A stretch of 64,000 bases of DNA from Flavobacterium panacis. Lineage in GTDB: Bacteria > Bacteroidota > Bacteroidia > Flavobacteriales > Flavobacteriaceae. Location of the stretch: positions 62,001 through 126,000 of the forward strand of contig NZ_JANKMS010000009.1 in assembly GCF_024649945.1 (NCBI RefSeq). Direction: 5' to 3'. The first letter of the stretch is position 1; each line of letters begins with the position of its first letter. Both the position numbers and the translations under genes were made by a program. The notes under the pieces are model-generated. The model ran no database searches, had not been told where the DNA came from, and worked only from the letters and a program-made list of their open reading frames with translations. Shown piece after piece: positions 1 through 64,000 of the stretch.

Positions 1-525
1 AGGAAGTGCATACGTTCCTTCTTGCTCAACTGGGTTTTGTGTTGCTAATACTAAAAACGGACGATCTAATTTGAATGTAGAATCACCAATAGTAACTTGT
101 TTTTCCTGCATCGCCTCTAACAAAGCTGACTGAACCTTTGCAGGCGCACGGTTAATCTCATCGGCAAGTACGAAATTGGCGAAAATTGGTCCTTTTTTAA
201 TAGAGAACTCGTTTGCTTTAATATTGTAAATCATGGTTCCGATAACATCGGCAGGTAATAAATCCGGCGTAAACTGGATACGGCTGAAAGAACCTTGAAC
301 CGCTTGAGAAAGCGTATTAATTGCCAAAGTTTTTGCAAGACCTGGAACTCCTTCCAACAAAATATGCCCTTGTCCAAGCAATCCGATCAATAAACGCTCG
401 ACCATATGTTTCTGACCCACAATAACTTTGTTCATTTCCATTGTAAGAAGGTCTATAAAAGCACTTTCTCTTTCAATTTTTTCATTTATCGCTCTAATGT
501 CTAAAGTCGTTGTATTTTCTTCCAT
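1..525 (-). CDS. MoxR-family AAA+ ATPase (N-terminal part, cut by window edge)
   Basis: The first 175 codons of a gene that continues beyond the left edge. The translation begins [17 protein letters not shown] and has the Walker A loop GVPGLAKT at residues 59-66 and a Walker B segment [14 protein letters not shown] further on, followed by EAMQE and [11 protein letters not shown], which are hallmarks of the MoxR subfamily. MoxR ATPases act as cytoplasmic chaperone-like motors, usually encoded next to DUF58 and VWA-domain proteins; those partners would lie outside the window. The start at 525 is the only ATG that gives the usual short N-terminal helix before the AAA core. Confidence 0.9.
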
Positions 526-737
526 ATAAATATTTTTAAAACCTTGATTTTAACGCCTAATTTTTGAGAGTGCAAATTGACTATTTTTTAAGAAGTAAGA
601 TGTTAAAGAATGGTTAAAACTTCGACCAAAGACCTAATTTTAAGGACTAATTGTGAATCTATTTTTATATTTTTAAGAACTTTGATGATTATGTTTTATT
701 AAAGCATAATTATTACCAAAAATAACGCATAACTATT

Positions 738-1613
738 ATGAGCAAAACAGTCTTATCGCCTATTATTTCAGGCACTATGAATTGGGGATTTTGGGATAAA
801 AACCTTACAACCAAAGAAATGGAAAACATGATACAAGTGAGTATCGAAAACAAAATTACGACTTTTGATCACGCGGATATTTACGGTTCGTATACGACCG
901 AAGCCGATTTTGGAAAAGCCTTTCACGCTAGTAAAATTGATCGTGAAAAATTACAATTAATTACTAAGTGCGGTATTCAGATGATTGCTGATAAACGTCC
1001 TGAAAACAAAATCAAACATTACGATTATTCTAAAGACTATATTATTAAGTCGGTTGAAGGTTCTTTAAAGAATTTAAAAACAGATTATGTTGATGTTTTT
1101 TTACTACACAGACCAAGTCCATTAATGCAGGCTGACGAAATTGCTGAAGCTGTAGAAAAATTAAAAGGAGAAGGAAAAATCATTGATTTTGGACTTTCGA
1201 ATTTTACAAGTTCACAAACGGAATTAATTCGTCAGAAAACAGAAGTTAGCTATAATCAAGTGCAATTTTCTGCGACACATTATGAAGCGATGACGGACGG
1301 AAGTTTAGATTATATGCAGACTCACGGAATTCGTCCGTTATCATGGAATCCTCTTGGAACTGTTTTTAGAGAAGATACCAAACAAACACGTCGTTTGAAA
1401 AAACTGTTTTCTACTTTATTAGAAAAATACCATTTAGGTGCAGATACACTTTTATTGTCTTGGATTTTAAAACATCCGGCAAAAGTAATTCCGATTGCAG
1501 GAACGGTTAACGTTGCAAGAATTCAATCTTTATCAAAAGCAATCGAATTGGAAATGGATAAAGAAGACTGGTTCGCGATCTGGACAGAAAGTATGGGCGA
1601 CGATGTGCCTTAA
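738..1613 (+). CDS. Aldo/keto reductase
   Basis: A 291-residue NADPH-dependent aldo/keto reductase, a cytoplasmic TIM-barrel enzyme that reduces carbonyl compounds. The catalytic tetrad is visible as D44, Y49 (in DHADIYG), K77 (LITKCG) and H124 (FLLHRPSP). The protein starts directly with the first barrel strand and has no signal peptide. It resembles the E. coli YdhF type of oxidoreductase. The physiological substrate cannot be told. It is followed by a palindromic repeat and then by a dehydrogenase in the same direction, but the repeat between them makes a tight operon unlikely. Confidence 0.88.
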   Translation: MSKTVLSPIISGTMNWGFWDKNLTTKEMENMIQVSIENKITTFDHADIYGSYTTEADFGKAFHASKIDREKLQLITKCGIQMIADKRPENKIKHYDYSKDYIIKSVEGSLKNLKTDYVDVFLLHRPSPLMQADEIAEAVEKLKGEGKIIDFGLSNFTSSQTELIRQKTEVSYNQVQFSATHYEAMTDGSLDYMQTHGIRPLSWNPLGTVFREDTKQTRRLKKLFSTLLEKYHLGADTLLLSWILKHPAKVIPIAGTVNVARIQSLSKAIELEMDKEDWFAIWTESMGDDVP

Positions 1614-1666
1614 TTTTTAAGTATTCAGTCTCAGTTTTTAGTTTTCAGTTTTGTTCTGAAAAAATA

Positions 1667-1794
1667 AACACATAGAAACATAGATTTCTTATGCTTTTAA
1701 AGAGGTTTTTTTAGCGTTTCACTTTCACATAGCTATGTGAATTGATGCAAATGAAATGCCTTTTTAAGAAAGTAATACTATGTTTCTATGTGTT
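1667..1794. repeat. Palindromic intergenic repeat, family A, copy 1
   Basis: The ends are perfect 17-base inverted repeats: aacacatagaaacatag at 1667-1683 and its complement at 1778-1794. The centre holds a perfect 16-base palindrome, tcacatagctatgtga, at 1725-1740. Between them are the partly complementary pieces gcgtttca and tgaaatgcc. A second copy in the opposite orientation lies at 2625-2754 and related copies lie at 57414-57653. There is no open reading frame of note, so this looks like a non-autonomous palindromic repeat of MITE or REP type. Confidence 0.8.
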
Positions 1795-1811
1795 AAAACA
1801 AAATATTTACA

Positions 1812-2570
1812 ATGAAAAAAACAGTTTTAATTACTGGTGCTACGAGCGGAATTGGAAAAGCAACCGCTCAGATTTTAGCAAAAAACAATTATAAAGTGGT
1901 GCTTTGCGGAAGACGTAAAGACCGTTTAGAAGAACTTCAAAAAGAACTTTCTGCTTTTACTGAAGTGCATTCTTTAGCATTTGATGTTCGTGATAAAAAA
2001 GAGGTTTTAGAACAAATTAATTCTTTGCCATCTGATTTTGCTAGTATCGACGTTTTAATTAATAATGCAGGAAATGCTCATGGTTTAGATCCAATTCAAA
2101 ATGGAGATTTAGACGATTGGGATGCGATGATTGATATTAATGTGAAAGGACTTTTGTATGTTTCAAAAGCGATAATTCCGCAAATGGTGGAGAGACAATC
2201 TGGACATATCATAAATATTGGTTCAACTGCTGCAAAAGAAGTGTATCCGAACGGGAATGTGTATTGCGGTTCTAAACATGCTGTTGATGCCATTACTGCC
2301 GGAATGCGAATCGACTTAAATCCGTTTGGAATTAGAGTTGGCGGAATTCACCCAGGAATGGTGGCAACAGAATTCAGCGAAGTTCGTTTTAAGGGAGACG
2401 CAGAAAGAGCGGCAAATGTGTACAAAGGATTTGATCCGCTTCAAGCTGAAGATATTGCAGACATCATTCATTTTGTGGTTTCAAGACCGTATCATGTAAA
2501 TATTGCCGATCTGGTTGTCATGAGCACTGCACAGGCGTCTTCGACCATTGTGAAGAAAAATAATTTATAG
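1812..2570 (+). CDS. SDR-family NAD(P)-dependent oxidoreductase
   Basis: A 252-residue classical short-chain dehydrogenase/reductase. The cofactor loop TGATSGIG is at residues 8-15, NNAG at 84-87, and the catalytic residues are S138, Y151 and K155 (YCGSK). Length and motifs match the E. coli YdfG group, which oxidises 3-hydroxy acids such as L-allo-threonine and serine, but the substrate cannot be fixed from sequence. The gene stands alone between two inverted copies of the family A repeat. Confidence 0.9.
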   Translation: MKKTVLITGATSGIGKATAQILAKNNYKVVLCGRRKDRLEELQKELSAFTEVHSLAFDVRDKKEVLEQINSLPSDFASIDVLINNAGNAHGLDPIQNGDLDDWDAMIDINVKGLLYVSKAIIPQMVERQSGHIINIGSTAAKEVYPNGNVYCGSKHAVDAITAGMRIDLNPFGIRVGGIHPGMVATEFSEVRFKGDAERAANVYKGFDPLQAEDIADIIHFVVSRPYHVNIADLVVMSTAQASSTIVKKNNL

Positions 2571-2624
2571 TTGCAAAGTGACAGAGAAACAAAGTTTCAA
2601 AGTTTACTTCGATTAGTTTTTTTT

Positions 2625-2754
2625 AACACATAGAGACATAGATTTTCTTTGTGTTTAAGGCATTTTATTTTGCATCAATTCACATTGCTATGTGTATTAA
2701 GTAAAAGTGAAACGCCTTTTTTACAGGTTTCAATGATCTATGATTCTATGTGTT
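2625..2754. repeat. Palindromic intergenic repeat, family A, copy 2 (inverted)
   Basis: The left end aacacatagagacatag (2625-2641) and right end ctatgattctatgtgtt (2738-2754) are inverted repeats with two mismatches. The interior, read on the opposite strand, matches copy 1 (tgtgaattgatgcaaa followed by aaatgcc), so the copy lies in reverse orientation. Copies 1 and 2 bracket the SDR gene. Confidence 0.78.
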
Positions 2755-2808
2755 TAAAAATAAATTAGTGAAAATTAGTGTAATTCGTGGCAAACTAAAA
2801 ACGCAAAA

Positions 2809-3954
2809 ATGATAAATAAGCGCCTTTTAATTAAGAATCTTCTCGCTCATAATGACGAAAGCAGTTTTTATGATAAGAAAAGGCAATTGAATCTTCATTC
2901 CAGAGAAGGAAAAGGCAAGTTTCTCAAACACATTTGTGCCTTGTCCAATTCCAACCCAAATAACAATTCTTATATTGTAGTTGGAGTAGAAGATCAGGAT
3001 AACGAAATTGTCGGCGACGATTTTTTCGATGATAGCCGAATTCAGAATCTGGTCAATGCTTTTTTAGAAAATCCTCCAAAAATTCAATACGAAAACGTTC
3101 CTTTTCCGAATCTTCCAAAAGACAAAGTAATCGGTCTGGTTACAATCAAGCCTAAAAGCAAAATCTCTTACTTTAAAAAAGGAATTCATACTATTCTTGC
3201 GAATAGTGTCTTTGTTAGGCGTGGTAGTAATTCTATTCCGCTAGAAGAGCACGAGGAAGTTGAAAAAAACAATCAAAATACAGAAACGGTAATTGGGATT
3301 GAAAATAGTTCTCGAAACAGCATTCAATATACTTTAGACGGTGTTATCGATTTTATGAATTTCAGACATAAAGATATGTCTCCGAAATATCGTGTTTTCA
3401 AAGAGTTGTTTGTGATTTGTTGGGCTGGAGTTCCAAAAACAAATCGAGAAAAAACTTTCCTTTCAAGAGTTGATATTGAATTAATCAACGAACAAATTAA
3501 GCTTTTCTATTCGGCACAAGATGTTGTTACGATTGAGTATAATGATGATACTTTTACCATTACAGAATATGTGCCGCTTGGGTTAAATGACAAAACGAGT
3601 TATTATCCATTAGAAGAACAAACGATTCATTTCTTTGATAACGGTTATTATAAAATTGATCGTCAAATGCTTTTTCAGCCACCAGAATTCAACCGAAAAA
3701 TGCTTCATCATATTTATAATTCAAATATAACTTTGCTTAGAAAATTAGAAAAAGAGATTTCTTTATCTGAACGCGAAATGAAAGATCTAGAAAATCTTCC
3801 GTCAACTTTTATGATTTGTTATTTGAATGGGTTTGAAGATGCCAGACAAAAATTGATTGATGCAAAAATGCTTTTAAAGCCTTATAAACATGTTTATTCT
3901 TCTTTTAAAGAGGCTTTGAGGGTTTTGCGTAAGATGAAGTATGATGTTCAGTAA
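2809..3954 (+). CDS. AlbA_2 (Schlafen-type) domain protein
   Basis: A 381-residue protein. Residues about 15-155 have the AlbA_2 layout: an acidic start (NDESSFYDKK), the KGKFLKHICALSNS helix, the YIVVGVEDQDNEIVG strand pair, and the SVFVRRGSNSIP segment near residue 150. This fold is found in Schlafen-like proteins and putative DNA-binding or transcription-related proteins, often annotated as ATP-binding proteins. The remaining 220 residues are charged and helical with no domain I recognise. There is no signal peptide. The substrate and role are unknown. Confidence 0.75.
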   Translation: MINKRLLIKNLLAHNDESSFYDKKRQLNLHSREGKGKFLKHICALSNSNPNNNSYIVVGVEDQDNEIVGDDFFDDSRIQNLVNAFLENPPKIQYENVPFPNLPKDKVIGLVTIKPKSKISYFKKGIHTILANSVFVRRGSNSIPLEEHEEVEKNNQNTETVIGIENSSRNSIQYTLDGVIDFMNFRHKDMSPKYRVFKELFVICWAGVPKTNREKTFLSRVDIELINEQIKLFYSAQDVVTIEYNDDTFTITEYVPLGLNDKTSYYPLEEQTIHFFDNGYYKIDRQMLFQPPEFNRKMLHHIYNSNITLLRKLEKEISLSEREMKDLENLPSTFMICYLNGFEDARQKLIDAKMLLKPYKHVYSSFKEALRVLRKMKYDVQ

Positions 3955-4032
3955 AAGTTACAAAGGAGCAGAGTTACAAAGTGACAAAGTTTTTTTTGTA
4001 GAGACGAATTGCAGTTGGTGTAATTCTTGTTT

Positions 4033-4776
4033 TTATTGAAAATTCAAATACTGCTTTACTTCTTCATACGGAAATATAAGTTCTTTTGGGCCGTCGGCAT
4101 ACGAAGCGGCTTCATAGGAGTTGTAATATAAAAGTAAACCTTGTGACGTATAAAAAATGTTTTGTGGCAATTGAAATTTGTCGTTTTCAAACATTAAACC
4201 AGTGGCATTTATATTGGCAGTTTCTGGAATTTTGTATTTCGCTCTGAAAGCTTTTTCGGCAAAAGCTTTAAACTCTTTTTCATTTTTAAATAATTGCTTG
4301 TTGAAAATCGTTTTTCCAGTTGTGCGATTAAATAATAAAGAGCGATAACCTTGATAACCGTGAGCGCCACCAGTAAAGGTGTAATGATCAATTTTTAGGT
4401 TTAAAATCTGATCAGACTGAAATTCTACATTCCCAATAATTTTTGCTTCCCAGCCAAAAGTATCCTGTGGAAATTTTTGATGCATTTCTTCGTAGGAAGC
4501 AATAAACGATTTAGCCAATGATTTATAACCATCGACTTTTACTGAATCTTCTTCAAAAAACACAATCTCTTTAATAACAGCAAATACTTTTTTGTTAATG
4601 CTGTCTGATATTACTTTAAGATTTTTGGCAACTGGAACTTCTATTGTGATATTCGGACAATCGTTTTTGCACGGAATAGTAGATTTTTCTTCAAACGTTT
4701 CATTTTCAAATGAAAGCTCTTTTTTGCAACTTGTAAAAATCAAACACAAAAAGATTGTAAATATGTAATTTTTCAT
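4033..4776 (-). CDS. DUF4163/DUF3298-type lipoprotein
   Basis: A 247-residue lipoprotein. The signal peptide ends in the lipobox FTSC, giving a lipidated Cys17. The body has the order typical of DUF4163 (residues about 40-130) then DUF3298 (about 140-240), with the marker YTFTGGAHGY and a C-terminal PYEEVKQYL. The fold is shared with the extracytoplasmic part of RsiV and the PdaC deacetylase N-domain, but no catalytic domain is attached here. The role is unknown; it probably sits in the periplasm or outer membrane. A -7 box lies just upstream at 4799-4806. Confidence 0.8.
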   Translation of the reverse strand: MKNYIFTIFLCLIFTSCKKELSFENETFEEKSTIPCKNDCPNITIEVPVAKNLKVISDSINKKVFAVIKEIVFFEEDSVKVDGYKSLAKSFIASYEEMHQKFPQDTFGWEAKIIGNVEFQSDQILNLKIDHYTFTGGAHGYQGYRSLLFNRTTGKTIFNKQLFKNEKEFKAFAEKAFRAKYKIPETANINATGLMFENDKFQLPQNIFYTSQGLLLYYNSYEAASYADGPKELIFPYEEVKQYLNFQ

Positions 4777-4798
4777 ATCAAAAAGTGTTAATTATCTA

Positions 4799-4806
4799 CA
4801 AAGATA
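4799..4806 (-). promoter_or_regulatory. Putative -7 promoter box for the DUF3298-type lipoprotein gene
   Basis: Reads TATCTTTG on the minus strand, matching TAnnTTTG, 22 bases before the ATG at 4776. No convincing -33 TTG is seen at the right distance. Confidence 0.45.
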
Positions 4807-4880
4807 AGCAGTTGTATCCCGATAAAATAAATTAAGCGGTAAATTTGTAAAAGAATTAAGGATTTAAAATTTATAACTAT

Positions 4881-6023
4881 ATGAAATTCAATACAAAAGT
4901 AATACATGGTGGACAGCATCATGATCCAAGTACAGGTGCCGTTATGCCGCCAGTGTATCAAACTTCAACATTTGTGCAGACAAGTCCGGGAAAACCTTTG
5001 GCAGATTACGAATATAGCCGAGCTTCAAATCCGACTCGTACGGCTTTAGAAGAGGCTTTGGCAAGTATTGAAAATGGAACTCGCGGTTTGGCATTTTCAT
5101 CGGGTCTTGCAGCTACAGATTGTGTTTTGAGGTCTTTTAAAGCTGGAGACGAAATTATTGCCATGGACGATTTGTATGGAGGAACATATAGAATGTTTTC
5201 GAGAGTGTATAAAGATTCAGGTATTAAATTTCATTTTGTTGATATGACGAATATCGAAAAACTGAAAAGTTTGATCAATGAAAATACGAAATTAATCTGG
5301 GTAGAAACACCAACCAATCCGTTGATGAAATTGGCAGATATTCAAGAAATAGCAAAAATTACTCAGGAGAAAAAAATTCTTCTTGCTGTTGATAATACTT
5401 TCGCGACACCTTATTTACAAAAACCTTTAGATTTAGGAGCAGATATCGTAATGCACTCTGCAACAAAATACCTTGGAGGACATTCTGATGTTATTGCAGG
5501 AGCACTAATTGTAAAAGATAAAGCACTTGGAGAACAATTGCATTTTCAACAATTTGCAACTGGAGCAACTCTTGGTCCAATGGATAGTTTTTTGGTTTTA
5601 AGAGGAATTAAAACTTTAGCTTTAAGAGTTCAAAGACATTGTGAAAATGGAGAGAAAGTGGTTGAATACTTAAGTAATCATCCTAAAATTAAAACCGTTT
5701 ATTATCCGGGTTTAAAAAATCATCCCTTTCACGAAATTGCTAAAAAACAAATGAAGGCTTTTGGAGGAATGGTTTCTTTTGATTTTAAATCAGGAAAAAA
5801 AGAAGATTCTATTGCGTTCTTGGAAAAACTAAAAGTGTTTACGTTGGCAGAATCTTTAGGTGGAGTAGAATCATTAGCGAATCATCCAGCTTTAATGACA
5901 CACGCATCAATTCCTGCCGATAAAAGAGCAGAAGTTGGTATTACAGACGATTTAGTTCGATTAAGTGTTGGTATCGAAGATGCAGAAGATTTAATTGCAG
6001 ATTTAGAACAGGCGCTTTCTTAA
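4881..6023 (+). CDS. Cystathionine gamma-synthase-type PLP enzyme
   Basis: A 380-residue trans-sulfuration enzyme of the Cys/Met metabolism PLP family. Residue K196 in SATKYLGGHSD is the PLP Schiff-base lysine, and YSRASNPT (45-52), SSGLAAT (73-79) and DNTFATP (171-177) are the usual cofactor and substrate segments. The family includes cystathionine gamma-synthase (cysteine plus O-acyl-homoserine to cystathionine) and cystathionine gamma-lyase. Sequence alone does not separate them safely, and no neighbouring methionine gene helps. The gene ends in a strong bidirectional terminator. Confidence 0.88.
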   Translation: MKFNTKVIHGGQHHDPSTGAVMPPVYQTSTFVQTSPGKPLADYEYSRASNPTRTALEEALASIENGTRGLAFSSGLAATDCVLRSFKAGDEIIAMDDLYGGTYRMFSRVYKDSGIKFHFVDMTNIEKLKSLINENTKLIWVETPTNPLMKLADIQEIAKITQEKKILLAVDNTFATPYLQKPLDLGADIVMHSATKYLGGHSDVIAGALIVKDKALGEQLHFQQFATGATLGPMDSFLVLRGIKTLALRVQRHCENGEKVVEYLSNHPKIKTVYYPGLKNHPFHEIAKKQMKAFGGMVSFDFKSGKKEDSIAFLEKLKVFTLAESLGGVESLANHPALMTHASIPADKRAEVGITDDLVRLSVGIEDAEDLIADLEQALS

Positions 6024-6035
6024 GGAAAGAAATTC

Positions 6036-6092
6036 CAATATAAAAAATCCCAAATTCCAACTTTAAATTGGAATTTGGGATTTTTTATATTG
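6036..6092. terminator. Bidirectional rho-independent terminator
   Basis: A perfect 25-base inverted repeat (6036-6060 and 6068-6092) with a 7-base loop. The stem carries A- and T-runs on both outer sides. It sits between convergent genes ending at 6023 and 6110 and can stop transcription in both directions. Confidence 0.9.
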
Positions 6093-6109
6093 TAAATTTT
6101 AATAAAGGT

Positions 6110-6901
6110 TTAAAATTCTAAGTAATAAATATATCCGAAGTTAAACCAAACCTGCCAGTCGTTAGATTTGTTTTCTTTGTAAATGTCTTTATTAGGATTT
6201 AATCCGTCGATCCAGTCTGAATTGTACATCTGAAAACGAGTTTCAAACATTAAATCGCTCATGTCTGTTAGTTTGTAATGTACTCCAACAGCAGCTGTTG
6301 CTGATACAACTACGCCAGATTCTGTTGAAAATCCATGTGCACGTCCATCAGAAGGTGTTAAATATTTTACTGGAGTCACTGTTGGAAGTGTAATGTCTCC
6401 TAAATGAGAACCTACTTTTGTTGAATAATAACTTACCTGAAAACCTAAACTTCCATACGGGCTGAAGCTACCAATTGCGTTTTCGAAGTCATGAATTTTC
6501 ATAAATGGAGAAAATTCCAATTGAGCACCTAAACCTAAAATGCTAGAAGTTGCATACATGTTTTTTAACTGCTGAGCAAATAATCCATCAGGTTTTCTTT
6601 CTACCCATTGTCCAAAATGTTTTAAAGAAGTTCTACTGAAAGAAAGGTCCGATCTTACTTTAAAATGCTCTGTAAAATAGCTTTCTCTGTTATTGTTCGC
6701 AGAGAAGTTAATAAAGTGCATGATTCCAACGCCAAAACCAGTGTTTCCTGCATTAGTTTTAAAGTTATGTCTTTCACCAAAATCAGACTGTAAAGTAACT
6801 GGTCCGGCATAGATTCCAATCTCTTGTGCTAGTCCTTGCGCTGATACTGCAGTTGATATGCCGAACAAGGCAAATAATGTGATAAATAGGTGTTTAGACA
6901 T
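6110..6901 (-). CDS. Outer-membrane beta-barrel-like protein
   Basis: A 263-residue exported protein with a signal peptide ending ISTAVSAQ (cleavage near residue 21). The mature part has alternating hydrophobic strands rich in glycine and aromatic residues and ends in YIYYLEF, an aromatic C-terminus typical of outer membrane barrels. It resembles a flavobacterial family that databases list as THC0290_0291; this is from memory. No function is known. It is divergent from gdhA, with a 322-base gap between them. Confidence 0.65.
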   Translation of the reverse strand: MSKHLFITLFALFGISTAVSAQGLAQEIGIYAGPVTLQSDFGERHNFKTNAGNTGFGVGIMHFINFSANNNRESYFTEHFKVRSDLSFSRTSLKHFGQWVERKPDGLFAQQLKNMYATSSILGLGAQLEFSPFMKIHDFENAIGSFSPYGSLGFQVSYYSTKVGSHLGDITLPTVTPVKYLTPSDGRAHGFSTESGVVVSATAAVGVHYKLTDMSDLMFETRFQMYNSDWIDGLNPNKDIYKENKSNDWQVWFNFGYIYYLEF

Positions 6902-7223
6902 TTTCTAGGGCTTACAAATCACGGCAAATATATAAAAAACATGAACGATTCAAAATATTAAATTGATGTATTGAAAAATAAGTAGCAAAATACATAATTT
7001 ACTAACTTTTAGTTGGCGATTTGCATGTAAAGACCTACATGTAAAATGTCTTTTTTAACAATGTTTGAAAAAAACACAAATCGATGCAAAAAAGTGAAAA
7101 ATGTAACAGCGAATCATTATTTGATATATCTTTGTGTGTTTAAACGAAAACGTTTTCTTAAACTGTTTTCGCATTTAGAAAAAGCAAAATATAAATCAAA
7201 TTATCTGAAAATTTATTTCAAAT
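6902..7223. other. Gene-free stretch between divergent genes
   Basis: It holds the promoters of the outer membrane protein gene (minus) and gdhA (plus). Only the gdhA-side -7 box at 7127-7134 is clear. A 65-codon reading frame from 7046 runs into gdhA and has no coding character. Confidence 0.5.
7127..7134 (+). promoter_or_regulatory. Putative gdhA -7 box
   Basis: TATCTTTG matches TAnnTTTG and would give a leader of about 85 bases before the gdhA ATG at 7224. No well-spaced -33 TTG was found. Confidence 0.45.
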
Positions 7224-8567
7224 ATGGAAGAAAAAATAAATGAATTTATGGCTCTAATTGAGTCAAAAAATCCAAACGAGCCAGAATTTCTTCAAGCGGT
7301 TAGAGAATTTGCAGAAACTGTAATTCCTTTTATTTCTGAGAAAAAAAAATATGATGGTAAGAACATTCTTTTAAGAATCGCTGAACCAGAACGTTCCATC
7401 ATTTTTAGAGTTCCTTGGGTAGATGATAAAGGAGAAATTATCGTAAACAGAGGTTTTAGAATTCAAATGAACTCTGCAATCGGACCTTATAAAGGAGGAA
7501 TCAGATTTCATCATTCTGTGAATTTGTCTGTTTTGAAATTTTTAGCTTTTGAACAAGTTTTCAAAAACAGTTTAACAACACTTCCAATGGGTGGTGGAAA
7601 AGGTGGTTCTGATTTTGATCCAGAAGGAAAATCTGATGGAGAAATTATGCGTTTCTGTCAATCATTTATGACAGAATTATGTCGTCATATTGGCCCAGAT
7701 CTTGACGTCCCTGCTGGAGATATTGGTGTGGGAGCTAGAGAAATTGGATATTTATTCGGACAGTACAAAAGAATTAGAAATGAATTTACAGGAGTTTTAA
7801 CTGGAAAAGGTTTGGCTTACGGTGGTTCATTAATCAGACCAGAAGCTACTGGATATGGAGTAGTTTATTTTACAGATCAAATGCTTCGTACAATTGGTCA
7901 TGAAATTAAAGGTAAACGAGTGGCAATTTCAGGATTTGGAAATGTGGCTTGGGGTGTTGCTTTAAAAGTAAATGAACTTGGTGGAAAAGTAGTTACCATT
8001 TCTGGTCCTGACGGATATATCTATGATGAAGAAGGAATCTCAGGAGAAAAAATCGATCATATGCTTGAAATGAGAGCTACTGGAGATAATAGAGCAGAAA
8101 GATATTTAGAGAAATATCCAAACGCTGTTTTTCATAAAGGAAGAAGCCCTTGGGAAGTAAAAGTAGATATTGCTATTCCATGTGCGACTCAAAATGAATT
8201 AAATGGAGAAGATGCGCAAAAACTAATTGATAATGGTGTTTTATGTGTAACAGAAGCAGCAAATATGCCTTCTACATTAGATGCAATTAAACTTTTCTTG
8301 GATAATAAAGTTTTATTTGCTCCTGGTAAAGCGGCTAATGCTGGTGGTGTTGCAGCTTCTGGATTAGAAATGACTCAAAACTCAATTCGTTTAAACTGGA
8401 CAAGTGAAGAGGTAGATTTGAGATTAAAGGAAATTATGGTTGGAATTCATAACCAATGTAAAAAATACGGTGCTGAAGAAGACGGATATGTGAACTACGT
8501 AAAAGGAGCAAACATTGCCGGATTTGTTAAAGTTGCCGATGCTATGCTTGCACAAGGTGTAGTGTAA
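7224..8567 (+). CDS. gdhA: NADP-specific glutamate dehydrogenase
   Basis: A 447-residue hexameric-type glutamate dehydrogenase, making glutamate from 2-oxoglutarate, ammonium and NADPH in the cytoplasm. The glutamate-binding and catalytic lysines appear as K90 (GPYKGGIRFH), K114 (VFKNSL) and K126 (PMGGGKGGSDFDP), and the Rossmann loop GFGNVAWGVA lies near residue 240. The length matches the 445-450 residues of the class. A terminator follows directly. Confidence 0.96.
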   Translation: MEEKINEFMALIESKNPNEPEFLQAVREFAETVIPFISEKKKYDGKNILLRIAEPERSIIFRVPWVDDKGEIIVNRGFRIQMNSAIGPYKGGIRFHHSVNLSVLKFLAFEQVFKNSLTTLPMGGGKGGSDFDPEGKSDGEIMRFCQSFMTELCRHIGPDLDVPAGDIGVGAREIGYLFGQYKRIRNEFTGVLTGKGLAYGGSLIRPEATGYGVVYFTDQMLRTIGHEIKGKRVAISGFGNVAWGVALKVNELGGKVVTISGPDGYIYDEEGISGEKIDHMLEMRATGDNRAERYLEKYPNAVFHKGRSPWEVKVDIAIPCATQNELNGEDAQKLIDNGVLCVTEAANMPSTLDAIKLFLDNKVLFAPGKAANAGGVAASGLEMTQNSIRLNWTSEEVDLRLKEIMVGIHNQCKKYGAEEDGYVNYVKGANIAGFVKVADAMLAQGVV

Positions 8568-8586
8568 AAATAAATTTTAGAATGAT

Positions 8587-8622
8587 AAAAATGCCTTCGA
8601 TCAAAAGTCGAGGGCATTTTTT
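8587..8622 (+). terminator. Rho-independent terminator after gdhA
   Basis: The stem pairs aaaatgccttcga with tcgagggcatttt (one G-U pair) over a loop of seven bases and is followed by a T-run, 20 bases past the gdhA stop. Confidence 0.88.
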
Positions 8623-8655
8623 ATTAGTACCAAAAATTAAATATGCCGTTTGTAG

Positions 8656-8663
8656 TATATTTG
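8656..8663 (+). promoter_or_regulatory. Putative porZ -7 box
   Basis: TATATTTG matches TAnnTTTG. Transcription would begin near 8670, which places the RNA start after the upstream ATG at 8643 and supports the start at 8682 or 8685 for porZ. Confidence 0.55.
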
Positions 8664-8681
8664 TCTATCCGAATACATTCA

Positions 8682-10973
8682 ATGATGAAAAAGCTAGTTT
8701 TCTGTGTTTTGTTTTTAATATTCATTCCATTTTGTCAGGCACAGAATAAATCGTCCTGGCAAGGTTATTTTTCATTTAATGAAATCAAGGATGTTTCAGA
8801 ATCTTCAGTATCTGTTTTTGCAGCTTCAGAGAATGCTCTGTTTTCTAAAAATACTACGACAAATGTTTTAAAAACTATAACAACGGTTGACGGATTGTCT
8901 GGTCAGACGATTTCTGCGGTTTATTATAGCGAAGCATTCAAAAAAACTTTAGTTGGTTATGAAAATGGCTTAATGATTTTAATCAATGAAAGTGATGGAA
9001 AAATGATTAAAATTGTCGATATAATTAATAAACAGCTTCCAGCAAATGCAAAAAAAATCAATCATTTTATGGAGTATAATGGTTTGGTTTATGTTTCTTG
9101 CGATTTCGGAATAGTGCAGTTTAATTTGACAACTTCTCAATTTGGCGATACTTACTTTATAGGAGATAATGGTGCAGAAATCAGTGTTAAACAAACTACT
9201 TTGTATAATGGATTTATTTTCGCAGCAACTTCAAATGGCATCAGAAGAGCAAATAGTACAAACGCAAATTTGATCGATTACAATCAGTGGACGGTTGTAA
9301 GTGCGGGAAATTGGTCGAGTGTTGAAGCTTTGGATACAGACCTTATTGCAATAAATGATTCGGGAAATGTACAGCGTTACAATTCAACTACATTTATAAG
9401 TTTTTTTCAGTTGCCTCAGGCTTCTGTTGATATGCGGGCAAAAAATCACAATTTGTTTGTTACGACTGCAAATACAGTTTATGTATACAATAACCAAATG
9501 GTTTTAAATCGTCAGATTTCTAATTCGCAGGTTTTGGATAATACTTTAAATTTTACGTGTGCAACTGCAGTTGGCGATCGAATTTTTATTGGAACAAAAG
9601 AAAAAGGAATGTTTTTTTCTACGCTAAGCAACGCAACGACTTTTGAAAATAACACACCAGCCGGACCTGTAAAGAATAATATTTTTTCGATAGATGTAAG
9701 TCCGAATAATTTATGGGCAGTTTATGGTGATTACGATACGTCTTATGATCCGTATCCTTTAGATAGTTATGGAGTGAGTCATTATAGTTATAGTGTTTCC
9801 GGTTGGTTGAATATTCCATATACTGAAGTTTATGGTGCCAAATCCATAACTAGAGTATTGATCAATCCGAGTAATGAAAAGCAGGTTTATGCGAGTTCGT
9901 TTTTCTCTGGATTATTAAAGATTGAAAATGATGTACCTAATTTTTTATATAATGAAAAAAATAGTGGACTCGAATCGATTACAAATGCAGGAGCAGATTA
10001 TATAGATGTTCGTATTAATGCAAATGCTTACGACAGGTCAGGAAATCTCTGGGTTACCAATAGCCGAATCAAAAACGGTTTGAAGGTTTTAAAAACAAAT
10101 GAGCAATGGGGAAGTTATTCCATGACTCCAATTTTTGATATTGCAGAAAATATTAGTTATTCCAGTTTAGTTGTCGATCGAAATAATGTAAAATGGCTCG
10201 GAACGAATAGAGATGGCGTTGTAGGTTTTAATGAAACAACTAATACATTTAAAAAAATAACAGTCGGTGCGGATTTAGGAAACTTGCCAATTGCAGATGT
10301 TAGAGCAATTGCTTTGGATACAAGAAATCAGCTTTGGATTGGAACCACAAAAGGTTTGAGAGTATTGTCTAATGTTGGGAGTTTTCAGTCGGAAAACCAG
10401 TTGAAAGCCAATCCGATTATTATCATGGAAGATAATCTGGCACAGGAATTACTTTATGAGCAGTTTATTACGGCTATCGCGGTAGACGGCGCCAATAATA
10501 AATGGATTGGAACAGCAGATTCGGGTGTGTTTATGGTTTCTTCAAATGGTCAGGAAACCAAATATCATTTTACAATTAACAATTCTCCGTTGCCAGGTAA
10601 TTATGTAAATGATATTAAAATAAACAGCAAAACAGGGGAAGTTTTTATTGTTACGAATAAAGGAATGGTTTCATTCAATGGAATTTCAACTGGAGCAAAC
10701 GATAACCTTAATAATGTTTACGTTTATCCAAATCCAGTTCGTCCTACTTATTCAGGAACCGTAAAAGTTGCTGGATTAATTGATAAAGCCAATATCAAAA
10801 TCACAGACATCGAAGGAAATTTGGTTTATGAAACAACATCAGAAGGAGGAACAATCGAATGGGATACCACTGCTTTTGGAAAATATAAAGTAGCTTCAGG
10901 TGTGTACATGGTTTTTATTTCTGCTCAAGATGGAGGTGAAACTAAAGTTAAAAAAGTTATGATTATTCGATAA
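8682..10973 (+). CDS. porZ: PorZ, type IX secretion system cell-surface protein
   Basis: About 763 residues from the chosen start. The N-terminus is a signal peptide, MMKKLVFCVLFLIF...CQAQ; an earlier ATG at 8643 would bury this signal behind 13 residues and lies upstream of the probable transcript start. The mature protein is built of beta-propeller repeats (WIGTTKGL, WLGTNRDG, WIGTADSG) like those of two-component regulator propeller proteins. It ends in a type A sorting domain (YVYPNPVRP, KITDIEGNLVYE, KVKKVMIIR). This architecture and size match PorZ, a surface partner of the PorU sortase that helps attach A-LPS to T9SS cargo. It is followed by recO. Confidence 0.85.
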   Translation: MMKKLVFCVLFLIFIPFCQAQNKSSWQGYFSFNEIKDVSESSVSVFAASENALFSKNTTTNVLKTITTVDGLSGQTISAVYYSEAFKKTLVGYENGLMILINESDGKMIKIVDIINKQLPANAKKINHFMEYNGLVYVSCDFGIVQFNLTTSQFGDTYFIGDNGAEISVKQTTLYNGFIFAATSNGIRRANSTNANLIDYNQWTVVSAGNWSSVEALDTDLIAINDSGNVQRYNSTTFISFFQLPQASVDMRAKNHNLFVTTANTVYVYNNQMVLNRQISNSQVLDNTLNFTCATAVGDRIFIGTKEKGMFFSTLSNATTFENNTPAGPVKNNIFSIDVSPNNLWAVYGDYDTSYDPYPLDSYGVSHYSYSVSGWLNIPYTEVYGAKSITRVLINPSNEKQVYASSFFSGLLKIENDVPNFLYNEKNSGLESITNAGADYIDVRINANAYDRSGNLWVTNSRIKNGLKVLKTNEQWGSYSMTPIFDIAENISYSSLVVDRNNVKWLGTNRDGVVGFNETTNTFKKITVGADLGNLPIADVRAIALDTRNQLWIGTTKGLRVLSNVGSFQSENQLKANPIIIMEDNLAQELLYEQFITAIAVDGANNKWIGTADSGVFMVSSNGQETKYHFTINNSPLPGNYVNDIKINSKTGEVFIVTNKGMVSFNGISTGANDNLNNVYVYPNPVRPTYSGTVKVAGLIDKANIKITDIEGNLVYETTSEGGTIEWDTTAFGKYKVASGVYMVFISAQDGGETKVKKVMIIR

Positions 10974-11059
10974 TTGTTCCGTCTTAGTCTCGGTCGCAGT
11001 TTTCAGTCTCAGTTAGTTTAGGATTCTTCAATCTAAAATCTTCAATCTAAAATTATTTC

Positions 11060-11773
11060 GTGCAAGTCAAAACAAAAGCCATAGTAATCTCATCATTAAA
11101 ATTTCAGGAAAAAAGCCTGATTGTAAAATGTTTTACACTATCAAGCGGACTGAAATCTTACTTTGTGCGTGATGCTTTTTCAAGTCGAAAAGCAAGTCAG
11201 AAGATTGCTTATTTTCAGCCGTTTTCGATATTAGAAATTGAAGCCGTTCATAAAAATAAAGGCACTTTGGAAAATTTTAAAGAAATAAAAAGCGCCGTTC
11301 CGTTTCAGAGTATTCATACTGATATTGTGAAAAGTACAATGGTGATGTTTCTTTCAGAAATGTTGCATTATTCCATTCAAGAAGAAGAAAAAAACGAACA
11401 GCTTTTTTTGTTTTTAGAAACCGCTTTGACTTGGTTGGATCATCATGATGAAATTTCAAATTTTCATTTAATTCTACTTTTAGAAATCACAAAATATCTT
11501 GGGTTTTATCCAGAGCTTTCAGATAATAATCTTCCGTTTTTTGAAATGAATGAAGGTATTTTTACACTTTTTCAAAATGGAAATGTGCTGTCAGAACATG
11601 AGACGAATTTGTTTAAAAAACTATTGGAATTAAAATTCGACAACGACCAAAAAGTCTTTCATGTTGTGGAGAGACAAATCCTTCTGAAAATTATAATTGA
11701 TTATTACAGTTTGCACTTAGAAGGATTCAAAAAACCTAAATCTTTGGATATTTTAAAAGAAGTTTTCTCTTAA
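11060..11773 (+). CDS. recO: DNA repair protein RecO
   Basis: A 237-residue RecO with the N-terminal OB-fold (QVKTKAIVISSLKFQEKSLI) and the helical C-terminal part. RecO loads RecA onto SSB-coated gaps together with RecR. The start is GTG at 11060; no ATG in frame keeps the OB-fold intact. The 87-base gap after porZ holds two tandem copies of a 14-base unit (11027-11054, ttcaatctaaaat core) and short cagtctcag-type repeats, which look like local simple-sequence expansion. Confidence 0.88.
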   Translation: MQVKTKAIVISSLKFQEKSLIVKCFTLSSGLKSYFVRDAFSSRKASQKIAYFQPFSILEIEAVHKNKGTLENFKEIKSAVPFQSIHTDIVKSTMVMFLSEMLHYSIQEEEKNEQLFLFLETALTWLDHHDEISNFHLILLLEITKYLGFYPELSDNNLPFFEMNEGIFTLFQNGNVLSEHETNLFKKLLELKFDNDQKVFHVVERQILLKIIIDYYSLHLEGFKKPKSLDILKEVFS

Positions 11774-11903
11774 ATCAGTCAAAAGACCAATTATTGTTGC
11801 GGAATCTACTCAAAATTTCCTGAAATCGGTCTTTTTTCCTTCATCTTTTCTCTATTTCACTCAAAATTCCTTACTTTCGCACCTCGTTTAAGAAAAGGAT
11901 AAA

Positions 11904-14900
11904 ATGAGTACAAAATTTACTGAATACAAAGGACTTGACTTACCAACTGTAGCGTCTGAAGTTCTTGATTTTTGGAAGAAAGAAAATATATTTGAAAAGA
12001 GTGTAACAACTCGCGAAGGTGCTGAGCCTTTCGTATTTTTTGAAGGTCCGCCTTCAGCAAACGGATTGCCTGGAATTCACCACGTAATGGCACGTGCGAT
12101 TAAAGATATTTTTTGCAGATATAAAACTCAAAAAGGTTTTCAAGTAAAAAGAAAAGCTGGATGGGATACTCACGGTTTGCCTGTTGAATTGGGTACCGAA
12201 AAAGAATTAGGAATTACAAAAGAAGATATTGGTAAAACGATTTCTATCGAAGAATATAACGAAGCGTGTAAGAAAACCGTTATGCGTTATACAGACGTAT
12301 GGAATGATTTGACCGAAAAAATGGGATATTGGGTTGATATGGAAGATCCGTATGTGACTTATAAACCAAAATATATGGAGTCTGTTTGGTGGCTTTTGAA
12401 ACAAATCTACGATAAAGGTTTGTTGTACAAAGGATATACAATTCAGCCATACTCTCCAAAAGCAGGAACTGGATTGTCTTCTCACGAAGTAAATCAGCCA
12501 GGAGCTTACCGTGATGTGACTGATACTACAATTGTAGCACAGTTTAAAACACTTCCAGAAACTTTGCCTTCATTTTTACAAGGTTTTGGAGATATCCACA
12601 TTTTAGCTTGGACGACAACTCCTTGGACACTTCCGTCAAACACTGCTTTGACAGTAGGTCCAAAAATCGATTATGTTTTAGTTAAAACTTTCAATCAATA
12701 TACTTTTGAGCCAATCAATGTTGTTTTGGCTAAAAACTTAGTAGGAAAACAATTCGGAAAAGGATTTTTCTTAAGTGAAGACGATGCTGATTTTGACAAC
12801 GTGAAAAACGGCGACAAAAAACTTCCGTACAAAATCTTAACCGAAGCAAAAGGAGCAGATTTAGTAGAAATCCGTTACGAGCAATTATTGCCTTATGTAT
12901 TGCCTTATGAAAATGCTGAAAACGCGTTTAGAGTAATCTCTGGTGATTTCGTTACAACCGAAGACGGAACTGGAATTGTACATACAGCTCCAACTTTTGG
13001 TGCAGATGATGCTAAAGTAGCAAAAGAAGCAAAACCAGAAGTTCCGCCAATGTTGGTGTTGGACGAGAACGGAACTCCGGTTCCATTAGTAGATTTACAA
13101 GGAAAATTCACTTCTCATTTAGGTGATTTAGCTGGTAAATACGTTAAAAACGAATATTATGATGCAGGACAAGCTCCAGAGAAATCTGTAGATGTTGAAA
13201 TCGCTATTCGTTTAAAAGAAGAAAACAAAGCTTTTAAAGTTGAAAAATACGTGCACAGTTATCCACACAGCTGGAGAACAGACGAGCCGTTGTTATACTA
13301 TCCTCTAGATTCATGGTTCATCAAAGTAACCGATGTAAAAGATAGAATGTTCGACCTGAACGAAACTATCAATTGGAAACCTAAATCTACTGGTGAAGGA
13401 CGTTTTGGAAATTGGCTTAAAAATGCCAACGATTGGAACTTATCTCGTTCTAGATATTGGGGAATTCCGTTGCCAATTTGGAGAACAGAAGATAAAACGG
13501 AAGAAGTTATTATCGGTTCTGTTGAAGAATTGTACAATGCAATCGAAAAATCGATCGAAGCAGGTTTCCAAAAAGAAAATCCATTTAAAGGATTTGAAAT
13601 CGGAAACATGTCTGAGGACAATTATGATTTAATCGATTTACACAAAAATGTGGTTGATGGACTTACTTTAGTTTCGGCTTCTGGGAAACCAATGAAGCGC
13701 GAAAGTGATCTAATCGACGTTTGGTTTGATTCTGGAGCAATGCCTTATGCACAATGGCATTATCCTTTTGAAAACAAAGAAAAAATTGATGACAACAAAG
13801 ATTTTCCAGCAAATTTCATTGCAGAAGGAGTAGATCAGACTCGTGGATGGTTCTATACTTTACATGCAATCGGAACTTTGGTTTTTGATAAAATTGCTTA
13901 CAAAAACGTAGTTTCAAACGGTCTTGTTTTGGATAAAAATGGAATTAAAATGTCTAAGAGTAAAGGAAATACGATAGACCCATTTAAAACCATTGCAGAA
14001 AACGGCCCAGATGCTACACGCTGGTATATGATTATGAATGCAAATCCGTGGGATAACTTGAAGTTTGACCTTGAAGGAATTGCTGAGGTTAAACGTAAAT
14101 TCTTCGGAACACTTTACAATACCTATTCATTCTTCTCGTTATATGCTAACATCGACGGATTTAAATACGAAGAAGCTGAAATTCCGTTAAACGAAAGACC
14201 TGAAATCGATCAGTGGATTATTTCTGAATTACATTCGTTAATCAAATTTGTTGACGAATGCTACGAAGATTACGAGCCTACAAAAGCAACAAGAGCGATT
14301 TCTGACTTTGTTCAGGAGAATTTAAGTAACTGGTATGTTCGTTTATGCCGTCGTCGTTTCTGGAAAGGTGAATATGCTAAAGATAAAATTGCGGCTTACC
14401 AAACGCTTTATACTTGTTTGCTAACAATCAGTAAATTGAGCGCTCCAGTAGCTCCATTTTTTATGGATAAATTGTACCGCGATTTAACAACTTCTACGGG
14501 AACCGAGGATTTTGCTAGTGTTCACTTGGCAGAATTCCCAAAATTTGTCGAAAACTTTGTTAATAAAACGTTGGAAAGCAAAATGCAGAAGGCACAAACG
14601 ATCTCTTCTTTGGTATTGTCGCTACGTAAAAAAGAAATGATTAAAGTTCGTCAACCTCTGCAAAAGGTAATGATTCCAGTACTTGACGAGAATCAGCGTG
14701 CTGAAATCGAAGCGATTTCTGACTTAGTAAAAGCGGAGGTGAATGTTAAAGAAATCGAACTTTTAGACGATGCTTCAGGCATTTTGGTAAAACAAATTAA
14801 GCCTAATTTTAAGGCGCTTGGACCACGTTTTGGAAAAGATATGGGCTTGATTTCTAAAGAGATACAAGGTTTTTCTGCAGAGCAAATCAATCAGCTGGAT

Positions 14901-15305
14901 AAGCAAGGAACGCTAGATATTGTTATTGCAGGAAATAGTGTAACTTTATCATTAGAAGACGTCGAAATTACATCACAAGATATCGAAGGATGGTTGGTTG
15001 CAAATTCAAACGGAATTACCGTTGCGCTTGACATCACAATATCTGAAGAATTGAAAAATGAAGGTATCGCGAGAGAATTGGTAAATAGAATTCAGAATAT
15101 CCGTAAAGATTCAGGATTTGAAGTTACTGATAAGATCAAAGTACAAATAAAAAGAGATGGCATTTTAGAAGATGCGGTTTCGAAAAATGAAGACTATATT
15201 AAGTCTGAAACATTAACTGATGACTTGGTTTTTGTGGATGCTTTAGAAAACGGCACAGAAATTGAGTTTGATGATATTAGAACAATGATATTAATTTCAA
15301 AATAA
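11904..15305 (+). CDS. ileS: Isoleucyl-tRNA synthetase, type 2, altered HIGH motif
   Basis: An 1133-residue class Ia synthetase that charges tRNA-Ile. The long form and the C-terminal extension fit the eukaryote-like type 2 enzyme. KMSKS is at residues 682-686. At the position of the first signature motif the sequence is GPPSANGLPGIHHVMA, so residues 57-60 read GIHH instead of HxGH, with positions one and three exchanged. The editing (CP1) domain is present (WTTTPWTLPSN near residue 235). A -7-like TACTTTCG lies at 11872-11879. The gene is followed after 10 bases by the DksA-like gene. Confidence 0.95.
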   Translation: MSTKFTEYKGLDLPTVASEVLDFWKKENIFEKSVTTREGAEPFVFFEGPPSANGLPGIHHVMARAIKDIFCRYKTQKGFQVKRKAGWDTHGLPVELGTEKELGITKEDIGKTISIEEYNEACKKTVMRYTDVWNDLTEKMGYWVDMEDPYVTYKPKYMESVWWLLKQIYDKGLLYKGYTIQPYSPKAGTGLSSHEVNQPGAYRDVTDTTIVAQFKTLPETLPSFLQGFGDIHILAWTTTPWTLPSNTALTVGPKIDYVLVKTFNQYTFEPINVVLAKNLVGKQFGKGFFLSEDDADFDNVKNGDKKLPYKILTEAKGADLVEIRYEQLLPYVLPYENAENAFRVISGDFVTTEDGTGIVHTAPTFGADDAKVAKEAKPEVPPMLVLDENGTPVPLVDLQGKFTSHLGDLAGKYVKNEYYDAGQAPEKSVDVEIAIRLKEENKAFKVEKYVHSYPHSWRTDEPLLYYPLDSWFIKVTDVKDRMFDLNETINWKPKSTGEGRFGNWLKNANDWNLSRSRYWGIPLPIWRTEDKTEEVIIGSVEELYNAIEKSIEAGFQKENPFKGFEIGNMSEDNYDLIDLHKNVVDGLTLVSASGKPMKRESDLIDVWFDSGAMPYAQWHYPFENKEKIDDNKDFPANFIAEGVDQTRGWFYTLHAIGTLVFDKIAYKNVVSNGLVLDKNGIKMSKSKGNTIDPFKTIAENGPDATRWYMIMNANPWDNLKFDLEGIAEVKRKFFGTLYNTYSFFSLYANIDGFKYEEAEIPLNERPEIDQWIISELHSLIKFVDECYEDYEPTKATRAISDFVQENLSNWYVRLCRRRFWKGEYAKDKIAAYQTLYTCLLTISKLSAPVAPFFMDKLYRDLTTSTGTEDFASVHLAEFPKFVENFVNKTLESKMQKAQTISSLVLSLRKKEMIKVRQPLQKVMIPVLDENQRAEIEAISDLVKAEVNVKEIELLDDASGILVKQIKPNFKALGPRFGKDMGLISKEIQGFSAEQINQLDKQGTLDIVIAGNSVTLSLEDVEITSQDIEGWLVANSNGITVALDITISEELKNEGIARELVNRIQNIRKDSGFEVTDKIKVQIKRDGILEDAVSKNEDYIKSETLTDDLVFVDALENGTEIEFDDIRTMILISK

Positions 15306-15315
15306 GTATAATACC

Positions 15316-15696
15316 ATGATAGATGAAATTACAAGATACTCAGACGCTGACTTAGCGGAGTTCAAAGAAATAATTCAAGCAAAAATTAAAAAAGCGCAAG
15401 AAGATCTTGATCTAATCAAGAGTGCTTATATGAATGATTTAAATAACGGAACAGACGATACCTCTCCAACTTTCAAAGCTTTTGAGGAAGGAAGTGAAAC
15501 AATGTCTAAAGAAGCAAACTCTCAATTGGCAATTCGTCAGGAGAAGTTTATCCGTGATTTAAAAAATGCGCTTTTCCGTGTAGAAAACAAAACTTACGGT
15601 ATTTGCAAAGTAACAGGTAAATTAATCAGCAAAGAAAGGCTTAAAATCGTTCCTCATGCAACAATGAGCATCGAAGCTAAAAACTTGCAAAGATAA
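15316..15696 (+). CDS. DksA/TraR-family protein lacking the zinc cysteines
   Basis: A 126-residue protein with the coiled-coil N-terminal half and the short C-terminal domain of the DksA/TraR family, which bind RNA polymerase through the secondary channel. The C-terminal motif reads YGICKVTGKLI...VPHATMSIEAK: only the first cysteine of the C4 zinc finger remains. This form occurs in other Bacteroidota, so it is likely a lineage feature. It is almost certainly cotranscribed with ileS and ends at a terminator at 15721-15749. Confidence 0.85.
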   Translation: MIDEITRYSDADLAEFKEIIQAKIKKAQEDLDLIKSAYMNDLNNGTDDTSPTFKAFEEGSETMSKEANSQLAIRQEKFIRDLKNALFRVENKTYGICKVTGKLISKERLKIVPHATMSIEAKNLQR

Positions 15697-15720
15697 AAAC
15701 ACGTAGAAATACGTAAGAGA

Positions 15721-15749
15721 AAAACGCTCCTTTTAGGGGCGTTTTTTTT
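15721..15749 (+). terminator. Rho-independent terminator after the ileS operon
   Basis: Stem aaaacgctcc/ggggcgtttt with a 6-base loop, followed by eight T. Confidence 0.88.
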
Positions 15750-15951
15750 GTTTAATGTTTAGTTGTTTTGTGGATGCTTAATGAAATTAGGGTTTGAAAG
15801 AAATTATTTATATATAGTCAAAATAAGCTTAATTGATGTAGCTTGTTTTTGTAAGAAGAGACTAGAGCTAATGATTTGAGTTTTAATGATTAAATGATAA
15901 TAAAAAAAACCGTCTTGTAAGGACGGTTTTTAAAATTTATAACTGATATAA

Positions 15952-16338
15952 TTACGCTAGGTTTTTTTCAACTTCAGCTTTATGCTTTCTTAATATAGCT
16001 CTTGTCATACCTAAATTTGCTTTTGAAGCATCGGCAGCAAGGTAGATCATGAATTTTTTGTTAGGAGAAATGTCGATAATGTGAATTTGATTCGATAAAG
16101 TAATCAAAATATCTTCGATGTCCTGGTTTAAATTTAAAGCTTTTACTGCGCTTAATTTTGCTTTTACAACTTCTAAGTTATAAGCGGCGGCAAGTTCTGG
16201 GTCAAAACTTGGATCGATAGTTAAATTTCCAAAACTTAATCCGGATTCAATTTCTGTTACAGCAACAGCAATAAAGCCGTTAACGTTGGTTTTCATTTCA
16301 TTTAAAAACACGTTTAAAAAATCATTACTCATAGTCAT
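15952..16338 (-). CDS. Roadblock/LC7-like protein B1 of duplicated module
   Basis: A 128-residue soluble protein (126 if it starts at the second ATG, 16332). Its order of elements (NVNGFIAVAVTEIESG, the DPELAAAYNLEVVKAK helix, IEDILITLSNQIHII, FMIYLAADASKANLGM) fits a small Roadblock/LC7-like fold. It closely matches the protein at 28504-28878 over its whole length (for example DPELA-AYNLEVVKAKL and DILITL-QIHIID are shared). It lies 27 bases downstream of its partner A1, probably in one operon. The function is unknown; relatives such as MglB act on small GTPases. Confidence 0.75.
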   Translation of the reverse strand: MTMSNDFLNVFLNEMKTNVNGFIAVAVTEIESGLSFGNLTIDPSFDPELAAAYNLEVVKAKLSAVKALNLNQDIEDILITLSNQIHIIDISPNKKFMIYLAADASKANLGMTRAILRKHKAEVEKNLA

Positions 16339-16365
16339 TTGGGTTTGTTTGTTAATAGATTTATG

Positions 16366-16722
16366 TTATTTCAATAGGGAATTTTTGCTTAATTCGGCAG
16401 ATACTTCTTCTGTTGAACGCATCAATAATGCAAGATTGCTTCCTTCTTTAGAAAAAGCGACAATGAAATTTGAACCGCTGATTTTGTTTCCAACGATAAC
16501 GCCTTCCGAACTTTTTAAGTACAATTGTTTTAAAGAGCCTTTTTCTAGATCAATTAAAAATTTTTCACTCATTGATAAGATGGCTGCACTCATTGCGGCG
16601 ATACTGTCTCCGTAGTCAAGGTTTAAGGAAGTGATTAATTTTCCTTTTCCGTTTAAGATTAATGCTGCAGTAGATTTGGTGCTGACAAGAAAGTCATTTA
16701 GGGTAGTTGTAATTTCATTCAT
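16366..16722 (-). CDS. Roadblock/LC7 domain protein A1 of duplicated module
   Basis: A 118-residue protein with a clear Roadblock/LC7 pattern: AALILNGKGKLITS, an AAMSAAILSMSE helix, GSLKQLYLKSSEGVIVG and NLALLMRSTEEV. I chose the start MNEITTT at 16722, because the upstream in-frame extension to 16827 is intergenic in composition and would overlap the -7 box at 16825-16832. Bacterial Roadblock proteins form homodimers that bind Ras-like GTPases, but none is encoded nearby. The paralogue is at 28158-28478. It is divergent from the lysine-rich gene at 16904. Confidence 0.8.
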   Translation of the reverse strand: MNEITTTLNDFLVSTKSTAALILNGKGKLITSLNLDYGDSIAAMSAAILSMSEKFLIDLEKGSLKQLYLKSSEGVIVGNKISGSNFIVAFSKEGSNLALLMRSTEEVSAELSKNSLLK

Positions 16723-16824
16723 GATTTTGTAGGATTTAGGGAGGAATGTTAAATTTAGTTTGTTTTGGTGTTTGGTTTGAAAATTAATTTTGAATCTTGC
16801 TAAACAAGTGTTAATTTTTCTTAA

Positions 16825-16832
16825 CAAATATA
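16825..16832 (-). promoter_or_regulatory. Putative -7 box of Roadblock module 1
   Basis: Minus strand TATATTTG (TAnnTTTG), about 100 bases before the A1 start. The -33 element is not evident. Confidence 0.4.
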
Positions 16833-16903
16833 AATTAAATTATGTATCATTGTAATACCAAATCATTAATAATTTAAATTATTTACTGTAAAAAACTTAC
16901 ATT

Positions 16904-17119
16904 ATGGCTAAAGTATTGAAATTCAAAGAAGTAAACTCTGATGTAGAGCGCAGAATGAAAGATTTTGAAAAGCTGCGTATCAAGTTCAAGGCTGATGTAA
17001 AAAAGGGTGAAGCGAAGAAGCTTGCTGCCGGAAAAGAAAGCAAAGGAATATTCAAGTCTATTTCAGATTTTTTCTCCGACAGTCCAAAAACACCAGCAAA
17101 AGCCGCTGTGAAAAAATAA
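16904..17119 (+). CDS. Small lysine-rich protein, divergent partner of Roadblock module 1
   Basis: A 71-residue basic protein with no signal peptide or membrane segment. The N-terminal half is a charged helix (SDVERRMKDFEKLRIKFK); the C-terminal half has GKESKGIFKSISDFFS, which could form an amphipathic helix, then an Ala/Lys tail. The same two elements occur in the 47-residue protein at 27726-27869, which likewise sits divergent from a Roadblock pair. Function unknown. A terminator follows at 17175-17200. Confidence 0.75.
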   Translation: MAKVLKFKEVNSDVERRMKDFEKLRIKFKADVKKGEAKKLAAGKESKGIFKSISDFFSDSPKTPAKAAVKK

Positions 17120-17174
17120 ACTATCTGGTTTAGATTAGCACTTAAAATCAGTTTAGTTTTATTAGAAAACAATT

Positions 17175-17200
17175 AACGCTCCCTTAGGAGCGTTTTTTTT
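17175..17200 (+). terminator. Rho-independent terminator
   Basis: Stem aacgctcc/ggagcgtt with the 4-base loop ctta and a run of eight T. Confidence 0.88.
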
Positions 17201-17211
17201 GATTAAATTGT

Positions 17212-17219
17212 TATTTTTG
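17212..17219 (+). promoter_or_regulatory. Putative lspA -7 box
   Basis: TATTTTTG matches TAnnTTTG, 20 bases before the lspA ATG, immediately after the upstream terminator. Confidence 0.5.
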
Positions 17220-17238
17220 CCCATCAAAAAATTATAAA

Positions 17239-17835
17239 ATGTCATTACGAAAAGCGTATTTCCTTATATTTCTAGTTTTAATTGTTGATCAGCTTTCTAA
17301 AATCTATGTCAAAACCAATTTTGTTCTTGGAGAAGAAGTGGTAATTTTTGACTGGTTTAGAATTCATTTTATTGAAAATGAAGGAATGGCCTGGGGAACA
17401 AAAATTCCTGGAGAATATGGAAAACTAATATTGACTGTTTTTAGAATCTTTGCGGTTTTCGGAATTGGCTGGTGGCTTTCTGATGTGGTAAAAAAACGTC
17501 AGTCAACTTATTTAATAGTGGCTATTGCATTGATCTTTGCAGGTGCAGCAGGAAATATTATCGATTCTGTTTTCTATGGAGTTATTTTTGATGACAGTAC
17601 TCATAATTTAGCAACTATCTTTTCTCCGGTTCCATACGGAACATGGTTTCACGGTTTGGTTGTAGATATGTTTTATTTTCCAATTTGGGAAGGTGAACTT
17701 CCAACTTGGCTTCCAGTTTTTGGAGGTAAACACTTCGCTTTTTTTAATGCTATTTTCAATGTTGCCGATATGGCGATCTCAACTGGAGTAGGAATACTTT
17801 TGGTTTTCAATAAAAAAGCATTTCCAAAACATTAA
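17239..17835 (+). CDS. lspA: Lipoprotein signal peptidase (signal peptidase II)
   Basis: A 198-residue inner membrane aspartic protease that cleaves lipoprotein signal peptides at the lipidated cysteine. Four membrane segments are visible. The catalytic aspartates are D143 (GLVVDMFYF) and D177 (FNVADMAIS). At 198 residues it is longer than the roughly 165 of E. coli; the extra residues lie in the loop between the third segment and the second catalytic motif (WEGELPTWLPVFGGKH). The order ileS, dksA-like, lspA is common in Bacteroidota; here Roadblock module 1 is inserted between the last two. Confidence 0.93.
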   Translation: MSLRKAYFLIFLVLIVDQLSKIYVKTNFVLGEEVVIFDWFRIHFIENEGMAWGTKIPGEYGKLILTVFRIFAVFGIGWWLSDVVKKRQSTYLIVAIALIFAGAAGNIIDSVFYGVIFDDSTHNLATIFSPVPYGTWFHGLVVDMFYFPIWEGELPTWLPVFGGKHFAFFNAIFNVADMAISTGVGILLVFNKKAFPKH

Positions 17836-17918
17836 TTTTAAAGATTTCTCATTTATTTTTGATTTTTTAGTGAATAGTGCTTTAGAAGTGCTATTTTTAC
17901 GATACAAAAAATCAAACT

Positions 17919-20900
17919 ATGCAAAGTCCGTCTTTCTCCATTTATGATGCTTCTGCAGGATCAGGAAAGACTTATACATTGGTTAAAGAGTATTTGAAAA
18001 TTATTCTTTCCTCGCCAAAACACGATGCATACCGAAACATCTTAGCCATCACATTTACCAATAAGGCGGTTCATGAAATGAAAAGCCGTATTGTTGGTAA
18101 TTTGTCTGAATTTGCAAAAGATGATCCTTCTTCAAAAGCGGTTGATTTAATGGAAGATTTGGCTCGGGAAACGGGGCTTTCAGTTATTAAAATTAAAACT
18201 AAATCACAGCAAATCATAAAGCACTTAATTCATAATTATGCGGCTTTTGATATTTCTACTATTGATAAATTTACTCATAAAGTTATTCGTGCCTTTGCTC
18301 ATGATTTAAATCTTCCAATGACTTTTGAGGTTACTTTGGATACTGAAAATTTATTGGTTGAAGCGGTCGATGCTATTATTGCGCAAGCTGGTGAAGATGA
18401 AACATTGACCAAACTGCTCATCGATTTTACAATGGAAAAAACCGATGATGATAAAAGTTGGGATATTTCACGCGAGATCCTTGATACAGGAAGATTGGTT
18501 TTGAATGAAAATAACCGAAATGAAATTCTTCATTTTCAAGATAAAACGATTGGAGAGTTTGTTGAGATTAAAAAGAAAATGCAGGCGCTCTGTAAAGAGT
18601 TGGAAGATACAAATGCTGGATTGGCTGTTAAAGCAATTGAATTAATTGATAAAAACGGAATCGATCCAAAATCATTTTCGAGAGGAACTTTTCCCAATCA
18701 TTTAGATAGTATTAGGGATGGAAAATTCAATCCTAAGAATAAAACTTTTCACGAATTCGAGGATATTGCGATTAATAAAACAGCAAAAGACCGAGCGTTA
18801 ATTGAGAATATTATTCCAGAATTACTTCAAATCTTAAAAGAGGCGTATCAAAATTTTGAAAAAAGAGATTTTTACAAAGCCTTTTTAAAAAATATCACGC
18901 CACTTTCTTTGCTTAATACGGTAAGTAATGAATTGGCTAAAATTCAGTCTGAACAAAATATTTTGTCGATTTCTGAATTCAATGCTATTATTCACCGCGA
19001 AATTCAGAATCAGCCTGCGCCGTTTATTTATGAACGATTAGGAGAACGTTATCGTCATTTTTTTATTGATGAGTTTCAGGATACTTCAGAAATGCAATGG
19101 CAGAATTTGATTCCGCTTATAGATAATTCACTTTCAGGTTTAGATGATTTAGGAAATAAAGGGACGCTAATGATTGTTGGTGATCCCAAACAATCTATTT
19201 ATCGTTGGCGTGGAGGGAAAGCAGAACAATTTATTGAATTAAGTAAAGATGAGGTTGCCTTTTTTCATCACGAAAAAAGGGTAAAGCACTTGGATACAAA
19301 CTATAGGAGTTATAGTGAGGTTATTGAATTTAATAATGCTTTTTTTAAACTGATTTCGGCTGAATTTGCAAATGAGGATTATAAAGATTTGTATGAGAAT
19401 CACAGTTTTCAAAATATCAACTCAAAAGAAGGTGGTTATGTGAATATTTCATTTCTTCCAATTGCAGATAAAAATGAAATTGCTGATGAAGAAGAAGGTG
19501 TGGAGAAATCAGATTTGTATGTACTGGCAACTTTAAATACTATTCAAGAAGTTTTAAAACAAGGATTTGAATATAAAGATATTGTAGTTCTAACTCGAAA
19601 AAGAGGGCAGGGAATTGCTATTGCTAATTATTTGACTGAACAAGGAATTCCGCTTTTGTCTTCAGAAACATTAATGGTTCAGAATGCTTCGGAGGTTCGA
19701 TTGATTGTCCATCTGCTTCGGTATTTAAGTAATAGTGCTGATTTAGAATCAAAAGCAAATTTTCTTCATTTTTTGGCTTCAACAAAAGATTTGGCGATGC
19801 CGATTCATGACTTTATTGCAATGGGAATGGGGCATAGGTTGGAAAAAGAATTTGAAGATTGGCTTTTAACTTTTGATGTTTCGTTTTCTTTTAAAGATGT
19901 TCGAAAGAAATCGCTTTATGAAGCGGTTGAAATTGTAATTTCTAAATTTATTCTTCCTTCAGAAGGAAATGCTTATGTCCAGTTTTTCTTAGATATAGTT
20001 TTGGAAAGGGATATTAGAAATCAATCTGGAATAGCTGATTTTTTGATTTTCTGGGATAAAAATGCGGAGAAATTCAGTATTCCTTCACCCGAAGGAAATA
20101 ATGCTGTTCGTATTATGACAATTCATAAATCAAAAGGATTGGAGTTTCCGGTAGTAATTATGCCTTTTGCGGATGAAGATTACAATCGAAAACCAAAAGA
20201 TAAATTGTGGCTTGATACTGAAGAAGTCGATTTGGGAGTGCCAAAAGCATTGGTTGATAATAGTAGTATTGTGGAAAGTTTTGGTGAAAACGCATCGGCT
20301 GTATTTAATCTGAAGAAACAAGAAGAACTGCTGGATAATGTTAATGTTTTGTATGTGGCATTGACTCGTGCAGAAGAGCAGTTGTATGTGATTTCACAAT
20401 CTCTTGAAGCAAGGAAAGATGGGGAATATCCAAATAACATGGCTTCGTTTTTTATTAAATTCCTAATTCATCAAGGAGTTTACGAAGAAGAGAAATTAGT
20501 TTACGAATTTGGAGCTAAAACCAGACTTTCAAAAGCTTCAAAAACTGTTGATTTGGTGAAGTCAATTCCGATTGTAAGAGAAGTTTTAAATCCGAAAAAT
20601 ATTAAAATTGCCCAACGTGAGGCTTTGATGTGGGGGACGCATCAGCAGGAAGCAATTTCTTATGGAAATATAGTACACGAAATTTTGGCTTTTGTAAAAG
20701 ATAAATCAGATATCGATCTGGCTGTAACAAAAGCACTTGAAAACGGATTAATAATTTATGATCAGGTTGATCAAGTTCTACAGACTCTGAGAGAAATTGT
20801 AAATCATCCCGAACTAGAAGTTTGTTTTGATGGAAGTCATACTGTTTTAAATGAACAAACCATTGTGCAAAAACAAGGAAGGATTTTAAAACCGGACAGG

Positions 20901-21077
20901 GTTGTTTTTTTAGAAAATAAAGAAGCTTTTCTATTGGATTATAAAACAGGTGTTGTAAATGCAAAATATCAGCAACAAATTCAAGAATATCAGGATGCGA
21001 TTGAGGATTTAGGGTACAAAGTGTTAAAAAAGGCTCTGGTGTATATAGGAGCGGAAATTGAAGTGGTAAATTTGTGA
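17919..21077 (+). CDS. AddA/RecB-like UvrD-type helicase-nuclease
   Basis: A 1052-residue superfamily 1 helicase. Walker A is ASAGSGKT (residues 11-18, K17), Walker B is IDEFQDTSE near residue 385, motif III-IV is VGDPKQSIYRWRGG, and motif V-VI is MTIHKSKGLEFPVV and YVALTRAEEQLYV. The C-terminal part carries a PD-(D/E)XK nuclease signature, LLDYKTG, near residue 1009. This is the AddA/RecB layout, used to process double-strand breaks. The matching AddB-like nuclease is encoded at 23983-26745, separated by kbl and ompA. Confidence 0.88.
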   Translation: MQSPSFSIYDASAGSGKTYTLVKEYLKIILSSPKHDAYRNILAITFTNKAVHEMKSRIVGNLSEFAKDDPSSKAVDLMEDLARETGLSVIKIKTKSQQIIKHLIHNYAAFDISTIDKFTHKVIRAFAHDLNLPMTFEVTLDTENLLVEAVDAIIAQAGEDETLTKLLIDFTMEKTDDDKSWDISREILDTGRLVLNENNRNEILHFQDKTIGEFVEIKKKMQALCKELEDTNAGLAVKAIELIDKNGIDPKSFSRGTFPNHLDSIRDGKFNPKNKTFHEFEDIAINKTAKDRALIENIIPELLQILKEAYQNFEKRDFYKAFLKNITPLSLLNTVSNELAKIQSEQNILSISEFNAIIHREIQNQPAPFIYERLGERYRHFFIDEFQDTSEMQWQNLIPLIDNSLSGLDDLGNKGTLMIVGDPKQSIYRWRGGKAEQFIELSKDEVAFFHHEKRVKHLDTNYRSYSEVIEFNNAFFKLISAEFANEDYKDLYENHSFQNINSKEGGYVNISFLPIADKNEIADEEEGVEKSDLYVLATLNTIQEVLKQGFEYKDIVVLTRKRGQGIAIANYLTEQGIPLLSSETLMVQNASEVRLIVHLLRYLSNSADLESKANFLHFLASTKDLAMPIHDFIAMGMGHRLEKEFEDWLLTFDVSFSFKDVRKKSLYEAVEIVISKFILPSEGNAYVQFFLDIVLERDIRNQSGIADFLIFWDKNAEKFSIPSPEGNNAVRIMTIHKSKGLEFPVVIMPFADEDYNRKPKDKLWLDTEEVDLGVPKALVDNSSIVESFGENASAVFNLKKQEELLDNVNVLYVALTRAEEQLYVISQSLEARKDGEYPNNMASFFIKFLIHQGVYEEEKLVYEFGAKTRLSKASKTVDLVKSIPIVREVLNPKNIKIAQREALMWGTHQQEAISYGNIVHEILAFVKDKSDIDLAVTKALENGLIIYDQVDQVLQTLREIVNHPELEVCFDGSHTVLNEQTIVQKQGRILKPDRVVFLENKEAFLLDYKTGVVNAKYQQQIQEYQDAIEDLGYKVLKKALVYIGAEIEVVNL

Positions 21078-21160
21078 AAAAATTAATCAGATGTTAAAGA
21101 AATAACGAAGCTTTATTATTGTTAAGTTGTTAATTTTTAACGTTTTAAATAAATGAAAAA

Positions 21161-22354
21161 ATGTACGGTAAAATAAGAGAACATCTGCAGAGTGAGTTGC
21201 AGACAATCGAAGAAAATGGAATTTTTAAAAAGGAGAGAATTATAACGTCTCCACAAGGTGCTGAGATTAAAATTTCGACAGGAGAAACTGTTTTGAACTT
21301 TTGTGCTAATAACTACTTAGGGCTTTCATCACATCCAGAAGTGGTACAGGCGGCAAAAGATGCTTTAGATACACATGGTTTTGGAATGTCGTCTGTTCGT
21401 TTTATCTGCGGAACTCAGGATATTCATAAAACACTAGAAAAAAAGATTGCTGATTTTTATGGTACGGAAGATACGATTTTGTACGCGGCAGCTTTTGATG
21501 CAAATGGAGGAGTTTTCGAGCCTTTACTTGGTGAAAATGATGCAATTATTTCGGACAGTTTGAATCATGCTTCTATTATTGATGGAGTTCGTTTGTGTAA
21601 AGCAGCACGCTATCGCTACGAAAATAACAATATGGAAGATCTGGAGCAGCAATTAATTAAAGCAAATGAAGCGGGAGCTCGTTTTAAATTAATTGTAACA
21701 GATGGTGTGTTTTCAATGGATGGTTTGGTTGCGCCTTTAGATAAAATCTGTGACCTTGCTGATAAATACGATGCAATGGTAATGGTGGATGAATGTCATG
21801 CAGCTGGTTTTATTGGAGCTACAGGAAAAGGAACTCTTGAAGCTAAAGGAGTGATGGGAAGAGTAGATATTATTACAGGAACTCTTGGTAAAGCTTTAGG
21901 TGGTGCAATGGGTGGTTATACTACTGCTAAGAAAGAAATAATAGAATTACTTCGTCAGAGATCAAGACCTTATTTGTTCTCAAATTCTTTGGCGCCTTCA
22001 ATTGTTGGGGCTTCGATAAAAGTGTTTGAATTACTAGAAAAAGATACAACATTACGTGATAAATTAGAATGGAATACCAATTACTTTAAAGAAGGTATGA
22101 AAAAAGCTGGTTTCGATATTATAGATGGAGATTCGGCTATTGTTCCAGTTATGTTGTATGATGCAAAGCTGTCGCAGACAATGGCGAATGAACTTTTAAA
22201 AGAAGGAATTTATGTTATTGGGTTTTTCTTTCCGGTAGTTCCAAAAGATAAAGCCAGAATACGAGTTCAGCTGTCTGCGGCACACGAAAAAGAGCACTTA
22301 GATAAGGCTATAAATGCGTTCACGGTTGTCGGTAAAATGTTAAAAGTTATATAA
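21161..22354 (+). CDS. kbl: Glycine C-acetyltransferase (2-amino-3-ketobutyrate CoA ligase)
   Basis: A 397-residue alpha-oxoamine synthase family PLP enzyme. D210 ([10 protein letters not shown]) and K244 ([10 protein letters not shown]) hold the cofactor. Length and the sequence around the lysine match Kbl, which with threonine dehydrogenase degrades threonine to glycine and acetyl-CoA. No tdh gene is adjacent, so related activities such as serine palmitoyltransferase remain possible, but similarity to Kbl is strong throughout. Confidence 0.9.
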
Positions 22355-22400
22355 TTACCACTTTGGTCAAATTTTTGTAGGTTTTTTTTAACATTTCATT

Positions 22401-22430
22401 TTGTATTTAAAAAATTTGGTGTTACTTTTG
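22401..22430 (+). promoter_or_regulatory. Bacteroidota-type promoter of the OmpA-family gene
   Basis: TTG at 22401-22403 and TACTTTTG at 22423-22430, 19 bases apart, match the -33/-7 consensus well. It is the best promoter match in the window and precedes a gene expected to be highly expressed. Confidence 0.75.
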
Positions 22431-22467
22431 CTTGTAATTAACTAAATTGTAATTAAAAAAATTAAGT

Positions 22468-23919
22468 ATGAAACATCTTAACAAACTTTTAGTTGCTGTT
22501 TTGATGGCGATGGGTTTAAATGCTCACGCGCAAGATAGCAACAATCCATGGGCGATCTCTTTTGGGGTTAATGCTGTGGATACAAGAACAAGTTCAGGTT
22601 CAGGAAGTGGATTTTTTGATCAGCACTTTTCTCAGCCATTCGCAGTAAAAGACAACTGGAATATCCTTCCTTCTCTATCTTACATTGGTGTAAATAGATA
22701 TGTTGGTAGTGGTTTCTCTGTTGGTTTGCAGGGGTCTGTAAACAAAATTGATAAATTGGTTACTTTCAATCCAGCTGCTCCAGATCATGATTCAAGAGGA
22801 AACGTTGTAACAAATCCTGGAGATTTAATGTACTACGGAATTGATGCTACTATCAAATACAGCTTCCAAGAATTAATCAAATCTAAAGTGATTGATCCTT
22901 CGTTATCTGTTGGTGGAGGCTATACTTTCTTCGGAGATAACAGTTTTGGAACTGTTAACCCAGGTGCAGGTGTTACTTTCTGGTTTACAGATGCTATTGG
23001 TCTTGAGTTAGCTACAAGATACAAATGGGCTGTAGCTGCTAATGACGATAAACCTCTTGATAGATCAGTTTTCCAACACACAGCAGGTTTAGTTTTCAAA
23101 TTCGGAGGTAAAGATACTGACGGAGACGGAATCTACGATAAAGATGATGCTTGTCCAGATGTTGCAGGTTTAAAACAATTCAACGGATGTCCTGATACTG
23201 ACGGTGACGGAATCGTTGATGCTTCTGACGCTTGTCCAGATGTATTTGGTTTAGCTGCTTTAAACGGATGTCCTGATACAGACGGAGACGGAATTGCTGA
23301 TAAAGATGACGCTTGTCCAGATGTTGCTGGTTTAGCTGCTTTAAAAGGTTGTCCTGATACTGACGGTGACGGAATTGCTGATAAAGACGATAAATGTCCT
23401 ACAGTTGCTGGTCCTAAAGAAAACGGTGGTTGTCCATTCTTAGACGCTGATAAAGACGGTGTTGCTGATAAAGATGATGACTGTCCTACAGTTCCAGGTC
23501 CTGCAAGTAACAGAGGATGTCCAGAAGTAACTTCTGCTGCATTAGAAGATCTTAAAGTTCAAGCTAGAGCAATCTACTTCAACTCAGGAAAAGCTACTTT
23601 CAAAACTGGTGACAAAGAAACTCCAGCTAGATTAGATGCTATTAAAGAAATCCTTAAAAACTATCCAAACGCGAAATTCTCTATTGAAGGACACACAGAT
23701 AGTACGGGTTCTGCTAAAATCAACCAAAAACTTTCTGAAGATAGAGCTAACGCTGTATTGAACGCTTTAGTTGAAAGAGGTGTAAGCCCAGACAACTTAG
23801 AAGCTAAAGGATTTGGTGCTTCTCAACCAGTTGCAAGTAACAAAACTGCTGCAGGTAAAGCTCAAAACAGAAGAACTGAAATTAGACACATTGGTTCTAA
23901 ATACCAAGGTAAACTATAA
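22468..23919 (+). CDS. OmpA-family outer membrane protein with thrombospondin type 3 repeats
   Basis: A 483-residue protein. The signal peptide ends in NAHAQ (about residue 22), followed by an N-terminal beta-barrel (to about 210), then five calcium-binding TSP type 3 repeats (units like [16 protein letters not shown], residues about 215-345), then a C-terminal OmpA domain with [18 protein letters not shown] and NRRTEI that binds peptidoglycan. It links the outer membrane to the cell wall and is usually one of the most abundant flavobacterial proteins. It has a strong promoter and its own terminator. Confidence 0.93.
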
Positions 23920-23940
23920 TTAGTTTTCTAAATAAATATG

Positions 23941-23970
23941 AAAAGCCATTCTTAATTGAATGGCTTTTTT
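23941..23970 (+). terminator. Rho-independent terminator after ompA-family gene
   Basis: Stem aaaagccatt/aatggctttt with an 8-base loop, then more T. It lies just before the next start codon at 23983. Confidence 0.88.
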
Positions 23971-23982
23971 TATTTTTATACT

Positions 23983-26745
23983 ATGATAAATACTTCTTTT
24001 CTACAAAAAATTGCTGGTGTCGTAATTCAAGATTATGCTGAGAAACTTTCTCAAATAACTATAATTCTTCCTAATAAAAGAGCAAAAGTTTTTTTGATTG
24101 AAGCGCTTAAAAATGAAACGGATAAAACTATTATTGCTCCGGAAATTACAAGTATTGAAGATTTTGTGCAAGACGTTGCCTCGATTCGTTCTATAGATTC
24201 AATTGAGCTTTTATTTGAGTTTTATGAAGTATATTTGTCTATTACAGAAAAGAAAAATCAGCAGTCGTTTGAATTGTTTGCAAATTGGGCCAAAACACTT
24301 TTGCAGGATTTTAATGAAATTGATCGTTATCTTTTAGATCCGTCTCATGTTCTTTCGTATTTAAAAGATATTGAGGATATCAAAAAATGGGGTTTAGAAG
24401 TTGATCAAAAAACTAAGCTTCTCGAAAATTATATTGACTTTTGGAAGTTGCTCCCTTTGTACTACGAGTCGCTTTATAATCATTTGTTATTTAAATCGAT
24501 CGGTTACCAGGGATTGGTGTATCGTGAGGCGGTAAACAATCTAAATCATTTCTCTAATACTATCGGGAATCGCATTTTTATTTTTGCGGGATTTAATGCT
24601 TTAAATGCTGCTGAGGAAAAAATAGTGCAGCATTTGCTCGCGCTTGATCAGGCTAGGATTTATTGGGATGCAGATCAGGTTTTTTTAAATGATCCCTATC
24701 ATGATGCAGGGCTTTTTTTAAGGCGTTTTAAAGAAAGTTGGAAGCATTATAAAGGACAACCTTTTGAATGGATTGTGGATGATTTTTCTCAGTCAAAAAA
24801 CATTCAAATTATTGGAACTCCGAAAACAATTGGGCAGGCAAAATTAGCAGGGAGTATTATTGAGAATTTGATAAATCAGGATCCGGGTGCTTCTTTGGAT
24901 AAAGTGGCTGTTGTCTTGGGAGAAGAGAATTTATTGGTTCCGGTTTTGTATTCACTTCCTTCTTCTGTTGGTGCATTGAATATAACGATGGGGTATTCGG
25001 GCAAAAATAATCCCTCCCAGATTTTAATTGCTAAATTGTTTAAAATGCATACAAATGCGCTTTCACGAAAGGGAAGCAGCTATGTTTTGTATTATAAAGA
25101 TGTTTTGGATATTTTAACGCATCCTTTGGTTGAGCCTTATGCAAATGCTCAGTCATTGGTTAGAATTATTAAAGAGAATAATTATACGTTTATCACGCAT
25201 CAAAAAATTCTGGAGCTTCATCCGAATCAATCGAAATTTTTTAATCTTTTGTTTGAAAAGTGGGAGAATGGTTCTGTTGCTGTTTTGAATACTATTTCGG
25301 CTTTATTGATTGCGGTTAAAGAACATTTTAGCAACGATAATGAAGAGGAGAAAATTGCTAAAGCATTTGTTTATGGGGTTTTTAAGGTAATTAATAAACT
25401 CATAAACTACTATTCTAAACATAATCATATTGACAATATTGATACGCTTCATGCGATTTATAAGCAAATTATAGATTTGGCAGAAGTGTCTTTTGAAGGA
25501 GAGCCCTTGCGTGGTCTGCAGATTATGGGGGTTTTGGAAAGTCGTGTTCTCGATTTTGAGACGGTTATTATAACTTCAATGAATGAAGGGAAATTTCCTG
25601 CTGGTAAATCGCAAAATTCATTTATTCCGTATGATGTAAAGCGGGAATTGGGTCTTCCGACTTTTAAAGAGAAAGATGCCATTTATACCTATCATTTTTA
25701 TCATTTATTGCAGAGAGCAAAAAACATCTATCTGATTTACAATACTGAAAATGATGGTTTAGATGCGGGGGAAAGAAGTCGTTTTATTACGCAGCTTGAA
25801 GTTGAAAAGCAAAGAAACCATAATATTACTTTTGATATTTATAATCCTGTTTTGCCTAATACGGCTTATGAGCCTCTTTCTGTTCCGAAATCTGATATGG
25901 TGATGGAGCGTTTGAAGGAAATTGCGACAACAGGTTTTTCGCCATCAGCATTGACGAGTTATATTCGAAATCCGATTGAATTTTACTTTCAAAAAATATT
26001 GAGAATTCGCGAAGTTGAAGAAGTGGAGGAAAATATTGCATTAAATACTCTGGGAACGATTATTCACGAAACATTAAAGGCTTTGTATGAGCCTTTTATC
26101 GGAAAATTTATTTCTGAAAATGATCTTTTAAATTGTTTCAAACTGCTGGATGAAGAGGTTTTGAAACAGTTTAAATTGGTGTATAAAGAAGGTGAAATTA
26201 AAAAAGGTCGAAATCTTTTGGCTTTTGAAGTGGCGAAACGAAATGTGTCGAACTTTTTAAGAATGGAACTGGATGCTGTCAAAAATAACGAAGCGATTCA
26301 AATTGTTGCTTTGGAGCAAACTTTTGAACGTGAATTTGTTCATCCGAAATTGCCTTTCCCTGTTTTAATTAAAGGAAATGTGGATAGGATCGAACGTCGT
26401 GATGGAAAAATCAGAATTATCGATTATAAGACGGGAAAAGTAGAAAAGTCTAATGTAGTATTGAAATCATGGAACGGATTGACACAAGAGCTTAAAAACG
26501 ATAAAATCATCCAGGTTTTGGCTTACGCCTTTATGTTTGAGAAAGAAGCTGGCAATCTGCCAATTGAAGTGGGGATTATTTCTTTTAAAAATTTGAAATC
26601 AGGATTTTTACCTTTTGGTTATAAAGAAGAAAAAGAATTAACTACTTTGGTGACATCTGAAATAATGAATTCTTATTTGGATGAAATTGCTAATTTGCTG
26701 AGCGAAATTCTGGATATAAATATTCCTTTTGAGGAAAAAGTATAA
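23983..26745 (+). CDS. AddB-like PD-(D/E)XK nuclease/helicase-like subunit
   Basis: About 920 residues. I start at ATG 23983 because the upstream TTG at 23956 lies inside the preceding terminator. The N-terminal half is an inactive helicase-like region as in AddB, and the C-terminal part is a RecB-family nuclease: SPSALTSYIRNPIEFYF, GTIIHETLKALYE and RIIDYKTGKVE. The four iron-sulfur cysteines of Gram-positive AddB are missing; the protein has only one cysteine (LLNCFK). It likely pairs with the AddA-like helicase encoded at 17919. Confidence 0.82.
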   Translation: MINTSFLQKIAGVVIQDYAEKLSQITIILPNKRAKVFLIEALKNETDKTIIAPEITSIEDFVQDVASIRSIDSIELLFEFYEVYLSITEKKNQQSFELFANWAKTLLQDFNEIDRYLLDPSHVLSYLKDIEDIKKWGLEVDQKTKLLENYIDFWKLLPLYYESLYNHLLFKSIGYQGLVYREAVNNLNHFSNTIGNRIFIFAGFNALNAAEEKIVQHLLALDQARIYWDADQVFLNDPYHDAGLFLRRFKESWKHYKGQPFEWIVDDFSQSKNIQIIGTPKTIGQAKLAGSIIENLINQDPGASLDKVAVVLGEENLLVPVLYSLPSSVGALNITMGYSGKNNPSQILIAKLFKMHTNALSRKGSSYVLYYKDVLDILTHPLVEPYANAQSLVRIIKENNYTFITHQKILELHPNQSKFFNLLFEKWENGSVAVLNTISALLIAVKEHFSNDNEEEKIAKAFVYGVFKVINKLINYYSKHNHIDNIDTLHAIYKQIIDLAEVSFEGEPLRGLQIMGVLESRVLDFETVIITSMNEGKFPAGKSQNSFIPYDVKRELGLPTFKEKDAIYTYHFYHLLQRAKNIYLIYNTENDGLDAGERSRFITQLEVEKQRNHNITFDIYNPVLPNTAYEPLSVPKSDMVMERLKEIATTGFSPSALTSYIRNPIEFYFQKILRIREVEEVEENIALNTLGTIIHETLKALYEPFIGKFISENDLLNCFKLLDEEVLKQFKLVYKEGEIKKGRNLLAFEVAKRNVSNFLRMELDAVKNNEAIQIVALEQTFEREFVHPKLPFPVLIKGNVDRIERRDGKIRIIDYKTGKVEKSNVVLKSWNGLTQELKNDKIIQVLAYAFMFEKEAGNLPIEVGIISFKNLKSGFLPFGYKEEKELTTLVTSEIMNSYLDEIANLLSEILDINIPFEEKV

Positions 26746-26754
26746 AGCTGCTTT

Positions 26755-27048
26755 GTGAGAAAAATAAATAACATATTTGAATTTTATAAAACGACACTGA
26801 TGGTGAACTTTTCATGTTCTTTGTTCGGATTGTTTTTAGGGAGTTTTAGTGGTTTTTTATTTATGTTGGCTACAATCGGTTTTCTTTTTAGTATTTTTTT
26901 TAAAGAGCGATACCGTAAAAATGAATATTTATTTTATTCGAATAACGGAATTTCAAAGAATAGATTGATATTTTTCAGTTTTTTATTGAATCTTTTTGTG
27001 GTTTTAATCTTGGCTCTATTAGCCGCATTTATTCTGAAATTATTTTGA
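26755..27048 (+). CDS. Small membrane protein, probable ABC transporter partner
   Basis: A 97-residue protein with a GTG start, 9 bases after the AddB-like gene. It has about three hydrophobic segments (LFGLFLGSFSGFLFMLATIGFLFSIFF and IFFSFLLNLFVVLILALLAAFIL) separated by a basic loop. No family is recognised. Its stop TGA overlaps the TTG start of the ABC ATPase gene (TTGA), so the two are probably translationally coupled and this could be the membrane part of a very small transporter. Confidence 0.6.
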   Translation: MRKINNIFEFYKTTLMVNFSCSLFGLFLGSFSGFLFMLATIGFLFSIFFKERYRKNEYLFYSNNGISKNRLIFFSFLLNLFVVLILALLAAFILKLF

Positions 27049-27719
27049 AAACACATGTAATTGAAGTTAGTGGTATTCGAAAAATGTTTGGCTCAAAAGC
27101 AATACTTTCAGATGTTTATTTGAAAATTGAAGTGGGTGAAATAATTGGTTTGTTTGGGAGAAATGGTTCAGGAAAATCAACCTTGCTAAAAAGCATATGT
27201 GGTCTTTTGCCTGTTTCTGATAAAAGTGTTTTTATTGACGGTGTCTCAAAGAATAAATCTTCCAATTTAATAAATGAAATTGCTTATCTGCATCAAGATC
27301 AATTCATTCCGAATCATTTGTCCGTAATTAGGACAATTCATTTGGGTATCGATAAACAAAAAACAGCTTTATTTTGTGAAGATGTTTTTATAAAACCTCT
27401 TTTAAATAGAAAAATTAGAAATCTTTCTGTTGGGGAATTAAGATATTTGCAGATAAAACTTGTTCTTTTTAATACATCAAAATTTGTTCTGCTTGATGAG
27501 CCTTTTAATGGCTTGTCTCCTAAAATGATCGAGGTCGTAACTGAATTAATTGAAGAAAATTCTAAAGAAAAAGGAATTCTGATTACAGATCATAACTATG
27601 AAAATGTTTTGAAAATTTCTACAGGTCTGCGATTGTTGAAAGAAGGTAAGTTGCAGATAATCAAAAACAAAGCCGAACTTTTTGAAAATGGTTATCTTGT
27701 AAGTCCGGCTGTTTTTTAA
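27045..27719 (+). CDS. ABC transporter ATP-binding protein
   Basis: A 224-residue ATPase. Walker A is GRNGSGKS near residue 38-45, the signature is LSVGE, and Walker B is KFVLLDEPFNGLSP, followed by the H-loop LITDHN. The order and length are normal for a single ABC domain, although the Q-loop to signature stretch is short. The start is TTG inside the stop of the upstream gene; no ATG fits. The cargo is unknown. It ends 6 bases from a small convergent gene. Confidence 0.85.
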   Translation: MKTHVIEVSGIRKMFGSKAILSDVYLKIEVGEIIGLFGRNGSGKSTLLKSICGLLPVSDKSVFIDGVSKNKSSNLINEIAYLHQDQFIPNHLSVIRTIHLGIDKQKTALFCEDVFIKPLLNRKIRNLSVGELRYLQIKLVLFNTSKFVLLDEPFNGLSPKMIEVVTELIEENSKEKGILITDHNYENVLKISTGLRLLKEGKLQIIKNKAELFENGYLVSPAVF

Positions 27720-27725
27720 GAGCTT

Positions 27726-27869
27726 TTAGCTGAATATTTTTTTGAAGAAACCCTTTTTAGATTTTTCTCCAGAAGTCGTATTATTGATGTGTCCGTTTTC
27801 AATACGAAATCTTCTAAACTTCTCCAGTTTTACATTGAGGTCAAAGCGTAATTCGTCAACAGTTTTCAT
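27726..27869 (-). CDS. Small basic protein, divergent partner of Roadblock module 2
   Basis: A 47-residue protein (MKTVDELRFDLNVKLEKF...SKKGFFKKIFS). It shares a charged helix (KLEKFRRFRI, compare RMKDFEKLRI) and a GEKSKKGFFKKI motif (compare GKESKGIFKSI) with the 71-residue protein at 16904-17119. A well-formed promoter lies directly upstream at 27886-27917, and the gene is divergent from a Roadblock pair, exactly as in module 1. It is too short for most gene finders. The function is unknown, and an amphipathic C-terminal helix is possible. Confidence 0.6.
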   Translation of the reverse strand: MKTVDELRFDLNVKLEKFRRFRIENGHINNTTSGEKSKKGFFKKIFS

Positions 27870-27885
27870 TTGGATGATTTTTTTG

Positions 27886-27917
27886 CAAAGCTATATAAAA
27901 ACTTTTTGCAAATGCAA
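27886..27917 (-). promoter_or_regulatory. Promoter of the 47-residue small protein gene
   Basis: On the minus strand TTG (27917-27915), a 21-base spacer and TAGCTTTG (27893-27886) fit the Bacteroidota consensus, giving a leader of roughly ten bases before the ATG at 27869. Confidence 0.55.
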
Positions 27918-28119
27918 CTTTCTGCAAATGTTAATTTTATAAATGAATTTTATGAAGCGAAATGTTACGATTTTAATGCAATATGTTTTTTATGTTAATT
28001 TTTTTTAAATATTTTCTTCAAAAAAATACGATTAATTAGATGATAAATAAAAGTCAGTCAGGAGGTTATATGTCTTCTTTTTTTAACAAGTGTTTATCGA
28101 GCAATTGCTATTATTGAAA

Positions 28120-28127
28120 TATCTTTG
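28120..28127 (+). promoter_or_regulatory. Putative -7 box of Roadblock module 2
   Basis: TATCTTTG matches TAnnTTTG, 30 bases before the start at 28158. No -33 TTG is found at ideal spacing. Confidence 0.45.
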
Positions 28128-28157
28128 CCGCTTCCAAAACATGACAAATAAAAGAAT

Positions 28158-28478
28158 ATGATTGATTTACAAACACTAGTAGAAGAGACTGGAGCAGAAT
28201 CTGGCTTGAGTTTTAATATTGATGGAATCTTAAACGAGTCTGTTAATTTAGAATACGACGGGAATGTTGCAGCAATGATCGGTATGATCTTAAAGATGTG
28301 CCTTGAAATGTCTGAAGACGTAAATAACGGTGATCTTAAACAAGTTATGATCAAAAACAACGACGGAATTGTTGTTGCGACCAAAAGCGAAGATGATAAC
28401 TGTATTGCGTTACTTTCTAAGGATTTAAGTAAAATGGGGTTGTTACTTCGTAAGATGGACTCTGTTTTTAATAATTAA
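28158..28478 (+). CDS. Roadblock/LC7-like protein A2 of duplicated module
   Basis: A 106-residue soluble protein. It follows the layout of the A1 protein (16366-16722): a short N-terminal helix, GLSFNIDGILNESVNLEYDGNV, the AAMIGMILKMCLEMSE helix, NGDLKQVMIKNNDGIVVA and a final helix. Similarity to A1 is moderate (for example AAM-ILKM and G-LKQ-I) and concentrated in the core. It is the first gene of a two-gene operon with B2, 25 bases apart. No GTPase gene is close. Confidence 0.7.
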   Translation: MIDLQTLVEETGAESGLSFNIDGILNESVNLEYDGNVAAMIGMILKMCLEMSEDVNNGDLKQVMIKNNDGIVVATKSEDDNCIALLSKDLSKMGLLLRKMDSVFNN

Positions 28479-28503
28479 TTTTAAAACCAAACATTTAATA
28501 AAC

Positions 28504-28878
28504 ATGTCAGATTTTTTACAAAATTTTCAAAACGATTTAAAGGAAAATGTTAACGGATTTATCGCTGTTTCTGTTACTGAAGTTGAAACAGGAATGTCTT
28601 ATTGCTCATTAACTGTAAGACCTGATTTTGATCCGGAATTGGCTTCTGCTTATAATTTAGAAGTAGTAAAAGCTAAATTGAATGCGCTTAGAGCTTTAGG
28701 GTTAAATCAAAAAATTAATGATATTTTAATTACATTGACAGATCAAATTCATATTATTGATGTTTCTGAAGATGGAAGATATTTTATCTATCTAGCTGTA
28801 GATTCTACAAAAGCTAATCTTGGTTTAACAAGAGCGACTTTGTCTAAATATAAAAAAGATATTACTTCAAAGTTATAA
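28504..28878 (+). CDS. Roadblock/LC7-like protein B2 of duplicated module
   Basis: A 124-residue paralogue of the protein at 15952-16338; most positions agree from NVNGFIAVSVTEVE through DPELASAYNLEVVKAKLNA, NDILITLTDQIHIID and KANLGLTRATL. B-type proteins are better conserved between the two modules than the A-type. The operon ends at a terminator at 28903-28942. Confidence 0.75.
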   Translation: MSDFLQNFQNDLKENVNGFIAVSVTEVETGMSYCSLTVRPDFDPELASAYNLEVVKAKLNALRALGLNQKINDILITLTDQIHIIDVSEDGRYFIYLAVDSTKANLGLTRATLSKYKKDITSKL

Positions 28879-28902
28879 CAATATTTTGCCCCCAACAATG
28901 AG

Positions 28903-28942
28903 AAAAAGGCTATTTCAACTTCGGTTAGAAATGGCCTTTTTC
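28903..28942 (+). terminator. Rho-independent terminator after Roadblock module 2
   Basis: Stem aaaaaggctatttc/gaaatggcctttttc with one wobble pair and an 11-base loop. Its A-rich side may also serve the convergent hydrolase gene at 28963. Confidence 0.8.
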
Positions 28943-28962
28943 GATTTTTTGAATGTTAGACT

Positions 28963-29760
28963 TTATTCGAAGAAATCTAATAAAATGGTTTTTAAAGCTT
29001 CTTTGTTTTCAATATGACTCATATGGCCATCTTCAAAAGAAACTAATTCGACTGTTGTGTCTTCAATTTGTGAAAGACTTTCTTGGTAGTTTAAAACCGG
29101 ATCTTTTTTGCCTAAAATCAATAAAACTGGAAAACGGTTTTCTTGTAAAAGCCATTCTCTGTCTTTTCTTATTTTCATTCCTTCCAAAGAAGCAACAATT
29201 CCCTGTAAAGGTGTTTTTAAAGCTTCGGTTTTTACTTTTTCAATTTCTTCGGATAATCTTTCTCTGTTGTTTTCACTGAATAAATTGGCAATCGCCAAAC
29301 TAACAAATGTCACGTAATTTTGTTTTACCGCTTTAATGGCGCGTGTTCTGTTTAGTTTTTTCTCGGCGCTGTCTTCTTTTGAAGTGGAATTTTGTAAAAC
29401 TAATTTCTGGATTTTTTTCGGATGTAATTCGGCGAAAGCCAAACCTACATAACCGCCCATAGAATGTCCAAGAATGATGGCTCTTTCGATTTTTAGATGT
29501 TCTAAAACCTGATTGACAGCATTAGCGTTTTCTTCCATTTCGTGAATATAGCCTAAAGATTCCGATTCGCCGTGTCCTAATAAATCGATGGTTACAACGC
29601 GATATTTTTCTGAAAACAAATTGGCATATTCTGTCCACATTTTTTTGTTTTCAAGAAAGCCGTGAAGTAAAACTATTGCAGTTCCTTTTCCGGTATCGGA
29701 ATAGGATATTTTGGTGTTTTTGTAAAGTATGTGATTCAAAATGGAAATTTTATATAGCAA
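28963..29760 (-). CDS. Alpha/beta hydrolase
   Basis: A 265-residue alpha/beta-fold hydrolase. The oxyanion region is LLHGFLEN, the nucleophile is S100 in GHSMGG, and the acid and histidine are in GKKDPVLN and DGHMSHI. There is no signal peptide. The start is uncertain: the first candidate is TTG at 29760, with another TTG at 29739, and no ATG lies before the first beta strand. The substrate cannot be predicted. It lies 7 bases after the sigma factor gene on the same strand and may be cotranscribed with it. Confidence 0.82.
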   Translation of the reverse strand: MLYKISILNHILYKNTKISYSDTGKGTAIVLLHGFLENKKMWTEYANLFSEKYRVVTIDLLGHGESESLGYIHEMEENANAVNQVLEHLKIERAIILGHSMGGYVGLAFAELHPKKIQKLVLQNSTSKEDSAEKKLNRTRAIKAVKQNYVTFVSLAIANLFSENNRERLSEEIEKVKTEALKTPLQGIVASLEGMKIRKDREWLLQENRFPVLLILGKKDPVLNYQESLSQIEDTTVELVSFEDGHMSHIENKEALKTILLDFFE

Positions 29761-29767
29761 AAATACG

Positions 29768-30310
29768 CTATTTTATTAGCCATATGAAATAGAGAATGAA
29801 ATTTAAAGCAGCATTATTTTGTGATTCTCTTAAAGAAGCATAAGCTCTTTTCATTTGTGTTTTGACTGTATTTATGGAGATATTTTGGTCTTCGGCTATT
29901 TCAGCATAACTCAATCCCTCCACAACGTGCGACATGAAAATTTCTCTTCTAGCTTGAGGAATTTTTTCTATTAAAGTTTGAATTTTAGGTTTCTTGTTTT
30001 CTTCAGTGTTTTCGAAAATAATTTGCTCTTCAGATTTTTGAAGGGCCATTTTTTTTGTCTTTAAACTAATAGTTTTATGTTTTTCCAAATGTTGCAGACT
30101 CAAATTTTTGATGGCTTTTGTTCCATAAGCTTTAAATGAAATGGTGAAGTTTAGAGTTTCTTCTTTTTCCCAGAGATAAGTGAAAAAATCCTGAACAATA
30201 TCTTTCGCTACATCTTTATCCTTCACAATGTTAAAGGACACCAAAGAAAAAAACACAAAATGCTCTTTGTATAAGGCTTCAAATATTTTCAAATCTTTAT
30301 AATTCAACAT
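29768..30310 (-). CDS. ECF-type RNA polymerase sigma factor
   Basis: A 180-residue sigma-70 factor of the extracytoplasmic function class. Region 2 runs from LYKEHFVFFSLVSFNIV through VAKDIVQDFFTYLWE, and region 4 contains GLSYAEIAEDQNISINTVKTQ. The start ATG at 30310 gives MLNYKDLKIFEALYK; an upstream TTG would add 15 unusual residues. Such factors act with a FecR anti-sigma protein; here the fecR gene is divergent at 30475, and the TonB-dependent receptor with a signalling domain follows it. Confidence 0.88.
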   Translation of the reverse strand: MLNYKDLKIFEALYKEHFVFFSLVSFNIVKDKDVAKDIVQDFFTYLWEKEETLNFTISFKAYGTKAIKNLSLQHLEKHKTISLKTKKMALQKSEEQIIFENTEENKKPKIQTLIEKIPQARREIFMSHVVEGLSYAEIAEDQNISINTVKTQMKRAYASLRESQNNAALNFILYFIWLIK

Positions 30311-30474
30311 CTTCAAATACCATTTATTCGTTTGTAATGGATTACATAGTGCCAAATGTAAAATAAAAAGTTAGTTTTTTTTAATAATCTGTAAAAAAAA
30401 TCAAAATTTTTTAGTTTGTTGTCACCCTAAAAATCTTTTTCTCTAACATAATAGAAACCACTAGATAAAAAACA

Positions 30475-31614
30475 ATGATTCAAAATTCAAAATTGATTAA
30501 TATCCTTAGGAAAATTAGGTCTGAAGGAAAGATTGATGATACTAAAATAGCCTCCTTATCTGCTGAAGAACAGGAATTAATAAAAAACCTTCAGAGTAAT
30601 GGTTTGCTAGAAGAAGCATTATCGTATGCAGAATCGATAGATACCGATGAGAACTGGGAAGAATTAAAAGAAAAATTAAATGTAGATAAAAAGACAGTCG
30701 TAATTAATTGGCGAAATATTTTTCAATATGCCGCAGTTTTGTTTTGCCTGTTGGGTTTAGTTTATCTTTTTCAATATAAAAATGGTAAACAAAATACGAT
30801 AGAAGTTCCTTCAGATGCCATTCAGTTGGTTTTAGAAAATGGAGATATTCAAGTTTTAAGTCCAAACGGAGAGCAGCAAATAATTAAAAAAGACGGAGAA
30901 GTAGTTGCATCTCAAAAAAATAATGAAATCAATTATCATTCAGATAAATCAGAGCATAAACTGGTTTACAACGAAATTAAAATTCCATACGGAAAAACTT
31001 TTAAAGTAACGCTTTCTGATGGTACAATGGTCAATCTGAATGCAGGTTCTTCTTTAAAATATCCTGTTCAGTTTATTAAAGGAAATAAGAGAGAAGTAGT
31101 TTTAGACGGAGAAGCTTTTTTTGATGTTGCCAAAGACAAAGCGCATCCTTTTGTTGTGAAAACAAGAGGGGTTGATGTAAAAGTTTTAGGAACAAAGTTT
31201 AATGTGAGTTCCTATAAAGAGGATGCTGATATTAATACGGTATTGATTGAAGGTTCTGTTAAGTTGTGTGACGCTAATGATGCAAATAAGAAAACGATGT
31301 TGGTTCCAGGTGAAAAGGGAACTTGGAATAGTAATAATAATGACATCGCTGTAAATCAGGTTGATACTCGTTTTTATACGGAATGGATCAATGGGGAAAT
31401 TGTTTTTAGAAAAACAGCTTTTAGAGATATTATCATTAAACTCGAAAGAACTTATAATGTTACTATTGAAAATAATAGAGAAGATATTTTAGATAAAAAA
31501 TTCAATGCCAGCTTTAATAAAAATATCGAAAGTATAGAAAAGGTATTGGAAACAATGGGTAAAATTCAGGGCTTTACTTTTAAGAAAGAAGGGAAGCTTA
31601 TAAAAATAAACTAA
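30475..31614 (+). CDS. FecR-family anti-sigma factor
   Basis: A 379-residue inner membrane protein. The N-terminal cytoplasmic part (1-80) would bind the sigma factor, followed by one membrane segment (about 85-102, IFQYAAVLFCLLGLVYLF), the periplasmic FecR domain (about 170-285, with IPYGKTFKVTLSDGT and VVLDGEAFFDV) and a C-terminal DUF4974 (from about 305). It should receive a signal from the STN domain of the adjacent SusC-like receptor and release the sigma factor encoded on the other strand. Confidence 0.92.
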   Translation: MIQNSKLINILRKIRSEGKIDDTKIASLSAEEQELIKNLQSNGLLEEALSYAESIDTDENWEELKEKLNVDKKTVVINWRNIFQYAAVLFCLLGLVYLFQYKNGKQNTIEVPSDAIQLVLENGDIQVLSPNGEQQIIKKDGEVVASQKNNEINYHSDKSEHKLVYNEIKIPYGKTFKVTLSDGTMVNLNAGSSLKYPVQFIKGNKREVVLDGEAFFDVAKDKAHPFVVKTRGVDVKVLGTKFNVSSYKEDADINTVLIEGSVKLCDANDANKKTMLVPGEKGTWNSNNNDIAVNQVDTRFYTEWINGEIVFRKTAFRDIIIKLERTYNVTIENNREDILDKKFNASFNKNIESIEKVLETMGKIQGFTFKKEGKLIKIN

Positions 31615-31690
31615 CTAACTAATTTATTAACCAACTAAAAACCAATTTATGAAGTGAAGGTGTAATTCTTTAAAGAAATACAAGAAAAGA

Positions 31691-31723
31691 AAATCGGAAA
31701 ATAGTACCAGTATTTCCCGATTT
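31691..31723 (+). promoter_or_regulatory. Hairpin in the leader between fecR and susC-type genes
   Basis: Arms aaatcggaaaata (31691-31703) and tatttcccgattt (31711-31723) pair in 12 of 13 positions. It is not followed by a T-run, so it is not a plain terminator. It could adjust the amount of susC transcript relative to fecR. Confidence 0.4.
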
Positions 31724-31780
31724 AGTATTGTGTTTTAAACGACGTATCGAAATTAAATCATTTAAAATCAATCCAAAATT

Positions 31781-34700
31781 ATGAAAAATATAATTAAGAG
31801 GAATTGGCTTAGTCCTTATTTGCCTAAAATTAGTCTAAAAATGAAACTAACCACGCTATTATTGATGCTTTCTTTGATGAGAATTCAAGCTGGTGTCTAT
31901 TCGCAAAATACAAAGTTGACCTTAGATATAAAGAATGCTCCGGTCGAAAAGCTGTTTAACAAAGTCGAATCTGTTTCGGAATATCGATTTCTTTTTGAAA
32001 GCAGTGTAATAGATCTAAACAGAAAGGTCTCGATTAACGTTAAGAAACAAGGAATAGCTGAAATACTGGATGAAGTATTTAAAAATACCGACATTTCTTA
32101 TAGTATAAATGATCGTCAAATTCTATTAGTAAAGAAAAAACAAAAGCTAAATCTGACGGAAAAAACTACGGCTCCTAAGGTGATAGTGGAGCAAGGTATT
32201 GAAATTACAGGAGTAGTAACAGACTCCAAAAATATGCCGATACCAGGAGCTAATGTCATAGAAAAAGGAACCTCTAATGGAGTGTCGTCCGATTTAGATG
32301 GAAAGTTTACTATTCGCGTAGGCGGATCAAACAGTGTTTTGGTCTTTTCTTTTATTGGATTTGAAAATAAAGAGGTAACAGTTGGTCAAAGTAAATCTTT
32401 GAGCGTAATGTTAAATGAGCAAAATTCAGCATTAAATGAAGTTGTAATTGTTGGATATGGAGCCGTAAAAAAGAAAGATTTGACAGGAGCTGTTGCAACG
32501 GTTAAATCATCTGATATTGTATTAAGTCCAGTTTCTAGTCCGATGGAAGCACTTCAGGGAAGGGTTTCAGGTCTGGATATTCAACGTCCATCAGGAAGAG
32601 CAGGAACCTCTCCAAAAGTTTTACTTAGAGGAAACAGATCTTTGACGGCTAGTCAGGATCCGTTATATATTGTTGATGGAATTCCTTCAAGTATTGATAA
32701 TTTGAATCCAAATGATATTGAAACAATTGATGTTTTAAAAGACGCTTCATCTACTGCAATATATGGTTCTTCGGGAGCTAATGGAGTTATTATTGTAACG
32801 ACTAAAAAAGCAAAAGCGGGAAAAACACAAATAGACTTCAACAGTTATTTCGGATTAAATGGTTTCTCTTCTTTTCCCGCACCGCTTACAGGTGAGAAAT
32901 GGTTAAATTACAAACGTGACCGATTTTATCTGGACAATGGTTATCAAGCAACAAGTTTGACAGATTTAGGTTTGAATGCCTCAGCTGTAGCTGCAATTCA
33001 AAATGGACAATATGTAAATTGGATTGATGAAACTTTACAAGTTGGAACACAGCAAAACCACAACCTTTTTATGAGAGGTGGATCTGAAAAAGTACAAGGA
33101 TATTTCTCTTTAGGATATGTAGGTGAAGAAGGAATTTATAAAAATGATAAAAGCAATAAATTCAATTCAAGAGGAGGAATTGATTTAAAATTCAGCGATA
33201 AATTCAAAACGGGTTTCCAATTGATTTTAAATTACAATACAGGAAGTTCTACAAACAGTAGAATTAACAAAGCATACAGCGTTTATCCTTTAGGAGTTCC
33301 ATTTGATGAAAACGGAGTTGTAAATCTATATCCGATAGAAGGAGATCCAAACAATATTAGCATTTTGGCGAATAATTATCCAGGAGCTTTTGCGAATGAA
33401 TCTATAGGTTACAACATACAATTCAATCCTTATGTGGAGATTGAATTTGCTAAAAATTTGAAACTAAGATCGAATTTAGGAACAAGATTTTCTGGAAATA
33501 GAGCAGGTACTTTTCAAAGCAAAAACTCATACAATTTGCTGACAGAAGGAAGAACTGCAAGTGAAGCTACTTACAATATAACTTTAGGCTACAGTTATAT
33601 TTGGGAAAACATATTGAACTACAATTTTAAACTAGGCAAAGATCATGATTTTGGTTTAACAGGTATTACGTCGTGGGCTGACAGCAGATCTGAAGGTTCC
33701 TATTTAGGTGGAAATGGTATTGATTATGATGATTTCTTATTTTATAACATGGGAGCTGTAAAAAATCTTACTACAAGAATGAATACCTACAGTCAGTTTA
33801 ACAGAATGTCGTTTGCAGGGCGTTTTAACTATAGTTTCAAAGGAAGATATTTATTTCAGTTAACCAATAGATGGGATGGGGTTTCTCCTTTGGCAGAAGG
33901 TAATAAATGGTCGGCTTTCCCATCTGCATCGGTGGCTTGGCGTATTAGCGACGAAAGTTTTATGGAGGGAACAAGCTCATGGTTGAATAACTTAAAACTT
34001 AGACTTGGTTACGGAATTTCAGGATCGGCAAACATTGATCCGTATTCTAGTTTGACTCGTACTTCGACTAAAGCAAGCAGTCTTTCTCTTGGTGGCGGAA
34101 CGGCATTACCTATGTATGTGCCAACAGAACATATCTCAAATCCTGATTTAACATGGGAACGTTCTACTAATACGAATTTAGGTTTAGATGTATCTGTTTT
34201 GAAAAATAGAATAGATCTTGTAGCTGAATATTACTGGACTGAGACAGATGGTATTTTATGGGATCGTCGCCTACCAACCAGTTCAGGAGGTTATGATGCG
34301 AAAACACCTTATAAAAAGACTTCGAATATTGCTACTTCGCAAAATAGAGGTTTTGAGTTAGCTATCAATACTAAAAATATTGAGACAGAAAACTTTAAAT
34401 GGAATACTTCATTCACTTACACACATGCAAAAGAAAAACTAACCAATATTGATTTAGGAAATCTGAGTGTTAGTCAATTAATTTCGGAAGGTTTATTCAT
34501 TGGAGAAACTCCGGCTGCGGGAGGTGTATTCTATGATTACAAAAAAATAGGAATCTGGCAATTAGGTCAGGAAGCAGAAGCAGCTTTATATGGTGCAAAA
34601 CCTGGAGATATTAAATTACAAACTGTAGAGCAATTTGATGCTAATGGAGTATCGGATAATGGGGTGCACGTTTATTCTACAAAAGACAGAATGATTGTTG

Positions 34701-35167
34701 GAAATAATGTTCCAGATTACTTTTTTGGTTTTCAGAATACATTTAAGTACAAGAATTTTGATTTCACAGTGTTTGTAAACGGAAGGTATGGCGGTATGAT
34801 GCGTGCTCAGGTATTAGGATATTGGAATAAAGAGGCGCAACCGGATACTTATAGTTACTGGACACAAGACAATCCGACAAATGATTTTCCAAGACCAGGA
34901 GGAACTTTTAATACACAATTCCAGTCGGCATTAGAGCTTGTAGATGCCTCTTATATCAAAATCAAGAATATTACAATTGGCTATTCTATGCCGGAAGATT
35001 TTCTTAAAAAAAGCGGTTTGAATTCTTTAAGACTGTATGCGACAGCTTATAATCCTTTTGTTTTTAGTAGAAGTCATTTATTGAAAGACGTTGATCCAGA
35101 GAACGGAGGATCAGATTCGTTCCCGTTATTTAAACAAGTTATTTTTGGTCTTAATTTATCATTATAG
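31781..35167 (+). CDS. SusC/RagA-family TonB-dependent receptor with STN signalling domain
   Basis: An 1128-residue outer membrane transporter. After the signal sequence it has an STN (secretin/TonB short N-terminal) domain at about residues 45-125 (APVEKLFNKV...ILLVKKKQ), a carboxypeptidase-like domain (ITGVVTDSKNMPIPGANV), the plug (VVIVGYGAVKKKDLTGAV, TIDVLKDASSTAIYG) and the 22-strand barrel ending in FGLNLSL. The STN domain marks it as a signalling receptor that works through FecR. It forms a pair with the SusD-like lipoprotein 4 bases downstream. The substrate is unknown because no hydrolase is encoded next to the pair. Confidence 0.94.
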   Translation: MKNIIKRNWLSPYLPKISLKMKLTTLLLMLSLMRIQAGVYSQNTKLTLDIKNAPVEKLFNKVESVSEYRFLFESSVIDLNRKVSINVKKQGIAEILDEVFKNTDISYSINDRQILLVKKKQKLNLTEKTTAPKVIVEQGIEITGVVTDSKNMPIPGANVIEKGTSNGVSSDLDGKFTIRVGGSNSVLVFSFIGFENKEVTVGQSKSLSVMLNEQNSALNEVVIVGYGAVKKKDLTGAVATVKSSDIVLSPVSSPMEALQGRVSGLDIQRPSGRAGTSPKVLLRGNRSLTASQDPLYIVDGIPSSIDNLNPNDIETIDVLKDASSTAIYGSSGANGVIIVTTKKAKAGKTQIDFNSYFGLNGFSSFPAPLTGEKWLNYKRDRFYLDNGYQATSLTDLGLNASAVAAIQNGQYVNWIDETLQVGTQQNHNLFMRGGSEKVQGYFSLGYVGEEGIYKNDKSNKFNSRGGIDLKFSDKFKTGFQLILNYNTGSSTNSRINKAYSVYPLGVPFDENGVVNLYPIEGDPNNISILANNYPGAFANESIGYNIQFNPYVEIEFAKNLKLRSNLGTRFSGNRAGTFQSKNSYNLLTEGRTASEATYNITLGYSYIWENILNYNFKLGKDHDFGLTGITSWADSRSEGSYLGGNGIDYDDFLFYNMGAVKNLTTRMNTYSQFNRMSFAGRFNYSFKGRYLFQLTNRWDGVSPLAEGNKWSAFPSASVAWRISDESFMEGTSSWLNNLKLRLGYGISGSANIDPYSSLTRTSTKASSLSLGGGTALPMYVPTEHISNPDLTWERSTNTNLGLDVSVLKNRIDLVAEYYWTETDGILWDRRLPTSSGGYDAKTPYKKTSNIATSQNRGFELAINTKNIETENFKWNTSFTYTHAKEKLTNIDLGNLSVSQLISEGLFIGETPAAGGVFYDYKKIGIWQLGQEAEAALYGAKPGDIKLQTVEQFDANGVSDNGVHVYSTKDRMIVGNNVPDYFFGFQNTFKYKNFDFTVFVNGRYGGMMRAQVLGYWNKEAQPDTYSYWTQDNPTNDFPRPGGTFNTQFQSALELVDASYIKIKNITIGYSMPEDFLKKSGLNSLRLYATAYNPFVFSRSHLLKDVDPENGGSDSFPLFKQVIFGLNLSL

Positions 35168-35171
35168 TAGT

Positions 35172-37028
35172 ATGAAAAAGTATATAAATATAAAAACAGT
35201 CATCTTAATGTTTTGTCTGGTTGGTTTGACTCAATCATGCAGTTTAGATGAAAAAAACTTAACCACTATTTCTTTGGATAAATCCTATGGTGAAAGAGCA
35301 GGATTCGAAGGATTGATTAATAGTTGTTATGAGAATTTGTATTTCCTTCATGGAAAAGTAGATTATATAGCACCAACAGAAGCAGGAACAGATTCTTGGG
35401 AAAATATTGGTACTAGCGGAATTGGTTACACACAATATACAAGCCAGTTGAATCCTGACGATGGAAATGTTAAAGTAATCTGGGGTACAACTTATGCGAC
35501 GATAAATCTTTGCAACACGGCAATTTATTATTCAAAAGATGTTAAAGGATATTCATCAACAGAGGAAATGAATGCTAAATTGGCAGAGGCTTATTTTCTA
35601 AGAGCATTTAGCAATTTTATACTCGTTGAGCAATTTGGAGGTGTGGTTTTAAGAACAAAATCTTCTATTGTTGAAGGAGCAGATAACGCGCCTGTTCGTA
35701 GTTCTGAAAAAGAATTTTACGATTTAATTATTGAAGATTTAAAATTTGCCTGTACATACCTTCCAACTACTCAGACTTTGCAGGGAAGAGTAGCTAAAAA
35801 AGCAGCTTATGGTTTGTTGGCTAAAGTGTATTTGCAAAGAACACGATTAGGAGATGTTGCAGCGTATTCTAAACTAGCTTTAGATACTGCAGAAGAATTA
35901 ATCAATAATGCAGCGAAATACAATACAGCTCTTTATGTAAGCGATAATACAGCTTCAGGATTTAAAAAACTTTGGGACGGTAACAACAATAAGAAAAACA
36001 CCGAATTTTTGTTCACTCAAGGAATCGATCCAGGAGGATTAAATCCTGAAGGATTCAACAGAGGAAGAACCAGACAATATTATTTACCGGATTTAGCAAC
36101 TAGAGGAGCTGAGTGGGGAGCTGGAGCAACCAGTATTTTGTATGGAAGAGCCAACAGCCGTATGCTAAAGCCAAGTAAATATTTGTTGACAGAAATATTT
36201 GCTCCAGTACCATCGCCTGCAGATACACGTTTTGCAGAAACATTTACATTTAAATTTTATGCTGCTGCCAATAAAACGATTACTCAGGCAATGGCTACAG
36301 CTTATAAAAAAGATGCTTCGGTAGTAGGATATACGATTAAAAATACTTTGGCTCAGGCACTTCCAGCGGTTAATTTTTATTCTCAAAGAATAGAAGAGCA
36401 AATCAATATGAATAATGATGAAGGTTTAGCCGTTTTTACTCCTAACTGGAATATCGATCCTGTTGTGAAAAGTAAAATGCCAATGCTTGTTGCTGATCCA
36501 AGTGATATTTTTGAACCAGGAACCAACAAATACAAAGATCCAACCATGTATCCAAACGATCCGAATTTGATCAATATGTTTCCGGCGATGAGAAAATTCT
36601 CTGCGGCATTGTATTGTCAAAGTAATCAGTATTGGTTGGGAGATATTCCGATTATTCGTTTAGGAGAAATTTATCTGGTTGCAGCAGAAGCCGCTATTTT
36701 AAATGATAATCCAACGAAAGCATTGGGTTACGTAAACACTTTGAGAAAAAGAGCCGCTTTAACATCAAGAGAAAACGAAATGTTAGTGACAAGCGGAGAT
36801 ATGAATATTGATTTTATTTTAAAAGAAAGAGCGAGAGAGTTGTCTGGTGAACATACAAGATGGACAGACCTAAAACGTACTGGAAGATTAAATAAAACAT
36901 ATTTAGATCAGACGAATCCAATTGCAGGAGCAAATTTTATTAATGAAAAACATATAGTTAGACCTATTCCGAGATCATTTTTGGATGCCATTTCAAATGC
37001 CAAAGATTTTGGAACTAATGGATATTAA
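35172..37028 (+). CDS. SusD/RagB-family nutrient-binding lipoprotein
   Basis: A 618-residue surface lipoprotein. The start ATG at 35172 gives a signal peptide ending LTQSCSLDE, with a lipidated cysteine near residue 22; the longer reading frame from 35091 overlaps the SusC gene and would hide the signal. TPR-type helices (AKLAEAYFLRAFSNFILVEQFGGV) and the C-terminal RagB/SusD region (PIIRLGEIYLVAAEAA, ERARELSGEHTRWTDLKRT, IPRSFLDA) are clear. It binds the ligand and closes the SusC channel. Confidence 0.93.
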   Translation: MKKYINIKTVILMFCLVGLTQSCSLDEKNLTTISLDKSYGERAGFEGLINSCYENLYFLHGKVDYIAPTEAGTDSWENIGTSGIGYTQYTSQLNPDDGNVKVIWGTTYATINLCNTAIYYSKDVKGYSSTEEMNAKLAEAYFLRAFSNFILVEQFGGVVLRTKSSIVEGADNAPVRSSEKEFYDLIIEDLKFACTYLPTTQTLQGRVAKKAAYGLLAKVYLQRTRLGDVAAYSKLALDTAEELINNAAKYNTALYVSDNTASGFKKLWDGNNNKKNTEFLFTQGIDPGGLNPEGFNRGRTRQYYLPDLATRGAEWGAGATSILYGRANSRMLKPSKYLLTEIFAPVPSPADTRFAETFTFKFYAAANKTITQAMATAYKKDASVVGYTIKNTLAQALPAVNFYSQRIEEQINMNNDEGLAVFTPNWNIDPVVKSKMPMLVADPSDIFEPGTNKYKDPTMYPNDPNLINMFPAMRKFSAALYCQSNQYWLGDIPIIRLGEIYLVAAEAAILNDNPTKALGYVNTLRKRAALTSRENEMLVTSGDMNIDFILKERARELSGEHTRWTDLKRTGRLNKTYLDQTNPIAGANFINEKHIVRPIPRSFLDAISNAKDFGTNGY

Positions 37029-37247
37029 AGAGTTTGGTTAGTAGTTAGGTTAGGGCAGGCTGAAAGGTCTGCCTTTACTTTTTATGGGAAAAAATGGATT
37101 CTACTAAGGAAATTTCTAAACTTAAATCAGACTATCAACGCTTTAAAATAGGAGTGTTTTGGTCTTTTTATCACATTTTTAAAAATATAATTGCAGTTTG
37201 TTATTTTAAATTAGTCTTAATTATGTGTATAATTGTTCTAAATTACA

Positions 37248-37255
37248 TATTTTTG
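37248..37255 (+). promoter_or_regulatory. Putative -7 box
   Basis: TATTTTTG followed by CACC, 23 bases before the gene at 37278. The upstream gap from 37029 also has a weak hairpin (ggcag/ctgcc near 37050-37075) that may end the SusCD transcript. Confidence 0.45.
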
Positions 37256-37277
37256 CACCGTTAATAATTTTATCAGA

Positions 37278-37634
37278 ATGGCATTAGTTAGCGATTTGAC
37301 CAACAAAATATTGTTTGAAACCGAAAAAGGATACAGTTACCAATGTGATTTGACCAATAGTATCATTATCAATTTTGTTGATACAGTGTCAAGTTATAAG
37401 ATTCAAGATTTTTTGATTTTTCAAAGAAAGGTGAATAACGTTGACATTCTTAATATGCTTTACGACCTGTCTGATCAGTCAGATGCACAGTTGATTGAAA
37501 CTACCAAAAGAAACTTTTCCAGAAATCTTACTATCTGTGAAATTGTGCAATTAAGAGAATTATTAAACGGAACTAAATTCACGCTCAGTTTACATTCTAT
37601 GCTTTGTAATATTGTAAATGTAGAGCTTATTTAG
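37278..37634 (+). CDS. Hypothetical protein, 118 residues
   Basis: Not recognised. A soluble protein without signal peptide or membrane segment, mixed alpha/beta by appearance, with three cysteines. A promoter-like -7 box precedes it and codon use is like that of its neighbours, so it is probably a real gene. It is followed by ferritin in the same direction after 88 bases; nothing ties the two functionally. Confidence 0.6.
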   Translation: MALVSDLTNKILFETEKGYSYQCDLTNSIIINFVDTVSSYKIQDFLIFQRKVNNVDILNMLYDLSDQSDAQLIETTKRNFSRNLTICEIVQLRELLNGTKFTLSLHSMLCNIVNVELI

Positions 37635-37722
37635 ATTCTTACTTAGATTAAATCCAAATTTTCAGACATTTAGGGCTCCTTTGTTAAGTTTTTGTAATTT
37701 TACATTATAAAAATTAAAGGTT

Positions 37723-38241
37723 ATGAAAGATTTACTAAGAACAAGCACGTCATTAACTGAAGGCGTAGAAAATATATTGAATTTACAAGCAAAATTAGAA
37801 AGCGATGCTTCTAACAAATATTTAGCTATGGCAGCATGGTTGGATAGAAACGGTTTTGCAAATACAGCAGAGTATTTATACAAGCAAGCTGAAGAAGAAA
37901 GAGAGCACTTTCTAAAAATTTTCAAATTCATTACAGATATGGGAGGGATTGCAATTACGCCATCTGTTCCTGAAGTACAGCAAGAATTTGCTTCTTTTAG
38001 AGAAGTATTTGAAATTGCTTTACAAAACGAAATTGCAGTTACTCAAGCAATTAATAAAGTAATCGCAAAATGTAGACTTGAAAACGATTATGCTACAGAA
38101 GATTTTATGATGTGGTATGTAGCTGAGCAAAGAGAAGAAGAGAAAAACGCAAGAAGAGCATTAGAACTTTTCGAATTAATCAACGGAAACGAAGCTGACG
38201 GTAAATTCCAATTGGATGTTCAGATTTCAAAAATCGGATAA
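37723..38241 (+). CDS. Ferritin
   Basis: A 172-residue non-haem ferritin. The four-helix bundle carries the ferroxidase ligands (EREH near residue 62-65 and the later QREEEKNARR segment). It oxidises and stores iron in a 24-subunit cytoplasmic shell. Length matches bacterial FtnA (about 165-175). It ends in a perfect terminator hairpin. Confidence 0.92.
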   Translation: MKDLLRTSTSLTEGVENILNLQAKLESDASNKYLAMAAWLDRNGFANTAEYLYKQAEEEREHFLKIFKFITDMGGIAITPSVPEVQQEFASFREVFEIALQNEIAVTQAINKVIAKCRLENDYATEDFMMWYVAEQREEEKNARRALELFELINGNEADGKFQLDVQISKIG

Positions 38242-38264
38242 TTAGAAACTGATTTATAATATTT

Positions 38265-38299
38265 AAAAAGCCCTTAATAATCATTATTAAGGGCTTTTT
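38265..38299 (+). terminator. Rho-independent terminator after ferritin
   Basis: A perfect 16-base stem (38265-38280 with 38284-38299) with a 3-base loop, ending in a T-run. Confidence 0.92.
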
Positions 38300-38408
38300 T
38301 GTTAGTTTCAGATTGGTAAATAGTTTTCAAAGTTAAATATTAAGTCTTCTATAAATCAGCTTCAGAGAAGCGAAATGTTTATAGAATTTTATATGTTGTT
38401 GGTATCAA

Positions 38409-38467
38409 AGCTCCAGCGGAGCGACATATTTTTTTATAACGCTATTATATTTCGCTCCGCTGAAGCT
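38409..38467. repeat. Palindromic intergenic repeat, family C
   Basis: Arms agctccagcggagcgacatat (38409-38429) and its complement at 38447-38467 pair in 19 of 21 positions; each arm also contains a smaller hairpin (gctcc/ggagc). Weaker related pieces (ttctataaat and agcttcagagaagcgaaat) flank it between 38345 and 38500. The whole gap 38300-38540 holds no gene. Confidence 0.7.
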
Positions 38468-38540
38468 CTTTTGCATCCGCATGATTAAATTTCTATAAAT
38501 ATTTTTCCACGCTGGGGCTTAAAAAAGAAACACTGATATA

Positions 38541-38577
38541 AAAAAAAAGCTATCCGAAAAATTAGTGGACAGCTTTT
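38541..38577 (-). terminator. Rho-independent terminator after aminopeptidase P (minus strand)
   Basis: Read on the minus strand, aaaagctgtcc pairs with ggatagctttt with one mismatch and is followed by eight T. It lies 8 bases past the stop at 38585. Confidence 0.82.
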
Positions 38578-38584
38578 ATTTTAT

Positions 38585-39877
38585 TTACTCATTCATCAAA
38601 GTTTCGATTTCTTCAACTTCAAGCGGAATATTACGCATCAAGTTAAAAGGTTCTCCTTTTTCTTGAACCACAACGTTATCTTCTAAACGGATTCCGAATT
38701 TTTCTGCTGGAATGTAGATTCCTGGTTCAACTGTGAAAACCATATTCGCTTTCAATGGTTCGTGAAGCAATCCGTAATCGTGTGTGTCTAATCCCATGTG
38801 GTGAGAAGTTCCGTGCATGAAATATTTTTTGTAAGCTGGCCATTCTGGGTTTTCGTTCTGAACATCGGCTTTGTCTAATAAACCTAAACCAAGTAATTCA
38901 GAAGTCATAATTTTACCCACTTCAATATGGTATTGTTTCCAAAGTGTTCCTGGAGTCAACATTTTAGTTGCTTCGTTTTTCACTTTTAAAACTGCATTGT
39001 AAACTGCTTTTTGGCGATCTGTAAAACGTCCTGAAACAGGAATTGTTCTGGTCATATCGCTTGAATAATTAGCATATTCTGCAGCAACGTCTAACAAAAT
39101 CAAATCTCCTTCTTTACATTGCTGATTGTTTTCGATATAATGTAAAACATTGGCATTGTTTCCAGAAGCGATAATTGGCGTATAAGCAAAACCTTTAGAG
39201 CGGTTACGAATGAATTCGTGAGCCAGTTCCGCTTCGATTTCGTATTCGGTAACATTTGGTTTTACGAATCCTAACAATCTACGGAAGCCTTTTTCTGTAA
39301 TATCACAAGCATGCTGAATCAAATCGATCTCTTCGCTTTCTTTTACAGAGCGAAGTCTTTGTAAAATTGGGTTGCTTTTTGCCACATTGTGAGCAGGATA
39401 ACGTTCTTTCCACCATTTTACAAAACGAGCCTCACGAGTTTCTGTTTCCACAGAAGCGCGGTAATGTTCGTTGGTATTGATGTACATCGTATCTGCATAC
39501 GTCATCATTTCGTTCAAAACTTTATGAAAATCTTGTAACCAATAAACGGTTCTAATTCCAGAAACCTGAAAAGCACGTTCTTTAGTCAATTTTTCACCTT
39601 CCCAAACTGCGATATGATCGTTGGTTTCTCTCAAGAAAAGCATTTCTCTCTGATTTTCATAAGGAGCATCTGGAAACAAAAGCAAAACACTTTCTTCCTG
39701 ATCTACACCACTTAGATAAAAAATATCTCTGTGTTGAGCAAAAGGTAAAGTACTGTCTGCACTAACTGGGTAAATGTCATTTGAATTGAACACGGCAACC
39801 GAATTCGGTTTCATTTCTGCCATGAATTTTCTGCGGTTTTTTACAAAAAGAGCGCTGTTTATTTGATGATATTTCAT
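38585..39877 (-). CDS. Xaa-Pro aminopeptidase (aminopeptidase P family, M24B)
   Basis: A 430-residue cytoplasmic metallopeptidase that removes N-terminal residues before proline. The pita-bread domain has the five metal ligands: two aspartates (LLDVAAEYANYSSDMTRT), a histidine (HGTSHHMGLDTHD), and two glutamates (FTVEPGIYI and IRLEDNVVV). The N-terminal domain matches AMP_N. Length and layout are like E. coli PepP (about 440). Confidence 0.93.
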   Translation of the reverse strand: MKYHQINSALFVKNRRKFMAEMKPNSVAVFNSNDIYPVSADSTLPFAQHRDIFYLSGVDQEESVLLLFPDAPYENQREMLFLRETNDHIAVWEGEKLTKERAFQVSGIRTVYWLQDFHKVLNEMMTYADTMYINTNEHYRASVETETREARFVKWWKERYPAHNVAKSNPILQRLRSVKESEEIDLIQHACDITEKGFRRLLGFVKPNVTEYEIEAELAHEFIRNRSKGFAYTPIIASGNNANVLHYIENNQQCKEGDLILLDVAAEYANYSSDMTRTIPVSGRFTDRQKAVYNAVLKVKNEATKMLTPGTLWKQYHIEVGKIMTSELLGLGLLDKADVQNENPEWPAYKKYFMHGTSHHMGLDTHDYGLLHEPLKANMVFTVEPGIYIPAEKFGIRLEDNVVVQEKGEPFNLMRNIPLEVEEIETLMNE

Positions 39878-40014
39878 AATAACTGAGTTTTTGAACTTCG
39901 AATTTCAAAATTACGTATTTTAAATATATTGGGTGAAATAGAATTCTTAAAGTTTTGCTATTTATTGTTTTTGCCACGAAGGCGCGAAGGCGCAAAGTTT
40001 TTTACCCAATTTTA

Positions 40015-40074
40015 TCATTCTGAGGAACGAAGAATCACACTAGAAATTCCGTGAAGCAAATCGTCAATTTTGTC
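40015..40074. repeat. Partial copy of palindromic repeat family B
   Basis: The sequence from tcattctgaggaacgaag to aaatcgtcaattttgtc follows the left part of the complete element at 40811-40914 with few changes, but the right arm is absent. A short gccacgaaggcgcgaaggcg stretch precedes it at about 39973. The gap 39878-40171 has no gene. Confidence 0.65.
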
Positions 40075-40171
40075 ATTTTAGACTAAGGATAAATACAATT
40101 TTTCTGATTATCTAATTGGTTTTAAATTGAGAATTGTGTAATCTTGAAGTGACAAAGTCTGTTTTAAAAAT

Positions 40172-40780
40172 ATGAATACAGAAAATATAAAACTGCTACG
40201 AAGTAAAATCTCAATTCCTTTGAATGAAGCAATTCAGCTTCTTAAAATAAATAATGAGGATGTTGTTCTTTCTGAGCAGTATTTTCATGATCAAAACATT
40301 AGCGAAATCTGTAAAAGAACAGAATGCGATAAAGAAACTGCAAGTAAGGAGTATCAGATTTGTATTTTTGATGTTGCTAAAACTATTGAAAGGATTAATC
40401 AAAAACCAGTTGTAATTTCTACAGGTAATGCTGATTCAAAAATTGGTTTTATTTTATGGCCAGAAGATGCGGAGGGAGAATTCTATAAAACAGAAAAGCG
40501 AAATGATGTATTTATTTCAACAGAAGATTTTGAGATTGTTTTGAAGGAATTTGAGTCTGTTTTTCCAATAAAAAATCCTTGGAACGGAACTATTGAAGAT
40601 GAATTTGATAAAATTGGTAGTAACTTCTTTGATAATGCAACTAGCAGACTAATTGTAGAAAAAATAAGCAGTATTGAAACAAATAATGAAAAAGAAAAAG
40701 TTTTCTTGCATGAAATAATAAACTGGATCAATGATAAATTAGCATATGCCGATTACATTGTGGTTTATGGTAATTTATAA
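40172..40780 (+). CDS. Hypothetical protein, 202 residues, UBA/TS-N-like N-terminus
   Basis: Not assigned to a known family. The first 45 residues (LLRSKISIPLNEAIQLLKINN...) resemble the UBA-like helix bundle of elongation factor Ts, which binds other proteins; this is a weak likeness. The rest is acidic and soluble, with a FILWPEDAEGEFYKT segment. It lies between a partial and a full copy of repeat family B, which may point to an insertion or to a recombination site. Confidence 0.6.
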   Translation: MNTENIKLLRSKISIPLNEAIQLLKINNEDVVLSEQYFHDQNISEICKRTECDKETASKEYQICIFDVAKTIERINQKPVVISTGNADSKIGFILWPEDAEGEFYKTEKRNDVFISTEDFEIVLKEFESVFPIKNPWNGTIEDEFDKIGSNFFDNATSRLIVEKISSIETNNEKEKVFLHEIINWINDKLAYADYIVVYGNL

Positions 40781-40810
40781 GATATGAACTCTAGATAAAT
40801 AACCACAAAG

Positions 40811-40914
40811 TTTGTCATTCCGAGGAACGAGGAATCGCACTCGAAACTCCGCAAAGTAAATCGTCAATCTTTGTTGAATTACTAGTGTGATTCCTCGTTC
40901 CTCGGAATGACAAA
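40811..40914. repeat. Palindromic intergenic repeat, family B, complete copy
   Basis: Arms 40811-40840 and 40885-40914 are inverted repeats matching in 29 of 30 positions (tttgtcattccgaggaacg...). The loop of 44 bases is shared with the partial copy at 40015-40074. It has no coding content, and a short minus-strand reading frame over it is a by-product of the palindrome. Confidence 0.82.
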
Positions 40915-40938
40915 AAATGAGAGACTTAACCATAGAAA

Positions 40939-41679
40939 ATGAACAAACTAAATCCATCCATAAAACATCATTTAATAATTGCGAGTTTTATAAGCTTGTG
41001 GCTTTTTGTATTTGCTTTTATCATAAAACCTTTTGATGATGGAACTATAAACTTTCAATCGTGGCTTTTAATCAGCATCGGTTTTAGCGGATTGGCTTTT
41101 GTTTGTTATGCCATTCTGGCTTTTATTCAAAAAAAGACTTACGATAAAAAGCAAAAGTGGAATGTAAAACTTGAACTTTTGAGTCTTCTCTTTTATTATT
41201 CGATTTATTTAATTGGAGTTTATTGCTATTATAAAAGCCCAATTTTAAACGGAGGTTATACTTTTGGGCAATTTTTCAATATCATATTTGTCAAAGTCGC
41301 TTTGATTTTAACGCCTTTGCTTATTCTAGCGAGAACTTATTTAATAAAACTAATTCCTGTAAAAGAAGATATTCTAATAATTAAAGGCGAAAACAAATTA
41401 GATGTTTTAAAAATCAAAAAAGCCGATTTGGTTTGTATTTCGAATGCACAGAATTATGTGGAAATTTTTTATCTCGAAAATGAAAAACTCAGATCAAAAC
41501 TAATTCGTTCTTCTCTTAAAAAAGTGCAGGATGATTTTGGGTTTTTAATGCAAATTCATCGTTCCCATTTAATCAATCCGTTGCATTTTAAATCTTGGAG
41601 AAATTCAAATACGATTGTTTTGACTCAAATCGAACTTCCGGTTTCTAAAAATTATAAAGAAGTTTTATTAGCGTTGTAA
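40939..41679 (+). CDS. Membrane-bound LytTR-family transcriptional regulator
   Basis: A 246-residue protein. Four membrane helices occupy residues about 10-130 (LIIASFISLWLFVFAFII, FQSWLLISIGFSGLAFVCYAILAF, a third near 75-95, and FNIIFVKVALILTPLLILA). A C-terminal LytTR DNA-binding domain follows (about 150-245: KKADLVCISNAQNYVEIFY, LMQIHRSHLINP, LPVSKNYK). Such one-component regulators sense something at the membrane and bind DNA directly. The small membrane and secreted proteins downstream are possible targets. Confidence 0.85.
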   Translation: MNKLNPSIKHHLIIASFISLWLFVFAFIIKPFDDGTINFQSWLLISIGFSGLAFVCYAILAFIQKKTYDKKQKWNVKLELLSLLFYYSIYLIGVYCYYKSPILNGGYTFGQFFNIIFVKVALILTPLLILARTYLIKLIPVKEDILIIKGENKLDVLKIKKADLVCISNAQNYVEIFYLENEKLRSKLIRSSLKKVQDDFGFLMQIHRSHLINPLHFKSWRNSNTIVLTQIELPVSKNYKEVLLAL

Positions 41680-41780
41680 ATTCCGTACCTAAAACAATGC
41701 ATTTCGTACCCAAGTCAATAAAATTAGGGTTTTAGAAAATCTTTCATTTTAGTTTTGCTTCATCAATTTTAAAACAAATT

Positions 41781-42332
41781 ATGAAAACAAAACATTTTTG
41801 CATGACTGGAGTAGTGCTTTTTTTAGTTAGTTATTTATTTTTTTCAGGCCTTATACCAAGTTTAAGCGAATCGATAGATTTTGCACATTGGTTTAATTTA
41901 ATTGGAGCTTGTTTTTTACTTTCTTTTAATGATGTTTTTCCTAAAACAAAAATCAATAAAGTTGCTTCTGCATTGACAACTTTAGGTGTAATTGCGCATA
42001 TTGGTCTTTGCACAATCGATCTTATAATGTCAAGTTACGGAAACAACGAAATTGCAAAAGAGGCATTAAGTCATCAAATCACCATTTCGCCAATGATTTT
42101 TTATCCGTTTATTGCCGTTGGACCATCTTTTCTTTTTCTTGGTTTGGCGTTGCACGCATTCACTTTTATAAAAACGGAAAGGTTAAAATCTTTGATGGTA
42201 ATTGTAGGCTCGGTTGCTATTGGGATTTCTTTTTTCGTTTTTAGAAATGGAATTTGGATGCTTTTGAGTTGTGTAGTTTTTCTTTTGGGATTAGTATTGC
42301 TGATTTTAGACAAGAAAAATATTAAAAGTTAA
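41781..42332 (+). CDS. Hypothetical five-helix membrane protein
   Basis: A 183-residue integral membrane protein with five or six hydrophobic helices and no recognised motif. The N-terminus MKTKHFCMTGVVLFLVSYLFF is itself a membrane segment. It is 101 bases downstream of the LytTR gene and may be controlled by it. Confidence 0.7.
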   Translation: MKTKHFCMTGVVLFLVSYLFFSGLIPSLSESIDFAHWFNLIGACFLLSFNDVFPKTKINKVASALTTLGVIAHIGLCTIDLIMSSYGNNEIAKEALSHQITISPMIFYPFIAVGPSFLFLGLALHAFTFIKTERLKSLMVIVGSVAIGISFFVFRNGIWMLLSCVVFLLGLVLLILDKKNIKS

Positions 42333-42391
42333 TTCGTAATTAAAAACAAAGAACTAATATTGTAAAGAAATACTTCGCAACTAGAATAGAT

Positions 42392-42763
42392 TTGAAAAAC
42401 CACTTAAAATACCTCATTTCCCTTTTTGTGGCGTTAGTCGTAATGGCGGGCGATGGTGTTTTATATTCGCAATCTAGTTCTCCTGAGTACTATCAGTCTT
42501 CTTTCGTTGTTTCAAGAAAAGAAAAAGATCTTAAAAATCTTCGTGTTTACGTTTTTAATCAAGTTAAAAGATCTGGAAAAACTTTATTTCCGATACTTTT
42601 AAAGTATTTCAGATTAAAAAAAGTTTTGAGTTCTCAAACTCAAATAGTTTTTCAATTACATAAAAATCTGCATCAAAATATAATTTCATTTATAAACCAA
42701 TCGGTTTTTATAAATGAAATAAGTATTTCAGGTAACTTCAAGAAAAGTTTATACATAGCTTAA
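42392..42763 (+). CDS. Hypothetical small exported protein, 123 residues
   Basis: Begins at a TTG codon; the N-terminus KNHLKYLISLFVALVVMAGDGVLYSQ has a basic start and hydrophobic core, and could be a signal peptide or anchor. The mature part is basic (KEKDLKNLRVYVFNQVKR). No family is recognised. It has no clear promoter and lies 59 bases after the membrane protein gene, so it could be part of that transcript. It may be a real but poorly conserved gene. Confidence 0.45.
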   Translation: MKNHLKYLISLFVALVVMAGDGVLYSQSSSPEYYQSSFVVSRKEKDLKNLRVYVFNQVKRSGKTLFPILLKYFRLKKVLSSQTQIVFQLHKNLHQNIISFINQSVFINEISISGNFKKSLYIA

Positions 42764-42839
42764 GAAAGTTCTTTTCTAAGCATTATGCTATTTCATGGCA
42801 TAAGATGATTCACAATGTCTAATCATTTATCATTTTAAA

Positions 42840-43019
42840 ATGTATAAACAAACTCATAAAAAAGGTTTAGAGCAATCTAAGCCACGACTTCATTGGATAA
42901 AACGAAAATTAATTCTAATCATGACCGCTTTCATGCTCGGAATGGCAAACGAAATGCATACCGAAGATACTAGAATTAAAGGCAATCAAAATTATACGGA
43001 GCAGCATAATAAGGATTAA
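42840..43019 (+). CDS. Small single-pass membrane peptide, 59 residues
   Basis: A short gene: a basic N-terminus (KPRLHWIKRK), one hydrophobic segment (LILIMTAFMLGMA) and a polar tail ending in NYTEQHNKD. The membrane segment is encoded by a stretch (atgaccgctttcatgctcg) that also occurs outside genes at 45059-45077, so part of the gene may derive from a repeat. It ends before two hairpins. Function unknown. Confidence 0.4.
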   Translation: MYKQTHKKGLEQSKPRLHWIKRKLILIMTAFMLGMANEMHTEDTRIKGNQNYTEQHNKD

Positions 43020-43084
43020 GTTTAATTAGATAATGTGACAATTTGATAATTAGAAAATTCTTAATACTTGAAACTATACGGTTC

Positions 43085-43123
43085 ACCTTTGTCAAATTTT
43101 AAAACTTTGACAAAGGTTTTTTT
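43085..43123 (+). terminator. Rho-independent terminator
   Basis: A perfect 12-base stem (acctttgtcaaa/tttgacaaaggt) with a 9-base loop and seven T. Confidence 0.85.
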
Positions 43124-43180
43124 GCGCTCAGTTGTCATTTCTCCTTCATCGAAATGACAAACTGTGTGGGTAATAAATGA

Positions 43181-43210
43181 AAAAACCGAAGCAATTTTGC
43201 TTCGGTTTTT
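43181..43210. terminator. Bidirectional terminator before the repressor gene
   Basis: A 13-base stem, aaaaaccgaagca with tgcttcggttttt, with a short loop. A- and T-runs on both sides let it serve the minus-strand repressor gene ending at 43245 as well as plus-strand transcripts. A very similar stem is found at 45101-45130. Confidence 0.82.
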
Positions 43211-43244
43211 TATTTAGGCTAAAATTTATATTTTAAAATACTGC

Positions 43245-43604
43245 TTATTTCCCAGCAATTTTTTCTTCTAAATAAAGAATTTCCTTCTTCATACTTTCAA
43301 TAGTCTCTTTTCTGGCTTCTGCCAATTCTTTATAATTGATGTTTTGTTCTGAAGCAATTGAATCAAAATCGCTGTTTGCATTATTTTTTCGAATCATTGG
43401 CCCTTCACTTTTTATCAACCACTCGCAACTATATTGGGGATAATTTTCAACTATTTTTAAAATCCATTTTGCTTGTATGTCGCTATTTTTTGCAATTGCA
43501 CGCGATAAAACTCCTTTGCTGGCTCCAATCGTCTGTTCAAGTTTTGTTATGCCAATGCCTTCATTTAAGGCTAGTTGTTTTATGTTTTCGAGAATATTAC
43601 TCAT
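43245..43604 (-). CDS. CI-like helix-turn-helix repressor
   Basis: A 119-residue DNA-binding protein. The N-terminal domain (residues 1-65: MSNILENIKQLALNEGIGITKLEQTIGASKGVLSRAI, then WILKIVENYPQYSCEWLIKSEG) is the phage CI-type HTH fold. The C-terminal 40 residues form a heptad-like coiled coil (LAEARKETIESMKKEILYLEEKI), probably for dimerisation; the peptidase domain of full CI is absent. The gene is divergent from a 71-residue gene with two direct repeats in between, like a phage-type switch. Confidence 0.8.
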   Translation of the reverse strand: MSNILENIKQLALNEGIGITKLEQTIGASKGVLSRAIAKNSDIQAKWILKIVENYPQYSCEWLIKSEGPMIRKNNANSDFDSIASEQNINYKELAEARKETIESMKKEILYLEEKIAGK

Positions 43605-43611
43605 ACATGTA

Positions 43612-43662
43612 GGAAATTATCTTCAATTTTGTTTGAATGTTGAAAATTATCATCTATATTTG
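43612..43662 (+). promoter_or_regulatory. Promoter and possible operators of the divergent repressor/small-gene switch
   Basis: Two similar sequences in direct orientation, ggaaattatcttcaattttg (43612-43631) and gaaaattatcatctatattt (43642-43661), are offset by about three helical turns. The second overlaps a good promoter: TTG 43633-43635, 19 bases, TATATTTG 43655-43662, which faces the 71-residue gene. Binding of the repressor here would fit. Confidence 0.6.
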
Positions 43663-43688
43663 TTTCGATTTTTAAAACAAACTAAACA

Positions 43689-43904
43689 ATGGGTAAAAGT
43701 AAAACAAAAAATTACAAATCCTATGATTCTGCGGTGTTAGAAGCCTTGTTTTTAAAATATAAGGTTTCAAAATATTATATCAGGCAATGTATTAACGGGA
43801 CAGTAAGTGGTGTAAAACCTGATTGCATAAAAAAGGATTATGTAATAATGGAAAAAGCAAATCGGGATACGGTTATGAATTTGGTAAGAAAAACGATGCC
43901 CTAA
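43689..43904 (+). CDS. Small basic protein next to a CI-like repressor
   Basis: A 71-residue protein (MGKSKTKNYKSYDSAVLEALFLKY...), basic and helical, without a signal peptide. The helix pair LEALFLKYKVSKYYIRQCING looks like a small DNA-binding domain, which suits a Cro- or excisionase-like partner, but the family was not recognised. It has one of the best promoters in the window (43633-43662), probably controlled by the repressor. Confidence 0.6.
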   Translation: MGKSKTKNYKSYDSAVLEALFLKYKVSKYYIRQCINGTVSGVKPDCIKKDYVIMEKANRDTVMNLVRKTMP

Positions 43905-43972
43905 AATTTAAACTGTCAGATAAAAACCATTCTGAAAGATTTGGTAAAGATTAAACATTCAAACAAAAAAAC

Positions 43973-45055
43973 ATGAAAAAGTATTTTAAAATGGCTCTAT
44001 TTTGCTGGGGCCTAGGGCTGACTTGTTCTAATGCACAGGTTGGTATGCCAACAAATAATCCAAATAAAGATGCGGTTTTGGATTTAAACAGGACTGATGG
44101 TACAAGTGCAAAAGGATTATTGTTGCCTAAAGTAGTATTAACAGGTTTGGCAAATGCGACTCCTATGACGGCGCATGTGGCAGGAATGCATGTCTGGAAT
44201 ACGGCAACAGGAGGATCTGGTGCTACAGCATTTTCTCCGGGTGAATATTTTAATAATGGTTCCAAGTGGGTTCGTGTGTCATCTGCGGCAGATTCTTGGA
44301 TTCAGGATGGAAATTATAATGGAGTTATCAAAGCAATTGGTACAAATGATAATTTTGATTTACCAATTGAAACGAATGGTACGGAAAAACTACGTGTAAC
44401 TTCAGGAGGACAGTTATTAATTAATACAACAACATCCTTAGCGGGAGGTACTAATGCAAAACTCCAGATTAATAGCGCAACAAGTGGAGCGTTGCAGATT
44501 AAAGATGGTACGCAGGCTTTGAACAAAATTTTAACCTCTGATGCAAATGGATTGGCGACCTGGCAGTTGCCTGCAATGGATATTTATACAGGAGTTCTTG
44601 CGGGGCCTAGTGGAATTACGATTTATGCAAACGATCTTAATTTTACAAATACAGGAAATTATGTTGATTTGCCACCCGGAAAATGGATGATTAATGTCAA
44701 TTTTCTTATTTATACTTCTAATGGTTTTACTGCAGCTGATGAATCTTGGCATATTAGAAGTTCTTTTACAGAAAAAACAAGTATGGTAAGGAATTCAATA
44801 ACTACTAGTGATTTTAGTGCTAATATTGTAGGAGGGGCTTTAATTACAGGAGAAATTGGAGCCTGTAGTATTTATGGACATGTACGAGGTTCGATTATAA
44901 TTAATAATCCAGGAAGTGTTTCGAAAAGGTATTATTATATTGCAGGAAGTCCACAGTGCAGAGGTGTTTCGGTTTCTAGTAATTCAATTAAAAATTTTGC
45001 CGCAGATACTACGGTTTATTCAGATGGAGTAATCTCGTATCAAAAAATGAATTAA
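43973..45055 (+). CDS. Secreted surface-type protein, 360 residues
   Basis: The signal peptide ends CSNAQ (near residue 21). The body has the segments DAVLDLNRTDGTSAKGLLLPKV and NFDLPIETNGTEKLRVTSGGQLLI, which are typical of the N-terminal halves of flavobacterial tail-fibre-like or adhesin-like proteins, followed by a beta-rich C-terminal domain (from about residue 200). No T9SS sorting domain is seen at the end. The function is unknown. It follows the small basic gene by 68 bases and ends at a terminator. Confidence 0.65.
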   Translation: MKKYFKMALFCWGLGLTCSNAQVGMPTNNPNKDAVLDLNRTDGTSAKGLLLPKVVLTGLANATPMTAHVAGMHVWNTATGGSGATAFSPGEYFNNGSKWVRVSSAADSWIQDGNYNGVIKAIGTNDNFDLPIETNGTEKLRVTSGGQLLINTTTSLAGGTNAKLQINSATSGALQIKDGTQALNKILTSDANGLATWQLPAMDIYTGVLAGPSGITIYANDLNFTNTGNYVDLPPGKWMINVNFLIYTSNGFTAADESWHIRSSFTEKTSMVRNSITTSDFSANIVGGALITGEIGACSIYGHVRGSIIINNPGSVSKRYYYIAGSPQCRGVSVSSNSIKNFAADTTVYSDGVISYQKMN

Positions 45056-45058
45056 TAA

Positions 45059-45089
45059 TGACCGCTTTCATGCTCGAAATGACAAAACT
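45059..45089. repeat. Short dispersed repeat shared with the 59-residue gene
   Basis: The bases atgaccgctttcatgctcg followed by aaatgacaaa repeat almost exactly within the coding sequence at 42921-42952. A related inverted repeat, ttgtcatttc/gaaatgacaa, lies at 43132-43160. Each is followed after a short gap by an aaccgaag/cttcggtt stem. Confidence 0.55.
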
Positions 45090-45100
45090 CTATGTAAATA

Positions 45101-45130
45101 AAAAAACCGAAGCAACAGCTTCGGTTTTTT
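45101..45130. terminator. Bidirectional terminator
   Basis: A 13-base stem aaaaaaccgaagc/gcttcggtttttt with a 4-base loop between convergent genes. It is nearly the same as the stem at 43181-43210. Confidence 0.88.
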
Positions 45131-45146
45131 AAGTTTTGGAATTTGG

Positions 45147-45164
45147 TCCCGATAGCTATCGGGA
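45147..45164. repeat. Perfect 18-base palindrome
   Basis: tcccgatagctatcggga reads the same on both strands. It lies between the terminator and the end of the HMG-CoA synthase gene. No T-run follows, so it is not a simple terminator. Confidence 0.7.
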
Positions 45165-45174
45165 TGGAATTTAA

Positions 45175-46536
45175 TTAGTCAATCCATTTATAGTAACGAG
45201 CTCCAATTAAAACAGGAATCTCTTTTTCGATTCTGTCTAAAACCCATTCGTTTTTCGGAGTTCTGATACTTGTTTTTTGTTCTTTTTTATGAAGACTTTC
45301 GTAAGTGTTGAAATCAATTTCTACGCTTTCCGCTAAGTTTTCAAAAAGCTTTACATTTGCCAAGGCAGATTGCCATTCTGGCTGAATTGTTCCTTCAAAA
45401 ACTTTAGATTTCGATCCGCTTCCGTAAGCTAGGAAACCAAATTTAGTTCCTGCAATTTCTTTTTTAGTATCATAGAAATGAGCCAAAGTTGACAATAATC
45501 CCATGAAAATAGAACCTGTGTAAAGGTTTCCTATTAATGAAGAAGCTAATTCTGCAGGCTGTAATTTCTCGGTTACAAATGTTTTGTAATCATCGGATTT
45601 TGCAACTTCTTTAATTTTTGTCTGATAATCTGCAGGCGCAATATCATCAGCAATAATTTTTTCAGCACTGTCTAAAGCATAAATTTCAGATAACATTCTT
45701 CTTCCTTGGAAGGAATATGGCAAGTGCATAATAATGCTAGTCCAAGTATTATATAAAGTCTCGGTAGTGTTTTTTAATTTCTTGAATGAAAAGTAAGCAT
45801 TGCGCGTACGATCCATATAACATTGGTTGGAATACTGACCGTCAAAAACCGGTTGGTCTTTGTGAATTTCGATTTCGGCTTCTAAATTATCAAACCAAGA
45901 ATCGTTGTTAGCGTTTTTGGTAATTTCTTCTTTAGAAATAGTTCTGTACGGTTTAAAGAAATCAAAAACACCTTTTGTGCTTGTTGCCCAATTATCATCA
46001 AAAGCAATGATTTTTGGGTTTGCCGTGATCAACATCGCAACAGCTCCGGCACCTTGGGTGTATTCTCCACCAGAGTTTAAATCGTATTTAGCAAAATCAG
46101 AAGTAACAACGATTGCTTTTTTCGTTGGATTCAATTTTACGAAATCCAAACAGTTTTGCATCGCGTCTACGCCGCCAATACAAGCAAAAGTGAAATCTAC
46201 AACGTCGCATTCAGCTAAAACATCTTCGCCAAATTTTTGCTCCATTAAACTAATTAAATAAGAAGCAATTGGTTTCGAGCTGTCAACACCGCTTTCGGTA
46301 CCAACATAGATTCGGCTTATTTCGTTGAGGTTGATTTTGTTTTCGGTAATAAGTTTGGTTAAAGCGTTTGCTCCAAAAACTACCGCATCTTGGTGAACAT
46401 CTGGAAAGGTCATTTTTAGTAATCCAAGACCTTTTTCTAATTTTTCAGGTTCAATATTTCTGGCGATTGCCAAAGTTTTTATGGGTAAATGTATGTTTGC
46501 TACATCAAATGAAATAGCATCAATTCCTGTTTTCAT
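45175..46536 (-). CDS. mvaS: Hydroxymethylglutaryl-CoA synthase family protein
   Basis: A 453-residue thiolase-fold enzyme that condenses acetyl-CoA with acetoacetyl-CoA, the first committed step of the mevalonate route used by Flavobacteriia for isoprenoids. Catalytic residues are E81 (VGTESGVDSSKP), C119 (DFTFACIGGV) and a histidine near residue 270 (IMHLPYSFQGRRM). It is longer than the 390 residues of Gram-positive enzymes through insertions in the C-terminal half. No other mevalonate gene is in the window. Confidence 0.9.
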   Translation of the reverse strand: MKTGIDAISFDVANIHLPIKTLAIARNIEPEKLEKGLGLLKMTFPDVHQDAVVFGANALTKLITENKINLNEISRIYVGTESGVDSSKPIASYLISLMEQKFGEDVLAECDVVDFTFACIGGVDAMQNCLDFVKLNPTKKAIVVTSDFAKYDLNSGGEYTQGAGAVAMLITANPKIIAFDDNWATSTKGVFDFFKPYRTISKEEITKNANNDSWFDNLEAEIEIHKDQPVFDGQYSNQCYMDRTRNAYFSFKKLKNTTETLYNTWTSIIMHLPYSFQGRRMLSEIYALDSAEKIIADDIAPADYQTKIKEVAKSDDYKTFVTEKLQPAELASSLIGNLYTGSIFMGLLSTLAHFYDTKKEIAGTKFGFLAYGSGSKSKVFEGTIQPEWQSALANVKLFENLAESVEIDFNTYESLHKKEQKTSIRTPKNEWVLDRIEKEIPVLIGARYYKWID

Positions 46537-46829
46537 TCTTTATTTTTTGAGCGGCTAAAGGTAAAACTATGTTGTGGAATGACAATTTTTTACTTAGACA
46601 AAATTTAGGTGCAGTGAAACTTTTAAAGAAAACAAATCAAAACTTTGAATAAAATAACAATATCATAAATTTTTGGTAATCTACTTAGAATTGAATTTTG
46701 GCTCTAAAGCTTAGAAAGCAATGATTTGAGGTTTTCTATAGTGAATTATTTTTTATTTGCTTTCTTTTTGTACGTAAAAATACGTAGAATCCTGCTATTT
46801 TAAAATCATTATAAATAACAGCGAAATGG
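46537..46829. other. Gene-free stretch upstream of sdhC
   Basis: AT-rich, no reading frame or repeat of note. It should hold the promoter of the HMG-CoA synthase gene, which is not evident, and it leads to the sdh promoter at 46830. Confidence 0.5.
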
Positions 46830-46860
46830 TTGTAGTTCTTTTGTAATTGAGTTATTTTTG
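46830..46860 (+). promoter_or_regulatory. Promoter of the sdhCAB operon
   Basis: TTG at 46830-46832, a 20-base spacer and TATTTTTG at 46853-46860 fit the Bacteroidota consensus, with the sdhC ATG 33 bases downstream. Confidence 0.7.
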
Positions 46861-46893
46861 TCTAATTTTTTAAAACAAACTACTTAAACACTT

Positions 46894-47559
46894 ATGGCAC
46901 AATCTGCACAGTTGAATGCTTCCATCTTAAAGAAAGTAGCTATGGCTCTTTCGGGAATATTCTTAATCACGTTTTTAGCGCTGCATGTTTCCTTAAATTT
47001 TATTTCTATTTTAAGTAAAGATGTCTTCAATGAGGCTTCTCACTTTATGGGATACAATCCGCTGATTCAGTATGTAATGCAGCCAGTTTTGGCATTTGGA
47101 GTAATTTTCCACTTCGTAATGGGATTTGTTCTTACGGCACAAAACAGCGCAGCACGACCAATTGCATACGCTAAATACAACGGAGCTGCAAACGCTTCTT
47201 GGAGTTCTAGAAATATGATTATTTCTGGATTGGTTATTTTGGCTTTCTTAGGATTGCACTTTTATGATTTCTGGTTTCCTGAAGTAAGCTACAAATATAT
47301 AGCTGGAACAGCACCAGATGCTACAAGATATTATGGTGAGTTAGTTCACAAATTTCATGACCCAATCCGTACAGCGTTATACTGTATTTCTTTTATCCTT
47401 TTAGGATTTCACTTATGGCACGGGTTTGCATCTTCTCTTCAATCTGTAGGGATGCACAACAAATACTCTAGATTTTTATCAAAAGTAGGTTACTGGTTTG
47501 CAGTTGTAGTACCAGCAGCTTTTGTAATTATCGCTTTATTTCATCATTTCAACCAATAA
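46894..47559 (+). CDS. sdhC: Succinate dehydrogenase cytochrome b subunit
   Basis: A 221-residue membrane anchor with five hydrophobic helices and several histidines placed for two b haems (LALHVSLN, FHFVMGFV, LHFYDFW, LGFHLWHGF). This is the single-anchor B type of quinone-linked succinate dehydrogenase/fumarate reductase seen in Bacteroidota. It is the first gene of sdhCAB; sdhA follows after 15 bases. Confidence 0.92.
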   Translation: MAQSAQLNASILKKVAMALSGIFLITFLALHVSLNFISILSKDVFNEASHFMGYNPLIQYVMQPVLAFGVIFHFVMGFVLTAQNSAARPIAYAKYNGAANASWSSRNMIISGLVILAFLGLHFYDFWFPEVSYKYIAGTAPDATRYYGELVHKFHDPIRTALYCISFILLGFHLWHGFASSLQSVGMHNKYSRFLSKVGYWFAVVVPAAFVIIALFHHFNQ

Positions 47560-47574
47560 TTAATATCAATTATA

Positions 47575-49575
47575 ATGGCATTAGATTCAAAAATTCCAAA
47601 TGGTCCTATAGCGGACAAATGGACAAATTATAAAGATCATATTAATTTAGTAAACCCAGCTAACAAACGTAATTTAGATATTATCGTTGTTGGTACAGGT
47701 TTGGCTGGAGGTTCGGCTGCGGCTACTCTAGCAGAGTTAGGATATAACGTAAAAGCATTTTGCTTTCAAGATTCTCCACGTCGTGCGCACTCTATCGCTG
47801 CACAAGGAGGTATCAACGCGGCAAAAAACTATAAAGGAGACGGTGACTCGATCTACAGATTATTTTATGATACTGTAAAAGGTGGAGATTACCGTGCTCG
47901 TGAGGCAAACGTTTACCGTTTGGCTGAGGTTTCAGGAAATATCATTGACCAATGTGTGGCTCAAGGGGTGCCATTGGCTCGTGAATACGGCGGATTATTA
48001 GATAACCGTTCTTTTGGAGGAACTTTGGTTTCTCGTACATTTTACGCGCAAGGACAAACAGGACAACAATTATTGTTAGGAGCTTATTCTGCAATGAACC
48101 GTCAAATTGGTCGTGGTAAAATTAAAATGTACAACCGTCACGAAATGCTAGACTTAGTAATCGTGAACGGAAAAGCGAGAGGTATTATCGCTCGTAACTT
48201 AATCACAGGAGAAATCGAAAGACATTCTGCTCACGCGGTAGTAATTGGTTCTGGAGGATACGGAAACGTATTTTTCCTTTCTACAAATGCTATGGGAAGT
48301 AACGCAACAGCAGCTTGGAAAATTCATAAAAAAGGAGCTTTTTTCGCAAATCCTTGTTATACACAAATTCACCCAACATGTATTCCAGTTTCTGGAGATC
48401 ACCAGTCTAAATTGACTTTGATGTCTGAATCTTTACGTAATGATGGTCGTATTTGGGTTCCTAAAAACTTGGAAGATGCAAAAGCAATCCGTGAAGGAAA
48501 GAAAAAAGCAACTGATTTATCTGAAGACGAAAGAGATTATTTCTTAGAAAGAAGATATCCAGCTTTTGGTAACTTAGTACCTCGTGACGTTGCGTCTCGT
48601 GCGGCTAAAGAAAGATGTGATGCTGGTTTTGGAGTTAACAAAACTGGAGAAGCAGTTTACTTGGATTTCGCAGCAGCAATCAAACGTTACGGAACGGAAG
48701 ATGCTTATGTAAAAGGTTTAGATGATAAAGATGCTGCTTTGGTAACTAAATTAGGAGCTGCAATCGTGAAAAGTAAATACGGAAACTTATTCCAGATGTA
48801 CTACAAAATCGTTGATGAGGATCCTTACACTACACCAATGATGATTTACCCAGCGGTTCACTACACAATGGGTGGAACTTGGGTTGACTATAACTTAATG
48901 ACTACAATTCCAGGATGTTTCTCAATTGGAGAATCTAACTTCTCTGATCACGGAGCAAACAGACTTGGAGCTTCTGCTTTAATGCAAGGTTTAGCTGATG
49001 GATATTTCGTATTACCTTATACTATCGGAGATTATTTAGCTCCAGATATTAAAATGGGTGAAATTTCTACAGATTTACCAGAATTCATTGAAGCTGAAAA
49101 AGCGGTTAAAGATCAAATCGAGAAATTTATCAATAATAACGGTAAACATTCTGTAGATTACTTCCACAAAAAATTAGGAAAAATTATGTGGAATAAAGTA
49201 GGTATGGCTCGTAATGCTAAAGGATTGGCTGAAGCTATCGAAGAAATTGCTGCTTTACGTGAAGAGTTTTATAAAGATGTAAAAGTTCCTGGAAATGCTA
49301 ACGAATTTAATCAGGAATTAGAAAAAGCGACTCGTGTTGCCGATTTCTTAGAATTAGGAGAATTGTTCGCGAAAGATGCTTTACACCGTAACGAATCTTG
49401 TGGAGGTCACTTCCGTGAGGAATACCAAACAGAAGAAGGAGAAGCACTTCGTGACGACGAGAACTTTGCATACGTTGCAGCTTGGGAATACAAAGGAAAA
49501 CCAAGTGATGCAGTATTACACAAAGAACCTCTTAATTACGAAAACATTAAATTAGTTCAAAGAAGTTATAAATAA
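47575..49575 (+). CDS. sdhA: Succinate dehydrogenase/fumarate reductase flavoprotein subunit
   Basis: A 666-residue FAD subunit that oxidises succinate to fumarate on the cytoplasmic face of the membrane. The dinucleotide fold is [19 protein letters not shown] near residue 37, the covalent FAD histidine is in [14 protein letters not shown], and the active site segments HPTCIP and [14 protein letters not shown] are present. The length matches the long form found with B-type anchors. Confidence 0.95.
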
Positions 49576-49593
49576 GAATTTGGTCGAAAGCCC

Positions 49594-49657
49594 AAAGTCT
49601 TAAAGTCAAAAGGCAAAATGTGCCAAGCGACTTTCGACTTTCGACTTTATGACTTTC
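49594..49657 (+). repeat. Inverted repeat between sdhA and sdhB
   Basis: aaagtcttaaagtc (49594-49607) pairs with gactttatgacttt (49643-49656) in 13 of 14 positions, and cgactttcgactttcgactt in the right arm is a tandem 7-base repeat. It fills most of the 96-base gap inside the operon and could set the relative amount of sdhB message. Confidence 0.6.
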
Positions 49658-49671
49658 AAACGAAAAAGGTT

Positions 49672-50418
49672 ATGAAACTTACATTAAAAATATGGCGTCA
49701 AAAAAACGCACAAGATAAAGGAGGGATTGTAGAATATCCTATTGATGGAATTGAACCAGACATGTCTTTCCTTGAAATGTTAGATGTTCTTAACGAAGAT
49801 CTAATCAACAAAGGAGATGAGCCTGTAGCATTTGACCACGATTGTCGTGAGGGAATCTGCGGAATGTGTTCTTTATTCATCAACGGAGAAGCACACGGAC
49901 CAGACAGAGGAGTTACAACTTGTCAGTTACACATGCGTATGTTTAAAGATGGAGATACGATTTTTATCGAGCCATTTAGAGCAAAAGCTTTCCCAGTAAT
50001 TAAAGATTTAGTAGTTGATAGAAGTTCTTTCGACAGAATTCAACACGCAGGAGGATTTATCTCTGTAAATACTTCAGGAAATACAATCGATGCGAATACT
50101 ATTCCAGTTCCAAAAGACGATGCAGACAAATCATTTGATGCTGCTGCTTGTATTGGTTGTGGAGCTTGTGTTGCAACTTGTAAAAACTCTTCAGCAATGT
50201 TATTCGTTTCTGCAAAAGTTTCTCAATATGCATTATTGCCACAAGGTAAAGTTGAAGCAACAGACCGTGTTTTACACATGGTTCACCAAATGGATTTAGA
50301 AGGTTTCGGTAACTGTACTAACACAGGAGCTTGTGAAATTGAATGTCCAAAAGGAATCTCGCTTGAAAATATTGCACGTATGAACCGTGAGTATTTAGCA
50401 GCGAGCTTGAAAGGATAA
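49672..50418 (+). CDS. sdhB: Succinate dehydrogenase/fumarate reductase iron-sulfur subunit
   Basis: A 248-residue subunit carrying three iron-sulfur clusters: the 2Fe-2S motif CREGICGMC, then [12 protein letters not shown] and [12 protein letters not shown] for the 4Fe-4S and 3Fe-4S clusters. It passes electrons from the flavin to the haem and quinone site. I take ATG 49672 ([12 protein letters not shown]) as the start; an upstream ATG at 49618 would begin within the inverted repeat of the gap and adds 18 residues that do not match the family. Confidence 0.94.
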
Positions 50419-50437
50419 TACACAATTTAGTATAATT

Positions 50438-50474
50438 AAAAAACGCATACATTAATTTGAATGCGTTTTTTTTT
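50438..50474 (+). terminator. Rho-independent terminator after sdhB
   Basis: An 11-base stem aaaaaacgcat/atgcgtttttt with a 12-base loop and a run of nine or more T. Confidence 0.88.
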
Positions 50475-50566
50475 ATTTAGGTAAAAGTTGGGATTCTCTG
50501 TTGGATTTGCAATAAAATTTTACCCATTTTTTTGTTGTGACAAAATGGAATTTTTAAATCAAAATT

Positions 50567-50574
50567 TACTTTTG
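50567..50574 (+). promoter_or_regulatory. Putative -7 box of WG-repeat gene
   Basis: TACTTTTG matches TAnnTTTG, 51 bases before the ATG at 50625. The nearest upstream TTG is too far (29 bases). Confidence 0.45.
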
Positions 50575-50624
50575 ATAGTAAATGAAATAGGTAATTTATT
50601 CGTTTGATTAAAACTTAATAAAAC

Positions 50625-51674
50625 ATGAAAAGACTAATTACAATTTGGCTTATAATGACAATATCATTTGCTGTAAGAGCCCAAAAGTTTTTTGAAATGA
50701 AAACTTACGAAGAAAATGGAAAAATTGGCCTATTGGATGAGAACGGAAAAAAAATTACGTCTGCAAAATATGATAAACTTTGGCTGGATTCAGATGGAAA
50801 AACGGTTATTGCTGAATTCCAGGCTGCATTTTATGATGGTCTTTGTAGTGCTTCTATGAACCAAAAGATCGGTTTCATAAATAAAAAAGGAGATGAAATT
50901 GTTCCTTTTCAATTTTCCAGAGTTCGTGAATTTAACGTTGAAGGGTTAGCTGCTGTTTCAAAGGATGGTAAATGGGGCTTTATAAATAAAAGAGGAAAAG
51001 AAGTAATACCTATTATTTATGATAAAGTTTTTGATTTTGAAAATGGTAAAGCTCTTGTAGTAGAAGGTCAATCAGTTTTTTTTATTGACACTAAAGGAAA
51101 AGAAACTAACTCACATTATAGTTTGACAGATAGATATGAGGAGGGTAAGCTGTTGATAATTAAAAATAATATTGGTAAATACGGGTTTATGAAAAAGGAT
51201 GTGATTTACCCTGCTTTTTATGATTTTGCTCAATTTATTCCTAATGAAGATTATTTAATTGTACAATTGGGAGGGAAAATTGGAATTGTTAATAACGCGG
51301 CAAAAGAAATTATTTCTCCAATTTATGATAAGTACAGTTATTTTGATGGAAAGTATTTTTATTTATGGAAAAGAACAGAGTGGGATCTTAAACAGGGCAT
51401 TATTGATAATAATGGTAAAATAATTAGTCCTTTTGTATACGGATCTTTGGACTATTTTATAGATGGTCTGTCCCGAGTTAAACTTGATTTAGTTTTTGCA
51501 CCTGAAAAAAATAAGGTTTACGATGAAAAATATGGTTTTATTGATGAAACAGGCAAAGAAGTTATTCCTCGTATTTATGATTTTGCATGGAATTTTAAAA
51601 AAGGTAGAGCTAAAGTAAGAGTTGCAGGTCGTGAATTTTACATAGATAAAACTGGTAAAGAAATTGAAGAATGA
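50625..51674 (+). CDS. WG-repeat-containing exported protein
   Basis: A 349-residue protein with a signal peptide (ITIWLIMTISFAVRAQ, cleavage near residue 20). The rest consists of about nine WG (KWGFI) repeats: KIGLLDENGKKI, KIGFINKKGDEIV, KWGFINKRGKEVIP, KIGIVNNAAKEII and KYGFIDETGKEVIP among others. WG repeats form a beta-propeller-like surface and are usually found in periplasmic or surface proteins of unknown role. The gene stands alone. Confidence 0.85.
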   Translation: MKRLITIWLIMTISFAVRAQKFFEMKTYEENGKIGLLDENGKKITSAKYDKLWLDSDGKTVIAEFQAAFYDGLCSASMNQKIGFINKKGDEIVPFQFSRVREFNVEGLAAVSKDGKWGFINKRGKEVIPIIYDKVFDFENGKALVVEGQSVFFIDTKGKETNSHYSLTDRYEEGKLLIIKNNIGKYGFMKKDVIYPAFYDFAQFIPNEDYLIVQLGGKIGIVNNAAKEIISPIYDKYSYFDGKYFYLWKRTEWDLKQGIIDNNGKIISPFVYGSLDYFIDGLSRVKLDLVFAPEKNKVYDEKYGFIDETGKEVIPRIYDFAWNFKKGRAKVRVAGREFYIDKTGKEIEE

Positions 51675-51717
51675 TGCTAACTGCATATAACAATTCATAA
51701 TCAAAAAATGGTTGAAT

Positions 51718-51752
51718 AAAAAGCATTCCGTCTTGATGGGATGCTTTTTTTT
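51718..51752. terminator. Terminator between convergent genes
   Basis: A stem aaaaagcattcc/gggatgcttttt with one wobble pair. A T-run on the plus side and an A-run on the other allow use in both directions. Confidence 0.85.
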
Positions 51753-51757
51753 ATGTC

Positions 51758-54049
51758 TTATTCGTAATATAAATTTGATTCACTAATTTCCTGTTTTTCT
51801 TTTCCTTCTTGTTGTATAAAACAATTCAAAATCGTGCCGCCCGTTAAATCAAAATAACTGATATTGAGTTTGTGAAATCCTTTTTCCAGTTTAACTGCTC
51901 CATAAGCTTCATTTGCCCAATGAATACCATCATTGTTTACGATAAGTTCATTATCGATAGCAAGCTTCGATCCGTCGTCTGAAAGCGTCGAAAAAGTATA
52001 ATTTCCTGTTTCTGGAATAAAGAGATATCCATTGAATTTTAAACCGATATAACGCTCTAATTTTGTTTTCCATTTTTCAGCGCTTATTTTACCTTCTAAA
52101 ATGCCTGAATTTTTGGGTTTTGAAAGTTCTAAATCTTGAATTTGATTAAAGTTTCCAGTAAAATAGTCATATTTCAAACCATTTTTTTTGGGTTGAATTG
52201 CCAAAGCAGGTTTTAAATCGGGATTTCGAACAATGATTTTATTGATAGAACTTCTTTTGCCGCTTTCGCTGATTTGAATTGTTTTGATAATTCTGTATTC
52301 CCCTTTTGGAATATTTATCGTGACAGGATTTTGATATAAGTTGGCTGTTTCATCAGGATTATAACCATTAATCGTGTAGAATATTTTTCCGTTTTTGATA
52401 GTTGGTTTTAAATCTAAAATATATTTGGATGTTATTAAAGCCGTTTCATCTGCACCAAAAGGTGTTGGGACTTTATACAATCGATTTTGTAATTCCAGTT
52501 TTTCTAAATGATACGGCAATTGATTTTGAAGAAAATGACTGTAATTTTTGTTTTGAGGTTCCGTCCATGCAATTTCTGCCAAAGCAAACATTCTCGGATA
52601 AAGCATATAATTCAATTTCGCTGGACTTGTCAAATATTCCGACCAAAGATTCGCCTGAACGCCAATAATATATTTTTGTTCTTCAATTGATAAACTGTCA
52701 ACTGGAGTTGGATTATAGTCGTACACTTTTTCTAAAGTGCTCAATCTTCCAACCGTAAGCGGTTCGTTTGGTGAATAACCTTGATTGTAATCAAAATAAA
52801 CCGTTCCTTCTGGTGTCATTACAACGGGATGTTTCAGTTTTGCGGCATGAATACCGCCCGATTCTCCTCGCCAAGACATAACAGCTGCGTTTGGCGCCAA
52901 TCCGCCTTCTAGGATTTCGTCCCATCCAAAAATTTGTCTTCCGTTGGCATTTAAGAATTTCTCGATTCTTTTGATGAAATAACTCTGTAATTCATGTTCG
53001 TCTTTCAAACCTAAAGCAGAGATTCTTTTTTGACAATTCGGACAAACTTTCCATCTTGTTTTTGGGCATTCATCTCCACCAACATGAATGTTTTTACTTG
53101 GAAATAACGCCATAACTTCTGTCAAAACATCTTCTAGAAAAGTAAAAGTTTCGTCTTTTCCAGCGCAAAAAACATTTTCAAAAACGCCCCAAGATTCTAC
53201 TACTTTATAATTTCGATCTGGAAAACAAGCTAAATTTGGATAAGCTGTAACGGCTGCAGAAGCATGTCCCGGCATTTCGATTTCTGGAATTATATTTACA
53301 TAATGAGCTTCGGCAAATTTGACCACTTCCTTGATTTCTTCTTGAGTATAAAATCCTCCGTACGGATTTCCGTCAAAAAAGAATGGAGTTCTTTCGAATT
53401 TATTTCCGACTAAAGTCTGATTTCTTTTCGATCCGACTTCAGTCAGTTTTGGATATTTTTTAATCTCAATTCTCCAGCCTTGATCGTCGGTTAAATGCCA
53501 ATGAAAGTTATTTAATTTATAACTGGACATTTGTGCGATAAAATCTTTTATAACAGCAACAGAGAAGAAATGACGGCAGACGTCTAAATGCAAGCCTCGG
53601 TAAGAATATCGAGGAGAATCTTCAATAATTACACGAGGAAGTTTTATTTCTGTAACAGTTTTGTTTGGAAGTAACTGCAGTAAAGATTGAACCGCGTAAA
53701 AAAGTCCTTCTTCTTGACCAATAATTGTAATTTTATTTGAAGTGATTTCAATTTTGTAAGCTTCTTTGGATGAAAGATTTTTGCTTGAATCAAATTCAAT
53801 TTTAAGATTTGATTTTTTTGAAGAAGCAGAAACGTTCAAAGCCGATTCTAAAATTTTAGCTGATTTTAATTCCTTTTCACTGTAATTTTTGTTTTTAAAA
53901 ACAACTTGAACTTTTCCATTTATAGAAATGCTATCTCCAGTCAGTTTATACAAATTTGGAGCAGGAATAATAGAATTGTTTTGTTGCGAATTTTGTGCTT
54001 TTCCATTTAAAAAAGAAAGAACAAAAAATAAAAAAAGGAATTTTTTCAT
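51758..54049 (-). CDS. Beta-N-acetylhexosaminidase, GH20, with PA14 domain
   Basis: A 763-residue exported enzyme. The signal peptide ends NGKAQ (residue 19). A GH20b N-terminal domain (about 25-145) precedes the TIM barrel (about 148-490), where D326 and E327 in HVGGDECPKTRW are the catalytic pair of the substrate-assisted mechanism. After it come a chitobiase-type C-terminal domain and a PA14-like domain (about 655-755, GLKFNGYLFIPETGNYTFS, FHKLNISYFD). It removes terminal GlcNAc or GalNAc from chitin oligomers or glycans in the periplasm or outside the cell. No sorting domain is seen. Confidence 0.93.
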   Translation of the reverse strand: MKKFLFLFFVLSFLNGKAQNSQQNNSIIPAPNLYKLTGDSISINGKVQVVFKNKNYSEKELKSAKILESALNVSASSKKSNLKIEFDSSKNLSSKEAYKIEITSNKITIIGQEEGLFYAVQSLLQLLPNKTVTEIKLPRVIIEDSPRYSYRGLHLDVCRHFFSVAVIKDFIAQMSSYKLNNFHWHLTDDQGWRIEIKKYPKLTEVGSKRNQTLVGNKFERTPFFFDGNPYGGFYTQEEIKEVVKFAEAHYVNIIPEIEMPGHASAAVTAYPNLACFPDRNYKVVESWGVFENVFCAGKDETFTFLEDVLTEVMALFPSKNIHVGGDECPKTRWKVCPNCQKRISALGLKDEHELQSYFIKRIEKFLNANGRQIFGWDEILEGGLAPNAAVMSWRGESGGIHAAKLKHPVVMTPEGTVYFDYNQGYSPNEPLTVGRLSTLEKVYDYNPTPVDSLSIEEQKYIIGVQANLWSEYLTSPAKLNYMLYPRMFALAEIAWTEPQNKNYSHFLQNQLPYHLEKLELQNRLYKVPTPFGADETALITSKYILDLKPTIKNGKIFYTINGYNPDETANLYQNPVTINIPKGEYRIIKTIQISESGKRSSINKIIVRNPDLKPALAIQPKKNGLKYDYFTGNFNQIQDLELSKPKNSGILEGKISAEKWKTKLERYIGLKFNGYLFIPETGNYTFSTLSDDGSKLAIDNELIVNNDGIHWANEAYGAVKLEKGFHKLNISYFDLTGGTILNCFIQQEGKEKQEISESNLYYE

Positions 54050-54168
54050 GGGAGAAAAACTTTAGATTTTTATTGAAAACAGTTTTAAAGATATCGAAAT
54101 GCTTTTAAAAATAATTTATTATCCGTTGGGTAAAATTAGTGTTCAATTTTACTCACCAGTTTAGATTC

Positions 54169-54278
54169 AAATCTGTGTGATCTGCTTTGATCTGTCTAAA
54201 TCTGCGTGAAAAAAAAAATCGATGTGCAAAAGTATTTCACGCTGATTTTAAAAGATTTCAGCAGATCAAATTAGATTT
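54169..54278. repeat. Imperfect long inverted repeat, family D
   Basis: The left arm (54169-54211, rich in atctgcgtga and gatctg units) and right arm (54236-54278) pair in roughly 70 percent of positions. Direct repetition of a short atctg(c/t)gtga-like unit inside the arm suggests a dispersed intergenic repeat. Confidence 0.55.
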
Positions 54279-54388
54279 TAGTTGTTCAATGAACTATATT
54301 TAATTGTATTTCATCCAACGGGTTGTCTGTTGAAAATTTTTATTGCCAATACAGCTTTTGGTTTCGATGAATTTTGTAATGAAATGTT

Positions 54389-54396
54389 TATTTTTG
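54389..54396 (+). promoter_or_regulatory. Putative -7 box of DeoR-family gene
   Basis: TATTTTTG matches TAnnTTTG, 23 bases before the ATG at 54419. Confidence 0.5.
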
Positions 54397-54418
54397 TAAA
54401 TAGAAAAAATCAATCGGC

Positions 54419-55195
54419 ATGAGCACTGAAAATGAAGTTTTAAATTACAGTAAAGAAGAACGTAAAAATCATATTCTAAAAGAGATCAACTTGCACACGC
54501 GTGTTAGTTTTGAAACTCTTTCGGCTAAACTTGGTGTTTCCGAAGATACTGTTCGCCGTGATATTAATGAATTGGACGCCGATTCGCTTTTAATTAAAGT
54601 GAAAGGTGGCGCCATGACCAAAGGATATCACTATTCTTCATCGAATCAAACTTATGCGGTTGAAGCGAAACAAGTTATTGCGCAAAAAGCCGTTGGACTT
54701 CTTCATGACGGAATGGTTTTAATTGTTGACGGCGGAACTACAATTCGTGAATTCATCCGATTAATTCCAAACGATCTTAATTTGACGGTTTTTACTATTA
54801 CGGCTCTAACAGCGGTTCAGCTTTTAGATAAACCCAATATCAAAACCATTATGATTGGCGGAAGCATTTCTTCGTACAGTCAGATGTGCGTGAGCGGAGA
54901 AGCTTTTCATCAATTGGCCAATATAAAAGCCGATCTTTTGGTTTTAGGAACAAATGCTCTAGACGTTGACGGCGGTTATTCTGATTCGGATTGGGAAACT
55001 GTTCAGGTTAAAAAAGCAATGATTCAGGCTTCTAAAAAAACAGCAGTTTTAACGATTACAGAAAAACTTAATACCGTTCTAAAAATGAAAATTGCTAGTT
55101 TGTCTGAAGTGAATTATGTTATTACCGAAGAAGAACCAAATCACGAAAAACTACAGCCGTACAAAAGTGCCGTTCCAAGTTTGGTTGTGATTTAA
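54419..55195 (+). CDS. DeoR/GlpR-family transcriptional regulator
   Basis: A 258-residue repressor. The N-terminal winged helix-turn-helix (residues 12-70: KNHILKEINLHTRVSFETLSAKLGVSEDTVRRDINEL) is followed by a DeoR C-terminal sensor domain related to sugar-phosphate isomerases (DGGTTIREFIRLIP near residue 103, LVLGTNALDVDGGYSD near 180). These regulators respond to phosphorylated small molecules. It is convergent with the dipeptidase gene and shares the palindromic stop bases TTAA at 55192-55195, and it is the obvious candidate to control the operon 55192-59457. Confidence 0.9.
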   Translation: MSTENEVLNYSKEERKNHILKEINLHTRVSFETLSAKLGVSEDTVRRDINELDADSLLIKVKGGAMTKGYHYSSSNQTYAVEAKQVIAQKAVGLLHDGMVLIVDGGTTIREFIRLIPNDLNLTVFTITALTAVQLLDKPNIKTIMIGGSISSYSQMCVSGEAFHQLANIKADLLVLGTNALDVDGGYSDSDWETVQVKKAMIQASKKTAVLTITEKLNTVLKMKIASLSEVNYVITEEEPNHEKLQPYKSAVPSLVVI

Positions 55196-56262
55196 TCCCA
55201 ATTTCTCACTAAAAAATCAATCCAATTTTGATGAAAGATTCCTTTTAAATCTTCATCAGAATAACCATGATTTTTAAAAATCGAAACCAGTTTTTGCAAA
55301 TCGGCAATCGTGTCTAAATCGTACGGACATTGTTCTGTCCCGAAAGCGCCATCCAAATCAGAACCAATTCCGATATGATTGGCATTTCCTGCAAGCTGGC
55401 AAATGTGATCCAGGTGTTTGAAAGCGGTTTCTAAACTGCAATTCATTTTTTTAGGATCAGAAATTCCTCGTTCCCAATTTGGAACCATCATCCAAGCATC
55501 TAAAGCACCGCCAATAACAGCGCCTCTAGAAATTAAAGCTTTGATCATTTCGTCGCTGTATTGGCGATTATGATCAACTAAAGCCCTGCAATTGTTATGA
55601 CTTGCCCAAACAGCACCATTAAAATTATCCAAAGCTTGCCAAAATGCATCATCGCATAAATGTGTGGCATCTAGAATAATATTTAAACGTTCCATTTCTT
55701 TCAATAAATCAATTCCATTTTGATTCATTTTTCCAGTTGCATCAGTTCCGTTTGCGTATCGGCCTGGGCCATAATGTGCGGGACCAACAGCTCTTAATCC
55801 GTAATTATAAGCTCTTTCCAAATAAGAAATATCCACGATAGAATCGGCGCCTTCCAAACTCAAAATATAGCCGATTGGTTTTTTATCGTTTGGCGTTCCA
55901 TCATTCCATAAATCAAAATGATTTAAAAGCGATTTTTTATCTGTAAGCTGCGTCATTTCGCCAGCTTCTTCCATGCTTTTGTACCACGCCAACTGACCCT
56001 GAGTTTGCGCCCAAGCTTGTTCTGGCGAATTCCATCCGGGAATAATGCTGTCTGGTTTTACAAATCTTGCAATTTGAGTGGCAACTACAATTCCGATATT
56101 GCCTCTTCTGAGATCAGGAAAAGAAACTGTTGCGCGTTCGCGATCTGGTTTATCGGTCATTCCTTTTTCCAACTCTCGTAAAGAGGGAACGTTATTTCGT
56201 AAATCTCGATTCCATTCCATCGCATTCATGCTGAGATCTAAGTGGGCATCTAGTATAAACAT
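55192..56262 (-). CDS. Membrane dipeptidase-type enzyme (peptidase M19)
   Basis: A 356-residue metallo-dipeptidase of the renal dipeptidase family. The zinc ligands are visible as HLDLS near the N-terminus, LEGADS near residue 134, and later histidines (ASHNNCRAL and nearby), with GIGSDLDGAFG near 300. There is no signal peptide, so it acts in the cytoplasm. M19 enzymes cleave dipeptides, often with a C-terminal D-residue. It is the last gene of a four-gene operon, 12 bases after the PLP enzyme gene. Confidence 0.88.
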   Translation of the reverse strand: MFILDAHLDLSMNAMEWNRDLRNNVPSLRELEKGMTDKPDRERATVSFPDLRRGNIGIVVATQIARFVKPDSIIPGWNSPEQAWAQTQGQLAWYKSMEEAGEMTQLTDKKSLLNHFDLWNDGTPNDKKPIGYILSLEGADSIVDISYLERAYNYGLRAVGPAHYGPGRYANGTDATGKMNQNGIDLLKEMERLNIILDATHLCDDAFWQALDNFNGAVWASHNNCRALVDHNRQYSDEMIKALISRGAVIGGALDAWMMVPNWERGISDPKKMNCSLETAFKHLDHICQLAGNANHIGIGSDLDGAFGTEQCPYDLDTIADLQKLVSIFKNHGYSDEDLKGIFHQNWIDFLVRNWD

Positions 56263-56274
56263 AGGATTTAAAGT

Positions 56275-57366
56275 TTAAATAGTATTTTTTCGGCCTCGCG
56301 CACCAATCGGCCATTGCGCATAAATTTGCTGTTTTTTGTTTACCGCCTGAAGATTATCATATAATGCAACAGTAGGACAGACATGATAAGGTTCGGCATA
56401 AATAATATCGCCGATTTCATATTCGTTTTGACCTTTATTCTCAACAACCAAATGTTCTTCTGAATGTGCGGTTGGAATCAAATTTTCATCATTTAAAATG
56501 ACTAATCTTTTATCAATCGGATTTTCAGAGGAAACGGCTTTATAACCGATATCAACACAAAATGTATTTTTAGTAGGTTTAGAAATAATGGTTCCAACAA
56601 TTACTAAAGCTGGTTTGAAATCTTGTTCAGGTAAATTGTTTTGATAATTCGAATCCCAAAAAACAAAAGTTCCTGGACTGCATTCTACATTTTCCTGCGA
56701 TGCATAAAACGGAAAAGTATTGGAACCGCCCGCCACAATTTTTAAATTTTCTGCTTTGCTGATAATCTGTTCAAAAGACTTTGAAGCTTCTAAATTTCGT
56801 TCTTCAACAATTCCTTTTATATGACCATCATAAATGTGAATGCCTTTGAAATAAAGATTTTTTAATTGTGAAATAGCATCAATTAATTCAGTCCAATTTT
56901 CTGAAATGGAAAAACCAGTTCGATTCATTCCCGTATTTAAATCCAAATAAACAGAAAGAATTAAATTATTTCTTTTGGCAATTTCATTTAAATCGGAAGC
57001 TGTTTTCAAATTGTCGATAATCGTGGAAAAACGAATTTCAGGAAATTTTTTAATTAATGAAATCCATCTTTCTGCTTTTAATCCAACAGGTTGGTACGCT
57101 AAAAGAATATCTTCAATTTGCTGATTTGCGGCAAGTTCTGCTTCTGCAATTGTAGCACATTTTATTTTCTTGATATTATAAATTTTAAAAAGCTCTAAAA
57201 CCTCTGCATTTTTATGTGTTTTTATATGCGGACGCAATCGTTGCGTATTGCCTTTCACGTAAGAAATCAGCTTTTCGATATTTTGACGTACTCGATCTTC
57301 GTAAACTGCTAAAAACGGAGTATCGATAAGTGTTTCGGAATTAATTTTCCACCAGTTCTTTTGCAT
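56275..57366 (-). CDS. D-threonine aldolase/D-serine dehydratase-type PLP enzyme
   Basis: A 363-residue fold-type III PLP enzyme (D-TA family). K49 in RPHIKTHK binds the cofactor, NTGMNRTGF and GGSNTFPF contact its phosphate, and H328 with C330 in PYHVCPTV are placed like the zinc ligands of eukaryotic-type D-serine dehydratase. It either cleaves D-threonine to glycine and acetaldehyde or deaminates D-serine to pyruvate; the His/Cys metal pair favours the second, though D-threonine aldolase also has a metal site. The neighbouring RidA and GntP genes suit D-serine. Confidence 0.85.
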   Translation of the reverse strand: MQKNWWKINSETLIDTPFLAVYEDRVRQNIEKLISYVKGNTQRLRPHIKTHKNAEVLELFKIYNIKKIKCATIAEAELAANQQIEDILLAYQPVGLKAERWISLIKKFPEIRFSTIIDNLKTASDLNEIAKRNNLILSVYLDLNTGMNRTGFSISENWTELIDAISQLKNLYFKGIHIYDGHIKGIVEERNLEASKSFEQIISKAENLKIVAGGSNTFPFYASQENVECSPGTFVFWDSNYQNNLPEQDFKPALVIVGTIISKPTKNTFCVDIGYKAVSSENPIDKRLVILNDENLIPTAHSEEHLVVENKGQNEYEIGDIIYAEPYHVCPTVALYDNLQAVNKKQQIYAQWPIGARGRKNTI

Positions 57367-57413
57367 AATCTTGGTTTTAGCTATTTAGTTTTGATTTACT
57401 TTGATTTTTTTTA

Positions 57414-57491
57414 AACACATAGAATCATAGGCTTTTGATGCTGGTAAAAAAGGCGTTTCACTTTTTATGAATGCACATAGAGAACTATGTG
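57414..57491. repeat. Palindromic repeat family A, partial copy 3a
   Basis: It begins with aacacatagaatcatag (57414-57430), continues with aaggcgtttca and ends at the inner palindrome cacatagagaactatgtg (57474-57491). The right terminal arm is missing or replaced by the start of copy 3b. Confidence 0.7.
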
Positions 57492-57517
57492 TAACAGTAA
57501 TCATGTTGAATATTTTA

Positions 57518-57653
57518 AACGCATAGAAACATAGTTTTTGATGCTGATGAAAAGGCGTTTCACTTGGCATTAACAAACATAGCGCTATGTTTAATGACTT
57601 GTCATCTATTCTAAACTTCAACTCATAAAAAAAAATCTATGTTTCTATGTGTT
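57518..57653. repeat. Palindromic repeat family A, copy 3b
   Basis: Terminal inverted repeats aacgcatagaaacatag (57518-57534) and ctatgtttctatgtgtt (57637-57653) match in 16 of 17 positions. The inner palindrome acatagcgctatgt lies in the middle. With 3a it makes a tandem pair that separates the RidA gene from the D-TA gene inside the operon. Confidence 0.78.
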
Positions 57654-57665
57654 TAAAAAATATAT

Positions 57666-58133
57666 TTAATACAATTCAAAAAGTGCTTCAACTTCTACAG
57701 GAATATTATCAGGAAGAGATCCAAATCCGACAGCGCTTCTTACGCCGATTCCGTTTTCTTGTCCCCAAACTTCTGCAAATAATTCGCTGCAGCCGTTAAT
57801 TACATAAGGATGTTTTAAGAAATCGGAAGTGCAATTCACCATTCCGAGAACTTTGATTACTCTTTTTACTTTGCTTAAACTTCCAAAATTGGTTACGATT
57901 GTAGAAAGCATAGTTAGTCCAACTTGTCTGGCTGCTAATTTTCCTGCTTCAATGTCCATATCTTCTCCAATGCGTCCGATGATTAAAGATTTATCGTCTT
58001 GAACAGGTCCGTGTCCTGAAAGATACAAGTATTTGCCGTCTACTAAATACGGTTTGTAGATTCCCAAAGGTTGTGGAGCAGGAGGAAGTGACAAACCTAG
58101 ACTTTCGAATTTTTCTTGCGGATTTAAACTCAT
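57666..58133 (-). CDS. RidA-family enamine/imine deaminase
   Basis: A 155-residue RidA/YER057c/UK114 protein, longer than the usual 125-130 because of an N-terminal extension. The conserved end GVRSAVGFGSLPDNIPVEVEA includes the substrate-binding arginine (in GVRSAVG). RidA hydrolyses reactive enamines such as 2-aminoacrylate that PLP-dependent serine and threonine dehydratases release, which agrees with the PLP enzyme encoded next to it. It lies 4 bases after the permease gene. Confidence 0.9.
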   Translation of the reverse strand: MSLNPQEKFESLGLSLPPAPQPLGIYKPYLVDGKYLYLSGHGPVQDDKSLIIGRIGEDMDIEAGKLAARQVGLTMLSTIVTNFGSLSKVKRVIKVLGMVNCTSDFLKHPYVINGCSELFAEVWGQENGIGVRSAVGFGSLPDNIPVEVEALFELY

Positions 58134-58137
58134 GATT

Positions 58138-59457
58138 TTAATGTATTAAAGCGTTTAAAATAAATATAAATACAATTCCCAGAACAGAAACTAGAGACTC
58201 CATTACGGTCCAGGATTTAAAAGTGTCTTTTAGACTGATATTGAAATATTCTTTGAACATCCAGAAACTCGGATCATTTACGTGCGAACACATTAAACTT
58301 CCAGCGCCTACAGAAAGTACAAAGAGATTCGGGTCGAGATCGTGTGATTGTAGTAAAGGTACTAAAATGCTTGCAGTCATTAAACCTGCAGCAGTTGCAG
58401 AACCAACACAGACACGAATAATTGCGGCCATCATCCAGGCTAATAAAAACGGATGAATGTTGATTTGATTTAAAGTCGCCACAATCGTTTCGTTTACGCC
58501 GCTTACAATCATGACTTCTTTCAAACAGCCAGCGCCTCCAACAATTAAAACAATTAAAGCAACATCTTTTATGGCTTGTGTGTAATCATCCATGACAGAT
58601 GACATGCTTCTGTTCATTTTTATTCCTAAAGTGTAAGTACAAAGAAGTAGCGATAAAAGCATGATTATACTTGGATCTCCAATAATTTTGCAAATAACGA
58701 TTAGTTTTTCATTATCTGAAATTAATGGAAGAAGAGAAGTAATTGTTAATCCGAAAACGGGAAAAAGTGCAGAGAATAAACTTAAACCAAAACTTGGCAA
58801 TTTTCCTTGATTGGTTACTTCTTCCACATTTAAAATTTCATGATCCGATTCGGTTTTGATGTTTTTAAATCTTGTTGAAAACCATAAACCCGCAATTAAA
58901 ATAGTAGGAATGGCGATTATAATTCCATAAATCAACACCAAACCAATGTCTGCTTTTAGAATACTACTTAAGGCCATAGGCGAAGGATGCGGCGGTAAAA
59001 AACCATGCGCCACAGAAAGCGAAGCCAGCATTGGAATTCCTAAATATACTTTTGATAACTTAAATTGATGCGCCACAGAAAAAATCAACGGAACTAAAAG
59101 GACAAATCCAACGCTGTAAAAAAGCGGAATTCCGATTATAAATCCAGTGATCATTAAACCCAAACGAACGTATTTTCTACCTGTCCAATTCATAACCGTT
59201 TTGGCGATGACATTTGCAGCGCCAGACGAAACGGCAAGTTTTCCAATACAAGTTCCGAAAACAATAATTAAAGTAATCGATCCGAGCATCTCGCCAAGAC
59301 CTTTTTGTAAGACGGGAGAAATAGTTTCAACTGGCAGGCCAAGAAAAAGTGCAGCCAAAAGAGAAGTAATGATAAACGCGATAAATGGATTGATTTTAAA
59401 CCAGGCAATCTGTAGAATTAAAAAAATAATGCACGCAGTGAGTATGAGAATGCTCAT
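58138..59457 (-). CDS. GntP-family permease
   Basis: A 439-residue inner membrane symporter with about 12 membrane helices. The family motifs GIPLFYSVGFVLLVPLIF and HGFLPPHPSPMA are present. GntP carriers take up gluconate and related acids; one branch, DsdX, carries D-serine. Encoded with a D-TA enzyme and RidA, D-serine or D-threonine is the more likely cargo here, but this is inferred from context only. It is the first gene of the operon, and paired direct repeats lie upstream at 59530-59563. Confidence 0.88.
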   Translation of the reverse strand: MSILILTACIIFLILQIAWFKINPFIAFIITSLLAALFLGLPVETISPVLQKGLGEMLGSITLIIVFGTCIGKLAVSSGAANVIAKTVMNWTGRKYVRLGLMITGFIIGIPLFYSVGFVLLVPLIFSVAHQFKLSKVYLGIPMLASLSVAHGFLPPHPSPMALSSILKADIGLVLIYGIIIAIPTILIAGLWFSTRFKNIKTESDHEILNVEEVTNQGKLPSFGLSLFSALFPVFGLTITSLLPLISDNEKLIVICKIIGDPSIIMLLSLLLCTYTLGIKMNRSMSSVMDDYTQAIKDVALIVLIVGGAGCLKEVMIVSGVNETIVATLNQINIHPFLLAWMMAAIIRVCVGSATAAGLMTASILVPLLQSHDLDPNLFVLSVGAGSLMCSHVNDPSFWMFKEYFNISLKDTFKSWTVMESLVSVLGIVFIFILNALIH

Positions 59458-59502
59458 GGTTTGTGGTTGTATTTTAGTTAGTTATAAGTGTGGTTGGAAT
59501 TT

Positions 59503-59510
59503 CAAATATA
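59503..59510 (-). promoter_or_regulatory. Putative -7 box of the GntP-RidA-D-TA-dipeptidase operon
   Basis: TATATTTG on the minus strand, 46 bases before the permease start at 59457. The two 14-base direct repeats at 59530-59563 lie immediately upstream, overlapping the expected -33 region. Confidence 0.55.
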
Positions 59511-59529
59511 TAAAATAATTTTACATATC

Positions 59530-59563
59530 GCATATTTTTTGCAAAAACTGCATATTTTTTGCA
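59530..59563. promoter_or_regulatory. Paired direct repeats, probable operator
   Basis: gcatattttttgca occurs at 59530-59543 and again at 59550-59563, identical and offset by 20 bases, about two helical turns. The second copy lies in actgca...tgcagt, a perfect short inverted repeat. The position between divergent genes and next to the operon -7 box suits a regulator site, possibly for the DeoR-type protein encoded at the other end of the locus. Confidence 0.6.
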
Positions 59564-59639
59564 GTCATAATGTTAAAATTATAGAGAGATAAAAGGAGAA
59601 TACACCGATGTTTTCTACCTTTATATAAAAATTCGTAAA

Positions 59640-60407
59640 ATGAAAATTGCTTTAATTCAATCCGATCTCATTTGGGAAAATGCGGCTGCAAACCGAGAAA
59701 ATTTTGATTCGAAAATAAATGAAATTGAATCCGAAATCAATTTGATTGTACTTCCAGAAATGTTTTCGACGGGATTTACTATGAATGCTTCGGATGTTGC
59801 AGAAACCATGCAAGGTGAAACTGTCGAATGGATGAAATTAAAAGCAAAACAAAAAAATGCAGCCATAACAGGAAGTGTTGTTATTACCGAAAACGGCGAT
59901 TTTTTTAACCGTATGTTTTTTGTTTTTCCATCTGGAGATTTTCAATATTATGACAAAAGGCATTTATTTTCGTTAGCCGGAGAAAATGAATTTTACACTC
60001 CAGGAACTCAAAAAGTAATTGTAGAATATTTAGACTGGAAAATTTGTCTTCAAATTTGTTACGATTTAAGATTTCCTGTTTTTGCACGAAATGTCGAAAA
60101 TTACGATCTTCTTTTGTATGTTGCCAATTGGCCAAAAGTACGAACAAATGCTTGGGACACTTTGCTTAACGCTCGCGCAATAGAAAATTTGAGTTACGTT
60201 GCAGGTGTAAACAGAATTGGTTTTGATGATAATAATTTTGAGCATAACGGACATACTCAATTAATTGATTTTTGGGGAAATTATATAATAAAGCCACAAG
60301 AAACAGCAGGTGTTTTTGTGGCTGAATTGGATAAAAATATAATGTTGGAAACGCGACGAAAACTAAATTTCTTAGGTGATCGTGATACTTTCGAAATTAA
60401 AATCTAG
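59640..60407 (+). CDS. Omega-amidase-type nitrilase superfamily protein
   Basis: A 255-residue cytoplasmic amidase. The catalytic triad is E40 (VLPEMFSTGF), K106 (YDKRHLF) and C140 (LQICYDLRFP). These segments, including PEMFSTGF and RHLFSLAGE, are those of the YafV/Nit2 omega-amidase group, which hydrolyses 2-oxoglutaramate-type amides and salvages methionine or glutamine transamination products. The stop TAG overlaps the stop of the convergent gene in the palindrome CTAG (60404-60407). Confidence 0.88.
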   Translation: MKIALIQSDLIWENAAANRENFDSKINEIESEINLIVLPEMFSTGFTMNASDVAETMQGETVEWMKLKAKQKNAAITGSVVITENGDFFNRMFFVFPSGDFQYYDKRHLFSLAGENEFYTPGTQKVIVEYLDWKICLQICYDLRFPVFARNVENYDLLLYVANWPKVRTNAWDTLLNARAIENLSYVAGVNRIGFDDNNFEHNGHTQLIDFWGNYIIKPQETAGVFVAELDKNIMLETRRKLNFLGDRDTFEIKI

Positions 60408-62092
60408 AAAGCTTTCCGTTTCTTTTCTGCTTCTTTTTTCTTCTTGTCGTCTTGTTTTTTCTCGACCTCAGGATTAAACGGTATGCTTAGATCAAGAGTT
60501 TCGTCGACATCCCAGTTGGACCGGACATCTATGCCTTTCTGGAAATAGTAGACTTCTTCAGAATAGGTTTTGTTTAAGAAATTTCCAGTGTCGTAAACTT
60601 TGTTTTTATTGTCATCATAAATAATACGAACAGTAAATTCCTCGGGAACCATTAAGTTGAATTCAATTTTGGTCTCACCCTCAGAATATTCGCTTGCCAG
60701 TACATTGTCTCCTTTTTTATTGGTGATTTCTACAATTATTGGAAAACGTTTTACATTGCGTAAATTCAATACCAGATTACCATAATCTTCCAGTTCTTTG
60801 GTGGCTAATTTATAAGATAAAGTATCGTTTGTCTTTTCGTAAAAATCGGTCAAAGCGCCTGGTAAGAAAGTAAAACTGTATTTGTTTGAAGGCTCTTTTT
60901 TGAAATCAATATATAACTTTTGGTCAAACTCATCATATTCTGTTGTGTACTCAACGGCAGTAGAATCTTTGTTGACTAATGTGATTTTAGATTTATCAAA
61001 TTTGACTAATGGTGTTTCGGTTTCCAAGGTGAAACGTTCCCTAAAATTAATCTGACCATTTTGTACTGCTTTGATATTTAAAGTGTCCTTTTTTAAGGCT
61101 TTAATTTTAAAAGAAAACTTCTTGTCAAAGTTGTCTTTCGATACTTGCATGGATAATGAATCGGCTTTTAGAGGTTTAAACCAAACCTGAAGCGAATCTT
61201 TTTTAGGAAATTGCGTTACAATTGTTTCCAAAACATCATTCCCGTTTTTAAGAACAATTTTTGGTTTGGCGTTTTTGTAATTCTGTTTTCCTTCATAAGG
61301 TAATAATAATCTATTCCCAGAAGCCTGAATAGGTTTAAAAGCTTTGAAAGGCAGGATTTCTTTAAATAATTCCAATTCATAAACAGTATCTGTCGGAATA
61401 GTAATATAGTGTTTTAGAAATCCGATTTTGTCGTCTTTAGGGTTGAATTTATTGTTGCTTCCTTTGTCTTTCAAGGCTACCAAAAGGTATTTTCCCTCTT
61501 TTAGATTTTCAAACTGGAAAGTTCTCATACTGTCCAGAGTGTTTGTTATATAACGCGGAAACTCCTTGTAAATAGTAGAATCTTTGAATTTATCATTTAC
61601 TTCATAAAGCATCACGGAGACAAAGTTGTCAACATATTTTTCGTATGAATCTTTGATTCTTCCACTCAGCTTAAGCGAATCAATATATGCGCCAGTAGAA
61701 AAAACATATTTAAACTGATTTAAAACATTTCCTTCGTTGTTGTCAGTAATGGCTTGTCCAAAATTTAAACTGTAAGTCGTGTTGGGCTGTAGAGTATCAC
61801 GAATTTCAATCTTTATAAATTTACTAACGGTAGTCGGAGTAATAGTGGGTTCGTTTTTAAACGGAGGCGAAATAATTAGCTGTTTATTGGTGTTTTTCAG
61901 TTTAATATATTCGTCAAAATTCAGTGTAATAGTATTTCCTTTAAAATTAGTACTGTAATTTTCAGGATAGCTGGAAATCAAAACGGGCGCCAATGTATCT
62001 TTTAAACCGCCGGTAATACTACCTCTTTTGGCGCAGCTGATTACTGATATTAGAATAATAAAGGAAAGGTATTTTAAAGTGTTTTTCAACAT
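60404..62092 (-). CDS. Ig-like domain lipoprotein (Big_5 type)
   Basis: A 562-residue lipoprotein. The signal peptide ends ISVISC, so Cys20 is lipidated, and the mature N-terminus is AKRGSITGGLKD. The first domain (about 35-140: PVLISSYPENYSTNF, ITLNFDEYIKL, NTTYSLNFGQAI) has the bacterial Ig-like Big_5 pattern. The remaining 400 residues are beta-rich, ending in a very basic tail (KKQDDKKKKEAEKKRKAF). It is a conserved Bacteroidota cell envelope protein of unknown role. Confidence 0.85.
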   Translation of the reverse strand: MLKNTLKYLSFIILISVISCAKRGSITGGLKDTLAPVLISSYPENYSTNFKGNTITLNFDEYIKLKNTNKQLIISPPFKNEPTITPTTVSKFIKIEIRDTLQPNTTYSLNFGQAITDNNEGNVLNQFKYVFSTGAYIDSLKLSGRIKDSYEKYVDNFVSVMLYEVNDKFKDSTIYKEFPRYITNTLDSMRTFQFENLKEGKYLLVALKDKGSNNKFNPKDDKIGFLKHYITIPTDTVYELELFKEILPFKAFKPIQASGNRLLLPYEGKQNYKNAKPKIVLKNGNDVLETIVTQFPKKDSLQVWFKPLKADSLSMQVSKDNFDKKFSFKIKALKKDTLNIKAVQNGQINFRERFTLETETPLVKFDKSKITLVNKDSTAVEYTTEYDEFDQKLYIDFKKEPSNKYSFTFLPGALTDFYEKTNDTLSYKLATKELEDYGNLVLNLRNVKRFPIIVEITNKKGDNVLASEYSEGETKIEFNLMVPEEFTVRIIYDDNKNKVYDTGNFLNKTYSEEVYYFQKGIDVRSNWDVDETLDLSIPFNPEVEKKQDDKKKKEAEKKRKAF

Positions 62093-62233
62093 AACGGTTT
62101 TTCAATTTGATTGCACAAAATAACGATTATATTTACTTTAATTGAAATTTTTTAGCGATTTATTAGGATTTAAAACTTTTGCATTTCTTCTGTATTTTTT
62201 ATCATTTCAATATTTTAAAAAGCCATAATTTCT

Positions 62234-62241
62234 TACTTTTG
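62234..62241 (+). promoter_or_regulatory. Putative -7 box of the lipoprotein gene at 62266
   Basis: TACTTTTG matches TAnnTTTG and would give a leader of fewer than 20 bases before the TTG start, in support of that start. Confidence 0.5.
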
Positions 62242-62265
62242 AGTTCAAATTTAATTTTCTAAGTT

Positions 62266-63270
62266 TTGTTAAAGCGATTTTTTCCAATTTTAATTCTCTT
62301 TTTATTGCTTTCCTGCAGTAAAAGTGAAAAACCAACGATCTCCTTTTATTATTGGAAAACCGTATTCAGATTTTCTGAAAAAGAAAAAGAAGCTTTGACC
62401 GCAAATCATGTTCAGAAACTTTATGTGCGATATTTTGATATCGGATTACATCCTGAAAATAAGTTTCCAATTCCCATAAGTCCTGTTCGTTTTGAAGTCA
62501 ATCCAAAAGAATATTCGATTGTTCCTGTGGTTTTTATTCAAAACAAAGTCATGCTTTTGCCTAATCTTGATGTAAATGAATTGGCTCAAAAAACGTTTGA
62601 TTTTATAGAACAAATCAATTCAAAAAATAGTATTCCTTGTCAGGAGATTCAAATTGACTGCGACTGGACTTTGAAAAGTAAAGAGAATTATTTGAGGTTT
62701 ATAGAGGTTTTTAAAAAGCTTTCGAAGAAAAAACTTTCGGCAACAATTCGACTGCATCAAGTAAAATATTTCAAAAAGACAAAAATTCCAAATGTCGATT
62801 CTGGAGTTTTGATGTATTACAATATGGGATCGATTGCGCCAGATTCATTAAATTCTATTTACGATCAAAAAGTAGCGGCAAAATATTTGAGTAGTTTAAA
62901 AAAATATCCGCTTCATCTGGATTTTGCTTTTCCAATTTATTCGTGGGGAGTTCACATCAGAAACAATAAAGTAATCGGACTTCGTTCTAAAATAAATATA
63001 AAAGATTTACAGAATGATCCCAATTTTGAAAAAACAAGTGAAATTTTTTTCAGAGCAAAACAATCCAATTATAAAAATGGAGTTTTTTATGAAGCGAATG
63101 ATCTGTTGAAAATAGAAGAAATTACAAAAGAAGATTTAAAAGAAATGGCAGAAGATTTGGATGAAAATCTGCCTGAGAAACCAAATCAAATTATATTTTA
63201 CGATTTAGACGAATTCAATTTAAACAATTATGAAAAGAATATTTTTGAACAAGTTATTTCTAAGTTTTAG
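62266..63270 (+). CDS. Hypothetical lipoprotein, 334 residues
   Basis: Starts with TTG; the N-terminus LKRFFPILILFLLLSCSKSE is a lipoprotein signal peptide with Cys17. The body is alpha/beta with barrel-like features (QEIQIDCDWTLKSKENYLRF, FLDFAFPIYSWG-type strands), similar in style to the putative glycosidase-like barrels of other Bacteroidota lipoproteins, but I do not recognise the family with confidence. It overlaps the start of the next gene by 41 bases in another frame, so the two are probably translationally coupled. Confidence 0.7.
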   Translation: MLKRFFPILILFLLLSCSKSEKPTISFYYWKTVFRFSEKEKEALTANHVQKLYVRYFDIGLHPENKFPIPISPVRFEVNPKEYSIVPVVFIQNKVMLLPNLDVNELAQKTFDFIEQINSKNSIPCQEIQIDCDWTLKSKENYLRFIEVFKKLSKKKLSATIRLHQVKYFKKTKIPNVDSGVLMYYNMGSIAPDSLNSIYDQKVAAKYLSSLKKYPLHLDFAFPIYSWGVHIRNNKVIGLRSKINIKDLQNDPNFEKTSEIFFRAKQSNYKNGVFYEANDLLKIEEITKEDLKEMAEDLDENLPEKPNQIIFYDLDEFNLNNYEKNIFEQVISKF

Positions 63271-64000
63271 CCTTGCTTTACTTTCGATATACGGAATTAT
63301 TTATGCCTGCGCCGGAGGAGACGATTGGGATTTTTTTGGTTACAATTCTAATTTTACACCGGAAACTTTTGCCGACAAATCGTATTCGCCTCTTTTTCTT
63401 TCGGGAGCAATTTTTTACGGAATTGGGTTTGATACCCAACATAATTCTCGTTTCAATGAAAATATAAAATCAGATTGGGCAGATTATTTAAAAGGAAAAG
63501 CAGATACCACGACTGTAAATTATTTCTTGATTGGAGATATAGCTGCAAGATATTATGATGATAAAAATGCAATCAAAAATAAAGAAGAAATCACAGATCT
63601 GCATGTTTATTATAAAACAAAAAAAGAGAATAAAAGTTCGCAGAAATGGGGAAAAAAGATCAATTTAAAAGACGAAAAGATTAAAAACTTTGTTGAGTTT
63701 TTATACTTAGCACAAAAAATAGAAACCGTTTCAATTAGAGAAGATTTTTGGAGTTATGAACCTGTTGCGGTGAAAACTTTTAATGATGCCAAAATGATTC
63801 AGTCTATAGAAAATGTTTACAATACATTATCTGATCCTTTTCTGAAAAACAGGTATTGGTTTTTGACCATGAAAGCACGTTTTTACAGTAATGACAAGCA
63901 AAAAGCAATTGATTTTTTTAATAAAACAGAAAGTTCAGTTGCCAAAAATACTTTGTATTATCGTGCTTTGGCTTATGTGGCCGGAATTAATTTTAAGCAG
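63230..64000 (+). CDS. Lipoprotein-like gene, 5-prime part (cut by window edge)
   Basis: 257 codons are visible and the frame is open to the right edge. The ATG at 63230 gives a signal peptide (KLFLSFSLALLSIYGIIYAC) with a possible lipobox cysteine at residue 27, then AGGDDWDFFGYNSNFTPE. The later part is helical with pairs of aromatic residues (NRYWFLTMKARFYSND), like TPR-type repeats. It starts within the end of the upstream lipoprotein gene. The family is a Bacteroidota hypothetical seen next to such lipoproteins, from memory. Confidence 0.7.
   Translation, partial: MKRIFLNKLFLSFSLALLSIYGIIYACAGGDDWDFFGYNSNFTPETFADKSYSPLFLSGAIFYGIGFDTQHNSRFNENIKSDWADYLKGKADTTTVNYFLIGDIAARYYDDKNAIKNKEEITDLHVYYKTKKENKSSQKWGKKINLKDEKIKNFVEFLYLAQKIETVSIREDFWSYEPVAVKTFNDAKMIQSIENVYNTLSDPFLKNRYWFLTMKARFYSNDKQKAIDFFNKTESSVAKNTLYYRALAYVAGINFKQ

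Follow-up and report, generated by a model that had tools for sequence, protein, structure and literature searches.

What does a pair of Roadblock genes do in a Flavobacterium genome when it is accompanied by a tiny basic gene and has no Ras-like GTPase gene at its side? The window analyzed here, a 64,000-nucleotide stretch of a Flavobacterium panacis contig, raises this question twice. A small basic gene (S) next to an A-type and a B-type Roadblock-like gene had been predicted at two places in opposite orientation, and we confirmed this order at 15952-17119 (module 1) and 27726-28878 (module 2); the two copies of the unit fall within 13 kb, module 2 lying about 11 kb from module 1. In both of them, A and B are co-directional and S is divergent. 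Module 1 consists of B1 (15952-16338, minus strand, 128 aa), A1 upstream of it (16366-16722, minus strand, 118 aa counted from an ATG, the listed open reading frame (ORF) beginning further upstream at a TTG) and S1 (16904-17119, plus strand, 71 aa). Module 2 consists of S2 (27726-27869, minus strand, 47 aa), A2 (28158-28478, plus strand, 106 aa) and B2 (28504-28878, plus strand, 124 aa). A and B are spaced by 27 nt in module 1 and by 25 nt in module 2, and they are probably transcribed together. Two stem-loops that match a terminator consensus lie 3' of B1 (15905-15931, minus strand) and 3' of S1 (17175-17194, plus strand); five terminator-like stem-loops were found in 15650-17300, against 0.7 expected from shuffles. 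The promoter consensus is TTTG/TAnnTTTG, and TAnnTTTG boxes occur between the divergent genes, on both sides, in both modules. The full pattern was discounted as chance, with five occurrences in the window against 4.2 expected and none of the five between the divergent genes. The modules are flanked by LspA, an ABC ATPase, a hydrolase-like protein and a 126-aa ORF that matches no NCBIfam family; directly beside S2 is a small ABC transporter pair (26755-27719), with the ATPase at 27045-27719 and a 97-aa membrane-like ORF before it. The genome (5.96 Mb, 99.98% complete) contains a third copy of B without A or S (C11:797326-797697; L017:1501-1878), which adjoins a gene that by eye looks like a nitroreductase.

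By sequence family, A is a Roadblock protein. A1 matches the Pfam model Robl_LC7 (PF03259) with 30.0 bits (E 4.4e-7) and A2 with 23.5 bits, just above the cut-off of 23, and the core that the two were expected to share is borne out at 35% identity over 93 aa. B1 and B2, likewise said to agree, are 63% identical over 123 aa. Neither has a Pfam or NCBIfam family match even at E 10, three distant B relatives have no Robl_LC7 match at E 1, and B and A show no significant profile-profile similarity (E 0.14); these searches rule out B as a recognized Pfam Roadblock and as a detectable profile relative of A. A sequence search of solved structures with B1 returned four matches (best E 0.048), none of them a Roadblock. 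The AlphaFold model of B1, calculated from an alignment of 40 sequences (pLDDT 94.3, pTM 0.87), shows the Roadblock order alpha-beta-beta-alpha-beta-beta-beta-alpha. Its best Foldseek match is Myxococcus xanthus MglB (E 3.9e-8, TM-score by query 0.85), with MglC second and Ragulator chains also among the matches. When A1 and B1 were read as one chain, both domains took the Roadblock order and the top structural matches included an Asgard Roadblock, MglB and MglC; the arrangement of the domains was not confident (pTM 0.49, low-confidence linker). Because Pfam matches A and not B, the original term "Roadblock-like" stands for A by sequence; for B it stands by predicted fold only and fails by sequence family. 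Since the B family is unrecognized by Robl_LC7, surveys built on that model would miss it. The nearest named relatives by B1 are in Flavobacterium species such as F. ginsenosidimutans, and module 1 is present in a strain named Flavobacterium johnsoniae, CI04.

S belongs to this unit and is kept beside A and B. The B model matches 163 distinct ORFs, of which 107 have A directly upstream and 105 have in addition at least 400 nt of upstream DNA; these 105 A-B pairs differ in B sequence, and their A has an ORF that begins with ATG. In 105/105 pairs by eye, and in 104/105 by a motif rule, an ORF of 42-106 aa diverges from A at a distance of 95-292 nt; the rule, like the tail pattern described below (for which S and PAS tails had been seen), was written post hoc after examples had been seen. 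The pairs comprise 69 of module-1 type, 25 of module-2 type and 11 others, and thus the independent number is far below 105. The same rule scores at 2 of 56 B genes without a recognized A, namely L116, where S is present and A is present but lacks an ATG, and L234, where the scoring ORF looks like chance; it scores at 11 of 365 other ORFs of at least 200 aa. Copies of the unit are found next to LspA, an ABC ATPase, DusB, LepA or a LysM gene, and the unit also occurs in Aestuariibaculum. At the level of genomes, 12 short S proteins used as queries gave strong matches (E <=1e-12) to short-type S in 63 of 398 Flavobacterium genomes. All 63 are within the 100 B-positive ones (two of which, G032 and G046, are B-positive by fragments of B only), and the 298 B-negative genomes have no strong short-type match; counted among the 63 is G139, with B and no A, whose S copy carries two stops. 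Weak matches (2e-4 to 0.01) occur in seven further genomes, three of them B-negative. A itself is present in 37 of 53 B-positive versus 0 of 17 B-negative Flavobacterium genomes examined. The prediction of a conserved three-gene unit is strongly supported, with both the co-occurrence of the small gene and the Roadblock fold decided in its favor; the role in polarity, gliding or signaling first suggested for it is hypothetical. Its spread in the Bacteroidota proved narrower than phylum-wide: the full unit was seen in Flavobacterium and one Aestuariibaculum, and another genus of the same family (G510) has an A-B pair without S.

S is also a real gene under selection, although it matches no Pfam or NCBIfam family. 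The dN/dS is 0.03-0.17 for S1 in five comparisons and 0.07-0.45 for S2 in three (L028 and L056 left out), and conservation together with dN/dS rules out a chance ORF. The likeness of S1 and S2 amounts to 28% identity over 46 aa, with E 0.001 for that single comparison, which is weak alone and strengthened by the conserved position. The 34 distinct short S proteins mostly end like KKGFFKKIFS, as S2 does; the S1 types have KGIFKSISDFFS plus a lysine-rich end; and at L196, L198, L200, L202 and L207, the middle of S is longer and acidic, and the protein terminates in GTSYFGRRRR or GTSFFGRRRR. Constant among these classes is an N-terminal stretch with the consensus L..KL.EFRKxRI, and the tail is variable. 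S2 matches the short-S model at E 3.9e-23, being itself in the model. Run among 4880 ORFs, the HMM of the 34 short S proteins has no significant reach to S1 (E at least 0.23) or to the RRRR type (E 0.02-1.3), and a common origin of the classes therefore rests on position and the N-terminal motif. A better-looking link between the classes was discounted because the training set included one truncated S1 (L133).

As the most likely reading, held tentatively, we propose that the unit is a membrane-held Roadblock scaffold without a GTPase of its own, in which S is the adaptor. It would encode a small scaffold at the inner membrane: A and B may form a dimer or a dimer of dimers, on which the N-terminal helix conserved in S may dock, as p18/LAMTOR1 and the C-terminal helix of RomR do elsewhere, and the C-terminal tail of S, which in the short types resembles the membrane-targeting end of MinD, may rest on the membrane. 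Such an assembly would bring clients to the membrane or a pole and would not act as a GAP for a dedicated small GTPase, and the two copies in the window, differing in the S tail, would be two versions of one platform. Decayed and partial loci bear on this reading from both sides. F. hydrophilum (L131) retains an intact B1 beside broken copies of A1 and S1, and G139, with B and no A, has just the S copy interrupted by two stops; we count both for it. Against it we count G006 (L212), where A2 has a stop, B2 is mostly deleted and S2 is intact, the S-less pair of G510, and a locus of G414 (L208:3666-5515) in which a further A, with an S of its own and no B, comes after B-A-S. As that G414 locus shows, S and A genes can occur together in the absence of B.

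The tail of S was compared directly with that of MinD. KKGFFKKIFS of S2 resembles the Escherichia coli MinD end KKGFLKRLFGG, and the MinD C-terminal amphipathic helix binds membranes, as stated in the accessible part of PMC8155659. S2 shares with the MinD membrane-targeting sequence a short basic-aromatic C-terminal motif, and membrane binding of S is predicted; unlike MinD, S has no ATPase domain. The MinD-like tail pattern, defined post hoc, fits 30 of the 34 short S proteins, E. coli MinD and 1 of 696 other ORFs of at least 150 aa. S1 and the RRRR-type S have no such tail, which counts against the scaffold. Hydrophobic-moment shuffles gave p 0.5 for the S2 tail, 0.69 for the real MinD tail and 0.013 for the S1 tail; of the three, the S1 tail alone stands out as amphipathic, and we count this, too, against the scaffold. 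A DNA search of the F. panacis genome for the tail motif, with a pattern too narrow to include the genome's own two PAS tails, gave nine matches; S2 is the sole case in which the motif closes an ORF.

The same kind of tail recurs in PAS proteins near B genes that lack A. At ten other Flavobacterium loci (L210, L236, L286-L292 and L295), a PAS protein of about 200 aa is encoded at a distance of 0.9-2.7 kb from a B gene without A; this protein mostly has a MinD-like end and is often accompanied by a Ppx/GppA-like protein and an MFS transporter (Pfam names are given for L292, L295 and the PAS proteins of the F. panacis genome). Around B without A, a set of MFS transporter, PAS protein, Ppx/GppA-like protein with a signal-peptide-like start and B recurs (L295, L290, L291, L287, L292, L289, L288 and L210), some loci lacking members. 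No PAS gene was seen at L211, or within the 1.5-kb flanks of L215, L222, L233, L219, L150 and L146. The tail pattern is found in 12 of at least 15 PAS proteins, that is, in 11 of the 14 caught by a filter and in one that the filter missed, a count from which missed proteins without the tail would escape. At E 1e-20, the PAS family is present in 48 of 53 B-positive versus 3 of 17 B-negative Flavobacterium genomes (Fisher 3e-8, with no correction for descent), and it is absent in 9 of 10 B-positive genomes outside Flavobacterium; the F. panacis genome has two such proteins, unlinked to B. This association is consistent with B acting alongside partners that have a membrane tail, or with a Roadblock-binding motif in common.

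The latter option leads to an alternative that we consider rather unlikely, in which S is a true partner of A and B and not a membrane anchor. S would then be a soluble regulatory peptide or a basic nucleic-acid binder, and its aromatic tail a Roadblock-binding motif common to the PAS proteins. It gains from S1, lysine-rich and without a MinD-like end, from tails that differ by class (MinD-like, KGIFKSISDFFS, GTSYFGRRRR) and from the tail-sharing PAS proteins beside orphan B, which fit a Roadblock-binding motif equally with a membrane motif; it loses because the S2 tail closely matches the end of MinD and because the part that stays constant from one S class to another is the N-terminal helix and not the tail.

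MglB-type Roadblock proteins are GAPs, and this speaks for a second alternative, unlikely in our judgment, that A and B still regulate, as GAP or co-regulator, a GTPase that is not MglA-like, such as one of translation or ribosome assembly or one diverged beyond the reach of our models, with S as an accessory like RomX or RomY. LepA, which flanks some units, is in line with this, and so are the distant relatives of B. Of 395 genomes from across the phylum, 26 have B relatives, 11 of these genomes belonging to other genera than Flavobacterium (G724 being marginal, E 0.009), and B relatives lie near an MglA-like GTPase, a classical Roadblock, a ParA-like ORF and a protoglobin at L182:1767-3875, L168:7544-11192 and L180:2264-6003. 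On one strand of G696, a classical Roadblock, a 225-aa protein, an MglA-like GTPase and B stand in succession; G433 has a response regulator, a classical Roadblock (Pfam 1.5e-14) and a GTPase (Ras 2.8e-8) in the vicinity of B; the surroundings of B in G801 include a ParA-like ORF, a Roadblock, a GTPase and a protoglobin; and G742 has genes similar to those of G801, minus the GTPase. Some of the gene names at these four loci were given by alignment to scanned ones or from a visible P-loop. Outside Flavobacterium, G510, G515, G587, G596, G638 and G723 have no match to the model of the MglA-like GTPase.

The B family appears in other company as well. A response regulator (L168:8680-9501, Pfam 2e-21) has a C-terminal part that matches the B model (E 1.7e-9), a receiver-Roadblock fusion, and in G596 (L170:6091-7230) a B relative is followed by two uncharacterized genes (101 and 150 aa) that have no Pfam match. 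G270 (L233, L238, L240) and G385 (L222, L234, L239), genomes of 3.1-3.5 Mb, carry four B paralogues in tandem; the arrays adjoin a gene that looks like elongation factor Ts, and one array runs to the contig end.

The GTPase searches in Flavobacterium weigh against such a regulator. As first noted, no Ras-like GTPase gene adjoins either module, and the window contains none of the genome's Ras- or Roc-model matches; the searches of the remaining genome likewise yielded none of the MglA kind. A model of the MglA-like GTPase, built from the three sequences of G433, G696 and G801, all beside B relatives, matched 6 of 80 genomes at E 0.001, namely the three sources, G742 and two Flavobacterium genomes. 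These last two matches are weak and lie inside ORFs of 1191 and 547 aa, so none of the 70 Flavobacterium genomes examined gave a convincing match. The F. panacis genome has no match to this model at E 0.001, and its eight best Ras-model matches fall in seven ORFs named by NCBIfam as Era, MnmE, IF-2, LepA, HflX, Der and RF3; the ninth match is at E 1.6, and Roc matches past the best few are at E 0.1 or above. With these sequence models, no MglA-type GTPase was found in this genome. Given a GTPase beside B in some distant Bacteroidota, the B family is GTPase-linked in some lineages and found without this GTPase in Flavobacterium, which we infer to be a loss of the link rather than an original absence.

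That S is just a divergent neighbor with no functional link to A and B is very improbable, since its position is kept in at least five flanking contexts, in three S classes and in another genus (Aestuariibaculum), and the 298 B-negative genomes lack a strong short-type match; in favor of such a mere neighbor stand the intact S2 beside broken A2 and B2 in G006 and the A-B pair without S in G510.

The membrane-held scaffold has partial parallels in known systems. M. xanthus also has two Roadblock paralogues in one genome, MglB and MglC, the two nearest structures to B1; in the accessible texts, MglC binds MglB at 2:4 (PMC7949163) and is itself bound by a helix of RomR, a third protein (PMC12719032). 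Unlike this system, the F. panacis genome is without a detected MglA-type GTPase, B1 is 12-13% identical to MglB, and the third protein is the 47-71 aa product of a divergent gene and no response regulator. Roadblock genes uncoupled from a small GTPase gene are common in bacteria and little studied: as far as the available text of a 2014 survey goes, 328 of 749 MglB homologues were of this kind and none was then characterized (PMC4316618). Orphan mglB alleles of Snodgrassella are linked to pilus-dependent motility and gut colonization in the portion available of PMC11112851, which also places an mglA elsewhere in that genome; here none was found, a small gene is dedicated to the pair, and B escapes the Robl_LC7 model. 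The Conservon (CvnA-D) of Streptomyces likewise has a Roadblock protein within a conserved small gene set (parts of PMC13343842 and PMC4316618); unlike this operon of histidine kinase, Roadblock, CvnC and GTPase, the present unit contains neither a histidine kinase nor a GTPase. In titles and abstract openings of the open-access literature, we found no Roadblock/LC7 work on Flavobacterium, F. johnsoniae or the Bacteroidota, and no such unit named.

A parallel by analogy is Ragulator (LAMTOR1-5), in which, according to the accessible part of PMC5696360, the membrane-anchored non-Roadblock protein p18 assembles Roadblock dimers. Roadblock proteins with a non-Roadblock partner would be common to both, the complex here being putative; the unit differs in having two and not four Roadblock genes, an S smaller than p18 and no Rag-like GTPase found. 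The Ragulator anchor is lipidated at its N-terminus and has a glycine at position 2. S1 starts with MAK and S2 with MKT, and neither has this glycine. A bolder form of the proposal, which we regard as doubtful, would make the unit a bacterial, GTPase-free counterpart of Ragulator, in which an adaptor of 40-70 aa with a fixed Roadblock-binding helix and exchangeable tails holds two paralogues at the membrane, and PAS proteins with a MinD-like tail attach to orphan B in a wider network within Flavobacterium.

Orphan Roadblock proteins are known already, and at least one of them, that of Snodgrassella, has a phenotype; thus, the unit described here is a variation on a known kind. Nevertheless, a Roadblock pair with its own tiny partner and no MglA-type GTPase found, in a genetically tractable group such as Flavobacterium, would show that the Roadblock fold can scaffold by itself.
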